Positions 1 to 55,374 of a stretch of 55,374 nucleotides of DNA are shown piece by piece. The position numbers were made by a program, and so were the translations under genes. The stretch is taken from NCBI GenBank assembly GCA_009773355.1, contig WRPG01000031.1, positions 1 to 55,374 on the forward strand, read 5' to 3'. The stretch is from Limisphaerales bacterium (GTDB taxonomy: Bacteria > Verrucomicrobiota > Verrucomicrobiia > Limisphaerales > SXTU01). Each line of letters starts with the position of its first letter. Positions within the stretch are counted from its first letter, which is position 1. Below the pieces are notes generated by a model that saw only the letters and a list, made by a program, of their open reading frames with translations, searched no databases and was not told where the DNA came from.

Positions 1-824
1 GGCCGCTGCCCCCGCCCAAGCCGGCCGCGTCCGCCACGCCGGCGGCGGCCCTGCCCGCGCCGCTGGACAATACGCGCTCCGTGCTGGTGATTGACGACGA
101 TCCGCACACGCGCGACCTCATGGTGCGGTTCCTCCAGAAGGAGGGTTTCTCCCCGCAGACCGCCGCTGACGGCCGGCAGGGCTTGCTCATGGCCCAACAG
201 CTCCGCCCGGCCCTCATCACGCTCGACGTGATGATGCCCGAGGTGGACGGCTGGTCCGTCCTGACCGCGCTCAAGGCGGATCCGGCGCTGGCGGACATCC
301 CCGTCATGATGATCACCATGACCGAGGAGCACGACAAGGGCTTCGCGCTCGGCGCGTCCGAGTTCCTCACCAAGCCGGTGGATTATCCGCGCCTCTCCAG
401 CCTGCTGCGCGAATACTGCCCCACCCCCGGCGACCGTCCCGTCCTGGTCGTGGAGGACGACGAAATCACCCGCCACCTGCTGCGGCGCAACCTGGAGCGG
501 GAAGGCTACACCGTGGCGGTCGCGCCCAACGGCCGGGCCGCGCTGGAGTTGATCCGCCTGCGGCTGCCCTCCATCATCCTGCTCGACCTGATGATGCCGG
601 AGATGGACGGCTTCGCCTTCGCGCAGGCGGTGCGCGGACGGAAGGATTTGCGGGACGTGCCCGTCATCGTGCTGACCGCCAAGGATCTCACCGAGGAGGA
701 CAAGGCGCGGCTCACCGGCAGCGTGACCGGCATCCTCCAGAAGCAGACGCTCACGCCCGAGAATTTGCAGAGCGAGCTGCGCGCCGCGCTCGCCCGTCAC
801 CTCCCGGCGCAACCCAAGGCCTGA
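1..824 (+). CDS. Hybrid sensor histidine kinase, C-terminal part with two receiver domains (partial)
   Basis: The frame is open from the window edge through a Pro/Ala-rich linker, so the gene starts upstream; the GTG at 81 is most likely an internal Val. Two CheY-like receiver domains follow. Receiver 1 spans about 81-417, with the acidic triad DDD near its start and the phospho-acceptor Asp codon at 225-227 ([11 protein letters not shown]). Receiver 2 spans about 438-760, with EDD and the acceptor Asp at 585-587 ([11 protein letters not shown]). There is no output domain after receiver 2, which fits the tail of a hybrid kinase or a multi-receiver phosphorelay protein. The kinase core itself is not visible. 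The stop overlaps the ATG of the next gene (TGATG). Family assignment as receiver domains is secure; calling the whole a hybrid kinase is inference from the linker and tandem receivers. Confidence 0.85.
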
Positions 825-1663
825 TGGCGACCACGCTGGACGCGCCGCGCCGCGCCGCCTACTTTCCCCCGCGCATGAATTTGGCGTCCCGCCCGTTGGT
901 CATCGCCGGCCGAGAGTTCCGCTCGCGGCTCATTCTTGGCACTGGCAAGTTCCCGTCGCCTGCCGCGATGCGCGACGCGCTGGCGGCCAGCGGCACCGAG
1001 ATGGTCACGGTGGCGTTGCGCCGCGCGGACTTGAGCGGGCAGAAGGATCCGTTCGCGAACATCCTCGAATTCATTGACCCGAAGCGCTACCTGCTGCTGC
1101 CCAACACCAGCGGCGCGATGAACGCGGAGGAAGCCATCCGCCTCGCGCGCCTCGCGGTCGCCGCCGGTCTGCCCAAGTGGGTGAAGCTCGAAATCCATCC
1201 CGACCCGCGCTATCTGCTGCCCGACCCCATCGAGACGCTCAAGGCCGCCGAGGTGCTGGTGAAGGAAGGTTTTACCGTGCTGCCTTACATCAACGCCGAT
1301 CCCGTGCTGGCGAAGCGGCTGCAAGAGGTTGGCTGCGCCACCGTCATGCCGCTCGGCTCACCCATCGGCTCGAATCGCGGACTCCAGACCCGCGATCAGC
1401 TTCGCATCATCATCGAGCAGGCCACCGTGCCCGTGGTCGTGGACGCCGGCATCGGCGCGCCCAGCCACGCGGCGGAGGCGATGGAACTCGGCGCGGACGC
1501 GGTGCTCGTGAACACCGCCATCGCCATCGCGGGCGACGCGAACCGGATGGCCGTGGCGTTCAAGCAGGCGGTGGAGGCGGGGCGCGCGGCGTTCGAGATC
1601 GGCCTCGGCGCGCAGCAGGCGACGGCGAGCGCGACCAGTCCGCTGACGGCGTTCTTGAACTAG
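824..1663 (+). CDS. thiG: Thiazole synthase ThiG
   Basis: ThiG makes the thiazole phosphate half of thiamine from 1-deoxyxylulose 5-phosphate, dehydroglycine and the ThiS thiocarboxylate. Family motifs are visible throughout: LILGTGK near the N-terminus, WVKLEI carrying the Schiff-base lysine, [12 protein letters not shown] in the phosphate-binding region, and [20 protein letters not shown] near the C-terminus, as expected for the TIM barrel. The ATG at 824 overlaps the preceding stop, suggesting coupling, but ATG at 875 would give 262 residues, close to the usual ThiG length, and begins just before the conserved region, so the true start may be 875. No thiS, thiH, thiO or thiF lies beside it, so the rest of the pathway must be elsewhere. 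Confidence 0.93.
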
Positions 1664-1689
1664 GCGGCTCCGACTGGCATCTTTCGACC

Positions 1690-1935
1690 ATGACAACGGA
1701 TGCGATCAAGTCCCACCTGAATGTGGCCACCTTCAAACCGTTCGTCTTGCATTTGCAGGATGGTCGCTCCCTTTCGGTAAAACATCCCGACTTCGTCGCC
1801 TTTTCGCCCAGTCACCGAGAGATTTTTCTGTGGACCGCTGAGTGGACCTACGAGTTTGTGGATTTGAACGCTATCACCTCGCTGGAAGTTTTCCGTCGGC
1901 CCAGCGCTGGTAACGCGCGCAAGGCAGGTGCCTGA
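1690..1935 (+). CDS. Small conserved protein of unknown function
   Basis: 81 residues starting at an ATG 26 bases after thiG. It contains the pattern FKPFVLHLQDGRSLSVKHPD and a C-terminal FVDLNAITSLEV. This resembles a family of 70-90 residue orphan proteins common in Planctomycetes and Verrucomicrobia; that recognition is from memory of the pattern rather than a search. It has no signal peptide or membrane segment. It lies between thiG and the heptose kinase on the same strand with short spacing, so it may be co-transcribed, but nothing in the sequence indicates a role. Confidence 0.7.
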   Translation: MTTDAIKSHLNVATFKPFVLHLQDGRSLSVKHPDFVAFSPSHREIFLWTAEWTYEFVDLNAITSLEVFRRPSAGNARKAGA

Positions 1936-1953
1936 TCGCTTTCGGCGCTCTCC

Positions 1954-2973
1954 ATGAAACCACCTTCCATCGCCCCGGGGCGGCTTGATGAACTTATCGT
2001 TGGCTGCGCCAAGGCCCGCGTCCTGGTTGTCGGCGACGTGATGCTCGACCAATACATCTGGGGCCACGTCGGGCGCATCTCGCCGGAAGCGCCGGTGCCG
2101 GTCGTCGAGTTTGACCGCGAGAGCTTCATGCCCGGCGGCGCGGCCAACGTCGCGCGCAACGTCCACACGCTCGGGGCGAAGACCGAGCTGCTCGGCCATG
2201 TGGGCCGCGACGACGCGGCGCGACGACTCCGCGCGCTGCTCGGCGAGCAGGACATCACCTGCGAGGGTCTGCTGGCCAGCCCGGCGCGCACCACGAGCGT
2301 CAAGACCCGCATCATCGCGCACCAGCAGCAGATCGTGCGCGTGGACCGCGAGACGCGCGGCGCGGTGGACGAGCGGGACACGATCCGGCTGCTCGCCGCC
2401 ATTGAGAAAAACCTCCCCGGCGCGGATGCGGTCATTGTCTGCGACTATGGCAAGGGCGTCGTCACGCAGGCGCTGCTGGGCGGCCTCCACCAGCTCTGCC
2501 GGGCGCGCGGCGTGTGGTTGAGCCTGGACCCGAAGCCGGTGCATGAGTTGAGCCTCGCCGGCCTCTCCCTGCTCACGCCGAACCGCCGCGAGGCGTTTGA
2601 ACTCGCCGGCGTTTCCGACGGCACGCGCAACGCCGACCCGCTGAAGGATCCCAGCCTCATGCGCGTGGCGGACACGCTCCTGATGGAACTCAGCCCCGCG
2701 CTGCTGCTCATCACGCTGGGCGACCTGGGCATGCTCCTGTGCCAGCGCGGCCAGAAGCCCTTCCACATTCCAACCGTTGCGCGCGAGGTCTTCGATGTGT
2801 CCGGCGCGGGCGACACGGTCATCGCGTCGTTCACGCTCGCGGTCGCGGCGGGGGCGTCGCCGGTGGAGGCCGCGATCTTCTCCAACCACGCGGCGGGCGT
2901 GGTCGTGGGCAAGGTGGGCACGGCGACGGTTTCGCCGGCGGAGCTGGCGGAGAGTTTCCGGCGCGAAGGCTGA
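1954..2973 (+). CDS. rfaE1: D-glycero-beta-D-manno-heptose-7-phosphate kinase (HldA/RfaE domain I)
   Basis: A PfkB/ribokinase-family kinase of 339 residues that phosphorylates heptose 7-phosphate at C1 in ADP-heptose synthesis for LPS inner core. Visible motifs are VVGDVMLDQYIWG at the N-terminus, the PfkB signature GGAANVARNV, and the C-terminal catalytic/anion-hole motif DVSGAGDTV. The protein ends where the kinase domain ends, so it lacks the adenylyltransferase domain found in E. coli HldE; a separate HldC is needed and is not in the window. The next gene encodes the following pathway step (GmhB), 71 bases downstream, supporting an LPS-heptose operon. Confidence 0.93.
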   Translation: MKPPSIAPGRLDELIVGCAKARVLVVGDVMLDQYIWGHVGRISPEAPVPVVEFDRESFMPGGAANVARNVHTLGAKTELLGHVGRDDAARRLRALLGEQDITCEGLLASPARTTSVKTRIIAHQQQIVRVDRETRGAVDERDTIRLLAAIEKNLPGADAVIVCDYGKGVVTQALLGGLHQLCRARGVWLSLDPKPVHELSLAGLSLLTPNRREAFELAGVSDGTRNADPLKDPSLMRVADTLLMELSPALLLITLGDLGMLLCQRGQKPFHIPTVAREVFDVSGAGDTVIASFTLAVAAGASPVEAAIFSNHAAGVVVGKVGTATVSPAELAESFRREG

Positions 2974-3044
2974 ACCGGGTTTCAGGTTTAGCGTTTGGAG
3001 TTCCGGGTTGTCGTGGCTCGGAACCTGTCGCAAGCTCCCGGCTC

Positions 3045-3632
3045 GTGGGCGAGAACTCCCAACTCGAAATTCCAACCGCGAAGCCACCGCGCGCCGTCTT
3101 CCTGGACCGCGACGGGACGCTCAACGTGGACCGGCACTACCTGAGCGACCCGGAGCAGTTGGAGCTGATCCCCGGCGTGGGGCCGGCGTTAAAGCGCCTC
3201 CAGGACGCGGGCTTTCTGCTCATCATCGTCACGAACCAGTCGGGCATCGGGCGGGGCTACTACACGGAGGAGAACATGCACGCTGTGAACCGGCGGCTGA
3301 TCAACATGCTCGCGCCGTTGGGCGTGCGGCTGACCAAGATCTACTACTCGCCGGAGGCTCCCGAGGAGCCGAGCGTCGGGCGGAAACCTTCACCGGCCTT
3401 CCTCTTCGCCGCGCGGGACGCGCTGGCGGTGGACCTCGCGCGCAGCTTCATGGTGGGGGACAAGGTGATTGACCTCGAATGCGGCTGGAACGCCGGGGTG
3501 CGGCAAAGCCTGCTGGTGCGGACCGGCTACGGCGCGGAGACGGAGCGCAAGCACCCGGACAAGATGGCGCGGGCCGTCGTGGTGGATGACCTGCCGGCGG
3601 CGGCGGAGTGGATCCTCAACCAACCCACGTAG
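3045..3632 (+). CDS. gmhB: D-glycero-beta-D-manno-heptose 1,7-bisphosphate 7-phosphatase
   Basis: HAD-superfamily phosphatase that removes the C7 phosphate of heptose bisphosphate. Motif I is VFLDRDGTLN with the nucleophile and acid-base Asp pair; NQSGIGRGYY and MVGDKVIDLECG are the other HAD motifs. No ATG lies between the previous stop and motif I, so GTG at 3045 is chosen (195 residues); upstream TTG codons are possible. The Zn-binding Cys loop of E. coli GmhB is absent: the corresponding stretch is YYSPEAPEEPSVGRKPSP with no Cys. The TAG stop (3630-3632) lies inside a GTAG-headed repeat at 3629. It follows rfaE1 in the same pathway. Confidence 0.9.
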   Translation: MGENSQLEIPTAKPPRAVFLDRDGTLNVDRHYLSDPEQLELIPGVGPALKRLQDAGFLLIIVTNQSGIGRGYYTEENMHAVNRRLINMLAPLGVRLTKIYYSPEAPEEPSVGRKPSPAFLFAARDALAVDLARSFMVGDKVIDLECGWNAGVRQSLLVRTGYGAETERKHPDKMARAVVVDDLPAAAEWILNQPT

Positions 3633-3653
3633 GAGACGACGTGAGGAGCCTCT
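3629..3653 (+). repeat. REP-like repeat, family A, single copy on the gmhB stop codon
   Basis: A 25-base copy (GTAGGAGACGACGTGAGGAG and five more bases) matches the copies at 10519, 10579, 12810 and 49132 with three substitutions relative to the 10519/49132 consensus. Its GTAG head contributes the TAG stop of gmhB. Confidence 0.7.
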
Positions 3654-3709
3654 GGATGTGGCACCGCCGGCTGTGACGACCGGGAGGTAATTGCAGACAG
3701 GGCGCAGTC

Positions 3710-3922
3710 TCACCGCTTGCGCTTTGCGGCCAAGACGGCCAGAAGGAAAAAACCCAAGGCGGCAGCGCCGCTGCCCAGCGTAAGCAACCAACGGTCACGT
3801 TGATGCCCTGGATAGGGTCGGACATCCATGACGAGCAGCAGCGCCGCAAAGACTGCGAAGAAGGCGAACGCGCACCAGCACACCACCGGCGACCGCCAAA
3901 CCCTGTAGTCTCCGACTTTCAT
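3710..3922 (-). CDS. Putative small two-helix membrane protein
   Basis: 70 residues with two strongly hydrophobic stretches (about residues 13-31, CWCAFAFFAVFAALLLV, and about 47-65, LTLGSGAAALGFFLLAVLAA) and a basic C-terminus KRKR, as expected for an inner-membrane hairpin. It starts with ATG at 3922 and lies 174 bases downstream of lptE on the same strand. No family was recognised. Codon content is compatible with coding, but short frames in GC-rich DNA are unreliable, so this is a tentative gene. Confidence 0.45.
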   Translation of the reverse strand: MKVGDYRVWRSPVVCWCAFAFFAVFAALLLVMDVRPYPGHQRDRWLLTLGSGAAALGFFLLAVLAAKRKR

Positions 3923-4096
3923 GTTGTCAGTGCGCCGCCTGCTTCCGCACGCCTGCTGATTGATTCATGGGGGGGAGTCTTCGCTTCTCCACTATCGTGT
4001 CAACGGGTTTGTCCGTCCGTTTGTAGCGCGGCGAACGGGAGAATTGTTGAGGCCGGTGGACGTTGCTCCGAATACCGCAGGCGGGCTTGCACCGGG

Positions 4097-4615
4097 CTAC
4101 CACGTGCCGTCCACGATCAGCGAGGCGGCATTGCGCGCGAGGTCTTCGGCGAGCAATGGCACCGCCTGCCGCTCGGCGCTGGCGAGGTCGGTGCCCGCGC
4201 GGATGGTGGTGCGCCCGCTGACTTCCCGGTCGAAGATGACCTTGCCGGTGCCGCGCTCCTTCACGGTGATCTTCGCCGCCATGCCCAGCGCGTAGTCGCG
4301 CGCGGTGAGCACGTCGGCGGGCTGGAAGCTCAGGGGCGCGCGGTCAAAGCGCGTGATGACGCCGGTGAGGACGACATCGGATTCGCCGCGGGTGTCGAGC
4401 TTGTAGGTGCCGTCCTGCTGGAAGCGCTTGCGCAGCGCGTTGTTCAGGGACTCGATCAGGCGCGGCTCCATCGTCTTGTTCTGGATCAGCCCGATCTGGA
4501 TGCTGTGCTGGCCCGCCGGAAACGCCGTCGTGGAGCCGAGCTTGTAGCCGGCGCAGCCGGTCAGGGAAACCGAGGCGGCGAGGCCGAGGGAAAGCAGCAG
4601 GGCGCGCATGATCAT
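4097..4615 (-). CDS. lptE: LptE-like LPS-assembly lipoprotein
   Basis: 172 residues with a lipoprotein signal peptide: lipobox LTGC with the lipidated Cys at residue 21. The mature part begins GYKLGS and has the family's IQIGLIQNKTMEPRL strand, followed by alternating beta/alpha segments. The family is the outer-membrane partner of LptD that plugs the LPS translocon. The start ATG at 4615 overlaps the stop of the upstream bamD-like gene by four bases (ATGA), indicating translational coupling; an ATG at 4609 is the alternative. Pairing with another outer-membrane biogenesis gene supports the call. LptD itself is not nearby. Confidence 0.8.
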   Translation of the reverse strand: MIMRALLLSLGLAASVSLTGCAGYKLGSTTAFPAGQHSIQIGLIQNKTMEPRLIESLNNALRKRFQQDGTYKLDTRGESDVVLTGVITRFDRAPLSFQPADVLTARDYALGMAAKITVKERGTGKVIFDREVSGRTTIRAGTDLASAERQAVPLLAEDLARNAASLIVDGTW

Positions 4616-5646
4616 TGCGGTTTGACCGGCACGGCGGGCACGGCGTTGGTGGCCGGGGCGGACGCGGCGCTCACGCCGGGCAGCGACTTGAGGAACTCGA
4701 TGCGGCGCTTGGCCTCGGCGGCGAACGGCGACTCGGGATCCTTGATGAGCACCTCGTTGTAATAGACCAGCGCGCCGCTCCACTGCCGCTTCTTCTCGTA
4801 GAACTTGGCGACCTCCATGGCGCCGCGCGCCTGCTCGGCCCGCAGGCCGTCAATGTTCTTGCGCGCCTCGGCCACGCGCTTGTCCTCGGGATAGAGCGCG
4901 ATGAAGTCGGTGAACGCGGCGATGGCCTTGCCGGCGATGCCCTGGTCGTATTCGGCGTTCCGGGCCTGCTTGAGGTGCGTCTGCCCGGCCTTGAAGAGCG
5001 CGTCGGCGGCGAGCTGCTTCTGGTCGTGGTATTTGTCGGCGGCCTTTTCGTAGGCCTTCACCGCGTCGGTGAACTCGCCGCGCTTCTCCTGGGCCGTGCC
5101 GATGTTCATCTGCGCCTGCGGGGCGATCTCGCTGTAAGGCCCGTTCTTGATGACCTTCTCATACATCTTCGAGGTCCGCTCCATGGACGGGAAGAAGGGC
5201 ACGACGCCCCACAGCTTGAACCACTGGCCGCCGAGGTAGCGGTTCGTGATCTCGAACTGGCGCTTGAGCACCTCCTGGTAGTTTTCGACCTTGGGATACT
5301 TCTCCAGCAGCGTCTGGTAGGCCTTGAACGCGTCCTCGTCCTTCTTCAGCTCCTCCAGGCTCCGGCCCGCGAGGAACTGCGCCTTGGGCGCGTAGTCGGA
5401 CAGCGGCCACTTTTTGACTGTGTGGCGCGCGGCCTTGAGGGCGAGGTCGTAGTCCTTCTTCTCGAAGGCCTGCTCCGCCACCTCGAGCTGGTCCTTGGCG
5501 CGCGTCTTCTGCCAGTTCCCCGTGCTGCCGTAAGGCTCGTAAGTCCAGCCCTCGCCCGCCTTGTAAATCAGGGGCGCGGGACTGGGGTGCGGGAACGCCA
5601 CCACCGCCGCCAGCAGCAGGGTCGCGCGCAAAGTCCGTCGAATCAT
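4612..5646 (-). CDS. BamD/YfiO-like outer-membrane assembly TPR protein
   Basis: 344 residues with an N-terminal signal sequence (MIRRTLRATLLLAAVVAF) followed by TPR-like helical repeats: AEQAFEKKDYDLALKAARH, AGRSLEELKKDEDAFKAY, IGTAQEKRGEFTDAVKAYEK and AMEVAKFYEKKRQWSGALVY. This is the BamD/YfiO architecture, known to scaffold the beta-barrel assembly machine. Unlike classical BamD there is no Cys near the signal peptide, so no lipid anchor is evident, and the protein is longer than E. coli BamD (about 245 residues). It ends in an Ala/Pro/Val-rich tail. The gene overlaps lptE. It could alternatively be a CpoB/YbgF-type TPR protein. Confidence 0.75.
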   Translation of the reverse strand: MIRRTLRATLLLAAVVAFPHPSPAPLIYKAGEGWTYEPYGSTGNWQKTRAKDQLEVAEQAFEKKDYDLALKAARHTVKKWPLSDYAPKAQFLAGRSLEELKKDEDAFKAYQTLLEKYPKVENYQEVLKRQFEITNRYLGGQWFKLWGVVPFFPSMERTSKMYEKVIKNGPYSEIAPQAQMNIGTAQEKRGEFTDAVKAYEKAADKYHDQKQLAADALFKAGQTHLKQARNAEYDQGIAGKAIAAFTDFIALYPEDKRVAEARKNIDGLRAEQARGAMEVAKFYEKKRQWSGALVYYNEVLIKDPESPFAAEAKRRIEFLKSLPGVSAASAPATNAVPAVPVKPQ

Positions 5647-5791
5647 GCTGCGGACTGTAGGTAGCGCGCGGGAGCGAGTCAAGGCGGCCAGCCGGCACCC
5701 ATCCCGCCCTCCCGGCCAGCTTGCCTCGCGTTCAGACAGCGAATCTTTGCTTGTTCCGCTTCGTGGCTCTGCGCAGATTCGGCCCATCGCT

Positions 5792-6979
5792 ATGAAGCCC
5801 ACCCGCCGCCAGTTCCTCGGGACCGTTGCCACCAGCAGCCTCGCCCTCGCCGCCCGTGGCGCGGGGGCCACGCCGCACTGGAGCGTCGCCGTCATCGGGC
5901 ACACGGGGCGCGGGGACTACGGGCACGGGCTGGACACGATGTGGGAGAAGCTTCCGGAGACCCAGCTGATGGCCGTGGCCGACGCGGACGCCAAGGGTCT
6001 CGCCGCCGCGCAGAAGAAGCTCAATGTCACGCGCGGCTTCACCGACTACCGGAAGATGCTGGCCGAGGTGAAGCCGGACATCGTCGCCATCGGGATGCGC
6101 CATGTGGACCAGCACCGGGACGTGGCGCTCGCCGTGGCCGCGTCGGGCGCGCGCGGGATTTACATCGAGAAGCCGTTCTGCCGCACGCCGGCCGAGGCGG
6201 ATGAGATCGTCGCGGCTTGCGAGAAGCACAACGTGAAGCTCGCCGTCGCGCACCGCAACCGCTGGCATCCCGTGCTGCCGGCGATAGACAAGCTGGTGAA
6301 GGACGGGGCCATCGGGCGCCTGCTGGAATTGCGCGTGCGCGGCAAGGAGGACGCACGCGGCGGCTCGCTGGACTTGTGGGTGCTCGGCTCGCACCTGCTG
6401 AACTTGATCTGCTACTTCGGCGGCCAGCCGCTCGGGTGCTCGGCAACGGTATCGCAGGCGGGCAAGCCCATCACGCGCGCGGACGTGAAGGACGGCGCGG
6501 AGGGTCTCGGCCCGCTCGCTGGCAACGAGGTTCACGCGCGCTTCGACATGGAGCGCGGCATTCCGGCCTACTTCGACTCCGTCGCGACCGCGGGCGACCG
6601 CGCCGCCGGCTTCGGCCTGCAACTGATCGGCACCAAGGGCATCATTGACCTGCGCGTGGACCAGGATCCGGTGGCGCATTACCTCGCCGGCAATCCACAC
6701 CGGCCGGTGAAGGAGCCGCGCGCGTGGCAGGTCATCAGCACGGCGGGCATCGGCCAGCCGGAGCCGGTGGCGGACATCAGCAAGCAGGTCATGGCGCACC
6801 TCGTCAGCGGGCGTGACCTGCTCGCTTCGATTCGCGAGAACCGCCAACCGCTGTGCAGCGCGCGCGACGGGCGGACGACGGTGGAGATGATTGCCGCCGT
6901 CTTTGAGTCGCACCGGTTGCAAGGCCAGCGCATCGCGTTTCCGCTGACGGCTAGGGACAATCCGCTCACTCGACTGTGA
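5792..6979 (+). CDS. Gfo/Idh/MocA-family oxidoreductase, TAT-exported
   Basis: 395 residues. The N-terminus MKPTRRQFLGTVATSSLALAA is a twin-arginine signal (RRQFLG). A Rossmann NAD(P) motif follows (VAVIGHTGRGDYG), then the family EKP motif in YIEKPFCRTPAEAD and the C-terminal alpha/beta substrate domain. Members oxidise, reduce or rearrange sugars and cyclitols with bound NAD(P). Start chosen at ATG 5792, the first Met before the twin-arginine motif. It is divergent from the bamD-like gene with 145 bases between, which must hold both promoters. It precedes the sulfatase-containing block and probably processes a sugar derivative in the periplasm; the substrate is unknown. Confidence 0.88.
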   Translation: MKPTRRQFLGTVATSSLALAARGAGATPHWSVAVIGHTGRGDYGHGLDTMWEKLPETQLMAVADADAKGLAAAQKKLNVTRGFTDYRKMLAEVKPDIVAIGMRHVDQHRDVALAVAASGARGIYIEKPFCRTPAEADEIVAACEKHNVKLAVAHRNRWHPVLPAIDKLVKDGAIGRLLELRVRGKEDARGGSLDLWVLGSHLLNLICYFGGQPLGCSATVSQAGKPITRADVKDGAEGLGPLAGNEVHARFDMERGIPAYFDSVATAGDRAAGFGLQLIGTKGIIDLRVDQDPVAHYLAGNPHRPVKEPRAWQVISTAGIGQPEPVADISKQVMAHLVSGRDLLASIRENRQPLCSARDGRTTVEMIAAVFESHRLQGQRIAFPLTARDNPLTRL

Positions 6980-7026
6980 ACCAGTTTTGCCGAGCGCGAG
7001 GGCTGGCATTCGCCGCCGTTCCGGAT

Positions 7027-7050
7027 GGAGCGCGGCTTTCAAGCCGCAGC
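7027..7050 (+). repeat. REP-like GGAG-headed hairpin
   Basis: GGAG followed by a perfect 7-bp stem GCGGCTT/AAGCCGC with a TC loop. Closely related to the hairpins at 31384 and 48815. It is a single copy in the 182-base spacer between the oxidoreductase and the RraA-like gene; nothing else was recognised in that spacer. Confidence 0.65.
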
Positions 7051-7161
7051 ATGGCTCTGATTTTCCAAGTGCGCGACGACAGCTCGATGATTTCCGGTTC
7101 ACCCCACAATTCCGCGTCCTGAAGGCCGCGTCCCATCCGCGTTCTCGCCTCACCGAATCCA

Positions 7162-7926
7162 ATGAATCCTACGACTCAGTCCCGCCAGCTTTCGCACGCC
7201 GACCTTCACCAGCTCCAGCGCTGGAACACGCCGACCATCTACAACGGCTGGGAGCAAATTACCAAGCACGACCGCACGCGCGACGGCATCAACCTCGAGG
7301 AGACGCGCGACTTCATGCCGCAGATGGGCCCGATGATTGGCTATGCCGTGACCGTCGTCATCGAGCCGAGCAACCCGGTGCACAAGGAGAAGCCCGGTGC
7401 CTTGAGCGACTACCGCCGTTACATCGCCAGCGTGCCGGGGCCGAAAATCGTCGTGGTGCAGGACCTCGACAAGCCGCGCGTCATCGGCTCGTTCTGGGGC
7501 GAGGTGAACGCGAACACGCACCGCGCGCTCGGCTGCGTGGGCACCATCACGGACGGCGCGGTGCGCGACCTCGACGAGATGACGAACGCCGGCTTCAAGG
7601 CGCTCGCCCGCCGGCTGTGCGTCGGCCATGCGTGGGTCACGCCGATTCGCTGGGGCTGCGCGGTCGAGGTCTTCGGCCAGCGCATCGAGCCGGGCCAGCT
7701 CATCCACGCGGACAAGCACGGCTTCTTCGCGGTGCCGCAGGAGGACGAGCCGCAGTTGCTCGAGGCGGCACGCTTCATGGATGCCAACGAGTGCAACACC
7801 GTCATTGCTGCCGCGCGCGATGCGGCAGGCAAGCCCTACGAGCAAGTGCTCAAGGAAATGGACGCGGCCGGTGCGGCCTTCCGTGAGGCGGCGAAGAAGA
7901 GGTTTTCCAGCGGAGGCGAATGGTGA
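7162..7926 (+). CDS. RraA-like / HMG-aldolase-family protein
   Basis: 254 residues of the RraA/menaquinone methyltransferase-like fold. Family features are NTPTIYNGWEQ near the N-terminus and the GCVGTITDGAVRDLDEM segment, where the Arg-Asp pair is the divalent-metal and substrate motif of class II aldolases such as 4-hydroxy-4-methyl-2-oxoglutarate aldolase and oxaloacetate decarboxylase. No signal peptide, so cytoplasmic. The TGA stop overlaps the sulfatase start by seven bases, implying co-translation with exported degradative genes. A role in cleaving a 2-oxo acid from a sugar pathway is inference; the RNase E inhibitor function of E. coli RraA is unlikely in this setting. Confidence 0.85.
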   Translation: MNPTTQSRQLSHADLHQLQRWNTPTIYNGWEQITKHDRTRDGINLEETRDFMPQMGPMIGYAVTVVIEPSNPVHKEKPGALSDYRRYIASVPGPKIVVVQDLDKPRVIGSFWGEVNANTHRALGCVGTITDGAVRDLDEMTNAGFKALARRLCVGHAWVTPIRWGCAVEVFGQRIEPGQLIHADKHGFFAVPQEDEPQLLEAARFMDANECNTVIAAARDAAGKPYEQVLKEMDAAGAAFREAAKKRFSSGGEW

Positions 7927-9359
7927 AGCTGGCCTTCCATCTCCTGCTGGCCTGTCTGGCGCTCTCCGTCTCCGCCGCGCCCGCCAAGCTCAACGTCGTC
8001 CTCATCCTCGCCGACGACCTCGGCTGGACGGACCTCGCGTGTTTCGGCAGCGACTTCCACGAGACGCCGCACCTCGACCGCCTCGCGCGCGAGGGCATGA
8101 AGTTCACGCAGAACTACTCCGCCTGCACCGTTTGCTCGCCCACGCGCGCGGCGCTCATGACCGGCAAGTATCCCGCGCGCCTGCACATAACCGACTGGAT
8201 TCCCGGCCTCATGCCGGACAATCCGAAGCTGCTCGTGCCCGACTGGTCGAAGCAACTGCCACTCGCCGAGACGACCATCGCGAAGGTTTTTCAGTCCGCT
8301 GGCTATCGCACCGCCAGCATCGGCAAGTGGCATCTCGGCAACGAGGAGTTCTACCCGGAGAAGCACGGCTTCGACGTGAACATCGCGGGCCTCAACGCCG
8401 GCTCGCCGCCAACTTACTTCTCGCCGTGGCGCATCAAGACCATCACCGATGGCCGCGACGGCGATTACCTGACCGACCGGCTCGGCGAGGAGGCCGCCGG
8501 GCTGATTGAGAAATGGCGCGACCAGCCGTTCTTCCTCTACCTCCCGCACTTCGCCGTCCACACGCCGATTCAGGGCCGTGCCGACCTCGTGGCCCAGTAT
8601 CAGCAGAAGCTCAAGCCCGGCCTGCGCCACAAGAATCCCGCCTATGCCGCGATGGTCGAGAGCCTCGACACCGCCGTCGGGCGCGTGCTGACGAAGCTCG
8701 ACGAGCTCAAGCTCGCCGAGCGCACCATTGTCGCGTTCACCGCGGACAACGGCGGCCTCATCACGCGCGCCACGACGACCAACGCCCCGCTGCGTCTCGG
8801 CAAGGCCTCCGCCTACGAGGGCGGCGTGCGCGTGCCGCTGATCGTGCATTGGCCGGGAGTGACGAAGCCCGGCAGCGTCTCGGACACGCCGACGATCACG
8901 ATGGATTTGTTCCCGACACTGCTGGAGGCCGCCGGGTTGAAGCCGCCGCCCGCCACTTCGCCCACCGGCGCTTCCGGTCGCGACGGCGTTAGCCTCGTGC
9001 CCTTGCTGCGCGGCACCAGCAAGCTCACGCGCACGGAACTCTTCTGGCACTACCCGCATCACCAGCACTACCAGCTCGGCGGTGCGACGCCTTACAGCGC
9101 GATTCGATCCGGCGACTTCAAGCTCATCGAGTTCTTCAACGACCTGCACGTCGAGCTTTACAACCTCCGCGAGGACCTCGGCGAAGCGCGCGACCTCGCC
9201 GCCGCGCAGCCGCTGCGGGTCGCCGAACTCCGCGCCCGCCTCCACGCCTGGCGCAAGGAAGTCGGCGCGCAGATGCCCACGCCGAATCCCAATTACAATC
9301 CAGCCAAGCCCGAATACACCCCGACTCCGCCCAAGGCGAAGAAGAAGGGCAAGAAATGA
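7920..9359 (+). CDS. Secreted sulfatase (formylglycine-dependent)
   Basis: 479 residues with a Sec signal peptide (MVKLAFHLLLACLALSVSA). The type I sulfatase signature CSPTR occurs at residues 72-76, with Cys72 the residue expected to be converted to formylglycine; metal-binding Asp pair ADDLGW at 31-36; FVAFTADNGG-like motif present as VAFTADNGGL. The C-terminal DLHVELYNLREDLGEARDLA is typical of bacterial S1 sulfatases. It hydrolyses sulfate esters, probably of polysaccharide or glycolipid, in the periplasm. It overlaps genes on both sides (7 and 4 bases), so it sits in an operon. No anaerobic or FGE maturase gene is seen nearby. Confidence 0.93.
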   Translation: MVKLAFHLLLACLALSVSAAPAKLNVVLILADDLGWTDLACFGSDFHETPHLDRLAREGMKFTQNYSACTVCSPTRAALMTGKYPARLHITDWIPGLMPDNPKLLVPDWSKQLPLAETTIAKVFQSAGYRTASIGKWHLGNEEFYPEKHGFDVNIAGLNAGSPPTYFSPWRIKTITDGRDGDYLTDRLGEEAAGLIEKWRDQPFFLYLPHFAVHTPIQGRADLVAQYQQKLKPGLRHKNPAYAAMVESLDTAVGRVLTKLDELKLAERTIVAFTADNGGLITRATTTNAPLRLGKASAYEGGVRVPLIVHWPGVTKPGSVSDTPTITMDLFPTLLEAAGLKPPPATSPTGASGRDGVSLVPLLRGTSKLTRTELFWHYPHHQHYQLGGATPYSAIRSGDFKLIEFFNDLHVELYNLREDLGEARDLAAAQPLRVAELRARLHAWRKEVGAQMPTPNPNYNPAKPEYTPTPPKAKKKGKK

Positions 9360-10522
9360 GGTGCTTCGCCATGCGCCGCGACTCGCAGACGAATGGGGGA
9401 AAACGAATGGGAACTCTCCCATTCGCCTGCCCCCATTCGTCTGCCAAATCTTCGGGCGCGTTTCGATTGGCTTTCCACACGGTGCTGCTCATGTCTGCCA
9501 GTTTCATTTCTGCGGCGGAACTCACCGGGTGGTCAAAACTGCCTGCGCTGCCGGACAAGGAAGGCTTCGCTTCGATGTTCGCGGGTGCGAGCGGCGGCGC
9601 GCTGCTCGCGGCGGGCGGTGCGAACTTCCCGGACAAGAAGCCGTGGGAGGGCGGGAAGAAGATTTGGCATGACACCATCTTCGTGCTGGAGAAGCCGGAC
9701 GCGCAATGGAAGGTCGCTGGAAAACTGCCGCGTCCGCTCGGCTATGGCGTGAGCGTGACTCACGGTGGCGAGGTCGTGTGCGTGGGCGGCAGCGATGCGG
9801 AACGGCATTATGCTGAGAGCTTCAAAATCGGAACCGTAGTGGCGGGGCCAACGCTCCAACAGTTGAGTCGGGTTAGCCTGATCACGCCCCTGCCCTCGCT
9901 TCCACTCTCGGTCGCAAATGCGTGTGGCGCGCTCCTCGGTGACACACTCTACATCGCCGGTGGCATCGAGAAGCCCGATTCCACCAGCACGCTGAAAAAG
10001 TTTTACGCACTCGACCTCGCCTCGAAGGTTCCGGCGTGGCGTGAACTGGAGCCATGGCCCGGCCCCGCGCGGATGCTCGCGGTCGCGACGGCGCAGGACG
10101 GTTCGTTTTTCCTCGTGAGCGGCGCGGACTTGCACCCCGGCCCGGACGGCAAGGCGGCGCGGACTTACTTGAAGGACGGCTATCGCTACACACCGGGCAA
10201 GGGCTGGAAGCGCATCGCCGATTTGCCGCGCTTTGCCGTCGCCGCGCCTTCACCGGCTCCGACCGTCGGCACGACGCAGTTCCTCGTCATCAGCGGCGAC
10301 GATGCGGCGCAACTCACCGTCAAGCCGACGGAGCACAAAGGCTTTCCGAAGTCTGTCTTGGCCTACGACACGCGCGCCGACCGCTGGACCGAGGTTGCCC
10401 CTACTCCCGCGCCGCGCGTGACCGTGCCGACGGTGCGGTGGAACGGCGCGTGGCTCGTCGTCAGTGGTGAACAAAAGCCCGGCATTCGCTCGCCGGAAGT
10501 CTGGTCGCTCAGACACCCGTAG
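9356..10522 (+). CDS. Kelch-repeat protein, N-acetylneuraminate epimerase (NanM)-like / cyclically permuted mutarotase
   Basis: Kelch beta-propeller with repeats such as GGALLAAGGANFPD, GGEVVCVGGSDAERH, GDTLYIAGGIEKPDS and a closing FLVISGDD. The N-terminal WSKLPALPDKEGFA opening is that of NanM-type mutarotases, which epimerise sialic acid anomers. A Sec signal core (VLLMSASFISAAE) ends about residue 53 from the 9356 start. The start is uncertain: ATG 9356 overlaps the sulfatase stop (ATGA), ATG 9407 lies inside a palindrome at 9385-9444 and ATG 9491 would lose most of the signal peptide. The TAG stop belongs to a repeat at 10519. The presence of sialidases and a NanA-like lyase downstream supports a sialic acid role, but substrate is inference. 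Confidence 0.82.
   Translation: MRCFAMRRDSQTNGGKRMGTLPFACPHSSAKSSGAFRLAFHTVLLMSASFISAAELTGWSKLPALPDKEGFASMFAGASGGALLAAGGANFPDKKPWEGGKKIWHDTIFVLEKPDAQWKVAGKLPRPLGYGVSVTHGGEVVCVGGSDAERHYAESFKIGTVVAGPTLQQLSRVSLITPLPSLPLSVANACGALLGDTLYIAGGIEKPDSTSTLKKFYALDLASKVPAWRELEPWPGPARMLAVATAQDGSFFLVSGADLHPGPDGKAARTYLKDGYRYTPGKGWKRIADLPRFAVAAPSPAPTVGTTQFLVISGDDAAQLTVKPTEHKGFPKSVLAYDTRADRWTEVAPTPAPRVTVPTVRWNGAWLVVSGEQKPGIRSPEVWSLRHP
9385..9444. repeat. Nested perfect inverted repeat inside the 5' end of the kelch gene
   Basis: Outer arms of 15 bases (GCAGACGAATGGGGG at 9385-9399 and its complement at 9430-9444) enclose a second perfect 9-bp palindrome (CGAATGGGA 9404-9412, TCCCATTCG 9417-9425, loop ACTC). 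The element lies upstream of the signal-peptide core and contains one candidate start codon (9407). Confidence 0.85.
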
Positions 10523-10603
10523 CAGCCGACGTAAGGAGGCTCTATTTTTCATGAACGCGCACACATCTCAGACTAGCAAGAGCCTCCTCACGTCGGCTGC
10601 CAC
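10519..10603. repeat. Family A repeat pair in inverted orientation (BIME-like)
   Basis: Left arm 10519-10543 (GTAGCAGCCGACGTAAGGAG and five more bases) and right arm 10579-10603 are inverted copies of the same 25-base unit with a 35-base centre. The left GTAG contributes the TAG stop of the kelch gene (10520-10522). The left arm also contains AAGGAGG 12 bases before the ATG at 10551, and the right arm is translated as the n-region of the next protein. Confidence 0.88.
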
Positions 10604-11864
10604 CGCGTCGAGTGATTCGCGCGCAGTTCTCGCAGCCTGGTTGACTTTCTTCGCCGCAAGCGCCTTCGCTGCGGAGCTGCGCGTCAGCACCGACTTCGAG
10701 GGCGGCTCGGCGAAGGTGGAGGCCATTGACCAGGCGGCGCGCGTCATTCGCTTCATGCCGGACGGCGACCCGCAGCGCGGCTGGGCTTGCTGGTGGTATC
10801 TGCGCGTGGACGGGGCGGCGAAGGGCGAGCGGGTCACGCTGAACCTCGCGGGCAGCGACCGGCCGACACGCAACAACGGCCAGGACACCGACAAGCCTCT
10901 CGCTGCGAGCTGGGCCATGCCCGCCCGCGCGACTTTCTCCACCGACGGCAAGGCGTGGCGACACACCGCTCCCGGCAAGCGCGAGGGCGCGGGCATCCTC
11001 TACGAAGTCACCGGCACCGGCGGGCCGCTGTGGGTCGCCTGGGGGCCGCCCTTCACGCCGCGCGACACGGACGCGCTGCTGGCCGAGGCGGAGAAGAAGC
11101 TGCCTGCCGCGAAGTCCTTCGAACTAGCGCGCACCCGCGAGGGCCGGCCCGTGCGCGGTTTGCGCGTAAGCGAGGCGACCGCGCCGAAGCCGCCGGGCAT
11201 CTGGGTCCACGCGCGGCAGCACGCGTGGGAGAGCGGCGCGTGCTGGGTCGCGCGCGGCTTCACCGAGTGGCTGGTGAGTGATGACGCGGATGCGCGCTGG
11301 CTGCGCGGCCACGCGGAGGTTTTCATCGTGCCCATCATGGACGTGGACAACGCCGCAACCGGCAACGGTGGCAAGGAGGCCGCCCCGCGCGACCACAACC
11401 GCGACTGGGACGACCAGCCGGTCTATCCCGAGGTCGCCGCCGCGCAGCAGCGGTTGCGCGGGTGGGCGAAGGAGCAGCGGCTCGACGTGTTCCTCGACCT
11501 GCACAACCCCGGCCCCGGCGACTTGAAACCGTTTTTCTTCACCGGCCCGCCTGAGTTGCTGACTGAATCCGGACGCGTCAACCGCACGAACTTCCTTGCT
11601 GCCGCACAGGCGCGCATCACCGGCCCGCTCGCGCTCGACCCGAAGCCGCGCGTCACCGGCCCCGCGTATCATCCGCTTTGGAAACAAATCAGCGGCCAGT
11701 GGGTCAACGCGAACGGCAATCCGCACACCGTCTCAATTTGCCTCGAAACCTCGTGGAACACGCCGCATAGCACGACGGATGGCTATCGCACCGTGGGCCA
11801 GCAACTTGGTCAGGCGGTGGCGGACTACGTGCGCACGCGGCCTGCACCGGAGAAACGGGATTGA
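10551..11864 (+). CDS. Secreted M14-family zinc carboxypeptidase
   Basis: 437 residues from ATG 10551. The signal peptide core is AVLAAWLTFFAASAFA with likely cleavage near residue 40. The M14 zinc ligands are visible as HxxE in ARQHAWESG and a third His in FLDLHNPG; the substrate-carboxylate region appears as DHNRDW and a conserved Glu near the end in ICLETSW. An N-terminal beta domain (about residues 42-165) precedes the peptidase, as in AGBL/cytosolic-type M14 members. The first 20 or so residues are encoded by the right arm of the repeat at 10519-10603 (SLLTSAAT), so the element has extended the signal n-region. It likely trims peptides or glycopeptides outside the cytoplasm. Confidence 0.87.
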   Translation: MNAHTSQTSKSLLTSAATASSDSRAVLAAWLTFFAASAFAAELRVSTDFEGGSAKVEAIDQAARVIRFMPDGDPQRGWACWWYLRVDGAAKGERVTLNLAGSDRPTRNNGQDTDKPLAASWAMPARATFSTDGKAWRHTAPGKREGAGILYEVTGTGGPLWVAWGPPFTPRDTDALLAEAEKKLPAAKSFELARTREGRPVRGLRVSEATAPKPPGIWVHARQHAWESGACWVARGFTEWLVSDDADARWLRGHAEVFIVPIMDVDNAATGNGGKEAAPRDHNRDWDDQPVYPEVAAAQQRLRGWAKEQRLDVFLDLHNPGPGDLKPFFFTGPPELLTESGRVNRTNFLAAAQARITGPLALDPKPRVTGPAYHPLWKQISGQWVNANGNPHTVSICLETSWNTPHSTTDGYRTVGQQLGQAVADYVRTRPAPEKRD

Positions 11865-11908
11865 AGCGCGTGGGCCGGTGGGCTTTGCTGGGCGCAGTCA
11901 CCGTTGCC

Positions 11909-14020
11909 ATGAAGTTCATCGTTTCCCCCGCATCGCGCCTCGCGCAGTTCACCCTGCTCCTGTTCTGCGTCATCGGCCTGCGTGCCGCTGACGCGCCGAA
12001 GCTGGAGCGCCTCAAATACAACCATCCCGGCCTTGTCGTGGACCTCGGCGTCGGCTTGTGGGCATGGCCGCTGCCGATGGACTTCGATGGCGATGGCGAC
12101 CTCGACCTCGTCGTCAACTGCCCGGACAAGCCTTACAACGGCGTTTACTTCTTTGAGAACGCGAGCGGCGACACGGCGAAGAACAAGCTGCCGGTGTTCA
12201 AGCCGGGCCGTCGCATCAGCAAGGGCTTGCAGAACGTGCAGGTCAGTTACGTGAACGGAAAGCCGGTCGTGCTCACGCCGGGCAACGCGCACCCGGACTT
12301 CCTCAAGACCGGCCTCGACAAGGCGGTGAAGCTGCCGCTGCCGGCGAACATCCACCCGAACAAAGTCCGCGCGAACATGTGGCGCTCGGTGGACTACGAC
12401 GGCGATGGCACGCAGGACTTGCTCATCGGCGTCGGCGACTGGACGGAATACGTCTGGGACAACGCCTACGACGCGAGCGGTCAGTGGACCAACGGGCCGT
12501 TGCGCGGGTTCGTGTATTTCGCACGCAGCACGGGCACGGCGGAGAAGCCGGCTTACGACAAGCCGGTGAAGATTCTCGCGGGCGGCAAGCCGCTGGAGAC
12601 CTTCGGCTGGCCGTCGCCGAACTGCGCGGACTTCGATGGCGACGGAGACTTGGATTTGTTGTGCGGTGAGTTCCTCGATGGCTTCACCTACTTCGAGAAT
12701 GTCGGCACGCGCACCGCGCCGAAGTATGCGTCGGGGCGGAGGCTCACAGTGCCGGCGGATGCGAAAGGACCGATGTATCCCGCCGCGTGGCTCGCGGAGA
12801 AAGAGAGTCAGAGCCTCCTCACGTCGGCTGCTACCGGAGGGAAGCCACGCCCGCTCACGATGGACTTGCAGATGATTACGCCGACGGCGATTGACTGGGA
12901 CAAGGACGGCGACCTCGACCTCGTCGTGGGCGACGAGGACGGGCGCGTGGCGTTCATCGAGAACACCGGCAAGTTCACCGCCGACCGCACGCCGCAGTTC
13001 CTCCCGCCGCGCTACTTCCAGCAGGTGGCCGACGACGTGAAGTTCGGCGCGCTCGCCACGCCGGTCGGTTTCGATTGGGACGGCGACGGCGACACGGACA
13101 TCATCTGCGGCAACACGGCGGGCTACATAGCGTTCTTCGAGAATCTCTCGGGGCCGCGCGTGGAGAAGCCCAAGTGGGCCGCGCCGAAGCTGCTCGAAGC
13201 GGGCGGCAAAGTGATTCGCCCGATGGCTGGCTACAACGGCAGCATCCAAGGGCCGTGCGAGGCGAAGTGGGGTTACACCACGCAGACCGTGGCGGACTGG
13301 GATGGCGACGGTTTGCCCGACCTCATCGTGAACTCCATCCTCGGCAAGGTGGAGTGGTATCGGAACACCGGCCCGCGCAAGTCGCCGGAGCTATCCGCTG
13401 CGCAGCCCATCGAGGTCGAGTGGAACGGCGCGCAGCCCAAGCTCAGTTACGGCTGGCTACGACCCGACGGCAAGGCGTTGCTCACGCAGTGGCGCACCAC
13501 GCCCGTCGCGGTGGATTGGAACAAGGATGGCCTGATGGACCTCGTGATGCTGGACCAGGAAGGCTACCTCGCGTTTTTCGAGCGGGCGAAGCGCGGCGGC
13601 CAGCTCGTGCTGCTCCACCCGAAGCGCGTTCTCTGCGCCGACCTTTCCGAGCCGGTGGCCAAAGCCGCCGCCGGGACCAAGGCCCGCACCCCCATCGCCA
13701 TGAATCCCCGGCAGCCGATTCGCCCGAACGCCGGCCTCGCAGGCAAGAGCGGGCGCCGGAAAATTTGCCTCGTGGACTGGGATGGCGATGCGAGGCTCGA
13801 CATCCTGTTGAACTCCGCCAACGCGAACCTCCTGCGCCAGACCGCCAGTGCCGACGGCAAATGGTTCTTCCGCGACCAAGGCCTTCTCGTGGACGACAAC
13901 ATCGAGGGCCACGATGTCAGCCCGACCACGGTGGACTTCAACGGCGACGGCATCCCCGATTTCCTTGGCGGCGCGGAGGACGGGCGGTTTTACTACCTGC
14001 GCAACCCGCGCACGCGCTGA
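11909..14020 (+). CDS. Secreted FG-GAP/VCBS-repeat beta-propeller protein
   Basis: 703 residues with a Sec signal (MKFIVSPASRLAQFTLLLF, then LRAAD). At least nine FG-GAP-type calcium-binding loops are visible, including DFDGDGDLDLVVN, DYDGDGTQDLLIG, DFDGDGDLDLLCG, DWDKDGDLDLVVG, DWDGDGDTDIICG, DWDGDGLPDLIVN, DWNKDGLMDLVML, DWDGDARLDILLN and DFNGDGIPDFLGG. Such propellers bind ligands or partners; no catalytic domain is seen. ATG 11909 is preferred because it directly precedes the signal peptide; a TTG at 11861 overlapping the M14 stop is an alternative. A family A repeat is inserted in frame at residues about 301-309 (SLLTSAAT). Likely an adhesin or glycan-binding component of the block. Confidence 0.85.
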   Translation: MKFIVSPASRLAQFTLLLFCVIGLRAADAPKLERLKYNHPGLVVDLGVGLWAWPLPMDFDGDGDLDLVVNCPDKPYNGVYFFENASGDTAKNKLPVFKPGRRISKGLQNVQVSYVNGKPVVLTPGNAHPDFLKTGLDKAVKLPLPANIHPNKVRANMWRSVDYDGDGTQDLLIGVGDWTEYVWDNAYDASGQWTNGPLRGFVYFARSTGTAEKPAYDKPVKILAGGKPLETFGWPSPNCADFDGDGDLDLLCGEFLDGFTYFENVGTRTAPKYASGRRLTVPADAKGPMYPAAWLAEKESQSLLTSAATGGKPRPLTMDLQMITPTAIDWDKDGDLDLVVGDEDGRVAFIENTGKFTADRTPQFLPPRYFQQVADDVKFGALATPVGFDWDGDGDTDIICGNTAGYIAFFENLSGPRVEKPKWAAPKLLEAGGKVIRPMAGYNGSIQGPCEAKWGYTTQTVADWDGDGLPDLIVNSILGKVEWYRNTGPRKSPELSAAQPIEVEWNGAQPKLSYGWLRPDGKALLTQWRTTPVAVDWNKDGLMDLVMLDQEGYLAFFERAKRGGQLVLLHPKRVLCADLSEPVAKAAAGTKARTPIAMNPRQPIRPNAGLAGKSGRRKICLVDWDGDARLDILLNSANANLLRQTASADGKWFFRDQGLLVDDNIEGHDVSPTTVDFNGDGIPDFLGGAEDGRFYYLRNPRTR
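12810..12834 (-). repeat. Family A repeat inserted in frame within the FG-GAP gene
   Basis: A 25-base copy identical in sequence to the complement of the 49132-49156 gene-strand copy (AGAGCCTCCTCACGTCGGCT then GCTAC). It is read as SLLTSAAT, the same reading frame as in the M14 gene, between propeller blades 4 and 5. Confidence 0.85.
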
Positions 14021-14045
14021 ACTCGCAGTCACCATTGTAAATGAC

Positions 14046-15371
14046 ATGAAACTCCTGTTCTCCCTCCTCCTCTGCCTCGCCACCGTCGCGTGTGCCCAGC
14101 CGATTGTTGGCGGCTTCAGCCCGGTCGCGTCCACGGACGCGGAGGCACTTGCGGCAGCGAAGTTCGCGGTTGCCAAGCAGGATGCGAAGCTCACCTTCCA
14201 AGCGCTCGACAAAGCCGCGCATCAGGTCGTCGCCGGCATGAACTACCGCCTCAACTTGCGCGTGCTCGACGCCGGCAAAGCCCGCCCCGCCGAGGCCGTC
14301 GTGTGGCGCAAGCTCGGCAACGCGGGTCACGAATTGACCTCGTGGAAGTGGCTCGATGCCCCGCTGCCCGCCGCCGTGCTCAAGACCGAGTTCATCTACG
14401 AGACCGCGCCGTTCCCGTCGTGCCACGCCTCGACCATCGCGGAGTTGCCGGGCGGCGGCCTCGTGACCGCGTGGTTCGGCGGGACGCGCGAGAAGCATCC
14501 TGACGTGGGCATCTGGGTCTCGCGGCAGGAGGGCGGCAAGTGGAGCGCGCCCGTCGAGGTCGCCAACGGCGTGCAGCCGCCGAAGTCCGACGGCACGCCC
14601 GTGCGCCATCCGACGTGGAACCCCGTGCTCTTTCAGCCGAAGACCGGCCCGCTGCTGCTCTTCTACAAGGTCGGCCCCAGTCCCAGCACCTGGTGGGGCG
14701 AGTTGCGCCGCTCGACCGACGGCGGCAAGACTTGGAGCGCCGCCCAACGCCTGGAAGCCGAATGCGTCGGCCCCATCAAGAACAAGCCCGTGCAGCTTCC
14801 GAATGGCGACCTGCTCAGTCCGTCGAGCAGCGAGCACGACGGCTGGCGCGCCCACTTCGAGCGCTCGCGCGACCTCGGCAAGACTTGGGAAGTGATTGGC
14901 CCGGCCAACGACGGCAAGGCCATCAGCGCCATCCAGCCGAGCATCCTGTTCCTCGGCGGCGACAAGCTCCTCGCGCTCGGACGCACGCGGCAGGGCAAGC
15001 TGTTTCAAGTCGGCTCCGACGACCTCGGCAAAACTTGGGGCGCGATGTCGCTCACCGCGTTGCCCAATCCCAGCTCCGGCACCGACGCCGTGACGCTGCG
15101 GGATGGTCGGCACTTGCTCATCTACAACCACGTTGCCAAGGGCCGATCGCCGCTGAACCTCGCTGTGTCGAAAGACGGCAAGACCTGGCAGGCCGCGCTC
15201 GTGCTGGAGAACGAACCGGGCGAATACAGCTACCCCGCCATCATCCAGACCCGCGACGGCCTCGTCCATGCGACGTGGACTTGGAAGCGCCAGAAGGTGA
15301 AGCACGCGGTCATTGACCCGGCGAAGCTCCAGCCCCGCGACTTCGTCAACGGCGAGTGGCCGAAGCCGTAG
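14046..15371 (+). CDS. Secreted cystatin-domain/sialidase-like fusion protein
   Basis: 441 residues: signal peptide (MKLLFSLLLCLATVACA), a cystatin-like domain at about 20-105, and a BNR/sialidase propeller at about 115-441. The cystatin part starts IVGGFSPV, has an alpha-helix AEALAAAKFAVAKQ and the diagnostic QVVAG at residues 60-64 followed by MNYRLNLRV. The sialidase part has Asp-box motifs STDGGKTWS, SRDLGKTWE, SDDLGKTWG and SKDGKTWQ, and a FPSCHASTIAELPGG opening. Cystatins inhibit C1A cysteine proteases; BNR sialidases release sialic acid or related sugars. The TAG stop at 15369-15371 lies in a GTAG-headed repeat. Spacing of 25 bases to the FG-GAP gene suggests the same operon. Enzyme specificity is not determined. 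Confidence 0.85.
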   Translation: MKLLFSLLLCLATVACAQPIVGGFSPVASTDAEALAAAKFAVAKQDAKLTFQALDKAAHQVVAGMNYRLNLRVLDAGKARPAEAVVWRKLGNAGHELTSWKWLDAPLPAAVLKTEFIYETAPFPSCHASTIAELPGGGLVTAWFGGTREKHPDVGIWVSRQEGGKWSAPVEVANGVQPPKSDGTPVRHPTWNPVLFQPKTGPLLLFYKVGPSPSTWWGELRRSTDGGKTWSAAQRLEAECVGPIKNKPVQLPNGDLLSPSSSEHDGWRAHFERSRDLGKTWEVIGPANDGKAISAIQPSILFLGGDKLLALGRTRQGKLFQVGSDDLGKTWGAMSLTALPNPSSGTDAVTLRDGRHLLIYNHVAKGRSPLNLAVSKDGKTWQAALVLENEPGEYSYPAIIQTRDGLVHATWTWKRQKVKHAVIDPAKLQPRDFVNGEWPKP

Positions 15372-15584
15372 CACGACTTTCCAAAGTCGAGTTCCCCGAC
15401 GTCGTGCCGGCGATTTGCAATCGCCGCGTTGCGGGTGGACTCATCGAGACGCGCCGGAACTGCTTTTCCCCACTGACGGCGGTTGCAAACCGCCGGCACG
15501 GGCCAACGGCGACCACGGCCCGTCGCGACATTGGAATGTCGCGCCACATTCCCATCATTGACCCGCCGCCGCTCCTCGTCCTAC
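15368..15584. repeat. Composite nested inverted repeats (REP/BIME-like cluster)
   Basis: Outer hairpins: GTAGCACGACTTTCCAAAGT (from 15368, stem CGACTTT/AAAGTCG) and its inverted relative around 15524-15547 (CGACATTGGAATGTCG). Inner pair: CGTGCCGGCGATTTGCAATC from 15403 (stem CGGCGATT/AATCGCCG) and inverted CGGCGGTTGCAAACCGCCGG ending near 15501. A further CTAC boundary ends at 15584. This fills nearly the whole 250-base spacer between the fusion gene and the esterase; no gene is seen there. Confidence 0.8.
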
Positions 15585-15621
15585 AAACTGCTCGCGCCCG
15601 CACTCCAGACCAGCCACCGCC

Positions 15622-16611
15622 ATGAAATCATTCCTCCTCCTCGCCGCCCTGCTCGCCGCGCCGCTCGCGTTGCCCGCCCAGCCGGCACCCAAGCCCTTCA
15701 CCCTGCCCGCCGGCATCCGCATGGAGAAGGACCTCGCCTACATCCCCAACGGCGACGCGGCGCAGAAGCTCGACCTTTACCTGCCGGAGAAGCCGGCCGA
15801 CAAGCCGCTCCCGCTCATCGTCCACATCCACGGCGGCGGCTGGCGGGGCGGCAACAAGTTCCCCTGTCCCGTGACGGGCATGGTGCTCAAGGGCTACGTC
15901 GTGGCCAGCGTCGAGTATCGCTTCAGCCAGAAGGCGATTTTTCCCGCGCAGATTCAGGACTGCCAGGCCGCGCTCCGTTGGCTGCGCGCGCGCAGCAAGG
16001 AATACGGCTTCGACCCGAACCGCGTCGGCGTCATCGGCGGCTCGGCGGGCGGGCACCTCTCGGCGCTCGTCGGCACGGCGGGCGGGAAGAAGGCCTTCGC
16101 GCCGGTTGGCGGCCACGAGGAGCAGTCCGACCGCGTGCAGGCCGTGTGCGACATTTACGGCCCGGCGGACTTCAGCACCGTCATGCAACAGGCGGCGGAG
16201 GACAGGAACGTGAAGAACATCTTCCAGTGGAACACGCCCGGCGACCCCTACTCCGGGCTCATCGGCACCCGGCTCGATGACAAGCCCAAGGCCGACGCTG
16301 TCAGCCCCGTGCATTACGTGAGCCGGGACAACCCGCCCTTCCTCATCCTCCACGGCACGCACGACGCCCTCGTGCCGCTGGCCCAGAGCGAGCAGTTCGC
16401 CGCCGCGCTCAAGGCGAAAGGCGTGGAAGTCTGGCTGCAAAAGCTCCCCGGCTCCGGCCACGGCGGCCCCGCGTTTGGCAAGCCTGCGGTGCAGAAGCTC
16501 ACGCAGGATTTCTTCGACAAGCATCTCAAGGGCGCGGACGTGAAGCTTGCGCTCGTTCCGGAAGTGGAACTGGCGGTGGAGCCGCCGAAGCCGAAGCCTG
16601 CTGCGAAGTGA
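15622..16611 (+). CDS. Secreted alpha/beta-hydrolase esterase (BD-FAE/acetyl-xylan-esterase-like)
   Basis: 329 residues with a Sec signal (MKSFLLLAALLAAPLALPAQ). Esterase motifs are the oxyanion-hole HIHGGGW, the nucleophile elbow GGSAGG, an acid loop HGTHDALVP and the catalytic His in GSGHGG. NGDAAQKLDLYLPE is typical of carbohydrate esterases of the BD-FAE/COesterase type that remove acetyl or feruloyl groups. The tail is Pro/Lys-rich. It lies in the glycan-degradation block between two repeat clusters, so it may be separately transcribed. O-acetyl sialic acid or another acylated glycan is a plausible but unproven substrate. Confidence 0.86.
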   Translation: MKSFLLLAALLAAPLALPAQPAPKPFTLPAGIRMEKDLAYIPNGDAAQKLDLYLPEKPADKPLPLIVHIHGGGWRGGNKFPCPVTGMVLKGYVVASVEYRFSQKAIFPAQIQDCQAALRWLRARSKEYGFDPNRVGVIGGSAGGHLSALVGTAGGKKAFAPVGGHEEQSDRVQAVCDIYGPADFSTVMQQAAEDRNVKNIFQWNTPGDPYSGLIGTRLDDKPKADAVSPVHYVSRDNPPFLILHGTHDALVPLAQSEQFAAALKAKGVEVWLQKLPGSGHGGPAFGKPAVQKLTQDFFDKHLKGADVKLALVPEVELAVEPPKPKPAAK

Positions 16612-16625
16612 CGCCCACCGCCCAG

Positions 16626-16701
16626 GGAGCGCGGACGCCCACGTCCGCAGCCGCAGCCGAAGGCCAAGTCGCACGATTGCGGACGTGGGCGTCCGCGCTC
16701 C
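16626..16701. repeat. GGAG-headed inverted repeat pair (BIME-like)
   Basis: Two arms of 23 bases (16626-16648 and 16679-16701) are perfect inverted copies: GGAGCGCGGACGCCCACGTC then CGC. Each arm has an internal hairpin GCGGACG/CGTCCGC. It occupies the 147-base spacer between the two hydrolase genes. Confidence 0.88.
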
Positions 16702-16758
16702 ACCCGCTGGGCGTGTTGAGCCAGCGAATCAAGACCTCCTCCACATAATCTGAACTCG

Positions 16759-17556
16759 ATGAACCTCCGCACCTTCACCCTCTCACTCTGCGCCGCCGCG
16801 CTCGCGCCCACCGCTGCCCGTGCCCAAGACGCGCTTCCCCGCACCGCCGAGACCTTCGAGGTCGGCGGGCACAAGGCCTTCCTCTACGCCGCGCCCAAAC
16901 CCGCCGAGGGCAAGCCGTGGGTGTGGTATGCGCCGACGCTCGGGGGCGTTTCGATCGTCCAGCGGAAGCTCTACTTCGAGAGCTTCATGAAGGCGGGCAT
17001 CAGCATCGCGGGCTTCGACCTCGGCGAAGTGCGCGGCTCGCCAGCCAGCACGGCGAAGTTCACCCTCTTTTACGACGACATGGTCCGTCGCGGGTGGTCG
17101 CCCAAGCCCATCCTGCTTGGCCAGAGCCGCGGCGGCATGATGACGCTCGCGTGGGCGTTCCGGCATCCGGACAAGGTGCGCGCGTGGGTGGGCATCTATC
17201 CCGTGTGCAACCTCGCGAGCTGGCCGTTGAAGAACTCGAAGGCACAGACGCTCGCCGACTTCGCCCTGCCCGAGGCCGAACTCGTGGCGAAGCTGAAGGA
17301 GTTCAACCCCGTGGACAACCTGCAAGGCCTGCTGGCGAACAAGGTGCCGATGTTCGCCGTGCATGGCGATTCCGACGCGGTGGTGCCCTACGCCGACAAC
17401 ACGCGCCTGCTGAAGGAGCGCTACGAAGCCGGCGGCGGCGCGATCACCGTGAAACTCATCCCCGGCGAAGGCCACAAGGTCGGCCCGTCGTTCTTCGAGT
17501 GCCGGGAGCTGGTGGACTTCGTGCTGAAACAACTCCCGCCCGCGCCGAAGAAGTGA
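16759..17556 (+). CDS. Secreted alpha/beta hydrolase
   Basis: 265 residues with signal peptide MNLRTFTLSLCAAALAPTAARAQ. The nucleophile elbow is GQSRGG, the acid loop HGDSDAVVP and the catalytic His GEGHKVG, in the expected order for a serine hydrolase of the prolyl-oligopeptidase/dienelactone-hydrolase type. The oxyanion region reads WYAPTLGGVS. No specific substrate can be assigned. It is the last plus-strand gene before the low-GC minus-strand island. Confidence 0.8.
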   Translation: MNLRTFTLSLCAAALAPTAARAQDALPRTAETFEVGGHKAFLYAAPKPAEGKPWVWYAPTLGGVSIVQRKLYFESFMKAGISIAGFDLGEVRGSPASTAKFTLFYDDMVRRGWSPKPILLGQSRGGMMTLAWAFRHPDKVRAWVGIYPVCNLASWPLKNSKAQTLADFALPEAELVAKLKEFNPVDNLQGLLANKVPMFAVHGDSDAVVPYADNTRLLKERYEAGGGAITVKLIPGEGHKVGPSFFECRELVDFVLKQLPPAPKK

Positions 17557-17710
17557 AGCGGCACCACGATCCGGCCTTCGATTTGGGCGTAAGACATGGG
17601 GTTAAGCGCTGTTGACGCTCAGGTTTCGCTCAATCATACTGTCGGCAAGTCGGACTGGAAATCTCCGGTCGGCGCTGGGCCTCTGGCAATGCTGGAGGCC
17701 CTTCGCATTT

Positions 17711-18466
17711 TCAGGGAAACACTTTCAGTCCCCAGCCCTTCGCTTCGCCCGCCGGGCTCCGGCGGAACTTTCTCGCCACGATGTCATACGCACGGTTCGG
17801 CTGGCTGGGACGAAGCACCTTGATGCCGACAGAGCGCGCCACCAGGTCCGCAATCTGCAAGCCGGTCGAGTTCGATGCCTTCGGAATCATCACCAGCTCA
17901 AACGGGAGGCGCTGGTTGAGCGCATTTGCCCCGGCGCAAATCCGCCGGAACGCCAGCTCAAGCTGGTTGTCCTCCTTCTCGCCGCGCTTCTCGACGATGA
18001 TGTGTGTGATTTTGCCTGCCTGGCCACGGCTGTTTAGTTCGAGGAAGATTCGTTCCAGGCCGAACTCCAGCGCCAGGTCGTAGGGATTCGCCGGCAGCGC
18101 ATACTGCTGGGCAAACTCCAGCTTGCGGATGACCGCCGCCACCAGTTGGAACTGCGCTTCGTCCACCAGCTTGCTCACTGCGTCCAGGAACTCCGTCCGC
18201 TTGGCCGGGTCGAACAGAAAGCCGTAGCTCTTGTTCGGCTTCCGAATCTCATGCTCGTGCAACACCTGCTCGTCGTGACCCCAAAACCGAAACTTCAAGC
18301 GCTGCAAAGCCGGGCCGACGCGGTCCACATAGTCGGCTTTTGCGAACAGGCAGAACGCCAGCACGAAGATGGGATAGCCGGGGTCAACGCGTGCCAGCCC
18401 GTGGTCGCCGCTCTCGTCCACGAAGACGAGGTAGTCGCCGAAGGCGTCGGGATTGGGCAGGCTCAT
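17711..18466 (-). CDS. DUF3800 family protein, putative RNase-H-fold nuclease
   Basis: 251 residues. The family opening YLVFVDESGDHG is present (Asp17-Glu18-Ser19-Gly20-Asp21), and the C-terminal STGLQIADLVA motif holds a conserved Asp at about 207; an EKRGEKEDNQ stretch lies between. DUF3800 proteins are predicted to have an RNase-H-like fold with these acidic residues forming an active site, and are frequently found in mobile or defence-linked neighbourhoods; biochemical activity is not established. It follows the DAC-like gene on the same strand with 101 bases between, so the two probably form an operon. No membrane segment or signal peptide, so cytoplasmic. Confidence 0.85.
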   Translation of the reverse strand: MSLPNPDAFGDYLVFVDESGDHGLARVDPGYPIFVLAFCLFAKADYVDRVGPALQRLKFRFWGHDEQVLHEHEIRKPNKSYGFLFDPAKRTEFLDAVSKLVDEAQFQLVAAVIRKLEFAQQYALPANPYDLALEFGLERIFLELNSRGQAGKITHIIVEKRGEKEDNQLELAFRRICAGANALNQRLPFELVMIPKASNSTGLQIADLVARSVGIKVLRPSQPNRAYDIVARKFRRSPAGEAKGWGLKVFP

Positions 18467-18567
18467 CGCGAATGTTCAAGGCGCGCCCAATCAAGCCCCA
18501 CGAACAACCCGATGGCGGGCAGCTCGACAAGCTTGTCTTCGGGGCAGGTGTGGGGCAAAGCAAGTTC

Positions 18568-19803
18568 CTACATCACAATGAATTTGGGTTCTTCGTTGCC
18601 ATCGTGAAATCCGGTAATCCCCCCATCTTGGGACACTTTGATTCCCACGCCGAGGCTACTCAGTGCCTGCGCGGCGGCAAGTCGGCCGCCGCCAGTGCTT
18701 CCACCTGGGATTTTTAGAATCGCGCCCACCGCCAAAATTGTTCCCTTGTGGTCGATGAGAGTAGCGCCGTCGATTGCAACCATCTCCTGTCTCAATCGAC
18801 GGTCGAGGTTTTGGAACTTCCTTGTTCCGACCACAGGCGCGAGGAACTTAGTCTTCACTGATTGAGCCGGATGCATATGGTCTTTCTCAGAAACCGCTAT
18901 GTCCCGCCAGTCTTGGGCGTGATTACTGATTACGACGCCAATGCACGCGCCGGTCCGCGCGAATGATGCATCGAGGCAAGTTTCATAGACTGCGCGTCGC
19001 ACAGCCTGATTATCGGGTCGGCCCATCTGCGTAATGACGGGAGCGTGAGTGAGGAAGTGCCATTGGCCACCACGCCGCGCGAACCGAAGTTCTTTGTCCC
19101 TGAAGATAAGAATTTCACCGGCTCGATTCAGGACCAAGGCGATTCGACCATCTGTTGCCCATCCTGCAACTGTGCCCAAACGATATGGGGCAAATTGTGG
19201 CGCAGTTGCCGGAGTGCCGAGCGTTTCGTGCCCGAGCACTTGCCCCTTGAAGTTGCACGTCAAGAGGGTGTCAAAACCGTTTGAAACCACTGCACTGAAA
19301 CCTTCGTGACACATCTCCTGAAATGACACCGCCCCAGTAAAATCACCGGGAAGGAAACCGACGGCGGCTGGTATGGGCTTACCTTCGTATTGTTGTCCGC
19401 CCCAAGCTGAGAGCTGGTCGATTGCGGCCAGCACAGCCTCTTCCTCTTCTTTGTTGCCACAAAGGGCTTTAGCAACAACTCGCCGCGGAAACGTCGCTCT
19501 CAAATCTGCCTGATACCATGAGGTCAGGCCATTCTTCATGCCTTTGACCACCTTAACGAAAGCCTCGACCACATCGCTTTCCGTTACAGTCCCTGCGTTC
19601 ACCCTCTCAAACGGCTGACTTCGACGAAGGACGAGGCGATACGTATCCTTTCTTTCAGCCTTAAAATGCAGCGTGCATGGGTCAGCTAACCCGACGAGTG
19701 CCTCTCTCGTCGTGGAGGAGGCGCTTTCTTGCTGGAGTTTCGCGCCAGAAATAAGTGGCTCTAGGAAGTCTGAGGCGAGTGTGTGGAGTTGCGTTTTATC
19801 CAT
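18568..19803 (-). CDS. Divergent DisA_N/diadenylate-cyclase-like (DAC) domain protein
   Basis: 411 residues. The C-terminal third resembles DAC nucleotidyl cyclases: GRIALVLNRAGEILIFRDKE, then AVRRAVYETCLDASFARTGA, then IDGATLIDHKGTILAVGAIL with the DGA motif at 345-347. The second DAC motif, canonically GxRHR, appears as GGGRLAAAQALS at 371-382, followed by VGIKVSQDGGITGF. So DGA is kept but the RHR triad is altered, which suggests an atypical or degenerate cyclase, or a nucleotide-binding sensor. Residues 1-200 form an N-terminal region I do not recognise. GC is clearly lower than its neighbours (29 of 60 at 19081-19140 against 42 of 60 at 17101-17160), suggesting transfer. It is upstream of the DUF3800 gene on the same strand. 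Confidence 0.72.
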   Translation of the reverse strand: MDKTQLHTLASDFLEPLISGAKLQQESASSTTREALVGLADPCTLHFKAERKDTYRLVLRRSQPFERVNAGTVTESDVVEAFVKVVKGMKNGLTSWYQADLRATFPRRVVAKALCGNKEEEEAVLAAIDQLSAWGGQQYEGKPIPAAVGFLPGDFTGAVSFQEMCHEGFSAVVSNGFDTLLTCNFKGQVLGHETLGTPATAPQFAPYRLGTVAGWATDGRIALVLNRAGEILIFRDKELRFARRGGQWHFLTHAPVITQMGRPDNQAVRRAVYETCLDASFARTGACIGVVISNHAQDWRDIAVSEKDHMHPAQSVKTKFLAPVVGTRKFQNLDRRLRQEMVAIDGATLIDHKGTILAVGAILKIPGGSTGGGRLAAAQALSSLGVGIKVSQDGGITGFHDGNEEPKFIVM

Positions 19804-19960
19804 AGATCGTCATGTAAATTTCCCTTCGCCAGCATGGGTCATGTGCGGAGGATGCAACGGTCCGTGCCGGGTGGCGAGCGGGTTTTGGCTTCGGTTCAAC
19901 GTCGGGCCGGTGGTCTCCGTGGCTTCCCTGCCACCTTGGTTGTGCTTATCCTGCGGTCCA

Positions 19961-21094
19961 ATGAATCCCGCGCTGTTCCTGATTTGCTCCGCCCTGCTGT
20001 TGGCCCCGACCCGCGCCGCCGAGCTTCCACCGATGCTGAACCTGCCCGACACCGGCGGGGACGTGGCGAAGATTGATTTTGCGAAGCTGCCGGTGTTGAA
20101 GGGCCAGCACGCGGTGGTGTGCCCGTATGAGGAGGCTTGGAAGTTCCAGCTTCACAATTACCTGCTGCACCACGAGGGGAAGTTCTGGTGTATGTGGAGC
20201 GCGGGGCCGGTGGTTGAGGACGTGCCCACGCAGCATGTCCGCTACGCGACAAGCGCGGACGGCCTGTCGTGGAGCGCGCCGAAGAATCTTACGGGAATGC
20301 CGGCGGAGGGCCGGGCCTACATCGCGCGCGGGTTCTGTGTTCGGGACGGCGAGCTGCTGGCGCTGGCGGCCAGTTACCGGGGCAAGGGCGCGTTCGGCGT
20401 GGACAAGGATTTGAAGCTCGTGGCCTTCCGCTGGGACAAGGCGCGCGACGCGTGGACGCAGAAGGCGGTCGTCTTTGAAAACGCCATCAACAACTTCGCG
20501 CCGCAGCAGCTCTCGACGGGCGAGTGGATGATGACCCGGCGGGATGCGCGCTTCAACGTGTCCATGCTCGTCGGCGGCGTGAAGTCGCTCACGGACTGGC
20601 AGGTCGTCCCCGTGGTGGACCGGCTGGCGGCGGTGCGGACTTCGAAATTCAGCCCCGACGAACCGGTGTGGTGGGAACTGGCGGATGGCACGCTGATGTC
20701 GGCCATTCGCGACAATGGCGGGTCGCAGCGGTTGTTCCGCTCGGTCTCGACGGACCACGGGCGCACCTGGAGCAAGCCGGAGATTTCGAACTACCCGAAC
20801 TCGACCAGCAAGCTGTTCACGTTGCAGACGAGCCGGGGCTTCCGGGTGCTCGTCTCGAATGCCAATCCGGCCGTGGGCCGGCGTGAGCTGCATCTGGCCG
20901 TCTCCGACGATGGGAAGCAGTTCACCCGCCTGGCCCGGCTGGGCATTCCCTCGCCCCGCGCGACGACCTTTCAGTATCCGCACGTCATCGAGCACGACGG
21001 CAGCCTCTTCATCGCCTTCTCGAACAAGAAGAACGTCACCGAGGTGCTGAAAGTGCCGCTGGCCGAGGTGGAAAAGCTTCGCAGCGCGCGGTGA
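19961..21094 (+). CDS. Secreted sialidase-like BNR-repeat protein
   Basis: 377 residues with a signal peptide MNPALFLICSALLLAPTRAA. A beta-propeller follows with BNR/Asp-box-like segments VRYATSADGLSWSAP, VSTDHGRTWSKPE and AVSDDGKQFT, and an AFSNKKNVTEV end common in exo-sialidase-like families. It has no cystatin part, unlike the related gene at 14046. The catalytic Arg triad and Tyr of true sialidases cannot be assigned with certainty from inspection, so it may act on another sugar. ATG 19961 directly precedes the signal peptide. It starts a plus-strand run with the ceramidase-like, MFS and NanA-like genes. Confidence 0.78.
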   Translation: MNPALFLICSALLLAPTRAAELPPMLNLPDTGGDVAKIDFAKLPVLKGQHAVVCPYEEAWKFQLHNYLLHHEGKFWCMWSAGPVVEDVPTQHVRYATSADGLSWSAPKNLTGMPAEGRAYIARGFCVRDGELLALAASYRGKGAFGVDKDLKLVAFRWDKARDAWTQKAVVFENAINNFAPQQLSTGEWMMTRRDARFNVSMLVGGVKSLTDWQVVPVVDRLAAVRTSKFSPDEPVWWELADGTLMSAIRDNGGSQRLFRSVSTDHGRTWSKPEISNYPNSTSKLFTLQTSRGFRVLVSNANPAVGRRELHLAVSDDGKQFTRLARLGIPSPRATTFQYPHVIEHDGSLFIAFSNKKNVTEVLKVPLAEVEKLRSAR

Positions 21095-21112
21095 TTCCGG
21101 CAGACTGCGCGC

Positions 21113-22552
21113 ATGAACCCGTTGACGAAGCGCTTCATCGTGGCCGCGTGGCTCGTCGCTTCACTGCTGACGGCCAGCGCTGCTGAGTTCCGCTTCGGCG
21201 CGGCCACGGTGGACATCACGCCGGACAAACCCGTGGCGCTCGACGGCCAGCGCAACGTGCGCATCTCGCGGACACCGGAGACGCCCATCAGCGCCACAGC
21301 ACTCGCGCTGGAATCGCGCGAGGGTGACAGGGTGGTTGACCAGGCGATTATTGTGTCGTGCGACCTCGTGGCGATCCGCGACGGAATTTTGCAGCAGGTC
21401 CGCGCCAAGGTGCAGCCGCAGTTGAAGGATTTCGACGCGCGCAAGTTGTTCCTCAGTGCCACGCACACGCACACCGCGCCGGTGACGCAGGAGGGCCGTT
21501 ACAATTTGCCGCCGGACATCATGCAGCCCACCGAATACGCCGAGTGGATGACGACGCGCGTGGCGGACGTGATCGTCGAGGCGTGGCAGAAGCGCGCGCC
21601 GGGCAAGGTCGGCTGGGGGCAGGGCCAGGCGGTCGTCGCGCAGAACCGGCGCGCGGTCTATGCCGACAGCACGGCCGTCATGTTCGGGAAGACGGACAAT
21701 GACAAGTTCCGCGCCATCGAGGGCTACGAGGATCACAACCTGGAGGCGCTGTTTTTCTGGGACGCGCAGGACAAGCTCGTCGCCACCGCCATCAATGTGC
21801 CCTGCCCGTCGCAGGAAGTCGGCGGGCAGTCGCGCATCCACGCGGACTTCTGGCATCCGGTGCGCGAGCAGCTCCGCGCGCGTCACGGCACCGGGTTGAG
21901 CATCGTCGCGTGGAACGGTGCGGGCGGCGACCAGACCTCGCGCCTGATGTATGGCACCGCCGCTGACACGCGGATGCGCAAGCTGCGCGGGCTTTCCCGG
22001 TTGGAGGAAGTCGCGCGCCGCATCATCAACGGCTGGACCGAAGCATTCGACGCCGCGCAGCACGATAAGCATGCCAGCCCGGTGCTGCGCCACGTCGTGC
22101 GTGACCTGGCCCTGCCGTTGCGCGTGGTGACGGAGGCGGAGTTGGACCTGGCGCGCAAGGAGGCGGCCAAGTTTGCCAAGGATCCGAAACAGCGCTGGAA
22201 CTACAACTGGAACCAGTCCGTAGTGATGCGCCACGAACTCCAGAAGGCCGGCGACCCCGGCACGCAGAAGATGGAGCTGCACGCGCTGCGGCTGGGCGAC
22301 GTGGCGATTGCCTCGAACGAGTTTGAGCTGTTCACCGATTACGGCGTGCAGATGAAAGCGCGCAGCCCGGCGGTGCAGACGTTTGTCATCCAGCTCGCCG
22401 GTTCGAGCGGTTATCTGCCGTCGGAGCGCGCCGTGCGCGGCGGCGGTTACAGCGCCGTCATTCAGAGCAGCCGCGTTGGCCCGAAAGGCGGGCAGGCGCT
22501 CGTCGAGCACACGGTCGCCGCCCTCAAGGAGCTTTGGCCCGCCGCGAAATGA
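21113..22552 (+). CDS. Neutral/alkaline-ceramidase-like secreted hydrolase
   Basis: 479 residues, signal peptide MNPLTKRFIVAAWLVASLLTASA, then FGAATVDITPDKPV and LFLSATHTHTAPV, both characteristic of the neutral ceramidase N-terminal domain (HTH being zinc ligands). The canonical nucleophile motif NSGDVSPN is replaced by NGAGGDQTS, as in many Planctomycete/Verrucomicrobial homologues that are of unknown specificity. The C-terminal immunoglobulin-like domain of true ceramidases is not evident. Gap to the previous gene is 18 bases and to the MFS gene 4 bases, so it is in an operon. Ceramide or another amide or ester is possible; the name reflects fold only. Confidence 0.83.
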   Translation: MNPLTKRFIVAAWLVASLLTASAAEFRFGAATVDITPDKPVALDGQRNVRISRTPETPISATALALESREGDRVVDQAIIVSCDLVAIRDGILQQVRAKVQPQLKDFDARKLFLSATHTHTAPVTQEGRYNLPPDIMQPTEYAEWMTTRVADVIVEAWQKRAPGKVGWGQGQAVVAQNRRAVYADSTAVMFGKTDNDKFRAIEGYEDHNLEALFFWDAQDKLVATAINVPCPSQEVGGQSRIHADFWHPVREQLRARHGTGLSIVAWNGAGGDQTSRLMYGTAADTRMRKLRGLSRLEEVARRIINGWTEAFDAAQHDKHASPVLRHVVRDLALPLRVVTEAELDLARKEAAKFAKDPKQRWNYNWNQSVVMRHELQKAGDPGTQKMELHALRLGDVAIASNEFELFTDYGVQMKARSPAVQTFVIQLAGSSGYLPSERAVRGGGYSAVIQSSRVGPKGGQALVEHTVAALKELWPAAK

Positions 22553-22556
22553 TCCC

Positions 22557-23789
22557 ATGACCGCTCCCGAACCCTCCCGCGCGTTGCGCACCGCCTGGCT
22601 CGTCGTCGCGCTGCTCTGGCCCGTCGCGCTGCTGAACTATCTCGACCGGCAGATGCTGGCGACGATGAAGACCTCGATGGTTGGCGACCTCAAGGACATC
22701 ACCAGCGACGCGCAATGGGGCTTCATCCTCGCGTCGTTCAAGTGGGTGTATGCGGTGCTCAGTCCCGTCGGCGGCTACATCGCGGACCGGTTCAGCCGGC
22801 GGCATGTCATCGGGGCGAGCCTGTTCACCTGGTCGGCGGTGACGTGGCTGACGGGCCATGTGACGACCTACCACGAGCTGGTCGCGACGCGCGCGCTCAT
22901 GGGCATCAGCGAGGCGTTTTACATTCCGGCGGCGCTCGCGCTGATCTCGGACTTTCACCTTGGCCCGACGCGGTCGCGCGCGGTGGGGCTGCACCAGACG
23001 GGCATTTACATCGGGCTGATTCTCGGCGGCTTCGCGGGGCACGTCGCGGATTCGCCGAATCACGGCTGGCGCTGGGCGTTCAGCGCGGCGGGCCTGGTGG
23101 GCGTGGTCTATGCGTTCCCGCTGTTCTGGCTGCTGCGCAACCCGGAGCGACCGGTCGGCTCGACAGCCATGTCGCTGACGCCAGCGCGCGCGGCCAGCGA
23201 ATTGTTCGGCAACCGGAACTACCTCCTGCTCGTCGCCTACTTCACGCTGCCCGCCATCGCCGGCTGGGTCATCAAGGACTGGATGCCGGTGATCTTGAAG
23301 GAGCAGTTCAAGCTCTCCCAGGGTGACGCGGGCGTTATCGCGGTGCTCTACGTGCAGATTGCGACCATTGGCGGCGCGGTGCTGGGCGGCTGGCTCGCGG
23401 ACGTGTGGATGCGGCGCACGGAGCGGGGCCGCATCTACGTGAGCGCCGTCGGCATGATACTGTTCCTGCCGGCGCTGTTTGGCCTGGGCAATCCCGGCAC
23501 CGTCTTCCTCGCCATCGTCTTCCTCATCCTGTTCGGCATCGGCTGGGGCTTCTTCGACTGCAACAACATGCCCATCCTTTCGCAGATCATCCGGCCCGAG
23601 CTGCGCGCGACCGGCTACGGCATCATGAACCTCGTGAGCATCTCGTGCGGCGGCTTCGGCGACTGGGGTTTCGGGGTGCTGAAGAGCCAGAACGTGCCAC
23701 TGACCTTGATTTTCGGCTGCTTCACGGGCGTCGCGCTGCTGTCGCTGCTCATCGTGCTGCTCATCAAGCCGCCGCCGGCGAAGCCCTGA
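22557..23789 (+). CDS. MFS transporter (ACS/hexuronate-sialate-like)
   Basis: 410 residues with about twelve hydrophobic helices. The major-facilitator loop 2-3 signature is visible as GGYIADRFSRRHVIG, with LNYLDRQMLATM in helix 1 as in the anion:cation symporter branch (ExuT, GudP, sialate carriers). The second-half repeat reads GGWLADVWMRRTERGR. It begins four bases after the ceramidase-like stop and is followed by the NanA-like lyase, consistent with import of a sugar acid released by the exported enzymes. The actual substrate is inferred from context; sialic acid or a uronate are the leading options. Confidence 0.87.
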   Translation: MTAPEPSRALRTAWLVVALLWPVALLNYLDRQMLATMKTSMVGDLKDITSDAQWGFILASFKWVYAVLSPVGGYIADRFSRRHVIGASLFTWSAVTWLTGHVTTYHELVATRALMGISEAFYIPAALALISDFHLGPTRSRAVGLHQTGIYIGLILGGFAGHVADSPNHGWRWAFSAAGLVGVVYAFPLFWLLRNPERPVGSTAMSLTPARAASELFGNRNYLLLVAYFTLPAIAGWVIKDWMPVILKEQFKLSQGDAGVIAVLYVQIATIGGAVLGGWLADVWMRRTERGRIYVSAVGMILFLPALFGLGNPGTVFLAIVFLILFGIGWGFFDCNNMPILSQIIRPELRATGYGIMNLVSISCGGFGDWGFGVLKSQNVPLTLIFGCFTGVALLSLLIVLLIKPPPAKP

Positions 23790-23886
23790 ACTTTCACCGG
23801 GTCGGTCCTGCGGTGAACCTGTCTTTCACGGTGACAACGTCCGCAAGCTTGAGCGGAGCGGGTGAACGGCTATCCTCACCACGCGC

Positions 23887-24819
23887 ATGACCGCCCGAAC
23901 GAAACACCTCTCCCTCACCGGCCTCGTCGCCGCCACGCACACACCGTTCCACGCGGACGGCTCGCTGAACCTTGCCGCCGTCGAGCGGCAGGCCGCGCAC
24001 CTTGCGGCGAATGGTGTCGGCCACGCTTTCATCGGCGGCACCACGGGCGAGAGCAGTTCGCTAACCTTTGACGAACGGCGAGCGCTGGCGTTCCGCTGGA
24101 TGGAGGTGACTTGGCGCTCTGAGTTGAAAGTGATTGTCCACGTCGGAGCGAATTGTTTGGCAGACTCCCGAGAGTTGGCTCAAGGCGCGCAACGGCTGGA
24201 GGTCGCCGCCATCTCTGCCGTCGCGCCGTCCTACTTCAAGCCCGGCAGCGTCGCGCGGCTCGTGGATTGCATGGCGGACATCGCCGCCGCCGCGCCGGAG
24301 CTGCCGTTCTACTACTACGAGATCCCGCTGCTCACCGGCATCAACCTGCCGCCGTCCGAGTTCCTCGCGCAGGCCGCCGACCGCATTCCGAACCTCGCGG
24401 GCATCAAGTTCACCAGCAACAACCTGATGGAATACCAGCTCTGCCGCGCGTTTCGCGGTGGTGCCTACGATATGCCGTTCGGTTTCGATGAAATCATGCT
24501 CGGCGCGCTGGCGCTGGGCGCGACGGGCGCGGTGGGCAGCTCGTTCAACTTCGCCGCGCCGATTTACCTGCGGCTGATGAAGGCCTTCGCCGCCGGCGAC
24601 TTGAAGGCCGCGCGCGAGGAGCAGTTCCGCTCCGTGCAAGTCATCGCGTTGCTGGCGTCACGCGGCTACATGGGCGCGGCCAAGGCGACGATGAAGCTGC
24701 TCGGCGTGGATGTCGGTCCCGCGCGCCTGCCGAACGCGAGTCTGAGCGTGGAGCAGGTGGCGGCGTTGCGGACGGACTTGGAGCAACTCGGCTTCTTCGA
24801 CTGGGTGAAGCACGGGTGA
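23887..24819 (+). CDS. N-acetylneuraminate lyase / dihydrodipicolinate-synthase-family aldolase
   Basis: 310 residues of the DapA/NanA class I aldolase family. Motifs: GGTTGESSSLT (residues 50-60) for carboxylate binding, YYYEIPLLTG with the catalytic Tyr at 144, and the Schiff-base lysine K174 in GIKFTSNN. The KFT context and YEIP arrangement are closer to NanA than to DapA. NanA cleaves sialic acid to N-acetylmannosamine and pyruvate in the cytoplasm. It sits downstream of the transporter and of sialidase- and NanM-like genes, which supports the reading. NanK and NanE are not in the window. No signal peptide. Other 2-keto-3-deoxy sugar acid aldolases remain possible. Confidence 0.85.
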   Translation: MTARTKHLSLTGLVAATHTPFHADGSLNLAAVERQAAHLAANGVGHAFIGGTTGESSSLTFDERRALAFRWMEVTWRSELKVIVHVGANCLADSRELAQGAQRLEVAAISAVAPSYFKPGSVARLVDCMADIAAAAPELPFYYYEIPLLTGINLPPSEFLAQAADRIPNLAGIKFTSNNLMEYQLCRAFRGGAYDMPFGFDEIMLGALALGATGAVGSSFNFAAPIYLRLMKAFAAGDLKAAREEQFRSVQVIALLASRGYMGAAKATMKLLGVDVGPARLPNASLSVEQVAALRTDLEQLGFFDWVKHG

Positions 24820-24821
24820 GC

Positions 24822-24887
24822 GGAGCGCAGGTGTCCAACCTGCGGGTTCGGGTGCAAACACAACGCGCCGGTTGGACATCGGCGCTC
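24822..24887. repeat. GGAG-headed inverted repeat pair (BIME-like)
   Basis: Left arm GGAGCGCAGGTGTCCAACCT from 24822 (hairpin CGCAGGT/ACCTGCG) and right arm 24864-24887, whose complement reads GAGCGCCGATGTCCAACCGG. The arms are imperfect inverted copies starting three bases after the NanA-like stop. Confidence 0.75.
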
Positions 24888-24902
24888 TGTCGCAGGCGGT
24901 TA

Positions 24903-25052
24903 CTGCGCCGGCCTTGCGGCGGCCTGCTTCGCCAGCGCATTGTGTTTCTCGGCCGGATATTGGACTCGTGGCTGCGATGGTTCAGCTTTTCGGCCACGGC
25001 ATGGCGCGCCTTCGTGCGGCGTGGTCCGGCGGGGAAGTTTTGAACAAGTTGG
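24903..25052 (-). pseudogene. Decayed copy of the 3' part of the coiled-coil gene at 30745-31329
   Basis: Read on the minus strand, this stretch gives RRTKARHAVAEKLNHRSHE, then a one-base frame slip, then EKHNALAKQAAARPAQ and a stop. The intact gene at 30745 reads RRTKEHNAVVEQLNQRTRE and EKYNALAKQAAPKPAP at its C-terminus. The nucleotide alignment extends over at least 90 bases with a net single-base deletion, so this is a broken remnant and not a functional gene. No start or upstream half was found. Both copies point the same way and flank the metal-efflux cassette. Confidence 0.6.
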
Positions 25053-25116
25053 CGGGCGGCGGCATCTACCCAGCGTGCGAAACAATCAGACCACCCACCG
25101 CAGCCGCAGCCGACGG

Positions 25117-25590
25117 ATGGCGGCGTGGTGCTGTCTGGGGGCAATGCTCGGCTCGTTGTCCTGGCTTGGTCCGCTGGCCGTCGTTCTGGTTGCCACACTG
25201 GATGGCTCCCACGCCTCCTCCATCACCGCGCAGGGCACCGGAGTCGCGGTCGTGCTCCACCACGAGCTGCCCGGCGCGCAACCGGTGCGCGGCCATGACC
25301 GTTCGTTCGGGCACCAGCATTGCCTGGCCGCCAGCGTGCTCGCCTCACTGGCGGGGGACGCCTCCTCTCGGACTGACCATGTGATTCAGTTCGCAGGCGG
25401 GGCGGCGAACTTCACCAAGGCGCAATCGGTGCGCCCTGCGCCGCAGACGTTGGCGATGACGGCTCCGGTCTCCCCTGACACGGCGGCCCTGATTTCACTT
25501 TCCGAACGCACCGCCCCGCTGCACCCGCGCCCGCCGCCGGTGCTCGCGGCGCTTCTCCTGCAGGTTCGTTCGACGGTTCTCCTCGTTTGA
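25117..25590 (+). CDS. Small membrane-anchored His-containing protein of the metal-efflux cassette
   Basis: 157 residues from ATG 25117. A hydrophobic N-terminus (CCLGAMLGSLSWLGPLAVVL) acts as signal or anchor. It then has a His/Asp-rich patch, VVLHHELPG and GHDRSFGHQHCLA, which looks suited to metal binding, followed by TDHVIQF and a Pro-rich, hydrophobic end PRPPPVLAALLLQV. Small proteins of this general form often precede CzcC-like genes in environmental bacteria; that is a recollection of context, and no named family was identified. It lies 132 bases before czcC on the same strand. A role in metal sensing or periplasmic metal handling is inference. Confidence 0.6.
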   Translation: MAAWCCLGAMLGSLSWLGPLAVVLVATLDGSHASSITAQGTGVAVVLHHELPGAQPVRGHDRSFGHQHCLAASVLASLAGDASSRTDHVIQFAGGAANFTKAQSVRPAPQTLAMTAPVSPDTAALISLSERTAPLHPRPPPVLAALLLQVRSTVLLV

Positions 25591-25722
25591 TTTTCCTCTC
25601 CGGCTCGCGGTTGGTCTGAGTTCTCAGGCTGATTGCGGGCCTTTCTGTTTGCTGCTCCCCCCGCCCGTTTGCGTGAGGAGTCCGTCCCCAACCCGTTATC
25701 AACCTTAGACTTTGTCATCCCT

Positions 25723-27051
25723 ATGAAATCCGTTTTGAAATCCTGCTTGAACCGTCTCCCCTTGGCCGTGCTCGCACTCGCGAGCAACCTGGCCGGTGCC
25801 GCGCCGGCGGCCGAAACCCGCCTCCTCCCCGAACTCGGCCCGCTGACGCTCGATTCGCTCGTGAGCGAAGTGCTGGCCGGCAACCCCGAGCTGCGCTTCT
25901 ACGAGGCCGAGCTGGCCGCCGCGAAAGGCGAGCGCCGCGCGGCTGGCCAGCCGGCCAACCCGGAGCTGGCGACGCAGTTCGGCCAGAAGCGCTCCACGGA
26001 CGCCGCCGGCACATTGCAAGGCGAGGGGCTGGCGTGGTCGGTGAGCGTGAGCCAGACCTTCGAGTGGCCGGGACGCATGGCTTTGCGCAAATCCATCGCC
26101 AACCGGCAGGTCGCGCTGGCGGATGCGGGCCTGGCGCAGTTCCGCGCCGCGCTGGCCGCCCGTGCCCGCTCGCTGGGCCACGACCTTGCGGTGGCCGTGG
26201 AGAAGGCCGAGACCACGCGCGAGACGGCGGACCGCTTCCTCGCCTTGCAGGAGATCGCCGTGCAACGCGACCCCGCCGGGGTCGCGCCGCTGCTGGAGAC
26301 GCGCATCCTCGAGGCCAACAGCATCACCTACCGCCGCCGCGCGGCGGACGCACTCAAGCTCACGCGGCAGTCGCTCGTGGAGCTGAACCTCCTGCGCGGC
26401 CAGCCCTTGGAATCCACGCTGCGGATCACGCCCGGCAACGTGCGGTTCGCCGCGTTGCCGGGACTCGACACGCTGCTCGCACTCGCGCGCACCAACAACT
26501 TCGAGCTGCGCCAGCGCGCGCTGGAGCTGGAGCAGCAGGGCTTCCGCGTGGACCTGGCGAAGAACGAGCGTTATCCCGCCGTGACCGTGGCACCCTACTA
26601 CTCGGAGGAAAAGGCGGGCGGCAAGGACCGCATGGTCGGGCTGGGCTTCTCTATCCCGTTGCCGGTGTGGAACCAGAACAAAGGCGGCATCGAAATCGCG
26701 AAGGCCCGGCAGGACCAGGCGCAAACGTCGCTGCTGCTGACGCAGCGGGCCATCGAGCAGCGGTTGCTGGAGCACGCCACGACGTATGAGGCCCGCCTGC
26801 GCGAGATGGGCCATTGGCGGATTGACTCCGTCGAGCGCTTCCGCGAGGCGGCGGAGCTGGCCGACCGCCACTACCGGCTTGGCGCGGTGCCCATCGCCAC
26901 CTACGTCGAGATGCAGAAGCAGTCCCTCGACGCGCTCGACGCGCTGCTGGAAACCCGCCGGGAGGCCATGGAGGCCGCGCAGCAGATCGAGCTTGCCACC
27001 GGCGCGCAGTTGAAGCTGCTGGCCCCGGCCACGGGAGGAGTGCAGCCATGA
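25723..27051 (+). CDS. czcC: CzcC/TolC-like outer-membrane efflux protein
   Basis: 442 residues with a signal peptide (LPLAVLALASNLAGAAPAA). The outer-membrane efflux domain appears twice, as expected for TolC-type proteins: LTLDSLVSEVLAGNPELRFYEAE with QPANPEL in the first repeat, and LGFSIPLPVWNQNKGGIEIAKA in the second. The QTFEWPGRMALRK stretch is typical of CzcC/CusC-type subunits. It forms the outer-membrane duct of an RND pump. The stop overlaps the ATG of czcA by four bases, implying translational coupling. No adaptor gene separates them, which is unusual. Confidence 0.88.
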   Translation: MKSVLKSCLNRLPLAVLALASNLAGAAPAAETRLLPELGPLTLDSLVSEVLAGNPELRFYEAELAAAKGERRAAGQPANPELATQFGQKRSTDAAGTLQGEGLAWSVSVSQTFEWPGRMALRKSIANRQVALADAGLAQFRAALAARARSLGHDLAVAVEKAETTRETADRFLALQEIAVQRDPAGVAPLLETRILEANSITYRRRAADALKLTRQSLVELNLLRGQPLESTLRITPGNVRFAALPGLDTLLALARTNNFELRQRALELEQQGFRVDLAKNERYPAVTVAPYYSEEKAGGKDRMVGLGFSIPLPVWNQNKGGIEIAKARQDQAQTSLLLTQRAIEQRLLEHATTYEARLREMGHWRIDSVERFREAAELADRHYRLGAVPIATYVEMQKQSLDALDALLETRREAMEAAQQIELATGAQLKLLAPATGGVQP

Positions 27052-30000
27052 TTGACCGCATCCTGGAATTCTCCATGCGCCAGCGCGCGCTGGTGCTGCT
27101 GCTCGCCGCCGCGCTGCTGGCCGGCGGCTTGTGGTCCGTGCTGCATCTGCCGATTGACGCCGTGCCGGACCTGACCGGCGTGCAGGTGCAGGTCAACACC
27201 GAGGTGCCGGCGATGGCCCCGGAGGAATCGGAAAAGGCCGTCACCCGCGTCATCGAGTTGGAAATGCAGGGCCTGCCCGGCGTCACGGGCATGCGCTCGC
27301 TCACCAAGTTCGGCCTCTCGCAGGTCACGCTGAACTTCGAGGACGGCGCGGACATCTACCGCGCCCGGCAGCTCGTGACCGAGCGGCTCACCGGCGTGCT
27401 GGATTCGCTCCCGCCCGGCTGCTCGCCCAAGCTCGCGCCCATCAGCACCGGCCTCGGGGAGATTTTCTACTACACGCTGCGCTGGAAGCCGGGCGCATCG
27501 GAACGGCCCGCCGACGTGCAGTCGGCCTTGATGGAGCTTTACGACGCGCAGGAATACCTCGTGAAGCCGCTGCTCCGGCAGGTTCCCGGGGTCGCGGAAA
27601 TCAACTCCAGCGGCGGCCACCAGCGCCAGGTGCTGGTCGAGCCGAAGCTCGACGCGCTCACCCAGGCGGGCATGACCGTGGCGGACCTCGCGGATGTGAT
27701 TCGCGGCAACGTCGAGAACGCGGGCGGCGGCATCGTCAGCCGGGGCGGCCAGCAATTCACCATCCGTGCCGTGGGCAAGGTGCAGTCGCCGGAGGAGATT
27801 GCGGAGCTGCCGGTGAAGTTCGGCGGCGCGCTTGCGCCACTGCGTGTGAAAGACCTCGCCAATGTGGCTGTCGGCGCGAAATACCGCACCGGGGCCGCCA
27901 CGATGGATGGCGAGGAGGCCGTGCTCGGCACCGTGATGATGCTGGCCGGCCAGAACGCGCGCGTGGTCTGCCAGCGCGTGCTGCCGCGCATCCAAACCGT
28001 TCGGGAAAAACTGCCGCCCGGCATCGAGCTGACCACGGTGTATGACCGCTCCGAGCTGGTGGACCGCACCATCGGCACGGTGAAGCGCAACCTCTTCGAG
28101 GGCGCGGTGCTGGTCGTGGTCGTCCTCATGGCGCTGCTGGGCAACTGGCGCGCGGCGCTCATCGTGGCCACGGCCATTCCGCTCTCGTTCCTCTTCGCCA
28201 TCACCGGCATGGTGCGCCACGACATCTCCGGCAACCTGATGAGCCTGGGTGCGGTGGATTTCGGCCTCATCATTGATGGCGCGGTCGTGATGGTGGAGAA
28301 CATCGTCCGCCAGCTCGCGCACCGGCAGCAGCACCTGGGCCGCCCGCTCACGACGGAGGAGCGCGCCCACACCGTCCTCAGCGCCAGCAAGCAGGTGGGC
28401 AACCCGATGTTCTTCGGCGTGCTCATCATCACGCTGGTCTATGTGCCGATTCTCGCGTTGAGCGGCATCGAGGGGAAAATGTTCCGGCCCATGGCGCTCA
28501 CGGTGATGCTCGCGCTCGTGGGGGCGCTCCTGCTCGCGCTCACCTTGATGCCCGTGCTGTGCTCCTACCTGTTGCGCGGCAGGATTGAGGAGAAGGACAA
28601 CTTCCTCATCCGCACCGCCAAGGCCGCCTACGAAGCCACGTTGCTGCGCGCCTTGCGCTGGCGCTGGCTCACCGTGGGCGGGGCCGTCGCCATTCTCGTC
28701 GCCTCCGCAGCGCTTTACCTGCGGCTCGGCGCGGAGTTCGTGCCCAAGCTCGACGAGGGAGCCATCACCGCGATGGTGTATCGCGAGGTCGGCATGAGCC
28801 TGGACGAATCGCTCGCGCAGGAGTTGAAAGCCGAGCGCATCATCCGGGAGAAGTTCCCCGAGGTGACGCGCGTCTTCTCGCGCATCGGCACCAGCGAGGT
28901 GGCGACCGACCCGATGGCGCCGAACGAGAACGACCTCTACATCTTCTACCAGCCGCTGAAGGACTGGCCGCGCACCGCCGGCCGGCCGCAGACCAAGCGG
29001 GAGCTGTGCGAGCAGATCGAGAAGGCCGTGAACGCGGCGGTGCCCGGCCATGAGTTCGAGTTCGCCCAGCCCATCGAGATGCGCTTCAACGAGATGCTCG
29101 AAGGCAGCAAGGCCGAGTTGTCCGTGAAGATTTACGGCCCCGACTTCGATGCGCTGGAGAAACTCGCCGGCCAAACCAAGGACACCATCAACGCCGTGCC
29201 CGGCGGCGAGGCGGCGCTGGAAGTGGACGGGCGCACCTCGACGCTCGTGCTGAATGTGCGGCGCGGCGAACTGGCCCGGCGCAACCTCGCCTCCGCCGAA
29301 ATCAACCGCGCCGTCGCCGCCTCGCTCGGCGGCGAGACCGTGGGGACGATGATTGAGGGCAACCGCCGCCGCGACATCGTGGTGCGCCTGCCGGACAGCC
29401 AGCGGGCCGACCTCGACAAAATCAAGGCCCTGCCCGTGCGCGTCGGCGAGTTCGGACTGCTCCCGCTCGGCCAGATGGTGGACGTGGCGACGGTCAAAAC
29501 CGTCGAGCCAATCGGCCACGAGAACGGCCAGCGTCGCGTCGCGCTCATGGTCAGTGTGAAGGGCCGCGACATGGAGGGCTTCGTGCATGAGTGCGTTGCC
29601 CGCCTCAAGGAGCGGGTCAAGTTCCCCGAGGGCTACAGCTTCGAGTTCGGCGGCCAGTTCGAGAACTTGCAGGAAGCCCGCGCCCGGCTCGCCGTGGTGG
29701 TGCCCGCCGCGCTGGTGCTCATCCTCGCGCTCATCTTCGCGGCCTTCCGCAGCCTGCGGCAGACCTTCCTCATCGCCACCGGCATTCCGCTGGCGCTGAC
29801 CGGCGGCGTCTTCGCCCTGTGGCTGCGCGGGATGCCCTTCAGCATCACGGCGGCGGTGGGCTTCATCGCCCTCAGCGGCGTCGCCGTGCTCAACGGCCTG
29901 GTGATGCTCACCTACTTCAACCAGCTCCGCGAGGAGGGCCGGTCCGTGCGCGACGCCGTCCTGGAAGGCTCGCTCACCCGGCTGCGGCCGGTGCTGATGA

Positions 30001-30275
30001 CCGCGTTCGTCGCCGCGCTGGGCTTCGTGCCCATGGCTATCGCCACCGGCGCGGGCGCGGAAGTGCAACGCCCGCTGGCGACCGTCGTCATCGGCGGCAT
30101 CCTCAGCTCCACGTTCCTGACGTTGGTGCTGCTGCCGGTGCTGTATGTCTGGGCCGAGCACCGGGCGACGAACTCCACCGATGCTACAGCGCCAGCGGAG
30201 CCGGTCACCGACGCCGGCACGGACGGCCCCAGCAATCCGAACCCGCCCGCCCAACCTCCAACCAGCCAGCCATGA
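27048..30275 (+). CDS. czcA: CzcA-type heavy-metal RND efflux pump
   Basis: 1075 residues, the usual length for HME-RND pumps, with the first transmembrane helix (LVLLLAAALLAGGLW), a large periplasmic part, a helical block from about 350, a second periplasmic loop and a closing helical block. The fourth helix carries DFGLIIDGAVVMVEN with Asp404, Asp410 and Glu417, matching positions D402/D408/E415 of CzcA; this acidic pattern marks pumps for divalent cations (Zn, Co, Cd, Ni) and not the Cu/Ag type. It would export metal using proton motive force. Coupled to czcC upstream and overlapping a small membrane gene downstream by four bases. Confidence 0.95.
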   Translation: MIDRILEFSMRQRALVLLLAAALLAGGLWSVLHLPIDAVPDLTGVQVQVNTEVPAMAPEESEKAVTRVIELEMQGLPGVTGMRSLTKFGLSQVTLNFEDGADIYRARQLVTERLTGVLDSLPPGCSPKLAPISTGLGEIFYYTLRWKPGASERPADVQSALMELYDAQEYLVKPLLRQVPGVAEINSSGGHQRQVLVEPKLDALTQAGMTVADLADVIRGNVENAGGGIVSRGGQQFTIRAVGKVQSPEEIAELPVKFGGALAPLRVKDLANVAVGAKYRTGAATMDGEEAVLGTVMMLAGQNARVVCQRVLPRIQTVREKLPPGIELTTVYDRSELVDRTIGTVKRNLFEGAVLVVVVLMALLGNWRAALIVATAIPLSFLFAITGMVRHDISGNLMSLGAVDFGLIIDGAVVMVENIVRQLAHRQQHLGRPLTTEERAHTVLSASKQVGNPMFFGVLIITLVYVPILALSGIEGKMFRPMALTVMLALVGALLLALTLMPVLCSYLLRGRIEEKDNFLIRTAKAAYEATLLRALRWRWLTVGGAVAILVASAALYLRLGAEFVPKLDEGAITAMVYREVGMSLDESLAQELKAERIIREKFPEVTRVFSRIGTSEVATDPMAPNENDLYIFYQPLKDWPRTAGRPQTKRELCEQIEKAVNAAVPGHEFEFAQPIEMRFNEMLEGSKAELSVKIYGPDFDALEKLAGQTKDTINAVPGGEAALEVDGRTSTLVLNVRRGELARRNLASAEINRAVAASLGGETVGTMIEGNRRRDIVVRLPDSQRADLDKIKALPVRVGEFGLLPLGQMVDVATVKTVEPIGHENGQRRVALMVSVKGRDMEGFVHECVARLKERVKFPEGYSFEFGGQFENLQEARARLAVVVPAALVLILALIFAAFRSLRQTFLIATGIPLALTGGVFALWLRGMPFSITAAVGFIALSGVAVLNGLVMLTYFNQLREEGRSVRDAVLEGSLTRLRPVLMTAFVAALGFVPMAIATGAGAEVQRPLATVVIGGILSSTFLTLVLLPVLYVWAEHRATNSTDATAPAEPVTDAGTDGPSNPNPPAQPPTSQP

Positions 30276-30712
30276 ACGCCGCCCATCTCCACCTCGCGCT
30301 CAATCATCTCCCCGTCATCGGCAGCCTGTTTGCGGCGTTGCTGCTCGGCTGGGCGTTGCTGCGGCCTGCCTACGAACTGAAACGCGCGGCCTTGGGAGCC
30401 GTCGTGCTCGTGGCCCTGGCTGGCTTTCCCGCCTACTTCACCGGCGAGCCGGCGGAGGACTTCGTCAAGCCGCTCCCGGAAGTCAGCAAAGCACTCGTTC
30501 ACAACCACGAGGAGGCAGCGGAGAAGTCATTCACCGTGCTCTTCGTCGTGGGCGTCGCGGCTCTGGCGGCGCTGCTCTGGACGGGGCGCGATCCTGTGCC
30601 CAAGTGGGTGTGCGTGGCGTTGCTGGTGGCGATGCTCGCCGTGGTCGGGCTGATGGGCTGGACCGCCAACCTCGGCGGGAAAATCCGGCACCCCGAGATC
30701 CGCGCGCGGTGA
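30272..30712 (+). CDS. Small four-helix membrane protein of the metal-efflux cassette
   Basis: 146 residues with about four hydrophobic segments: LNHLPVIGSLFAALLLGWALL, GAVVLVALAGFPAYF, TVLFVVGVAALAALLW and VCVALLVAMLAVVGLMGW. His residues near the start (AHLHLALNH) and in VHNHEEAAEK could contact metal or haem. ATG at 30272 overlaps the czcA stop (ATGA), so it is translationally coupled to the pump. Similar integral proteins accompany czcA genes in Bacteroidetes and Verrucomicrobia, but the function is unknown. An auxiliary role in metal resistance is inference from the overlap. Confidence 0.78.
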   Translation: MNAAHLHLALNHLPVIGSLFAALLLGWALLRPAYELKRAALGAVVLVALAGFPAYFTGEPAEDFVKPLPEVSKALVHNHEEAAEKSFTVLFVVGVAALAALLWTGRDPVPKWVCVALLVAMLAVVGLMGWTANLGGKIRHPEIRAR

Positions 30713-30744
30713 AGCTTCGGCCAGGAGATGCCGCCGACCAAGCC

Positions 30745-31329
30745 TCAGGGTGCCGGCTTGGGAGCAGCTTGCTTCGCCAGCGCGTTGTATTTCTCGACGA
30801 GGGCGTTGAACTCGCGGGTGCGCTGGTTCAACTGCTCAACGACTGCGTTGTGCTCCTTCGTGCGACGCTCCAGTTCCTTGACCAGCTCGTTCTGCTTCGT
30901 GGCGACCTCGTTGAACTTGAGCACGGCGGCGTTGCGGTCGGCAGCGAGCTTCTGCAAGTCCGTGCTGGCCTGCTTGAGTTGCGCGTCGCGCGAGGCAACG
31001 GCAGCGGCCCAGTTGGTCACGCTGGTCTTTAGCTGGTCGCGCTCGTTGGTGAGCTGCTTCACCTGCCGGTCCAGTGCGGCGAGCTTGAGTTCCGTTTCCT
31101 TCAGCGAGGCAGTGGCGCGGGTGAGCTGCTCGCGGAAGCCATCGAGATCGGACGCGCCGCCCTTGAGCCGCTTCTCGGTGTCATCCAAGCGCGCGGCCTG
31201 CTGCTGGCGGGTCTTCTCCGCCGCGTTGAGGTCGAGGTTGAGCTGGCGGTTCATGCGCCATTGCAGGATGCACAGCACGGCCAGCGCGAGCACGCCGGCG
31301 AGGTTGAACCAATGGAGAAAGCGGTTCAT
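30745..31329 (-). CDS. Membrane-anchored coiled-coil protein
   Basis: 194 residues from ATG 31329 (ATG 31353 is possible). One N-terminal transmembrane helix (FNLAGVLALAVLCILQW) is followed by a long, nearly uninterrupted coiled coil rich in Lys, Glu, Gln and Leu (for example ERDQLKTSVTNWAAAVASRD, NEVATKQNELVKELERRTK) and a short Pro/Ala/Lys C-terminus. Such proteins can act as envelope spacers or scaffold; no family was recognised. It lies 221 bases downstream of exbD on the same strand with a large repeat between. A broken copy of its 3' end is found at 24903-25052. Confidence 0.78.
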   Translation of the reverse strand: MNRFLHWFNLAGVLALAVLCILQWRMNRQLNLDLNAAEKTRQQQAARLDDTEKRLKGGASDLDGFREQLTRATASLKETELKLAALDRQVKQLTNERDQLKTSVTNWAAAVASRDAQLKQASTDLQKLAADRNAAVLKFNEVATKQNELVKELERRTKEHNAVVEQLNQRTREFNALVEKYNALAKQAAPKPAP

Positions 31330-31346
31330 TCCGGGAAGGGGAAGTG

Positions 31347-31541
31347 CAACCACGGATGGCCACGGATGGCCACGGATACGAACGGAGCGCGGCCTTCAGG
31401 CCGCTTCATCGCCCGGACGCCACAGGACGTGGGAATGCCAAAGCACGGCGTGCCCTGAAGCGGCGTGAACGCCGCGCTCCTGCGCGCGCTGGCGCAGTTC
31501 GCCTTTCCCAATCCGTGTCCATCCGTGTCCATCTGTGGTTG
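31347..31541. repeat. Large composite inverted repeat with an inner GGAG pair
   Basis: Outer arms 31347-31377 (CAACCACGGATGGCCACGGA onward) and 31511-31541 are inverted and near identical, each containing tandem 10-base CCACGGATGG-type units. Inside is a second inverted pair: GGAGCGCGGCCTTCAGGCCG from 31384 (stem GCGGCCT/AGGCCGC) and its relative at 31458-31480. The element fills the spacer between exbD and the coiled-coil gene; no gene was seen in it. Confidence 0.88.
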
Positions 31542-31550
31542 AAAATCCAC

Positions 31551-31976
31551 TCACTTCTCCGCCGAGCGAATCTCGAACGCGACCTTCTGGATGCCCGTGC
31601 CGCGCACGGTGTCCAGCACGCGGATGACATCGCCGTGGCGCGCGTCGCGATCGCCGCTGATGAAGACGCGGACCTCGGCGTTCGCCTTGGCCATTGCGGC
31701 CAGCGCGAGCGCGAGTTCATTCGGGCCGACGGGCTTGGTGTCGAGGTAGGCGAGGCCGGCCTTGTCCACGGAGATGTTCACGAAGTCGCGCTTCGTGTCC
31801 GCTGTCGCGGTGGTCGCGGTGGGCAGGTTCACCTTCACGCTCTTCTGGTTCACCATGCTCAGGCTCACCAGCATGAACGCGGCGAGCAGGAAGAACATGA
31901 TGTCAATGAGCGGAATGATCTCGATGCGCGCCTCGGCGCTTTCCGGCGGGAGCTTGGAGCCAAGTTTGACGGGCAT
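31551..31976 (-). CDS. exbD: ExbD/TolR-family energy transducer
   Basis: 141 residues with one N-terminal transmembrane helix carrying the membrane Asp, in IEIIPLIDIMFFLLAAFMLV (the proton-relay Asp of ExbD/TolR), and a periplasmic domain with the ExbD fold (VFISGDRDARHGDVIRVLD). Together with ExbB it uses the proton gradient to energise TonB. It is 39 bases downstream of exbB on the same strand. Orientation and neighbours place it in the receptor-linked tonB-exbB-exbD set. Confidence 0.9.
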   Translation of the reverse strand: MPVKLGSKLPPESAEARIEIIPLIDIMFFLLAAFMLVSLSMVNQKSVKVNLPTATTATADTKRDFVNISVDKAGLAYLDTKPVGPNELALALAAMAKANAEVRVFISGDRDARHGDVIRVLDTVRGTGIQKVAFEIRSAEK

Positions 31977-32015
31977 GGGGAGTGATGCGTAATGCGTAAA
32001 ACGTAAGCTGACGCG

Positions 32016-32744
32016 TCAGGGAGTCGCGGCGGGGGCCGGGGCCTTTTCCTCCTTCGGGCGGAAGGCTCGCTCGCGTTCGCGGAGAGCGCGGGCACGGGCG
32101 AACTTTTCGAGGTCGTGGCCGTGGTGCTTGGCGGATTCCACGAGCAGCTCGACGTGGTTGATGGTGCGCTCCAAGCCCGCGCGGTAATGGGCGAGGCGGC
32201 GGTTAAACCAGTTGTAAGGCAGCAGGCAGAGGATCGCGATGCCCAGCCCGCCCGCCGTTGCGATGAGCGCCTCGGCGATGCCGCCGCTGACCTTCGCGGG
32301 CGCGAGCGCCTCATCGCCCACGAAGCTGAACGAGTGCATGATGCCGGTGACGGTGCCGAGCAGGCCCAGCAGCGGCGCGAGCGTGATGAAGGTGCCGAGA
32401 ATCCACAGCCGCTTCTCCGCCCGCTCCAGCTCGTCGGTCGCACGGAGCTGCATCGCGCCCAGCAGCGAGGTGTGCGCGTGGACCAGACCTTCGCCCACGG
32501 TGCGGAGGAAGGGGTCGCCGGAGGATTCGGTGAGGCACATGGCGCGGTCGAAATTGCCGGCGGCGACGGCGTCGAAGGTTTCCTTGAGCACGAGCGCGTT
32601 GCAGCGGCGCTGGAGCTGCCACCACCACAGCGCGCGCTCGACCACGACGACCAGCGCGGCGAGCAGGCAGGCCAGAATCGGCCACATGATGGGACCGCCC
32701 TTGAGGAACGTGTCCACGGCGACGTTGGCGAGCAGCGGGTTCAT
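32016..32744 (-). CDS. exbB: MotA/TolQ/ExbB proton-channel family protein
   Basis: 242 residues with three transmembrane segments: [21 protein letters not shown] near the start, [22 protein letters not shown] in the middle and [18 protein letters not shown]. The [15 protein letters not shown] motif is diagnostic of the ExbB/TolQ family. A basic, Pro/Ala-rich tail follows. ATG 32744 is chosen; a GTG at 32756 overlapping the tonB stop (GTGA) is a plausible coupled alternative. Forms the motor with ExbD for TonB-dependent uptake through the neighbouring receptor. Confidence 0.9.
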
Positions 32745-32752
32745 TTCGGGAA

Positions 32753-33574
32753 TCACTTTCTCAGTTCGAAGCGGATGGCGACCTCATAAAGCCGCACGGG
32801 ACCGGGCTTGAAACGCCATTGCTCGCGGACGACGCGCAGCGCCTCGCGGTTCAGCGCGCCCCACGGCGACGGGGAACTCGGCTCCGCCGCGAGCACGCGG
32901 CCATCCGCACCCACGCTGAACCGGACGACCACGGTGCCTTCCTGGCCGGCGCGGCGCGCGGAGTCGGGATAGCGCGGGGCGGGCTGGTTGCCCTCGCCAT
33001 CGCCGAACGTGAGCGTTTGCACGGCGGGCGCGGGCGCGGGGATGGCGGCGGGTTTGGCCGCGCCGACGCCGGGCGCTTTGCTGGGCACAACTGGTGCCGG
33101 CTGCGGCGCGGTGCGGACGAACGCGGCCTGCTTCACTTCCACAATCCTCGCGGGGGCCACGACCGGCAAGGCGAAGGCCACCGCCGGACTCGGCAGCGCG
33201 ACGGCGACGAGCTGCGGCGCTTGCGGGGGTGTGGCGGGAGTGAAGAGCGGTGGCGGTTCCGTTGGGTCGGGCGGCGGCTGGACCGGCGTTGGGGCGGGCG
33301 CGGGACTCTGGTTCAGCTCCACCTTGATGAGTTCTGCCTGCACGGCGGGTGCGGCCGGCGCGGGCGGATGCGGGCGCGCGTAGGGCAGCACAAAACCCAC
33401 CGCGCCGACGCCGAGGCACCCCAGCCACAAGACCGCCGTCAGCACGGTGACGGTGGAAACGCCGTCGCCGGGCCGCGTCCGCTCGGGTTGTTCTGTCGCA
33501 GCTATCAAAACGGTTTGGGCAGTGTAGCAAGCCGTCGCCGGAATGCCACACTGCCCGCAGAAATCCACCCTCAC
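32753..33574 (-). CDS. tonB: TonB-family energy transducer
   Basis: About 273 residues: an N-terminal transmembrane helix ([21 protein letters not shown]), a long Pro/Ala/Val-rich periplasmic spacer (for example [19 protein letters not shown]) and a C-terminal TonB domain with the family motif [20 protein letters not shown] and final beta strand [11 protein letters not shown]. It spans the periplasm to transmit ExbBD energy to the receptor. There is no ATG at the start; GTG at 33574, two bases after the receptor stop, is the longest option, while TTG at 33508 would give a shorter N-terminus nearer the helix. Very close spacing supports an operon with the receptor. Confidence 0.88.
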
Positions 33575-33576
33575 GC

Positions 33577-35805
33577 TCAGAACTTCACCGAGACGCCGAG
33601 GTAGTAGTTGCGCCCGTAGGCGGGGTCAATGCCGTCACCACGGATACGGGAGTAGTAGTCCTCGTCGAAGAGGTTGTTGATGCCGGCCACGAGGCTGACG
33701 GATTCCTTCCACACCTTGACCTCCGCCGTGAGGTCCCAGGTCATGTAGGCGGGCACTTGGAAGGCCGCCGTGTTCGCGTCGTCGGCGAAGTGGTCGTCCA
33801 CAAACGTGCCGAGGAAGGAAACTTTCGTGCGGTCGCGCCAGCGGTAGTTCACGCCAGTGCGCAGGAGATACTCGGGCGCGTATTGCGGGGACTTGCCGTT
33901 GTTCGCGCCGCCTTTGAACGCGGCGTCGAGGAGCATCGCGTTGGCGTAAAGGCTGACGGAACCCCAGCGGTCAGCGGCGTCGGTCTTGTTCAACTGGTCG
34001 TAAAGGCCGACGAGGTCCAGTTCGAGCGCGCCCTCCCAGCCGTTGTGAATCGCGCGGCCCACGTTCTGCACCGTCGCGCCGACCGCGCCAATCTGGTTGT
34101 CGAAGTCCAGCCGGAACAGGCTCGTGTCCCACGTCAGCCACGGCTGCGGGTTGCCGCGCAGGCCGATTTCGTATTGCCAGCTCTGGCCTTCGGCGAGGTC
34201 GTTGTTCACCACCGCGCCGCCGCCCGTCGGCACGGCCTCAGTGAAGACCGCCGGGCGATACGACTGCGAGACGTTCGCGTAGGCGGAGACCTTGGGCTTC
34301 AACTCGTATTCCAATCCGATGCCGACGAGCGGGACAAACGAGTGTTCGTCCTTTACTCCGAGCGGCGTGCCGGCGGTTGTCTTGTCCACGTTGACCCGCT
34401 CCCGGACGCTTTGGACGATGTTCTCGACGCGCAGGCCCGGCGTGATGGAGAGCTTGTCGAAGGTGAACTTGTTCTCCACGAAGATGGGCGCGTAGAGCAG
34501 GTCGCGCTCGCTCTGGTTGCGCAGCGCGCCGGACTCCGCGCTGGGCGTGGTGCCGCGTTGGTCAGTGCGCGGCGAGTCCATGTGATAGAGCATCACGCCG
34601 CCCGCGAAGGTGTGCGTGTGCTCGCCCAACGTCCAGTCGTGGCGGAGCCGAGCCTCGGCGGCAGCGGTGTAAAACTCCTGTTGCTCGATGGTGTTGCTGG
34701 TGGCGTTGGCTCCGTTGGGAATCACCCCGAACGTCGCCGTGCCCGTCACGGCTCCAGCGCCGCCCGTTCGCTGCCGCTTGCTGAAGCGCGAGTAGTAGCC
34801 GCCCCACGCCTTGAGTTCGAGCTTGGTGCCTTCGCTGAAATCCTTCTGCCACGCGAGCGATGGCGCGAAACGCTCCAGCCGGAAGCGGTCGAACAGGCGC
34901 GTTGTGGCGCTTCGGTCAGCGGAGTAGCTGGCGAGACTCGCCCCCGGCGCGACCGACAGCCCGCCCGGCTCGCCGTGTTCCTCCTGATAGCCGTCGAAGG
35001 CGAAAATCCACCGGCTGTCCGTGTCCGCGTCGAGCACGAGCTTCACGCTGCCGGTGTAGAGGCTCACGTCGCTGTTGGCCGCGCGGAAGCCGTCGGCCTG
35101 GCGGTGGTTGAAGTAGGCGTAGTAGCCCACGCGCCCTTCCGTGCCGGTGGCGTAGTTGAAGGTCGAGTAAAGCCCGTCGCTGCCGAAGATTTGGGACGAG
35201 CCGCCGGAGAACCTCGTCGCGCGGCTCGGCAGGTGCGTCACGTAGTTCAACGCGCCGCCGGGCTGCGGGCCATACATCAGCGACGCGCCGCCGTGGAGGA
35301 ACTCCATGCGGTCCACCGTGTCGAGCGGCGGGGTGTAGTAGGCCTCCGGGTAGCCGAACATGTCGGCGTGGATGGGGATGCCGTCCTTGAGCACCTGCAT
35401 GAACATCGTGCGGTGCGGCGAGAGGCCGCGATAGCCGATGCTCACCAGCGGCGTGCTCTCCTCGCTCAACAGCAGGCCCGGCGTGAGCGCGAGCGCCTGC
35501 CGGTAGTTGTTGTTCACGATGGTCGGCAGCGCATCGAGGTCAAGGACGGTGGTCTTCTTGCCCGAGTAAATGCGCGTGCCCTCGACCGCCGGGAGGAAGG
35601 CCGGCTGAATCTGAGCGTCGCCCTCGGACTCGCCGGTGACAACGACGGTGGGCAGTTTCACCGGGGCGTTGGTGCCGGCGGGCTTGGCGGCCGGCGCGCT
35701 CGTGCTTTGCGCGGAGGCGAGGCCGGCGAGGAGGATGGAGTTGACGAGCGACGCGGCGGCAAGCGCGCGGCCGGCGGATTGCGAACGGAGCTTGGGTTGT
35801 TTCAT
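33577..35805 (-). CDS. FecA-like TonB-dependent outer-membrane receptor
   Basis: 742 residues with a signal peptide (AASLVNSILLAGLASA), a TonB-box-like stretch KLPTVVVTG after it, and a plug domain with SIGYRGLSPHRTMFMQVLKDG and DRMEFLHGGASLMYGPQPGG, typical of the FecA (ferric citrate) subfamily. A beta-barrel follows, ending in a C-terminal aromatic strand (YYLGVSVKF). It imports an iron chelate or a similar ligand. No FecR or FecI sigma/anti-sigma pair is present, unlike fec operons; instead a PchR-like regulator lies upstream. ATG 35805 is supported by the signal peptide that follows. Confidence 0.92.
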   Translation of the reverse strand: MKQPKLRSQSAGRALAAASLVNSILLAGLASAQSTSAPAAKPAGTNAPVKLPTVVVTGESEGDAQIQPAFLPAVEGTRIYSGKKTTVLDLDALPTIVNNNYRQALALTPGLLLSEESTPLVSIGYRGLSPHRTMFMQVLKDGIPIHADMFGYPEAYYTPPLDTVDRMEFLHGGASLMYGPQPGGALNYVTHLPSRATRFSGGSSQIFGSDGLYSTFNYATGTEGRVGYYAYFNHRQADGFRAANSDVSLYTGSVKLVLDADTDSRWIFAFDGYQEEHGEPGGLSVAPGASLASYSADRSATTRLFDRFRLERFAPSLAWQKDFSEGTKLELKAWGGYYSRFSKRQRTGGAGAVTGTATFGVIPNGANATSNTIEQQEFYTAAAEARLRHDWTLGEHTHTFAGGVMLYHMDSPRTDQRGTTPSAESGALRNQSERDLLYAPIFVENKFTFDKLSITPGLRVENIVQSVRERVNVDKTTAGTPLGVKDEHSFVPLVGIGLEYELKPKVSAYANVSQSYRPAVFTEAVPTGGGAVVNNDLAEGQSWQYEIGLRGNPQPWLTWDTSLFRLDFDNQIGAVGATVQNVGRAIHNGWEGALELDLVGLYDQLNKTDAADRWGSVSLYANAMLLDAAFKGGANNGKSPQYAPEYLLRTGVNYRWRDRTKVSFLGTFVDDHFADDANTAAFQVPAYMTWDLTAEVKVWKESVSLVAGINNLFDEDYYSRIRGDGIDPAYGRNYYLGVSVKF

Positions 35806-35941
35806 GTAATGAGCGTTGAGCGTCCGGGCGGGCCGCGCGGCGACAGCACCGGCAACTGAGCAGCAGGCACCACACACAACGCCGCCGACCCGTCCGAACG
35901 GAGAATGTTCTACGGGAAGACTGGAAGCCCCGCTTCCGGCT

Positions 35942-35970
35942 GCTTGCGGAATGTTTGCGGCGGCTTGCGC
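35942..35970. promoter_or_regulatory. Putative AraC/PchR-type operator: three phased direct repeats
   Basis: Three direct copies of GYTTGCG occur at 35942 (GCTTGCGG), 35953 (GTTTGCGG) and 35963 (GCTTGCGC), spaced 11 and 10 bases, one helical turn apart. They lie in the spacer between the AraC gene and the receptor gene, about 137 bases upstream of the receptor start. AraC/PchR activators bind such phased half-sites. Binding has not been shown. Confidence 0.42.
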
Positions 35971-35971
35971 C

Positions 35972-36069
35972 CGTGCCGGCGACTTGCAGTCGCCGTCCGT
36001 GGGCAGCGACTGGGGTGCGGGTTCGAGCCGTCAGCGCGCCACGCGGCGGTTGCACACCGCCGGCACGGG
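35972..36069. repeat. Inverted repeat pair of the CGTGCCGGCG family (BIME-like)
   Basis: Left arm CGTGCCGGCGACTTGCAGTC from 35972 (stem CGGCGAC/GTCGCCG) and right arm 36043-36069 (GCGGCGGTTGCACACCGCCG onward) are inverted. The same family forms the inner pair at 15403-15501. It abuts the AraC stop codon. Confidence 0.82.
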
Positions 36070-37023
36070 TCACTCCTTGTCCGCCTGCTGCGAGGGCATC
36101 TGAAGCGGATACAAACCGGGGCAGCAGCCAAACGTCTCGTGAAACGCCGTGCTGAAATGCCCGACGCTGGAGTAGCCGACTTCAAGCGCGGCCTGCGTGA
36201 CGTTGAACTTGCCGGAACGCAGCAGTTCCGCCGCGCGTTCGAGCCGCACCTGCCGGAGGAATTGCGAGATGGTCATGCCCATCTGCTCGGTGAAAGTTCG
36301 GCTCAGATAGAACGGGCTGCACCCGACCCGCTGACCGAGTTCCTCCAACGTCAGCGGCTCGGCGAGATGCGCGCGCACGAGCACCGCCGCCTTCTCCACG
36401 CGCTCCTGTGCGACGTGCGTCTGCCGCGTGCAGAACAACGCCTCCTCCGCTGTATGATCGAAGAACAGCTCCGCCGCGACCTCATACACCTTGGCCGTGA
36501 ACCACATCGTCCGCGCCGCGCCGGCCACGGGCGGCGAGCGCAGCGCCGACACGAGCAATCGCAGACGCGGCGTGAGCGGCTGGCTCGCGTCCACGGCGGT
36601 CACGGGCTTCTTCGCGTCGAGCACGCGCTGCACGAAGGGCCGCACCTGGCCCAGGCCTTGCGGGAGATTGCGCCGGAGAAAATCCACACTGAACTCCGCC
36701 GTGAGGAATTGGTGCCGCTGCCCTGCCTCGCGCCACGCGGTCAGCGGCGCGTCGCCGGACACGTAGAGCGCCGCTGATTCCGGGCGCACCTGCACTTCGC
36801 CCTTCTTCGCGGCAATTTGCCCTGCGCCTGACAAGTTCAGGCACACCTCCAGCCCTTGCGGATGAAAGCTCTTCCCCCAATCAACGCGCGCTGCCGGCTC
36901 GAAGTCGTGCCACTCGAAGCTCCAGCCCATGCCCGCGAAGCTCCCGCAGAGCGGATGCCACGCTCCCGGCCACGCCTGCCAGAAGGGGCGTTCGCTGAAC
37001 GGCTCGGTGACGCGGCTGCGCAC
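36070..37023 (-). CDS. AraC-family transcriptional regulator, PchR-like
   Basis: 317 residues starting at GTG 37023. The C-terminal 100 residues hold two helix-turn-helix motifs: LTLEELGQRVGCSPFYLSRT and VTQAALEVGYSSVGHFSTAF, ending in the AraC signature FHETFGCCPGLYP. The N-terminal ligand-binding part contains FHPQGLEVCLNLSGAG, resembling PchR-type regulators that sense siderophore complexes and activate receptor genes. It lies upstream of the FecA-like receptor on the same strand, separated by 264 bases with phased repeats. Regulation of the receptor operon by the iron-bound chelate is inferred from family and position. Confidence 0.9.
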   Translation of the reverse strand: MRSRVTEPFSERPFWQAWPGAWHPLCGSFAGMGWSFEWHDFEPAARVDWGKSFHPQGLEVCLNLSGAGQIAAKKGEVQVRPESAALYVSGDAPLTAWREAGQRHQFLTAEFSVDFLRRNLPQGLGQVRPFVQRVLDAKKPVTAVDASQPLTPRLRLLVSALRSPPVAGAARTMWFTAKVYEVAAELFFDHTAEEALFCTRQTHVAQERVEKAAVLVRAHLAEPLTLEELGQRVGCSPFYLSRTFTEQMGMTISQFLRQVRLERAAELLRSGKFNVTQAALEVGYSSVGHFSTAFHETFGCCPGLYPLQMPSQQADKE

Positions 37024-37124
37024 GGCGTGACTGTAGCCCAGCCGTCAAGCGAGGGAAGGCCACGGCTTGACGGCTTCGAGTTTGACCTTGCGCCATGCAG
37101 CCGGGCGCGGCGAAATCCCCGGCC

Positions 37125-38384
37125 ATGCGCCCGCTCTCCATGTTCGCCCTGCTCCTCGCCTGCTTCTCCACCCAGGTTTCCGCCGCCGACTGGTCACAGT
37201 TCCGCGGCCCCGGTGGTTCCGGCGTCAGCGATGCCAAGGGCACGCCGCTCAAATGGAGCGACACCGAGGGCCTCGCGTGGAAGACCGACCTGCCCGGCCC
37301 CGGCACGTCCAGCCCGATTGTCTTCGGCAACAAAATCTTTCTCACCTGCTACACCGGCGTCGCGCCCGGACGCGGCGCGAACCTCGACGAACTGAAGCGC
37401 CACCTGCTCTGCCTCGACCGCGCGAGCGGCAAAATCCTCTGGAACACGCCCGTCCCCGCCGACCTCCCCGAGCAGTCCGGCATCCGCGAGGACCACGGTT
37501 ACGCCACCAGCACGCCCGTCGCCGATGCCGAGCGCGTGTATGTCTTCTGGGGCAAGTCCGGCGTCTTCGCCTTCGACCACGCGGGCAAAAAACTCTGGAA
37601 CACCAAGGTCGGCGACAAGTTGAACGGCTGGGGTTCTGCGACCTCACCGGTGCTGCACAACGACCTCGTGCTCGTGAACGCCAGCGTGGAGAGCAGCGCG
37701 CTCGTGGCGCTCGACAAGAAGACCGGCGTGGAAAAATGGCGCGCGCGCGGCATCACCGAGTCCTGGCACGCGCCGCTGGTGGTCGCCCTGCCCGGCGGCA
37801 AGTCCGAGGTTGTCGCCGCGTGCATCAAGCAGGTCTTCGGCTTCGACGCCGACACCGGCGCGTCGCTGTGGACCTGCCAGACGGGCATCGGCTGGTATAT
37901 GTGTCCCACGCCCGTCGCCAAGGACGGCATCATCTACGCCATCGGCGGACGCAACCCGCAAAACGGCCTCGCCATCAAAGCCGGCGGGCGCGGCGAAGTG
38001 AGCGGCAGCCACGTGCTTTGGAAAATCAACAAAGGCTCGAACGTCCCCTCGCCCGTGCTGCACGACGGCCATCTCTACTTCGCCAGCGACTCGCTTGCCG
38101 TGGCCTACTGCGCCAACGCCAAGACCGGCGAAATCGTCTATGAGGAGCGCCTGAATCAGAGCCTCCAAGGCATCTACGCCTCGCCCATCCTCGCCGACGG
38201 CAAGCTCTACTACTTCGGCCGCACCGGCCTCGCGGTCGTGCTTGCGGCGTCGCCGAAGTTCCAGGTGCTGGGCGAGAACACACTGGAGAACCGCCGCGGC
38301 TACTTCAACTCGACGCCCGCCTTCGACGGCAGCCGGATGCTCCTCCGCTCCAACCGCGCGCTGTATTGCATCGGGGCAAAATAG
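37125..38384 (+). CDS. Secreted PQQ-like/BamB-type beta-propeller protein
   Basis: 419 residues from ATG 37125, which directly precedes a Sec signal (MRPLSMFALLLACFSTQVSA); ATG 37095 is an upstream alternative. WSQFRGPGGSGVSDAKGTPL opens the mature protein as in Verrucomicrobial/Planctomycete PQQ-propeller proteins. Repeated blades contain the Ala/Asp-x-Gly-x-x-x-W type motif (LCLDRASGKILWNT, FAFDHAGKKLWNT, VALDKKTGVEKWRA, FGFDADTGASLWTC). It could bind a quinone cofactor or act as a scaffold; catalytic dehydrogenase residues are not evident. Divergently transcribed from the AraC gene. Confidence 0.85.
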   Translation: MRPLSMFALLLACFSTQVSAADWSQFRGPGGSGVSDAKGTPLKWSDTEGLAWKTDLPGPGTSSPIVFGNKIFLTCYTGVAPGRGANLDELKRHLLCLDRASGKILWNTPVPADLPEQSGIREDHGYATSTPVADAERVYVFWGKSGVFAFDHAGKKLWNTKVGDKLNGWGSATSPVLHNDLVLVNASVESSALVALDKKTGVEKWRARGITESWHAPLVVALPGGKSEVVAACIKQVFGFDADTGASLWTCQTGIGWYMCPTPVAKDGIIYAIGGRNPQNGLAIKAGGRGEVSGSHVLWKINKGSNVPSPVLHDGHLYFASDSLAVAYCANAKTGEIVYEERLNQSLQGIYASPILADGKLYYFGRTGLAVVLAASPKFQVLGENTLENRRGYFNSTPAFDGSRMLLRSNRALYCIGAK

Positions 38385-38393
38385 CCCCCACGT

Positions 38394-39833
38394 TCAACCG
38401 TGGTAGCCTTCCTCGCCGTGTTCGGTGAGGTCCAGCCCGATGGTCTCCACCTCCTCGCTCACGCGGAGACCATCGCAGCACACACTCACGATCTTGGCGA
38501 TCACCACCGTTGCCACCACCGACCACACGAGCACGAGCGCCCCGGCCTTCACCTGCTCCAGCCAGAGCGTGCTCCCAACGAGGGCCTTGATGCGGTCTGC
38601 GCCGAGGTTTGGGTTCGCCGCCGTCGTGGCGAAGACGCCGGCGAGGAGGGTGCCGATGGTGCCGCCGACGGCATGGACGCCGAAGGTGTCGAGCGAGTCG
38701 TCATACTTGAATTTGGCCTTGATGATGTTGCACGCGAACCAGGTGGCCGCCCCAGCCATCACGCCGATGAGCACCGCCACTCCCGGCGTCACGAAACCGC
38801 TGGCCGGCGTGATCGTGGCCAACCCTGCCACCGCGCCGGAGCAGAAGCCCAGCACCGAGGGCTTGCCGCGCATCACATACTCAATCGCCGGCCAGGTGAC
38901 GCAACCCGCCGCCGCCGAGAGGGTGGTGGTGACGAAGGCGTTGACCGCCACGCCGTCCGCCGCGACCGCGCTGCCAGCGTTGAAGCCATACCAGCCGGCC
39001 CAGAGCATGCCCGTGCCGACCATGCAGAGCGCGAGGTTGTGCGGCGGCATGGGCTCCTTGCCGTGGCCGAGGCGCTTGCCCAACACGATGCACAAGGCCA
39101 GCGCGCTCCAGCCGGAGGTCATGTGGACCACGATGCCGCCCGCGAAATCAATGGCCTTGATCTTCGCGCCGTCGTTCCACAGCCCGTTCATCCAGCCGTC
39201 AATGCCCCAGACCCAGTGCGCGACCGGGAAATACACCGCGAACATCCACAGCACGCTGAACAGCATGATGGCGCTGAACTTCATGCGCTCCGCAATCGCC
39301 CCGACTGTCAACGCCGGCGTGATGATCGCGAACATGAGTTGATACACCATGAAGAGGCTGTGCGGAATCCAGGCCGAGTAGTCGCCGTTCGGGTCGGTGC
39401 CCACATCGCGCAGGAACGCGTGCTGCATCCCGCCGAGCCAGCCGCTGCCTTTGCCAAACGCGAGGCTGTAGCCGCAGGCCCACCAGAGCAGGCTCACCAC
39501 GCCCGCCAGCCCGAGGCACTGCGCCAGCACGGAGAGGATGTTCTTCTTCCGCACCAGCCCGCCGTAAAACAGCGCCAGCCCCGGCAGGGTCATGAACAGC
39601 ACCAGCGCCGCGCTGGTCATCATCCACGCGCTGTGCCCGGGGCCTGCGCCGCTGATTCTCGACTCCGCCTTGCCGTCCGTCACGCGGGCGCCGTTGTTCA
39701 CGTAGGCCTCCAGGTCGCCGACCCGTTGTTCGATCGTGGGGTCGGGTTTCTTGGCCGCTTCCGCCGCTGGCGCAGCGAAGGTGGCGCACCAGAGGGCGGT
39801 GACGAGGAGCAGGCGGGGCAGCAATGTCTTCAT
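38394..39833 (-). CDS. amtB: Ammonium transporter AmtB
   Basis: 479 residues with a signal peptide, as in many Amt proteins, and eleven-helix Amt topology. Conserved features are ALFYGGLVRKKNILSV at helix 1-2, the twin histidines in VAHWVWGIDGWM and FGVHAVGGTIG that line the pore, VVHMTSGWSALALCIVLGKR, and GFCSGAVAGLATITPASGFV. It moves ammonia/ammonium into the cytoplasm and is gated by GlnK. It follows glnK by 27 bases on the same strand, the universal glnK-amtB arrangement. Confidence 0.96.
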   Translation of the reverse strand: MKTLLPRLLLVTALWCATFAAPAAEAAKKPDPTIEQRVGDLEAYVNNGARVTDGKAESRISGAGPGHSAWMMTSAALVLFMTLPGLALFYGGLVRKKNILSVLAQCLGLAGVVSLLWWACGYSLAFGKGSGWLGGMQHAFLRDVGTDPNGDYSAWIPHSLFMVYQLMFAIITPALTVGAIAERMKFSAIMLFSVLWMFAVYFPVAHWVWGIDGWMNGLWNDGAKIKAIDFAGGIVVHMTSGWSALALCIVLGKRLGHGKEPMPPHNLALCMVGTGMLWAGWYGFNAGSAVAADGVAVNAFVTTTLSAAAGCVTWPAIEYVMRGKPSVLGFCSGAVAGLATITPASGFVTPGVAVLIGVMAGAATWFACNIIKAKFKYDDSLDTFGVHAVGGTIGTLLAGVFATTAANPNLGADRIKALVGSTLWLEQVKAGALVLVWSVVATVVIAKIVSVCCDGLRVSEEVETIGLDLTEHGEEGYHG

Positions 39834-39860
39834 GGCGGGTGAGGTGAAAGTGAACAAGTG

Positions 39861-40451
<591 letters not shown>

Positions 40452-41831
40452 ATGAAAACTGCGTCCTCCACTCCCACCGTTTCCCCCGTCACCCGCCGCA
40501 CGTTCCTCCGCACCGGCGCGGTGCTCACCACCGCCGTCGCCGCGCTCTCGCCCGCCGCGCGCGCGCAGACCAACGCCAACAGCAAGCTGCGCATCTATCA
40601 GATCGGCGTCGGCGGCATCGGCGGGCTGCAACGCAACGGCCTCAAGGACCACCCGCAGGTCGAATGGGCCGGCTTCTGCGACGTGGATTCCCGCGAGCTG
40701 GACAAAATCAAGAAGCAGCACCCGAACGCATGGACGGTGAAGGATTACCGCGAGGGTTTCGCCAAGCACGTCGCCAACTTCGACGCCGTCATCGTGGACA
40801 CTCCGGACTTCCACCACGCGCCGATGATGCTCACCGCGCTCCAGCACAAGAAGCACCTCTACGGCCAGAAGCCGCTCGTCCATCAGCTCTCGGAACTGCG
40901 CATGATGCGCGACGCGCTCGCCGCCCGGCCCGGCTCCATCACACAGATGGGCAACCAGCGCGCGTGCAACACCGGCCGCATGCAGGCCGTCGAGCTGCTG
41001 CGCAAGGGCCAGCTCGGCAAGCCCGTCGAGGCCCACGTCTGGACCGGCGGCGTCGCGCGCGGCACCTATTTCGGCGACCCGTGGGCGGATTACACCGCCG
41101 CCAAGCCCGTGCCCGACTACCTCGACTGGAACCTCTGGAACGGCCCGCTCACCAAGCCCCTGCCCTACAGCGAAGACCTCGCGCCGCGCCGCTGGCGTTC
41201 CTTCTGGGAAACCGGCGGCGGCCAGCTCGCCGACTGGGGCTGTCACCTGCTTGACCTCCTCTACTTCGCCTACGACCTCCCGTCGCCCGAAGCCGTCGTC
41301 ACGCACACGCCCAAGCCCTCGAACGCCAGCCACACCTCGCACAACCAGAGCACCCTCACCTACCCCGGCCGCGGCCAGTTCGCGCGCGACAAATTTGTCG
41401 TCCGCTACAACGACGACGCGATGCTGCCGTCCTTCGCCGCACTCGGCCTGCCGCCCATGAAGGTCGGCGCGAACCACACGATGGTCGTCTGCACCGAGGG
41501 CACGCTGCTGCTGGAGGCCAACGGCAAAATCACCGTCTTCCGCAAGGGCCAGGTTGTGGCGAACGAACCGATGCCCGAGACCACGCCGCACCACCACTGG
41601 AAGGACTGGGCCGACAACTGCCTCGGCGCGAAGAAGCATCTCTGGGCACCGTTGACCATCGGCTGGCGCATCACCGAGCCGGCGCTGCTGGCGGTGAAGG
41701 CCACGCGCTTCCCCGGCCAGGAACTCCGCTGGGACGGCGCGAACTTCCGCTTCACCAACCATGAGCAGGCCAACCAGGAAATCCTCAAGCGCACCTACCG
41801 CGAGGGTTTCGCGCCCCCCGCGATGGCGTGA
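40452..41831 (+). CDS. Gfo/Idh/MocA-family oxidoreductase, TAT-exported
   Basis: 459 residues. N-terminal twin-arginine signal VTRRTFLRTGAVLTTAVAAL with cleavage after AARAQ. Rossmann motif IYQIGVGGIGGLQRNG, then the active-site loop YGQKPLVHQLSE, in which the usual EKP motif reads QKP, and a C-terminal domain with WGCHLLDLLYFA, as in many Verrucomicrobial secreted family members. Distinct from the family member at 5792. Substrate unknown. A strong palindrome follows the stop directly. It is divergent from glnK, so not part of nitrogen control by operon. Confidence 0.88.
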   Translation: MKTASSTPTVSPVTRRTFLRTGAVLTTAVAALSPAARAQTNANSKLRIYQIGVGGIGGLQRNGLKDHPQVEWAGFCDVDSRELDKIKKQHPNAWTVKDYREGFAKHVANFDAVIVDTPDFHHAPMMLTALQHKKHLYGQKPLVHQLSELRMMRDALAARPGSITQMGNQRACNTGRMQAVELLRKGQLGKPVEAHVWTGGVARGTYFGDPWADYTAAKPVPDYLDWNLWNGPLTKPLPYSEDLAPRRWRSFWETGGGQLADWGCHLLDLLYFAYDLPSPEAVVTHTPKPSNASHTSHNQSTLTYPGRGQFARDKFVVRYNDDAMLPSFAALGLPPMKVGANHTMVVCTEGTLLLEANGKITVFRKGQVVANEPMPETTPHHHWKDWADNCLGAKKHLWAPLTIGWRITEPALLAVKATRFPGQELRWDGANFRFTNHEQANQEILKRTYREGFAPPAMA

Positions 41832-41851
41832 CGGGGACACTTCTGTCCCCG
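41832..41851 (+). terminator. Perfect hairpin directly after the oxidoreductase stop
   Basis: An 8-bp perfect stem CGGGGACA/TGTCCCCG with a CTTC loop starts at the base after the TGA. There is no T-tract, so it may be a terminator or mRNA 3' stabiliser, or a single REP-like hairpin. Confidence 0.5.
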
Positions 41852-41895
41852 GCCCGGGCCTTGCCCGTGACTCAGAGTTCCGCCACCTTCCAGCC

Positions 41896-42210
41896 ATGCG
41901 CACCGTGCTTGAAATCAAGTCGGCCATCGACGCCCTGCCGCTGGCCGAGCGCATTGACCTCGTGCAAATGCTGAATCGCGAAAACCTGATTCCGCACCCA
42001 CCCGACGGCCTCGACCTCGAAGTGGACAGCCCGGCGTTGGAGGCGGAATTGCTGAAGGCGGCGAACCAGCCATCGGTTCCCTACTCCGCGCGAGAAATGC
42101 GGGAGATGTGCGGAGAATTGGCGTCGATAAGGCCACACCCACCTTTCGACCCAACGGAGCTGCGCGCTTCCTGCGAGGAGATTGTCCGCCAGCGGCAGTT
42201 CGCTGGATAG
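41896..42210 (+). CDS. Small protein of unknown function, antitoxin-like N-terminus
   Basis: 104 residues from ATG 41896. The first 30 residues, VLEIKSAIDALPLAERIDLV, resemble the helical N-terminal pattern seen in many small addiction-module antitoxins (IxALPxxERxxL). The remainder (YSAREMREMCGELA, ASCEEIVRQRQFAG) is helical and acidic-basic mixed. No toxin gene is adjacent; the next gene is an unrelated DUF3592 protein on the other strand. No signal peptide. Function not recognised. Confidence 0.6.
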   Translation: MRTVLEIKSAIDALPLAERIDLVQMLNRENLIPHPPDGLDLEVDSPALEAELLKAANQPSVPYSAREMREMCGELASIRPHPPFDPTELRASCEEIVRQRQFAG

Positions 42211-42228
42211 GTAGTCGCTGTCGCGTTG

Positions 42229-43302
42229 TTACTCTTTGGAGGGCAGAGGGGGTTCCTTCAAGGGCAATTCTCTAACGAGCCAGTTTACAAACGACTCGGC
42301 CTCTGTTCGGTCTGACCATTCATCCAGCCGCTCCCGCCGACCGTCGCTCAACACCAGAGTTGCCGCGTAGCTCGGTGTGGATTCGCTGTCGCGGTTTTTA
42401 GGCCAGACTTCCTCAACTTCGGCTTGTGTGACTTGGTCGAAAGGAATCTTCGTTGGGGCTTTGCGCTCGAATGTGGCCGGCAGCGTCAGCACTCGACTGT
42501 CAGTTTCCAAAACCAAGTCATACCACCCCCGCTTCAGCTTGCTGTGCGTGTAGAGATAGGCCGCCAATCCACCGCCGACTACCAGCGCGAGCGCGATGCT
42601 GCTTGTGATGAGATCGGGGGCCATCCCTGTGGCGAAGCCGACGAGCAACGACAACACAAACGCAATCACGGACGAGACACCTCCACCAGCCACGGCGGGC
42701 GGACAGCGTGGTAGAGAGACAATGACCTTGCCGCCGCGCACGAACGATTCCACTCCGCCGGATTGAGCGAGAAGCCGCTGCCGCTTACGAATGTAGACTC
42801 CGGAACCCCACAGCCCGAGCATCACCGCGTTGAAAGGAGTCAGGAAAACGAGCCCAAACAACTCTCCGCCGTCGAAGCCCCGGCGCAGAACCGCCCGCGC
42901 GGGATTGCCCCGCTGGTAATACACCGTGACCTCCTTGCCGACCGGATGTTCATTGACCACGCTTCGCGCGCGCCGACTGCCGCTCGTGGAGCTCGGACAG
43001 AATTGGTAGTTGGTGCCGTGGTAAATCCCTTCCCCAACCGAATATCTGAAATGGACCACCGGCTGGTAAGTGTTGCCGTCGGAATCCCGCCTCACTTTCA
43101 GTTCACTGTGGGTCACCAGTCCGGTCGTTGATTGGAAGCTGAAAGCCCACAACCGCATAGTCACTGATTGGGCGATGAAGAAATCCCCAACCAGTGTAAT
43201 GGCCGACCAGAACACGGCGAAGCAAACCAGACCAGTGTTGAAGGCGGGTTTCACCGAGCCGTTTCTACCATTGGGTTTCTGCGGCTGAAAGCCGTGATTC
43301 AT
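42229..43302 (-). CDS. DUF3592-domain membrane protein
   Basis: 357 residues. Two hydrophobic regions near the N-terminus and middle (LVCFAVFWSAITLVGDFFIAQ, LFGLVFLTPFNAVMLGLWGSG) and two more around VSSVIAFVLSLLVGFATG and SSIALALVVGGGLAAYLY. Between the first two lies the DUF3592 pattern TGLVTHSELKVRRDSDGNTY, PVVHFRYSVG and GKEVTVYYQRGNPARAVL. The C-terminal part is cytoplasmic with a DGRRERLDEW strand. Function of the family is unknown. GC content is lower than that of the flanking giant haem genes, a mild sign of separate origin. Confidence 0.82.
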   Translation of the reverse strand: MNHGFQPQKPNGRNGSVKPAFNTGLVCFAVFWSAITLVGDFFIAQSVTMRLWAFSFQSTTGLVTHSELKVRRDSDGNTYQPVVHFRYSVGEGIYHGTNYQFCPSSTSGSRRARSVVNEHPVGKEVTVYYQRGNPARAVLRRGFDGGELFGLVFLTPFNAVMLGLWGSGVYIRKRQRLLAQSGGVESFVRGGKVIVSLPRCPPAVAGGGVSSVIAFVLSLLVGFATGMAPDLITSSIALALVVGGGLAAYLYTHSKLKRGWYDLVLETDSRVLTLPATFERKAPTKIPFDQVTQAEVEEVWPKNRDSESTPSYAATLVLSDGRRERLDEWSDRTEAESFVNWLVRELPLKEPPLPSKE

Positions 43303-43386
43303 GCCTCTTTGAGTCAGGCAGCAACCCTTTCCCGCGTTGACCCCACCCGACTGCTCCGCTTCACTCTGCCCCCTGTTGCTCTGACC

Positions 43387-46300
43387 ATGAAACTCAAGTT
43401 CCTCCTCGCCGCGTTCCTCGCCAGCTTCGCCCTCACTTCACCTGCCGCCGCGCCAAAGCCGCTCCGTGTCCTGCTCTTCGCCGGCGGTTGCTGCCACGAC
43501 TACGCCGTCCAGCACCTCATTCTCAAGGAGGGCCTCGAAGCCCGCGCGCACGTCGAGGTGGACGCGATTCATTCCTTCGACCGCAGCACGCGCGTGACCT
43601 TCGCGCCCTACGAGAAGCCCGATTGGGCCAAGGGCTACGATGTCATCGTCCACGACGAGTGCAGCGCCGATGTGAAGGACGTGGCTTACGTGAACAACAT
43701 CCTCGCTGCGCACCGTGCCGGCATCCCCGCCGTGAATCTCCACTGCGCGATGCACAGCTACCGCGTCGGCAACATCAGCCAGCCCGTCGTGCCCGGCTCG
43801 CCGGACGCGCTGTGGTTCGACCTCCTCGGCCTCCAGTCCACCGGCCACGGCCCGCAGGAGCCGATTCAGCTCACGACCGTCGCGAAGGCCCACCCCATCA
43901 TGGCCGGCCTGCCCGAGTGGACCACGGGCAAAGAGGAGCTCTACAACAACGTCAAAATCTTCCCCTCCGCCACGCCGCTCGTGCGCGGCAAGCAGGTGCT
44001 CAAGCAAAAGGACGGCAGCGAGCGCGCCGTCGAGTCGGTGGTCACTTGGGTCAACGAATACGGCCCCGGCAAAACCCGCGTCTTCAGCAGCACCGTCGGC
44101 CACAACAACGCCACCGTCGCCGACCCGCGTTACCTCGACCTCGTCACGCGCGGCCTGCTCTGGTCGTGCGACAAGCTGAACCCGACCTTCCTTAAGCCCG
44201 CGACCACCGCGACCACCGAGCAGCAGCTCGCGAGCGCTTCGGCCAAAGCGAAGTTGCTCACGCCGCCGCCTACTCCGGCCAAACCTGCCGAGCCGGCCAA
44301 GCCCGTTGTCGTCGCGCCCATTGACGGTCGCCCGAATCTCGCCGTCGCTGGAACAGCGAAGGCCTCGAGCGAGGAATCCGGCAAGGGCAACTACGCGGGC
44401 AACGCGATTGACGGCGACCCCGGCACGCGCTGGTGCGCGGCGGGCGGCGGCCCCGGCCACACGTTCCAAGTGGACCTTGGCAAGGAGCAGAAAATCACCG
44501 GCGTTCACATCAACTGGGAGTCGAAGAACAACACCTACCGCTACCGTCTCGAAGCTTCCGCCGACGGTCAGCAATGGCAGCCGCTCGCCGACGCCGCGAA
44601 GAACGACCAGCCCGGCGCGACACAAAATGATTTCCCCGCCACGAGCACGCGGCACATCCGCCTGACTTACCTCGGCTCCACGCAAGGCGGCTGGGGCAGC
44701 TTCTGGGAGTTCGCCGCGCTCGGTGAGAAAGGCGCGGCCCAGCCGCAGCCCGCCGCGCCCGCCGCCGGCAAGAAAGGCAAGCAAGCCGCCGCCGCGAAGG
44801 AGCTGCCCATTCTCCCGTCCGTCGCCGACGTCGAGTGGATGAAACCCGTCACCGCCGAGAAAGTCGCCGGCATCCTCGCTGAAGTGAAAGCCGCCGAGGG
44901 CTTCGAGGTGAAAGTCTTCGCCACGCCGCCCGCCGTGAACTACCCGGTCTTCGTCGCCGCCGCAGCGGACGGCACGGTTTACGTTTCGAGCGATGGGAAC
45001 GGCTCGCTCGGCCGCCTGCCGAACCTCGGCCGCATCCTCCGCGTGCGCGACACGAACGGCGACGGAGAGGCCGACGAGGTGAAGGTCTTCGTGCCGAATG
45101 TGGATTCTCCGCGCGGCTTGCTCTGGGACCACGACCGCGTCATCTGCCTGCACCCGCCGCACGTCACCGCGTTCATTGACCGCGACGGCGACGGCCACGC
45201 GGACGAGACGAAGGTGCTCATCAAGAACATCGCGTTCGGCTTCAAGGACCGCCCGGCGGACCACACTTCCAACGGCATCGAGCTGGGCGTGGACGGCTGG
45301 ATTTACGCGGCCATCGGCGACTTCGGTTTCATGGAAGCCGAGGGCACGGACGGGCGCAAGCTTCAGCTCCGCGCCGGCGGCATCGTGCGATTCCGCCCGG
45401 ATGGCACGGGCCTGCACCTCTTCGCGCGCGGCACGCGGAACATCCTCGAAGCCGCCGTCAGCCCCGAGCTGGACAGCTTCGCGCGCGACAACACCAACGA
45501 CGGCGGCGGCTGGGACGTGCGCTTCCATCACTTCAGCGGGCTGGAGGAACACGGCTACCCGTCGCTCTACAAAAATTTCGCTGACGAACTCATCGCGCCG
45601 CTCGCGGACTACGGCGGCGGCTCCGGCTGCGGCGCGGCGTGGATTGCCGAGCCGGGCTTCTCCGCCGCGTGGGGCAACGCACCGTTCACTGCCGACTGGG
45701 GCCGCGGAGTCATCTACCGCCACGCGGTGAAAGCGAAAGGCGCGACCTTCGCCGAGACCGAGAAGCCCACCGAGTTCCTGAAGCTCACGCGCCCCACGGA
45801 CCTCGACGTGGACGCGTCGAGCCGCGTGTATGCCGCGAGCTGGAAAGGCGCGACGTTCAACTGGGCCGGCATGGACGTGGGCTACCTCGTGCGCGTGACG
45901 CCGAAGGGATTCAAGCCCGTCGCGCTCCCCGACTTTGCCAAGGCCAATGAAGGTGAGCTGCTGAAGCTGTTGCAGAATCCCAGCCACCGCATCCGCCTCG
46001 AAGCGCAGCGCACCATCCTGCACCGCGCCGGCAGTCGGCACGGCGGCATCCACGCCATCCGTGCTGACCTTCTGAAGCTGGCTGCGGACAAGTCCAAGCC
46101 GCTTGCGTCGCGCATCGTCGCGTTGTTCACTCTGCGGCTTGGCTCACAGTCGAGCAGCCTCGAGTCCATCGCCGGGCTGGTCTCCGACCGGACCATCGCT
46201 CCGTGGGCGTTGCGCGCACTCACCGACGACGAGCGGACGCTCGAGCAAGTCCCGGCCGCGCCCATCCTCGCCGCGCTCAAGTCCGAAGATGCCCGCACCC

Positions 46301-48009
46301 GCAAGGAAGCGCTCCTCACCGCCGCCCGCCTTGGTGCGCCAGGAGTGCAGTCTGGGGGACCGCAACGGACCACCAACGCCGAACCCGCGCCGCTTGCGCC
46401 GCAGGCTGCTGCCGAAATTGTCGGCAGCGCCGCCCGCGCTCCGCTCGCAATCGCCGCGCTTCCTCTGCTCGTTGACCCCGACCCCGTCATCGCCCACACC
46501 GCGATGCGCGCCCTCATCGCCCTGCGCGCCAGCGACGCCTGCCTCGCCGCCGTGGACCGCACCGATTCCCCCGCGCTCCGCGAAGCCGCCCTCCGCGTCC
46601 TGCGTTTGCTCCACGAGCCCGCCGTCGTGGACGCCCTGCTCGCGCGCCTCGCGAAGGAGACGGACTTCACCCGCCGCCAAGGCCTGCTCACCGCCCTCGC
46701 CCGCCTGCACTTCCTCGAAGGCAAATGGACCGGCACAAGCTGGGGCACGCGACCCGACACGCGCGGGCCTTACTTCCAGCCCGAGGAATGGAGCGAGTCC
46801 AAGCGCATCGCCGACACGCTCACCGCCGTAATGGCCAAGGCCGACGCGAAGGAAGCCGTCTTCCTCGCGGGCGAACTCAATCGTCATCGCCTCGAAGGCG
46901 GCGCGTCGCTCGACAAGCTGCTTGCCCTCGCGCAGCAGGACGCGAGCGTCGAGCCGGTGCTCGTGCAGCAGCTTGCCCGGGCGCAGACCGTGCCGCCCGG
47001 TGCGCACGCGTTGCTCGCGCGCAACGCCACCGCCGAGGCCACCGTGCCCGCCATCCGCGCCGCCGCTGTCACGGCGCTCGCGAAGTCCGACCTCAGCGCC
47101 GACACCACGCGCGCGTTGCTCACAGGCGTCGCCGCACTGCGCAAAAGCAAGGGCGATGGCACGCTGGTGGACACCGCGACGGAAGCGTTCCTGAATTCCA
47201 CCTTCGTCGAGAAGCAGCTCGCCACGCTCACCGCCGAGGCCGCGAAAGCCGCCGGTGACACCAGCCTTTGGGCCGACACCGCGCTGCTCCGCATCCACGA
47301 CCGGCAAAAGGACAAGCAGAAGAGCAAAGCGGAAATCAGCGCCGCCTTCGACGCTGGCTGGGCGGAGCCAAAGCGCCGCGTGCAGTTGATCGAGGCCAGC
47401 ATCGGTGCGAACAAGAAAACCCTCGCGCCGAAGATTCTGGCCGCTGTCACCGATGCGGACAAAGCCGTTGCCGCCGCCGCGAAGAAGGCCATTGACCGCC
47501 TCAAGCTGGAGACCGGCCCCGCCACCGGGCCGCTCATCGGCACGCTGAAAGTGGACGACGTGCTGGCCGCCGTGCTGACCACCAAAGGCACCGTCGCACG
47601 CGGCAAGGATGTCTATGCCCAGCTCGGCTGCGCGAACTGCCACACCGTCAGCCCCAGCGAACCGGCACGCGGGCCGATCCTTTCGCAGGTTGCCACCATC
47701 TACAAACGCCGCGAGCTGGCGGAGGCCATCCTCATCCCGAGCAAGAGCATCGCACAGGGTTTCGCGGCGAACCGCTTCGTGATGAAGGACGGCGAGACTG
47801 AATACGAAGGCTTCGTCATCAGCGAGGCCGCCGACAAAATCGTCGCCCGCCTCGTCACCGCGCAGGAAATCACAATCAAGCCGGCCGACATCGCCAAGCG
47901 GCAAAAGCTGGAAAAATCCCTCATGCCCGACGGACTCGCCGCCGGCATCAGCGTGACGGACCTGGCCTCACTCGTGGACTATCTCGAAAGCCTCGCGCCC
48001 GGGAAGTAG
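43387..48009 (+). CDS. Giant secreted ThuA/discoidin/dehydrogenase-propeller/HEAT/c-type haem protein
   Basis: 1540 residues. Order: signal peptide (MKLKFLLAAFLASFALTSPA), ThuA-type glutamine-amidotransferase-like domain (VLLFAGGCCHDYAVQHL to about 265), a F5/8 type C (discoidin) carbohydrate-binding domain at about 320-450 (NAIDGDPGTRWCAAGGGPGH), a sorbosone/glucose-dehydrogenase-like propeller (GRILRVRDTNGDGEADEVKV, FIDRDGDGHADETKVL), a long HEAT-like helical region, and a C-terminal CxxCH haem site (CANCH, Cys at about 1415) with the Planctomycete/Verrucomicrobia haem-binding domain. It probably oxidises bound carbohydrate and passes electrons to haem. Convergent with a related gene whose stop is in the same 31-base repeat. 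Confidence 0.92.
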   Translation: MKLKFLLAAFLASFALTSPAAAPKPLRVLLFAGGCCHDYAVQHLILKEGLEARAHVEVDAIHSFDRSTRVTFAPYEKPDWAKGYDVIVHDECSADVKDVAYVNNILAAHRAGIPAVNLHCAMHSYRVGNISQPVVPGSPDALWFDLLGLQSTGHGPQEPIQLTTVAKAHPIMAGLPEWTTGKEELYNNVKIFPSATPLVRGKQVLKQKDGSERAVESVVTWVNEYGPGKTRVFSSTVGHNNATVADPRYLDLVTRGLLWSCDKLNPTFLKPATTATTEQQLASASAKAKLLTPPPTPAKPAEPAKPVVVAPIDGRPNLAVAGTAKASSEESGKGNYAGNAIDGDPGTRWCAAGGGPGHTFQVDLGKEQKITGVHINWESKNNTYRYRLEASADGQQWQPLADAAKNDQPGATQNDFPATSTRHIRLTYLGSTQGGWGSFWEFAALGEKGAAQPQPAAPAAGKKGKQAAAAKELPILPSVADVEWMKPVTAEKVAGILAEVKAAEGFEVKVFATPPAVNYPVFVAAAADGTVYVSSDGNGSLGRLPNLGRILRVRDTNGDGEADEVKVFVPNVDSPRGLLWDHDRVICLHPPHVTAFIDRDGDGHADETKVLIKNIAFGFKDRPADHTSNGIELGVDGWIYAAIGDFGFMEAEGTDGRKLQLRAGGIVRFRPDGTGLHLFARGTRNILEAAVSPELDSFARDNTNDGGGWDVRFHHFSGLEEHGYPSLYKNFADELIAPLADYGGGSGCGAAWIAEPGFSAAWGNAPFTADWGRGVIYRHAVKAKGATFAETEKPTEFLKLTRPTDLDVDASSRVYAASWKGATFNWAGMDVGYLVRVTPKGFKPVALPDFAKANEGELLKLLQNPSHRIRLEAQRTILHRAGSRHGGIHAIRADLLKLAADKSKPLASRIVALFTLRLGSQSSSLESIAGLVSDRTIAPWALRALTDDERTLEQVPAAPILAALKSEDARTRKEALLTAARLGAPGVQSGGPQRTTNAEPAPLAPQAAAEIVGSAARAPLAIAALPLLVDPDPVIAHTAMRALIALRASDACLAAVDRTDSPALREAALRVLRLLHEPAVVDALLARLAKETDFTRRQGLLTALARLHFLEGKWTGTSWGTRPDTRGPYFQPEEWSESKRIADTLTAVMAKADAKEAVFLAGELNRHRLEGGASLDKLLALAQQDASVEPVLVQQLARAQTVPPGAHALLARNATAEATVPAIRAAAVTALAKSDLSADTTRALLTGVAALRKSKGDGTLVDTATEAFLNSTFVEKQLATLTAEAAKAAGDTSLWADTALLRIHDRQKDKQKSKAEISAAFDAGWAEPKRRVQLIEASIGANKKTLAPKILAAVTDADKAVAAAAKKAIDRLKLETGPATGPLIGTLKVDDVLAAVLTTKGTVARGKDVYAQLGCANCHTVSPSEPARGPILSQVATIYKRRELAEAILIPSKSIAQGFAANRFVMKDGETEYEGFVISEAADKIVARLVTAQEITIKPADIAKRQKLEKSLMPDGLAAGISVTDLASLVDYLESLAPGK

Positions 48010-48036
48010 GCAGCGCGTCCGCTCACAACGCGCTAC
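48006..48036. repeat. GTAG-to-CTAC palindromic repeat holding the stop codons of both convergent genes
   Basis: The 31-base stretch begins GTAGGCAGCGCGT and ends ACGCGCTAC, with a perfect 7-bp stem AGCGCGT/ACGCGCT (48012-48018, 48028-48034). The TAG of the left GTAG is the stop of the plus-strand gene, and the complement of CTA at 48033-48035 is the stop of the minus-strand gene. It could also act as a bidirectional terminator. Confidence 0.8.
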
Positions 48037-50837
48037 TTCGTCCGCAGGAAGGCCACGATGTCCGCCAGTTCCTGCTGGCCCATGCCCATTTGCTCGGCGC
48101 TCAACATGAGCGAACGGCCGAGCGGCTTCTTGGACACGATGCGGTTCTTCGGGACGGTCTGGGTGATGGCGCCGGTGGACATGATGATGACCGGGTCGGC
48201 GTCGGCGAGGATCAGACCGTGGATGACGGTGCCGTCCTTGAGGGTCAGCTCGTGGCCGGCGAAACCATGCGAAATGTCGGCGCTCGGCTCGGCGATGGAG
48301 CGCACCACCACGTCGAGCGGCTGGCGGCTGGCCCAGCCGGTGAGGTTCGGGGCGTATTCCGCGCCGTCGTTGCCGATGCGGTGGCAGGCGTGGCAGGCGG
48401 TGGCAATCTGCGCGCCGCGCGCGACGTCGCCCTTGAGCCTGGCGATGGCGGCGGCGGTGAGCGGCTGCGAAATCTTCGGCGGCTCGGGGACGGTGATGGA
48501 GGTCAGCTCGATTTTGTCCGGGTCGTAGATGCCGCGCTCCTTCAAGGCGGCGGCGAGGCCGTGCTCCTTCCACGCGCTGTCCTTCTTGTGCAGCAGCCAC
48601 CAGAGCGCCTCGGCCCGCACGGCCTTGTCGGTCTTGGCGGCGATGTCGAGCATCGCATCGGCGGCGGGCTTCGTGTCGTTGAAGGCGATGGCGGTGAGGG
48701 CCTGCTTGCGTTGGGCGTCTGTCAGCAACGGAGTGATGGCGCGGTCTTTGAAGTCAGGGATGGCCTGCGGCGGGTGCAAGCGCCACGCGAGCCAGGCGAA
48801 CTGCGGTGTCCACTGGAGCGCGGGACTCCGGCCCGCAGCGGCGTCGGTGGTAGAAGCGGTTCCGGGTTTGCCGGACGTGCCCGTTGGTGCGGACGCGCTG
48901 CGGCCTGGAAGGCCGCGCTCCGCCGCAAGCGCGGCGTAGAACTCAGCCTCCTTGCCCTTCGCGCCGGTGCCGATGGCTTCGAGCATCGTGCGGTCTTGGC
49001 CGTCGAAGCCACGCGCGAGCGCGAGCAAAGCGGCTTTGCACTGCGCGAAGGGAACATCTCGTAACGCCAGCGCGGCTTCGCGGCGGATGGCAGGCGAAGT
49101 ATCCATCGCGGCAGTCTTGGCTAGGGTAATCAGAGCCTCCTCACGTCGGCTGCTACCTTCGGCGTTGCGCCGCAGTGCGCGGAAGGCGACGAGACGGAGC
49201 TGGTCGTCTTTGCTCTTCTGCAACGCTTCAACTTCCTTCACGCCGCTCGGCCCGAGTTGCGAGAGCAGCCAGACCGCGCGGGCTTGCACGGCGGAGTATT
49301 CGACCTTGAGCAGTTTGGCAACGGTCTTCACCGCCTTCTCGCCGTGAGTCTTCACCGCGTAGTGCGCCGCCCCACGCACATTCACCGCCGGGCTTTTCAG
49401 CGCGGCCACCGCGCCGTCGAGCGTGGTGAGGTCGGTCTTGGGCACCTTGGGTTTGAAGCCCTTCGGTGCGATGCGGTAGATGGTGCCGCCGAGCGTGTCG
49501 TCCATCGTGGCGTGGCCGCCCACGCGCGGGTCGAACCAGTCCGCCACGTAAATCGCGCCGTCCGCGCCGACCATCACGTCGCTCGGACGGAAGAGCGTGT
49601 GCAGCTCGCGCGTGACGGTGGTCGAGCCGCCGATGAAGTCGCTGCCGACGAACTTGCCCTCGGGGTTGCTGGTGAGAAAATCGAAGCGCTCAAGCTTGAA
49701 GCCCGCGCCGTCCGGCTTCGGGAAGTAGCCGAAGACGGTGTTGCGGCCCGGCTCGCAGCTCAGGAGCAGGCCGCGATATTTCTTGCCCAGCGCGCTGTCC
49801 TCGACGAACGCGATGCCCGTGGGCGAGCCGCCGCCATAGACATCGCCTGACGGCATGGTGCCGGGGTCTTCCTGCCGCCAGTGCGCGGTGGGAACGCTCT
49901 GGCCGGGACGGCGGTCAGCCTGCCACGAACGCTTGCCGTCGGCGGAGCAGAAGCCGGCGTTTCCGCCTTCCATCATGAACGCGACGCGGCACGCGGGCGG
50001 GTCGTCGTTGTCGTTCTGGAACACGTCGCCGAACGAGGTCACGGTGTGCTCGTAGCTGTTGCGGAAGTTGTGGCCGATGATGCGCACGCCGGAGCCGTCG
50101 GGATTCATGCGCGCCGCGAAACCGCCAATCCACACCTGGCCGTCGTCGGACTTCGAGCCGGCGATTTCGCGCGGGTTCCAGCCGAGGTCGCCGGGGTTGG
50201 CGCGGCCGTAGTAGGGGTCGTAGGCGCTGCCGATGCGGAAGGTCTTGCCGGACTTGTCGGTGAACATCGCGCCGCAGTTGCCGGCGTTCCAATACCACTG
50301 CCCGTCCGGCCCGACGGTGACGCTGTGCAGCGAGTGGTCGTGCGCGCGGCCATTGAAGCCGGTGAGCAGCACCTCGCGCTTGTCCACGGCGGGGTCGAAC
50401 TTCGCGTCGCGGTTCACGTCGGTGTAGACGATCAGGTCGGGCGTCATCGAGACGATGACCTTGTTGTCAATGACCGCGACGCCCATCGGCGCCTGGAGGA
50501 ACGGCTCCTGCACAAAGGTCCGCGACTTGTCCGCCTTGCCGTCGCCGTCGGTGTCCTGGAGCACGACGATGCGGTCGCCCTCGGGCTGGCGCTTGGCCTG
50601 GCCGCGATAACGCACGCCCTCGGCCACCCAGATGCGGCCGAACTGGTCCGTGTCCATGTTGGTCGGGTTCTTCAACATGGGCGAGGTGGCCCAGACGGAA
50701 ATTTCGAGGTCGGGGTCGGCGAGCTTGAAGAGGCTCGGCGGGACATGGGTGGGCGCGGGCGCGGGGTCGGCGGCGGTGGCAAGCGAGGCAAGGCCGGCAA
50801 GCGCGGCGACAGCGGAGGCGAGGCGGTTCAGTTTCAT
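48033..50837 (-). CDS. Secreted dehydrogenase-propeller/HEAT/c-type haem protein
   Basis: 934 residues from ATG 50837. Signal peptide (LASAVAALAGLASLATAADP), then a membrane-bound-dehydrogenase-type propeller beginning PPSLFKLADPDLEISVWATS and containing VLQDTDGDGKADKSRTFVQE and IYVADWFDPRVGGHATM. HEAT-like repeats occupy about 470-750, and the C-terminal domain has a CxxCH haem site in ATACHACHRIG followed by SHGFAGHELTLKDG. It is a shorter relative of the 43387 protein without ThuA and discoidin domains. Two repeat elements are inserted in frame in the HEAT region: a family A copy (residues about 561-569, read as SSRREEAL) and a GGAG inverted pair (about 638-674). Confidence 0.91.
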   Translation of the reverse strand: MKLNRLASAVAALAGLASLATAADPAPAPTHVPPSLFKLADPDLEISVWATSPMLKNPTNMDTDQFGRIWVAEGVRYRGQAKRQPEGDRIVVLQDTDGDGKADKSRTFVQEPFLQAPMGVAVIDNKVIVSMTPDLIVYTDVNRDAKFDPAVDKREVLLTGFNGRAHDHSLHSVTVGPDGQWYWNAGNCGAMFTDKSGKTFRIGSAYDPYYGRANPGDLGWNPREIAGSKSDDGQVWIGGFAARMNPDGSGVRIIGHNFRNSYEHTVTSFGDVFQNDNDDPPACRVAFMMEGGNAGFCSADGKRSWQADRRPGQSVPTAHWRQEDPGTMPSGDVYGGGSPTGIAFVEDSALGKKYRGLLLSCEPGRNTVFGYFPKPDGAGFKLERFDFLTSNPEGKFVGSDFIGGSTTVTRELHTLFRPSDVMVGADGAIYVADWFDPRVGGHATMDDTLGGTIYRIAPKGFKPKVPKTDLTTLDGAVAALKSPAVNVRGAAHYAVKTHGEKAVKTVAKLLKVEYSAVQARAVWLLSQLGPSGVKEVEALQKSKDDQLRLVAFRALRRNAEGSSRREEALITLAKTAAMDTSPAIRREAALALRDVPFAQCKAALLALARGFDGQDRTMLEAIGTGAKGKEAEFYAALAAERGLPGRSASAPTGTSGKPGTASTTDAAAGRSPALQWTPQFAWLAWRLHPPQAIPDFKDRAITPLLTDAQRKQALTAIAFNDTKPAADAMLDIAAKTDKAVRAEALWWLLHKKDSAWKEHGLAAALKERGIYDPDKIELTSITVPEPPKISQPLTAAAIARLKGDVARGAQIATACHACHRIGNDGAEYAPNLTGWASRQPLDVVVRSIAEPSADISHGFAGHELTLKDGTVIHGLILADADPVIIMSTGAITQTVPKNRIVSKKPLGRSLMLSAEQMGMGQQELADIVAFLRTK
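48815..48924. repeat. GGAG-headed inverted repeat pair inserted in frame in the haem-protein gene
   Basis: Left arm GGAGCGCGGGACTCCGGCCC from 48815 and right arm 48895-48924, whose complement begins GGCGGAGCGCGGCCTTCCAG, are inverted relatives of the hairpins at 7027 and 31384. The roughly 37 encoded residues form a Gly/Pro/Ser/Thr-rich low-complexity insert. Confidence 0.78.
49132..49156 (+). repeat. Family A repeat inserted in frame in the haem-protein gene
   Basis: Perfect match to the complement of the gene-strand copy GTAGCAGCCGACGTGAGGAG (plus GCTCT). Read in the minus-strand gene as SSRREEAL, flanked by Gly and Ile. Confidence 0.87.
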
Positions 50838-50889
50838 GTGCGGCGAGGATTCAATACTTCCGGCGGCGGGAAGCAAGCCGGAGCGCAAG

Positions 50890-50997
50890 GTTCGGAGTCC
50901 CGCCTTCGGGCGGCGAGACATTGGCAATCCGCGACGCGGCAAGCGAAGCGTCTTGAGGATGGGCGGCGCGCGGCCGGCTGAAGCCGGGACTCCGAAC
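50890..50997. repeat. GGAG-headed inverted repeat pair (BIME-like)
   Basis: Left arm GTTCGGAGTCCCGCCTTCGG from 50890 (stem CCCGCC/GGGCGG) and right arm 50974-50997, whose complement is GTTCGGAGTCCCGGCTTCAG then CCGG. It lies in the 251-base divergent spacer between the haem-protein gene and msrA; no gene was seen there. Confidence 0.82.
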
Positions 50998-51088
50998 TAA
51001 TTCCCGCTGGCCGCCTCCGCTTCCGCGTGTAAGGTTTCGCCCGCTGACACGTCCAACACCCGCGCGCCCCAACTGCCGCGCCTCAACC

Positions 51089-51715
51089 ATGAACCGCCGC
51101 CAATTCCTTCCGCTCGTCGCCGCACTGCCGGCGCTCGCCCCCACCATGAACGCCGCTGACTCCAAGCCCAAAGACACGCCCAAGGCTGCCACCGAGAAGG
51201 TCGTCATGGGCGGCGGCTGCTTCTGGTGCACGGAGGCCGTGATGCAACGCGTCAACGGCGTGAAGAAGGTCGTCTCCGGCTACTCCGGCGGCCACGTCGT
51301 CAACCCGACCTACGAGCAGATTTGCACCAAGACCACCGGCCACGCGGAGGTCATCCAGATGGAGTTCGACCCGAAGGCGGTCTCGCTCGCGACACTCTTC
51401 GAGGTGTTCTTCGCGGCGCACGACCCGACCACGCTGAACCGCCAGGGCGCGGACACCGGCCCGCAGTATCGCTCGTGCATCTTCTACGCGAACGACGCGC
51501 AGAAGACCGCCGCCGAGGCGGCAAAGAAGAAGGCGCAGCCCGGCTGGAAGGATCCCATCGTGACGGAGATCGCCGCGCTGAAGAACTTTTACGCGGCTGA
51601 GGACTACCACCAGAATTACTTCAACCTGAACTTCAACCGGAACGGCTATTGCAGCATCGTCATCGCGCCCAAGCTGCGGAAGCTCATCAAGGAAGGGAAG
51701 ATTCGGGAGAACTGA
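51089..51715 (+). CDS. msrA: Exported peptide methionine sulfoxide reductase A
   Basis: 208 residues. The start MNRRQFLPLVAALPALAP is a twin-arginine-type signal, so the enzyme is probably exported. The catalytic motif GGCFWC holds Cys44 and Cys47; GYSGGHVVNPTYEQI, HAEVIQMEFDP and AEDYHQNYF are the other MsrA signatures. MsrA reduces methionine-S-sulfoxide in proteins using thioredoxin-type reductants. No msrB follows. The upstream spacer holds an inverted repeat at 50890-50997. Confidence 0.95.
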   Translation: MNRRQFLPLVAALPALAPTMNAADSKPKDTPKAATEKVVMGGGCFWCTEAVMQRVNGVKKVVSGYSGGHVVNPTYEQICTKTTGHAEVIQMEFDPKAVSLATLFEVFFAAHDPTTLNRQGADTGPQYRSCIFYANDAQKTAAEAAKKKAQPGWKDPIVTEIAALKNFYAAEDYHQNYFNLNFNRNGYCSIVIAPKLRKLIKEGKIREN

Positions 51716-51758
51716 GGGCAGTCGCTGCTCAGGACAAGACACAGGAGCAGCGCTGTTT

Positions 51759-52154
51759 GTGGCCGTGAAAGTCATCGAGGACAAAGTCGCCGTCTATCCG
51801 CCTCACTCCATCTGCCGGGCGGACATCCCGGTCATCCTGACCGCGTTGCCGCCAGAGTGGACTGCGGGAATCCGAACGGTGCGGCTGAGTTCAGCTCTGC
51901 ATGAAAACCCGCTGATCCTCGCGTTCTTCCATCCGCCTGATGGCTCGCTGCTGGTGAAGTCACGAGGGATCAGCAAGGAGCGGGTGTTGTGCGCCGTGCT
52001 GGCTGAACTGGCCGGACACGCGCTTGGACTGGGTTTCCGCAATTCTCGCCGGCTACAGCACAAGGATGAGTCGAGGATTCGCCAACTGGTCACGCCTCTG
52101 GTCGAAGAGATTTTGCCGCAGCTTTCGCAGAAGAAGGTCTGGCTGGACAAATGA
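51759..52154 (+). CDS. Conserved hypothetical protein
   Basis: 131 residues starting at GTG 51759 (AGGAG at 51742-51746 lies 12 bases upstream). Recognisable features are a beta-rich N-terminal half (VIEDKVAVYPPHSICRADIP, LILAFFHPPDGSLLVKSRG) and a helical, basic C-terminal half (VLCAVLAELAGHALGLGFRN, IRQLVTPLVEEILPQLSQKK). No Cys cluster, signal peptide or membrane segment. I do not recognise the family. It follows msrA on the same strand by 43 bases, so it may be co-transcribed. Confidence 0.58.
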   Translation: MAVKVIEDKVAVYPPHSICRADIPVILTALPPEWTAGIRTVRLSSALHENPLILAFFHPPDGSLLVKSRGISKERVLCAVLAELAGHALGLGFRNSRRLQHKDESRIRQLVTPLVEEILPQLSQKKVWLDK

Positions 52155-52249
52155 GAACTCTGGTCGCGCAACCAAGCCGACCTGCGCTCTCCTACTTCTT
52201 GTAAAGGCTCGCCACCCGCGCGGGTGCGGCCTTGGATCTCAAAACCGAA

Positions 52250-52774
52250 ATGACGAGGCGAGCTTGGGTCGCCAGACGACTGCGCATGCTTCCTGTGAAC
52301 GAAAGGCCCTATCAGCCTGCGGACTTGCCAGCCGTGATGGAGGCTTACACGGCCTCGATTCGCACGCTGGCAGCGCCTTACTACTCGCCGGAACAACTCG
52401 CCGCGTGGGCGCCTGTCCCGCCTGATCCCGCACGCTGGCAGGAGCGGCTGGCGCGTCTCCACACCCTCGTGGCTGAAGCGGACGGTATCCTGGCCGGCTT
52501 CGCATCCTACACGCTCGACGGCTACCTGGACTTTCTTTTCACGCATCCCGACTTCGCCCGGCGCGGCGTGGCCAGCCGGCTTTACCATCGCGTTGAGTCG
52601 GCCCTGCGCGCGGCGGGAGCGCGGCGGGTTACCGCGCATGTCAGTCTGGCCGCCCGCCCCTTCTTCGACCGCCAAGGCTTCCAGGTCGAACGCGAGGAAT
52701 GCGTCGAGTGCCGGGGCGCTTACCTCCGTCGGTTTGCCATGCTCAAGCAACTGACCGAGGACCAAGCCGCCTGA
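52250..52774 (+). CDS. GNAT-family N-acetyltransferase
   Basis: 174 residues from ATG 52250; ATG 52286 would start closer to the first strand (MLPVNERPYQPADL) and may be the true start. The acetyl-CoA motif A is visible as FTHPDFARRGVASRLYHRV, with the RxxGxA-type phosphate loop, and the C-terminal RPFFDRQGF motif is typical. It transfers an acetyl group to an amine substrate that cannot be predicted. No signal peptide, so cytoplasmic. Neighbours give no clue. Confidence 0.85.
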   Translation: MTRRAWVARRLRMLPVNERPYQPADLPAVMEAYTASIRTLAAPYYSPEQLAAWAPVPPDPARWQERLARLHTLVAEADGILAGFASYTLDGYLDFLFTHPDFARRGVASRLYHRVESALRAAGARRVTAHVSLAARPFFDRQGFQVEREECVECRGAYLRRFAMLKQLTEDQAA

Positions 52775-52941
52775 CGGCTGGGTGCGCGTGGTTGGGGTCA
52801 GAAGGACAGGCGAGACGCGCTATCCTGCTTCGTTCAGAGGATTTCCACCCATGCCGTTCAGCATTCCCCACTGCCGCTGCGGGGTTGCGCGCCGCCGCGG
52901 CTGGTTGTTACATCTTCCCCGTCGTCCAAGCACACGCGCGT

Positions 52942-54252
52942 ATGCGTTCCGCCCTGGCCTTGGTCCTGTCGCTCGCCCTCACCGGGGCGCTGCTGGGGAT
53001 GAACTTCGCGCTCTACCGCACCCGCCTGGCCGCGCCCGCCACCGACCCCGAGCGCAAGCTCACCGTCACCACCAAGCGCCTCGTCCGCAACCTCCCGCCG
53101 CCGCCGCCCGCCGCAACCACCGCCCCCACGAACCCGCCGCCGTTCCACTGGAGCGCGCTGGAATCGCCGGACTACGCGACCTACGCGGCGAACCTCCGCG
53201 CGGTGGGCTGCCCGGAGCGGACGTTGCGCGACATCCTGCTGCCGGACATTGAGAAACTCTACGCCGAGCGGGAGCGACAGCTTGAGGACCGCCCGGAAGA
53301 CAATTTCTGGGAAACCGCCGACCAGCGCGACGCCCGGCAGCGCGCGCGCGACGCCAAGCTCCACGCGCTGGAACTGGAGAAGCGCGCCCTCATCCGGCAA
53401 TTGCTCGGCGCGGACTGGAACTTCGCCGCGTTGAAGGAACTGCGCTCCGAGGGTTTCGCCTCGGCCATCATGGAGCTGCTCCTCGGCTTCACCGACACCG
53501 CGAAGTCCGACCACCTGTTCACCACGCACCAGATGTTCGAGGACGACGTGCAGGCGCACCAGACGGCCACCGAGGGCATCGTGCTCGACGAGGACGTGCC
53601 CAAGCTCCAGACGTTGCGCGACCGCTTCGAGGCCGAGCTGGCGCGGGTGCTAGCGCCGCCCGAGGTGGAGGAACTCCGCCTGCGGCTCGCCGCCCTCGAA
53701 GGGATGGAGCACCTCTCCCGGCGCAACGGCGTGAGCATCACCGGCGCGGAACTGCGTGAGATCGCCAACCTGCGCGCTGTCACGCACGACATGCTCGCCA
53801 AGGCGCTGAACCTTGACGATGAACTTTACCCCGAGGAACTCCGGGCGAAAGGCGAGGCGGCGTTTGCCGAGCTGCTCCGCCGCTTCCTCGGCACGGAGCG
53901 GTTCGCCGACGCCGAGCGGGCGAAGGACCAGTTGTTTCGCGAACTCCTCCAGAGCACGGACAAGCAGGGCGTCGCCAAGGCCGCGCTTGTGCAAGCCTAC
54001 GAGGTCCGCCGCGTTGCCGAGTCGCAGGCGCGCGAAATCCGCGCGGACCAGCAGCTCACCACGGAGGAGCGCGCCACGTTGCTCGCGGCGCTCCGCGCGC
54101 AGACCACGCAGACGCTCGCCCGCAGCCTCGGCCCGGTCGGGTTCGGCGCCTACTTGAAGCAGCACGGGCAACAATTCACCAACTCGCTCTCGCTGCCGGT
54201 GACGCGCCTGCAGGCACTCGGGCAGCGGACGGATGTCATCACGGTCAAATGA
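52942..54252 (+). CDS. Membrane-anchored protein of unknown function, tandem paralogue 1
   Basis: 436 residues from ATG 52942. One N-terminal transmembrane helix (ALVLSLALTGALLGMNFAL), a Pro-rich linker (LPPPPPAATTAPTNPPP), then a shared motif FHWSALESPDYATYAANLRA and VGCPERTLRDILLPDIEKLY, and a long alpha-helical, charged C-terminal part with coiled-coil character. The motif pattern recurs in many Verrucomicrobial orphans but no function is known to me. Its stop overlaps the next gene by four bases (ATGA). With its neighbour it forms a tandem pair, suggesting an envelope or surface role. Confidence 0.78.
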   Translation: MRSALALVLSLALTGALLGMNFALYRTRLAAPATDPERKLTVTTKRLVRNLPPPPPAATTAPTNPPPFHWSALESPDYATYAANLRAVGCPERTLRDILLPDIEKLYAERERQLEDRPEDNFWETADQRDARQRARDAKLHALELEKRALIRQLLGADWNFAALKELRSEGFASAIMELLLGFTDTAKSDHLFTTHQMFEDDVQAHQTATEGIVLDEDVPKLQTLRDRFEAELARVLAPPEVEELRLRLAALEGMEHLSRRNGVSITGAELREIANLRAVTHDMLAKALNLDDELYPEELRAKGEAAFAELLRRFLGTERFADAERAKDQLFRELLQSTDKQGVAKAALVQAYEVRRVAESQAREIRADQQLTTEERATLLAALRAQTTQTLARSLGPVGFGAYLKQHGQQFTNSLSLPVTRLQALGQRTDVITVK

Positions 54253-55374
54253 ACCTGCGCGGCCACATCCTCGGCACCGTGGCGGCAAACCTCGCGCTCG
54301 TCGGCGCGCTCTTGTGGCAGGCCGCGCGGATGCCCGCGCCTGACCCGCGCGGCGGCGTGAGCATCACGACCAACATCGTCAACGAGGTGGTCAGCGAGGC
54401 ACCGCCGCGCCCGGCGGTGGTGAGCGTGCCCGGCAGCCCGCCGTTCCGCTGGAGCCAGCTTGAGACCACAAACCACGCACAGTTCCTCACCAACCTCCTC
54501 GCCATCGGCTGCCCGCCCGAGACGGCGCGGGACATTCTGGAAGCGCGCGTGGCCGATGACTTCCGCACGCGGCTGCGCGAGCTGACGCTGCCCCTGCAAA
54601 CGCGCTTCTGGGACCTGACGGCGGCGGACCGGGAGTTCGGCGAGTTGTTCAAAGAGCCGGAGCTGGAGAAACAAATCGAGGCGCTGAAGGAAGAGCGGAA
54701 GCGCGTCGAGGCAGAGCTGCAAACGGTCGTCGGTCGGGAATCCAAGCCCGCCCGCAGAACCATTGAATCGGAACTGCGATATCTGCCAGCGGAGAAGGAG
54801 CTGGCTTTTTCCGATCTGTCAGCCCGATTGCTTAAGGAGCGGCAAGCTGTGGATCGCGAACCCGGCAACGCTACGCCTGCCGAGCGAGCCGCGCGGCGGA
54901 AAGCCATGTTTGAGCGCCATCAGGTTGAACGCCGCGCCCTGCTCTCCGATGCCGAATGGGACGAATACGAACTGCGCCACAGTCGACATGCAAACCACGT
55001 GCGCAACACACACGGTTTTACAGCTTCGACCGAAGAGTTGCGTTCACTCGCCGTTGCGCTGCGCGATTTTGAACTCGCGAACCCGCTGCCTGTTCCCCGT
55101 GACTCGAACCGTCCCGGAGATGATCTGAATTGGAATGCCAAGAGCCAGGAACGCGCGGCGGCGGAAAAGGCGGCCCTCACCACGCGGCTGGGCGAGGCCG
55201 GCTTTGCCGCCTTCGAGCGCGGCAGCGACCCGCGTTTCCACATGCTGCTCAAGCTGGCCCGCCGGCTGGAACTCGCGCCCGAGGCCGCCGCGCAGTGGCT
55301 GGCAGTCCAGACCACCGCGCAGGAGCAGGCCCGGCTCACCCGCGAGAACCCCGTGCTGGCCGATGACGCCCGCG
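54249..55374 (+). CDS. Membrane-anchored protein of unknown function, tandem paralogue 2 (partial)
   Basis: At least 375 residues, running off the window end. It repeats the layout of the preceding gene: N-terminal helix (GTVAANLALVGALLWQAA), Pro-containing linker, FRWSQLETTNHAQFLTNLLA and IGCPPETARDILEARVADDF, then a coiled-coil-prone, charged region. It overlaps the first paralogue by four bases, so the two are translationally coupled. Divergence between the two is substantial, so duplication is not recent. Function not recognised. Confidence 0.78.
   Translation, partial: MNLRGHILGTVAANLALVGALLWQAARMPAPDPRGGVSITTNIVNEVVSEAPPRPAVVSVPGSPPFRWSQLETTNHAQFLTNLLAIGCPPETARDILEARVADDFRTRLRELTLPLQTRFWDLTAADREFGELFKEPELEKQIEALKEERKRVEAELQTVVGRESKPARRTIESELRYLPAEKELAFSDLSARLLKERQAVDREPGNATPAERAARRKAMFERHQVERRALLSDAEWDEYELRHSRHANHVRNTHGFTASTEELRSLAVALRDFELANPLPVPRDSNRPGDDLNWNAKSQERAAAEKAALTTRLGEAGFAAFERGSDPRFHMLLKLARRLELAPEAAAQWLAVQTTAQEQARLTRENPVLADDAR

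Follow-up and report, generated by a model that had tools for sequence, protein, structure and literature searches.

An orphaned hsdR start points to a type I restriction accessory slot as the likely source of a low-GC island with a divergent DAC-domain gene and a DUF3800 gene

The systems closest to the locus described here are accessory genes carried at type I restriction-modification (RM) loci. The PrrC nuclease is silenced by its linked type I enzyme and influenced by dTTP (PMC2610378, PMC12707154). In Geobacillus kaustophilus, rloC is flanked by an hsdR relic, which the authors interpret as a remnant of a formerly linked RM system (PMC2610378), and the TgvAB defence genes lie inside a type I RM operon and have proven anti-phage activity (PMC11411939). 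For DUF3800 proteins, an RNase-H fold and a linkage to Cas12a2 have been reported (PMC10910872).

Here we analysed a 55,374-nucleotide contig (WRPG01000031.1, hereafter the window) of a Limisphaerales bacterium, in which two adjacent minus-strand genes encode a DAC-like protein and a DUF3800 protein. An initial annotation had proposed that the two form a coupled module, in which a cyclase-like or nucleotide-sensing protein is joined to a nuclease-like effector, and that the pairing itself is the novel element. We find that the pair as such is ordinary and that the unit so called is wrong; a plausible but incorrect system call is thus corrected, and the more interesting result lies in the short hsdR starts that accompany such genes in related genomes.

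A restriction-gene relic between the two genes

The features of the island and its flank are as follows.

16759..17556, plus strand: alpha/beta-hydrolase-like gene flanking the island; in other genomes, different genes or none lie beside it
17573..17597, minus strand: second hsdR-start trace, ATGTCTTACGCCCAAATCGAAGG..., at the right-hand edge of the imported segment
17711..18466, minus strand: DUF3800 gene from the ORF list, 251 aa, matching PF12686; product predicted to be RNase-H-like
~18486..18558, minus strand: hsdR relic, its first 24 codons, reading LPHTCPEDKLVELPAIGLFVGLDW; 73 bases, starting 9 bases after the DAC-like stop
18568..19803, minus strand: DAC-like gene from the ORF list, 411 aa

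Both minus-strand ORFs were confirmed at these coordinates; they are intact and their motifs are conserved. The DUF3800 assignment is borne out by a PF12686 score of 61.9 bits against a cut-off of 21. The GC counts given earlier (29 of 60 and 42 of 60 bases) are exact, and the suggestion of an acquired low-GC island is supported by the composition of the DAC-like gene (54.7%) and the DUF3800 gene (61.8%) relative to the window (66.4%), as well as by a third-position GC of 0.56 in the DAC-like gene against 0.88-0.90 in the plus-strand genes at 16759-17556 and 21113-22552. Two more short low-GC stretches (0.56-0.58) occur at 40001-40500 and 43001-43500, and an intergenic perfect 24-nt inverted repeat with a 28-nt loop at 16626-16701 may be a terminator or a REP-like element.

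The gap between the two genes is exactly 101 bases long (18467-18567), as the initial annotation had stated; it is not empty and holds an hsdR start that was missed there. This relic matches the hsdR 5' ends of related genomes with 88% identity over 72 nt (E = 2e-19) at the DNA level, and one 45-residue HsdR head with an E-value of 6e-7 at the protein level. In the related genome G126, an intact HsdR of 1049 aa with HSDR_N, SWI2_SNF2, and T1R domains begins with this sequence; in the window the ATG start codon is now TTG. DNA homology with G126 and with a second related genome, G195, spans 18557 to 17573 and ends ~24 nt into the following hsdR-start copy in G195. Over this segment of 985 bp, comprising the relic and the DUF3800 gene, the window and G195 are 88% identical, and the 73-base stretch recurs several times in the G195 and G126 loci. 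No hsdM or hsdS trace remains in the window, so that of an hsd operon the hsdR relic alone is present. No second relic copy was found in the window's genome (assembly 95% complete), and the parent operon is therefore apparently absent there.

The flanking gene helps to define the insertion site. Homologues of the hydrolase gene are 80-90% identical in G012, G003, and G001 and 77% identical in G027. In G027, which lacks the island, the gene found at 21065-22552 of the window comes immediately after the hydrolase gene, and in G012 other genes occupy the island position beside the hydrolase.

The closest relatives of the DUF3800 protein are found in G195 (94% identical) and G126 (85%), and a search for DAC-like genes in these two genomes found nothing. 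Among five divergent DUF3800 members, D17, E18, Q204, and D207 are invariant in the alignment. The sequence comparison with G195 and G126 gives a dN/dS of 0.09-0.10, which indicates long-term constraint on the gene, not selection after its insertion. These observations bear on whether the island is non-functional debris in transit to loss. The reduction of hsdR to 24 codons with a TTG start would fit this reading, as would an in-frame stop in the DUF3800 gene of G195 and another in the DAC-like gene of the genome G1000, but in the window neither ORF is disrupted, their motifs are conserved, and the dN/dS is low, although it is a long-term measure. We regard debris as an improbable explanation.

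A search around both window genes against Rfam revealed no DUF3800-type RNA motif or other RNA above gathering thresholds. The window's genome carries a second DUF3800 gene (L049:376-5640, on contig C114 of G000), which is preceded by hsdM at a type I RM locus that looks intact. In the scar-bearing genomes described below, 10 of 24 DUF3800 loci adjoin type I RM genes against none of 20 control stretches of the same genomes, a comparison that is indicative, as the controls lay on shorter contigs and the genomes were chosen for carrying scars.

A dedicated two-component defence module, with the DAC-like protein as sensor or producer of a nucleotide signal and DUF3800 as its nuclease effector, would account for the common strand, the short gap, and the shared low-GC island, and both families do occur near defence genes. 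The proposed coupling had been made to depend on co-localisation in other genomes, and none of the ten other DAC-like loci (one of which, the faecal phage record, is a short fragment) adjoins a DUF3800 gene. Moreover, the nearest DUF3800 relatives lie in genomes in which no DAC-like gene was found, and the two window genes are separated by an hsdR relic that travels with DUF3800 alone in G195. We therefore give such a module almost no credence. Each gene is separately tied to type I RM operons; the adjacency is best explained by a shared operon slot instead of a functional partnership.

A family of DAC-domain proteins with a replaced RHR motif

The DAC-like protein comprises an unassigned N-terminal and middle region followed by a C-terminal divergent DisA_N/DAC domain (residues ~254-411). 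The window protein has no Pfam match at E<=1, so its assignment needed homologues. One of them, L047, passes PF02457 with 27.9 bits against a cut-off of 27.0, and a profile-profile comparison of the family with 29 DAC proteins of the window's class gave a probability of 96% and an E-value of 1e-9 over the region from DGA to the loop. The full-length model (pLDDT 46) was set aside, and structure searches were run on the C-terminal model alone (pLDDT 54). The sixteen best Foldseek rows were all DisA or CdaA/CdaM, each of them weak (E 0.15 or worse), and VIA on this low-confidence model reached a Z of 4.4 at most, with an rmsd of 4.2 over 100 residues. On this sequence and model evidence, we take the C-terminal half of the protein for a divergent DAC domain, in agreement with the initial annotation. 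Neither window protein had a match in PADLOC-DB at E<=1 or a sequence relative in the PDB at a meaningful E-value.

The RHR motif contacts the triphosphate in canonical DACs. In the window protein, GGGRLAAA occupies the position of GTRHRAA, and the DGA motif lies at D345-G346-A347, both as described before. DGA is invariant in alignments of seven and of eight members of the family, and the invariants of the eight aligned members include DGA, the G-x-R pattern, and then S-x-D-G. The RHR motif is replaced by GGGRLAAA or an equivalent in every member that has this region, which upholds its reported loss; the Paracoccus protein ends before the loop. The 29 DAC proteins of the class have (S/T)RHAAA where the family has GGRxAA. 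Proteins of ~455 aa with a DAC domain are themselves common in this class (L010-L038) and carry (S/T)RHAAA, not (S/T)RHRAA. From its motifs, the DAC-like protein is very probably devoid of canonical cyclase chemistry. An active cyclase whose product, c-di-AMP or a different cyclic dinucleotide, signals in defence would be consistent with the invariant DGA and the probable DAC fold, but the replacement of RHR throughout the family and the lack of any repeatedly linked signal-receptor gene make this highly unlikely.

Searches across genomes, plasmids, phages, and viral contigs turned up ten other DAC-like loci.

In named genera: Brevundimonas (51% identity), an Agrobacterium vitis plasmid, a Paracoccus plasmid, and a Vescimonas plasmid
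Further loci: a faecal phage record, an IMG/VR contig, and the alphaproteobacterium G704
In the window's order: G054, G1000, and G975

The family is rare, being present in 4 of 388 relatives of the window genome and in 2 of 385 genomes of the alphaproteobacterial class, one of which is the search centre itself. When plasmids and viruses were searched with diverged members or with the alignment, no further homologues emerged, and no description of DACNV-type proteins was found in the open-licence literature. The NCBIfam model DS2_3_antiphage matches six of seven members weakly (best E 4.9e-5); with the window protein the match is local, covers the DGA region only, and scores 14.6 bits against a cut-off of 630.

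The neighbourhoods of the DAC-like gene connect it to RM genes in several genomes. In G704 the gene order is hsdM, hsdS, DAC-like, and intact hsdR, with a junction of 16 nt to hsdR, and this operon adjoins a phage-type integrase. In G1000 the DAC-like gene lies directly between two hsdM genes, and in G975 a DAC-like 3' remnant is followed by an hsdM-start trace (22/22 nt). An RM gene or relic is thus next door in 4 of 11 loci (the window, G704, G1000, and G975), and the other 7 are without one; RM linkage of the DAC-like gene is frequent, not obligatory.

Other neighbours include a KAP NTPase resembling PDC-S20 on the viral contig and an ORF6N gene resembling PDC-S05. The Brevundimonas, Paracoccus, and Vescimonas loci have no recognised defence neighbour, and the Paracoccus gene sits among IS elements. 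In the Brevundimonas MAG (L001:6480-13404), the DAC-like gene stands by itself, with gatA on one side and, on the other, a glycoside-hydrolase-like gene and then gatB. Its A. vitis plasmid homologue (L004:7971-13771) is convergent with a complete four-gene type II CBASS operon. The earlier suggestion of a link to phage defence is supported.

These neighbourhoods leave room for a different account, in which the DAC-like gene is free-standing single-gene cargo of defence or mobile elements and its proximity to hsd genes reflects the clustering of defence islands only. The gene does occur beside type II CBASS, KAP NTPase, and ORF6N genes and alone among housekeeping genes, and the weak DS2_3_antiphage matches would agree with such a role. 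However, the gene is spaced as in an operon directly before intact hsdR in G704 and before hsdM in G1000, and start relics accompany it in the window and in G975, all of which speaks for a closer association with the RM operon. We hold the free-standing account to be possible rather than probable.

Arrays of hsdR-start scars in related genomes

Of 293 genomes of the order, 49 contain the hsdR start. In at least 22 of these 49, a single contig carries it more than once, each copy lying no more than ~3 kb from the next; this is a lower bound, as only three candidates were scored per genome, and the count includes one second copy from the survey of DUF3800 loci. In the 22 loci examined, all copies within a locus have one orientation, and the truncated starts lie on the same strand as the preceding cargo gene. 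The 5' edge of a scar is always the start codon; its 3' edge varies (28, 41, 45, 66, ~73 nt, and longer), in a picture of scar length that is biased by the query length of 73. Gaps between hsdS and hsdR that hold arrays of defence genes followed by truncated hsdR 5' ends are seen in L080 (G126), L079 (G195), and L114-L133. Two of these loci are laid out as follows.

L080, intact operon of G126: hsdM, hsdS, DUF3800, scar, Nmad3 gene, scar, Fic, scar, gene, hsdR
L079, G195: RT and nitrilase, then relic, DUF3800, relic, Fic

The cargo between scar copies and between hsdS and hsdR includes Gabija GajA and GajB in G085, SIR2 and HerA in G093, and DRT (RT UG5) with nitrilase, Fic, Nmad3-domain, PDC-S06-like, and AbiEii-like proteins elsewhere, with DUF3800 as cargo in G126, G195, G118, and G1006. 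In G195 (L079:1365-4318), a UG5-class defence RT, encoded as a small RT separate from its accompanying nitrilase, lies just upstream of an hsdR-start scar.

Two other interpretations of the repeat were considered. As the repeat forms a hairpin, it was first compared with an integron attC site; this reading was rejected, as the repeat translates as the HsdR N-terminus, its 3' truncation is variable, and no attC core was recognised in it. A fixed 73-base recombination site is not supported by the constant 5' edge and variable 3' edge. No description of hsdR-start scars was found in the open-licence literature.

Proposed origin and comparison with known systems

Placement inside RM operons is seen in homologues of both window genes: for the DAC-like gene in G704 and G1000, and for DUF3800 in G126 and on contig C114 of the window's own genome. 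We consider it very likely that the island originates from an accessory slot of a type I RM (hsd) operon, and likely that it is, as a whole, an orphaned relic of such a slot, whose two cargo genes are independent of each other. These genes would have been inserted successively, each upstream of hsdR, and each insertion may have brought a new hsdR start and truncated the old one. The segment would then have moved to its present locus, presumably by transfer, leaving behind hsdM, hsdS, and the main part of hsdR.

For the DAC-like protein, the motif pattern and the analogy to described accessory genes tentatively suggest a non-catalytic nucleotide-binding guard. The PrrC, G. kaustophilus rloC, and TgvAB precedents make such a role reasonable. 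Comparable in this to the accessory PrrC, a catalytically dead DAC might sense nucleotides and so guard the RM complex or signal infection, with growth arrest or enzyme control as its output. The DUF3800 protein would be a separate, RNase-H-like nuclease cargo.

A wider proposal, which we put forward as a speculation that may well fail, is that in this order the 5' end of hsdR (sometimes of hsdM) repeatedly serves as a landing site or an anchor for recombination, and that RM operons thereby gather and swap defence genes as cargo-plus-start modules, cassette-like without an integron; the window would be a relic of such an array and the DAC-like gene would represent a new family of RM-coupled nucleotide sensors. 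The scar arrays are the most interesting result of this analysis. The short scars appear to record the entry of defence genes into restriction operons and could help to find unknown defence genes, the candidates being all genes that lie between hsdS and an hsdR start of truncated form. The RHR-less DAC-domain proteins with links to type I restriction make up a small new family and, as candidate guards of the restriction complex, also merit follow-up.

The likenesses to known systems are partial in each case. DisA and CdaA/DacA (PF02457) resemble the DAC-like protein in the probable C-terminal fold, the DGA motif, and the position of the GxR..AA loop, whereas the latter has RHR replaced and another N-terminal architecture. 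The Cas12a2-linked DUF3800 protein (PMC10910872) and that of the window are both RNase-H-like companions of defence nuclease systems, but the host system here is a type I RM operon and there is no fused TPR domain. Integron gene-cassette arrays share with the scar arrays one gene per repeat, the same orientation, and modular cargo exchange, whereas the scar-array repeat is an hsdR coding start with variable 3' truncation and no recognised attC core. Like PrrC in the type Ic EcoprrI operon, the DAC-like gene is an accessory gene that can be embedded in type I RM operons; PrrC, a dTTP-responsive guard of the RM complex, is an ABC-ATPase and anticodon nuclease with no known domain in common with the DAC-like protein. 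TgvAB and, by their probable origin, the genes of the window are both defence-type cargo of a type I RM operon, but TgvAB consists of two cooperating genes of a type IV family, and on present evidence those of the window do not cooperate. Finally, the rlo genes of Campylobacter jejuni and rloC of G. kaustophilus are, like the genes of the window, cargo at hsd loci; in G. kaustophilus a single C-terminal hsdR relic is found, whereas here short 5' starts follow the cargo and form arrays in many genomes.
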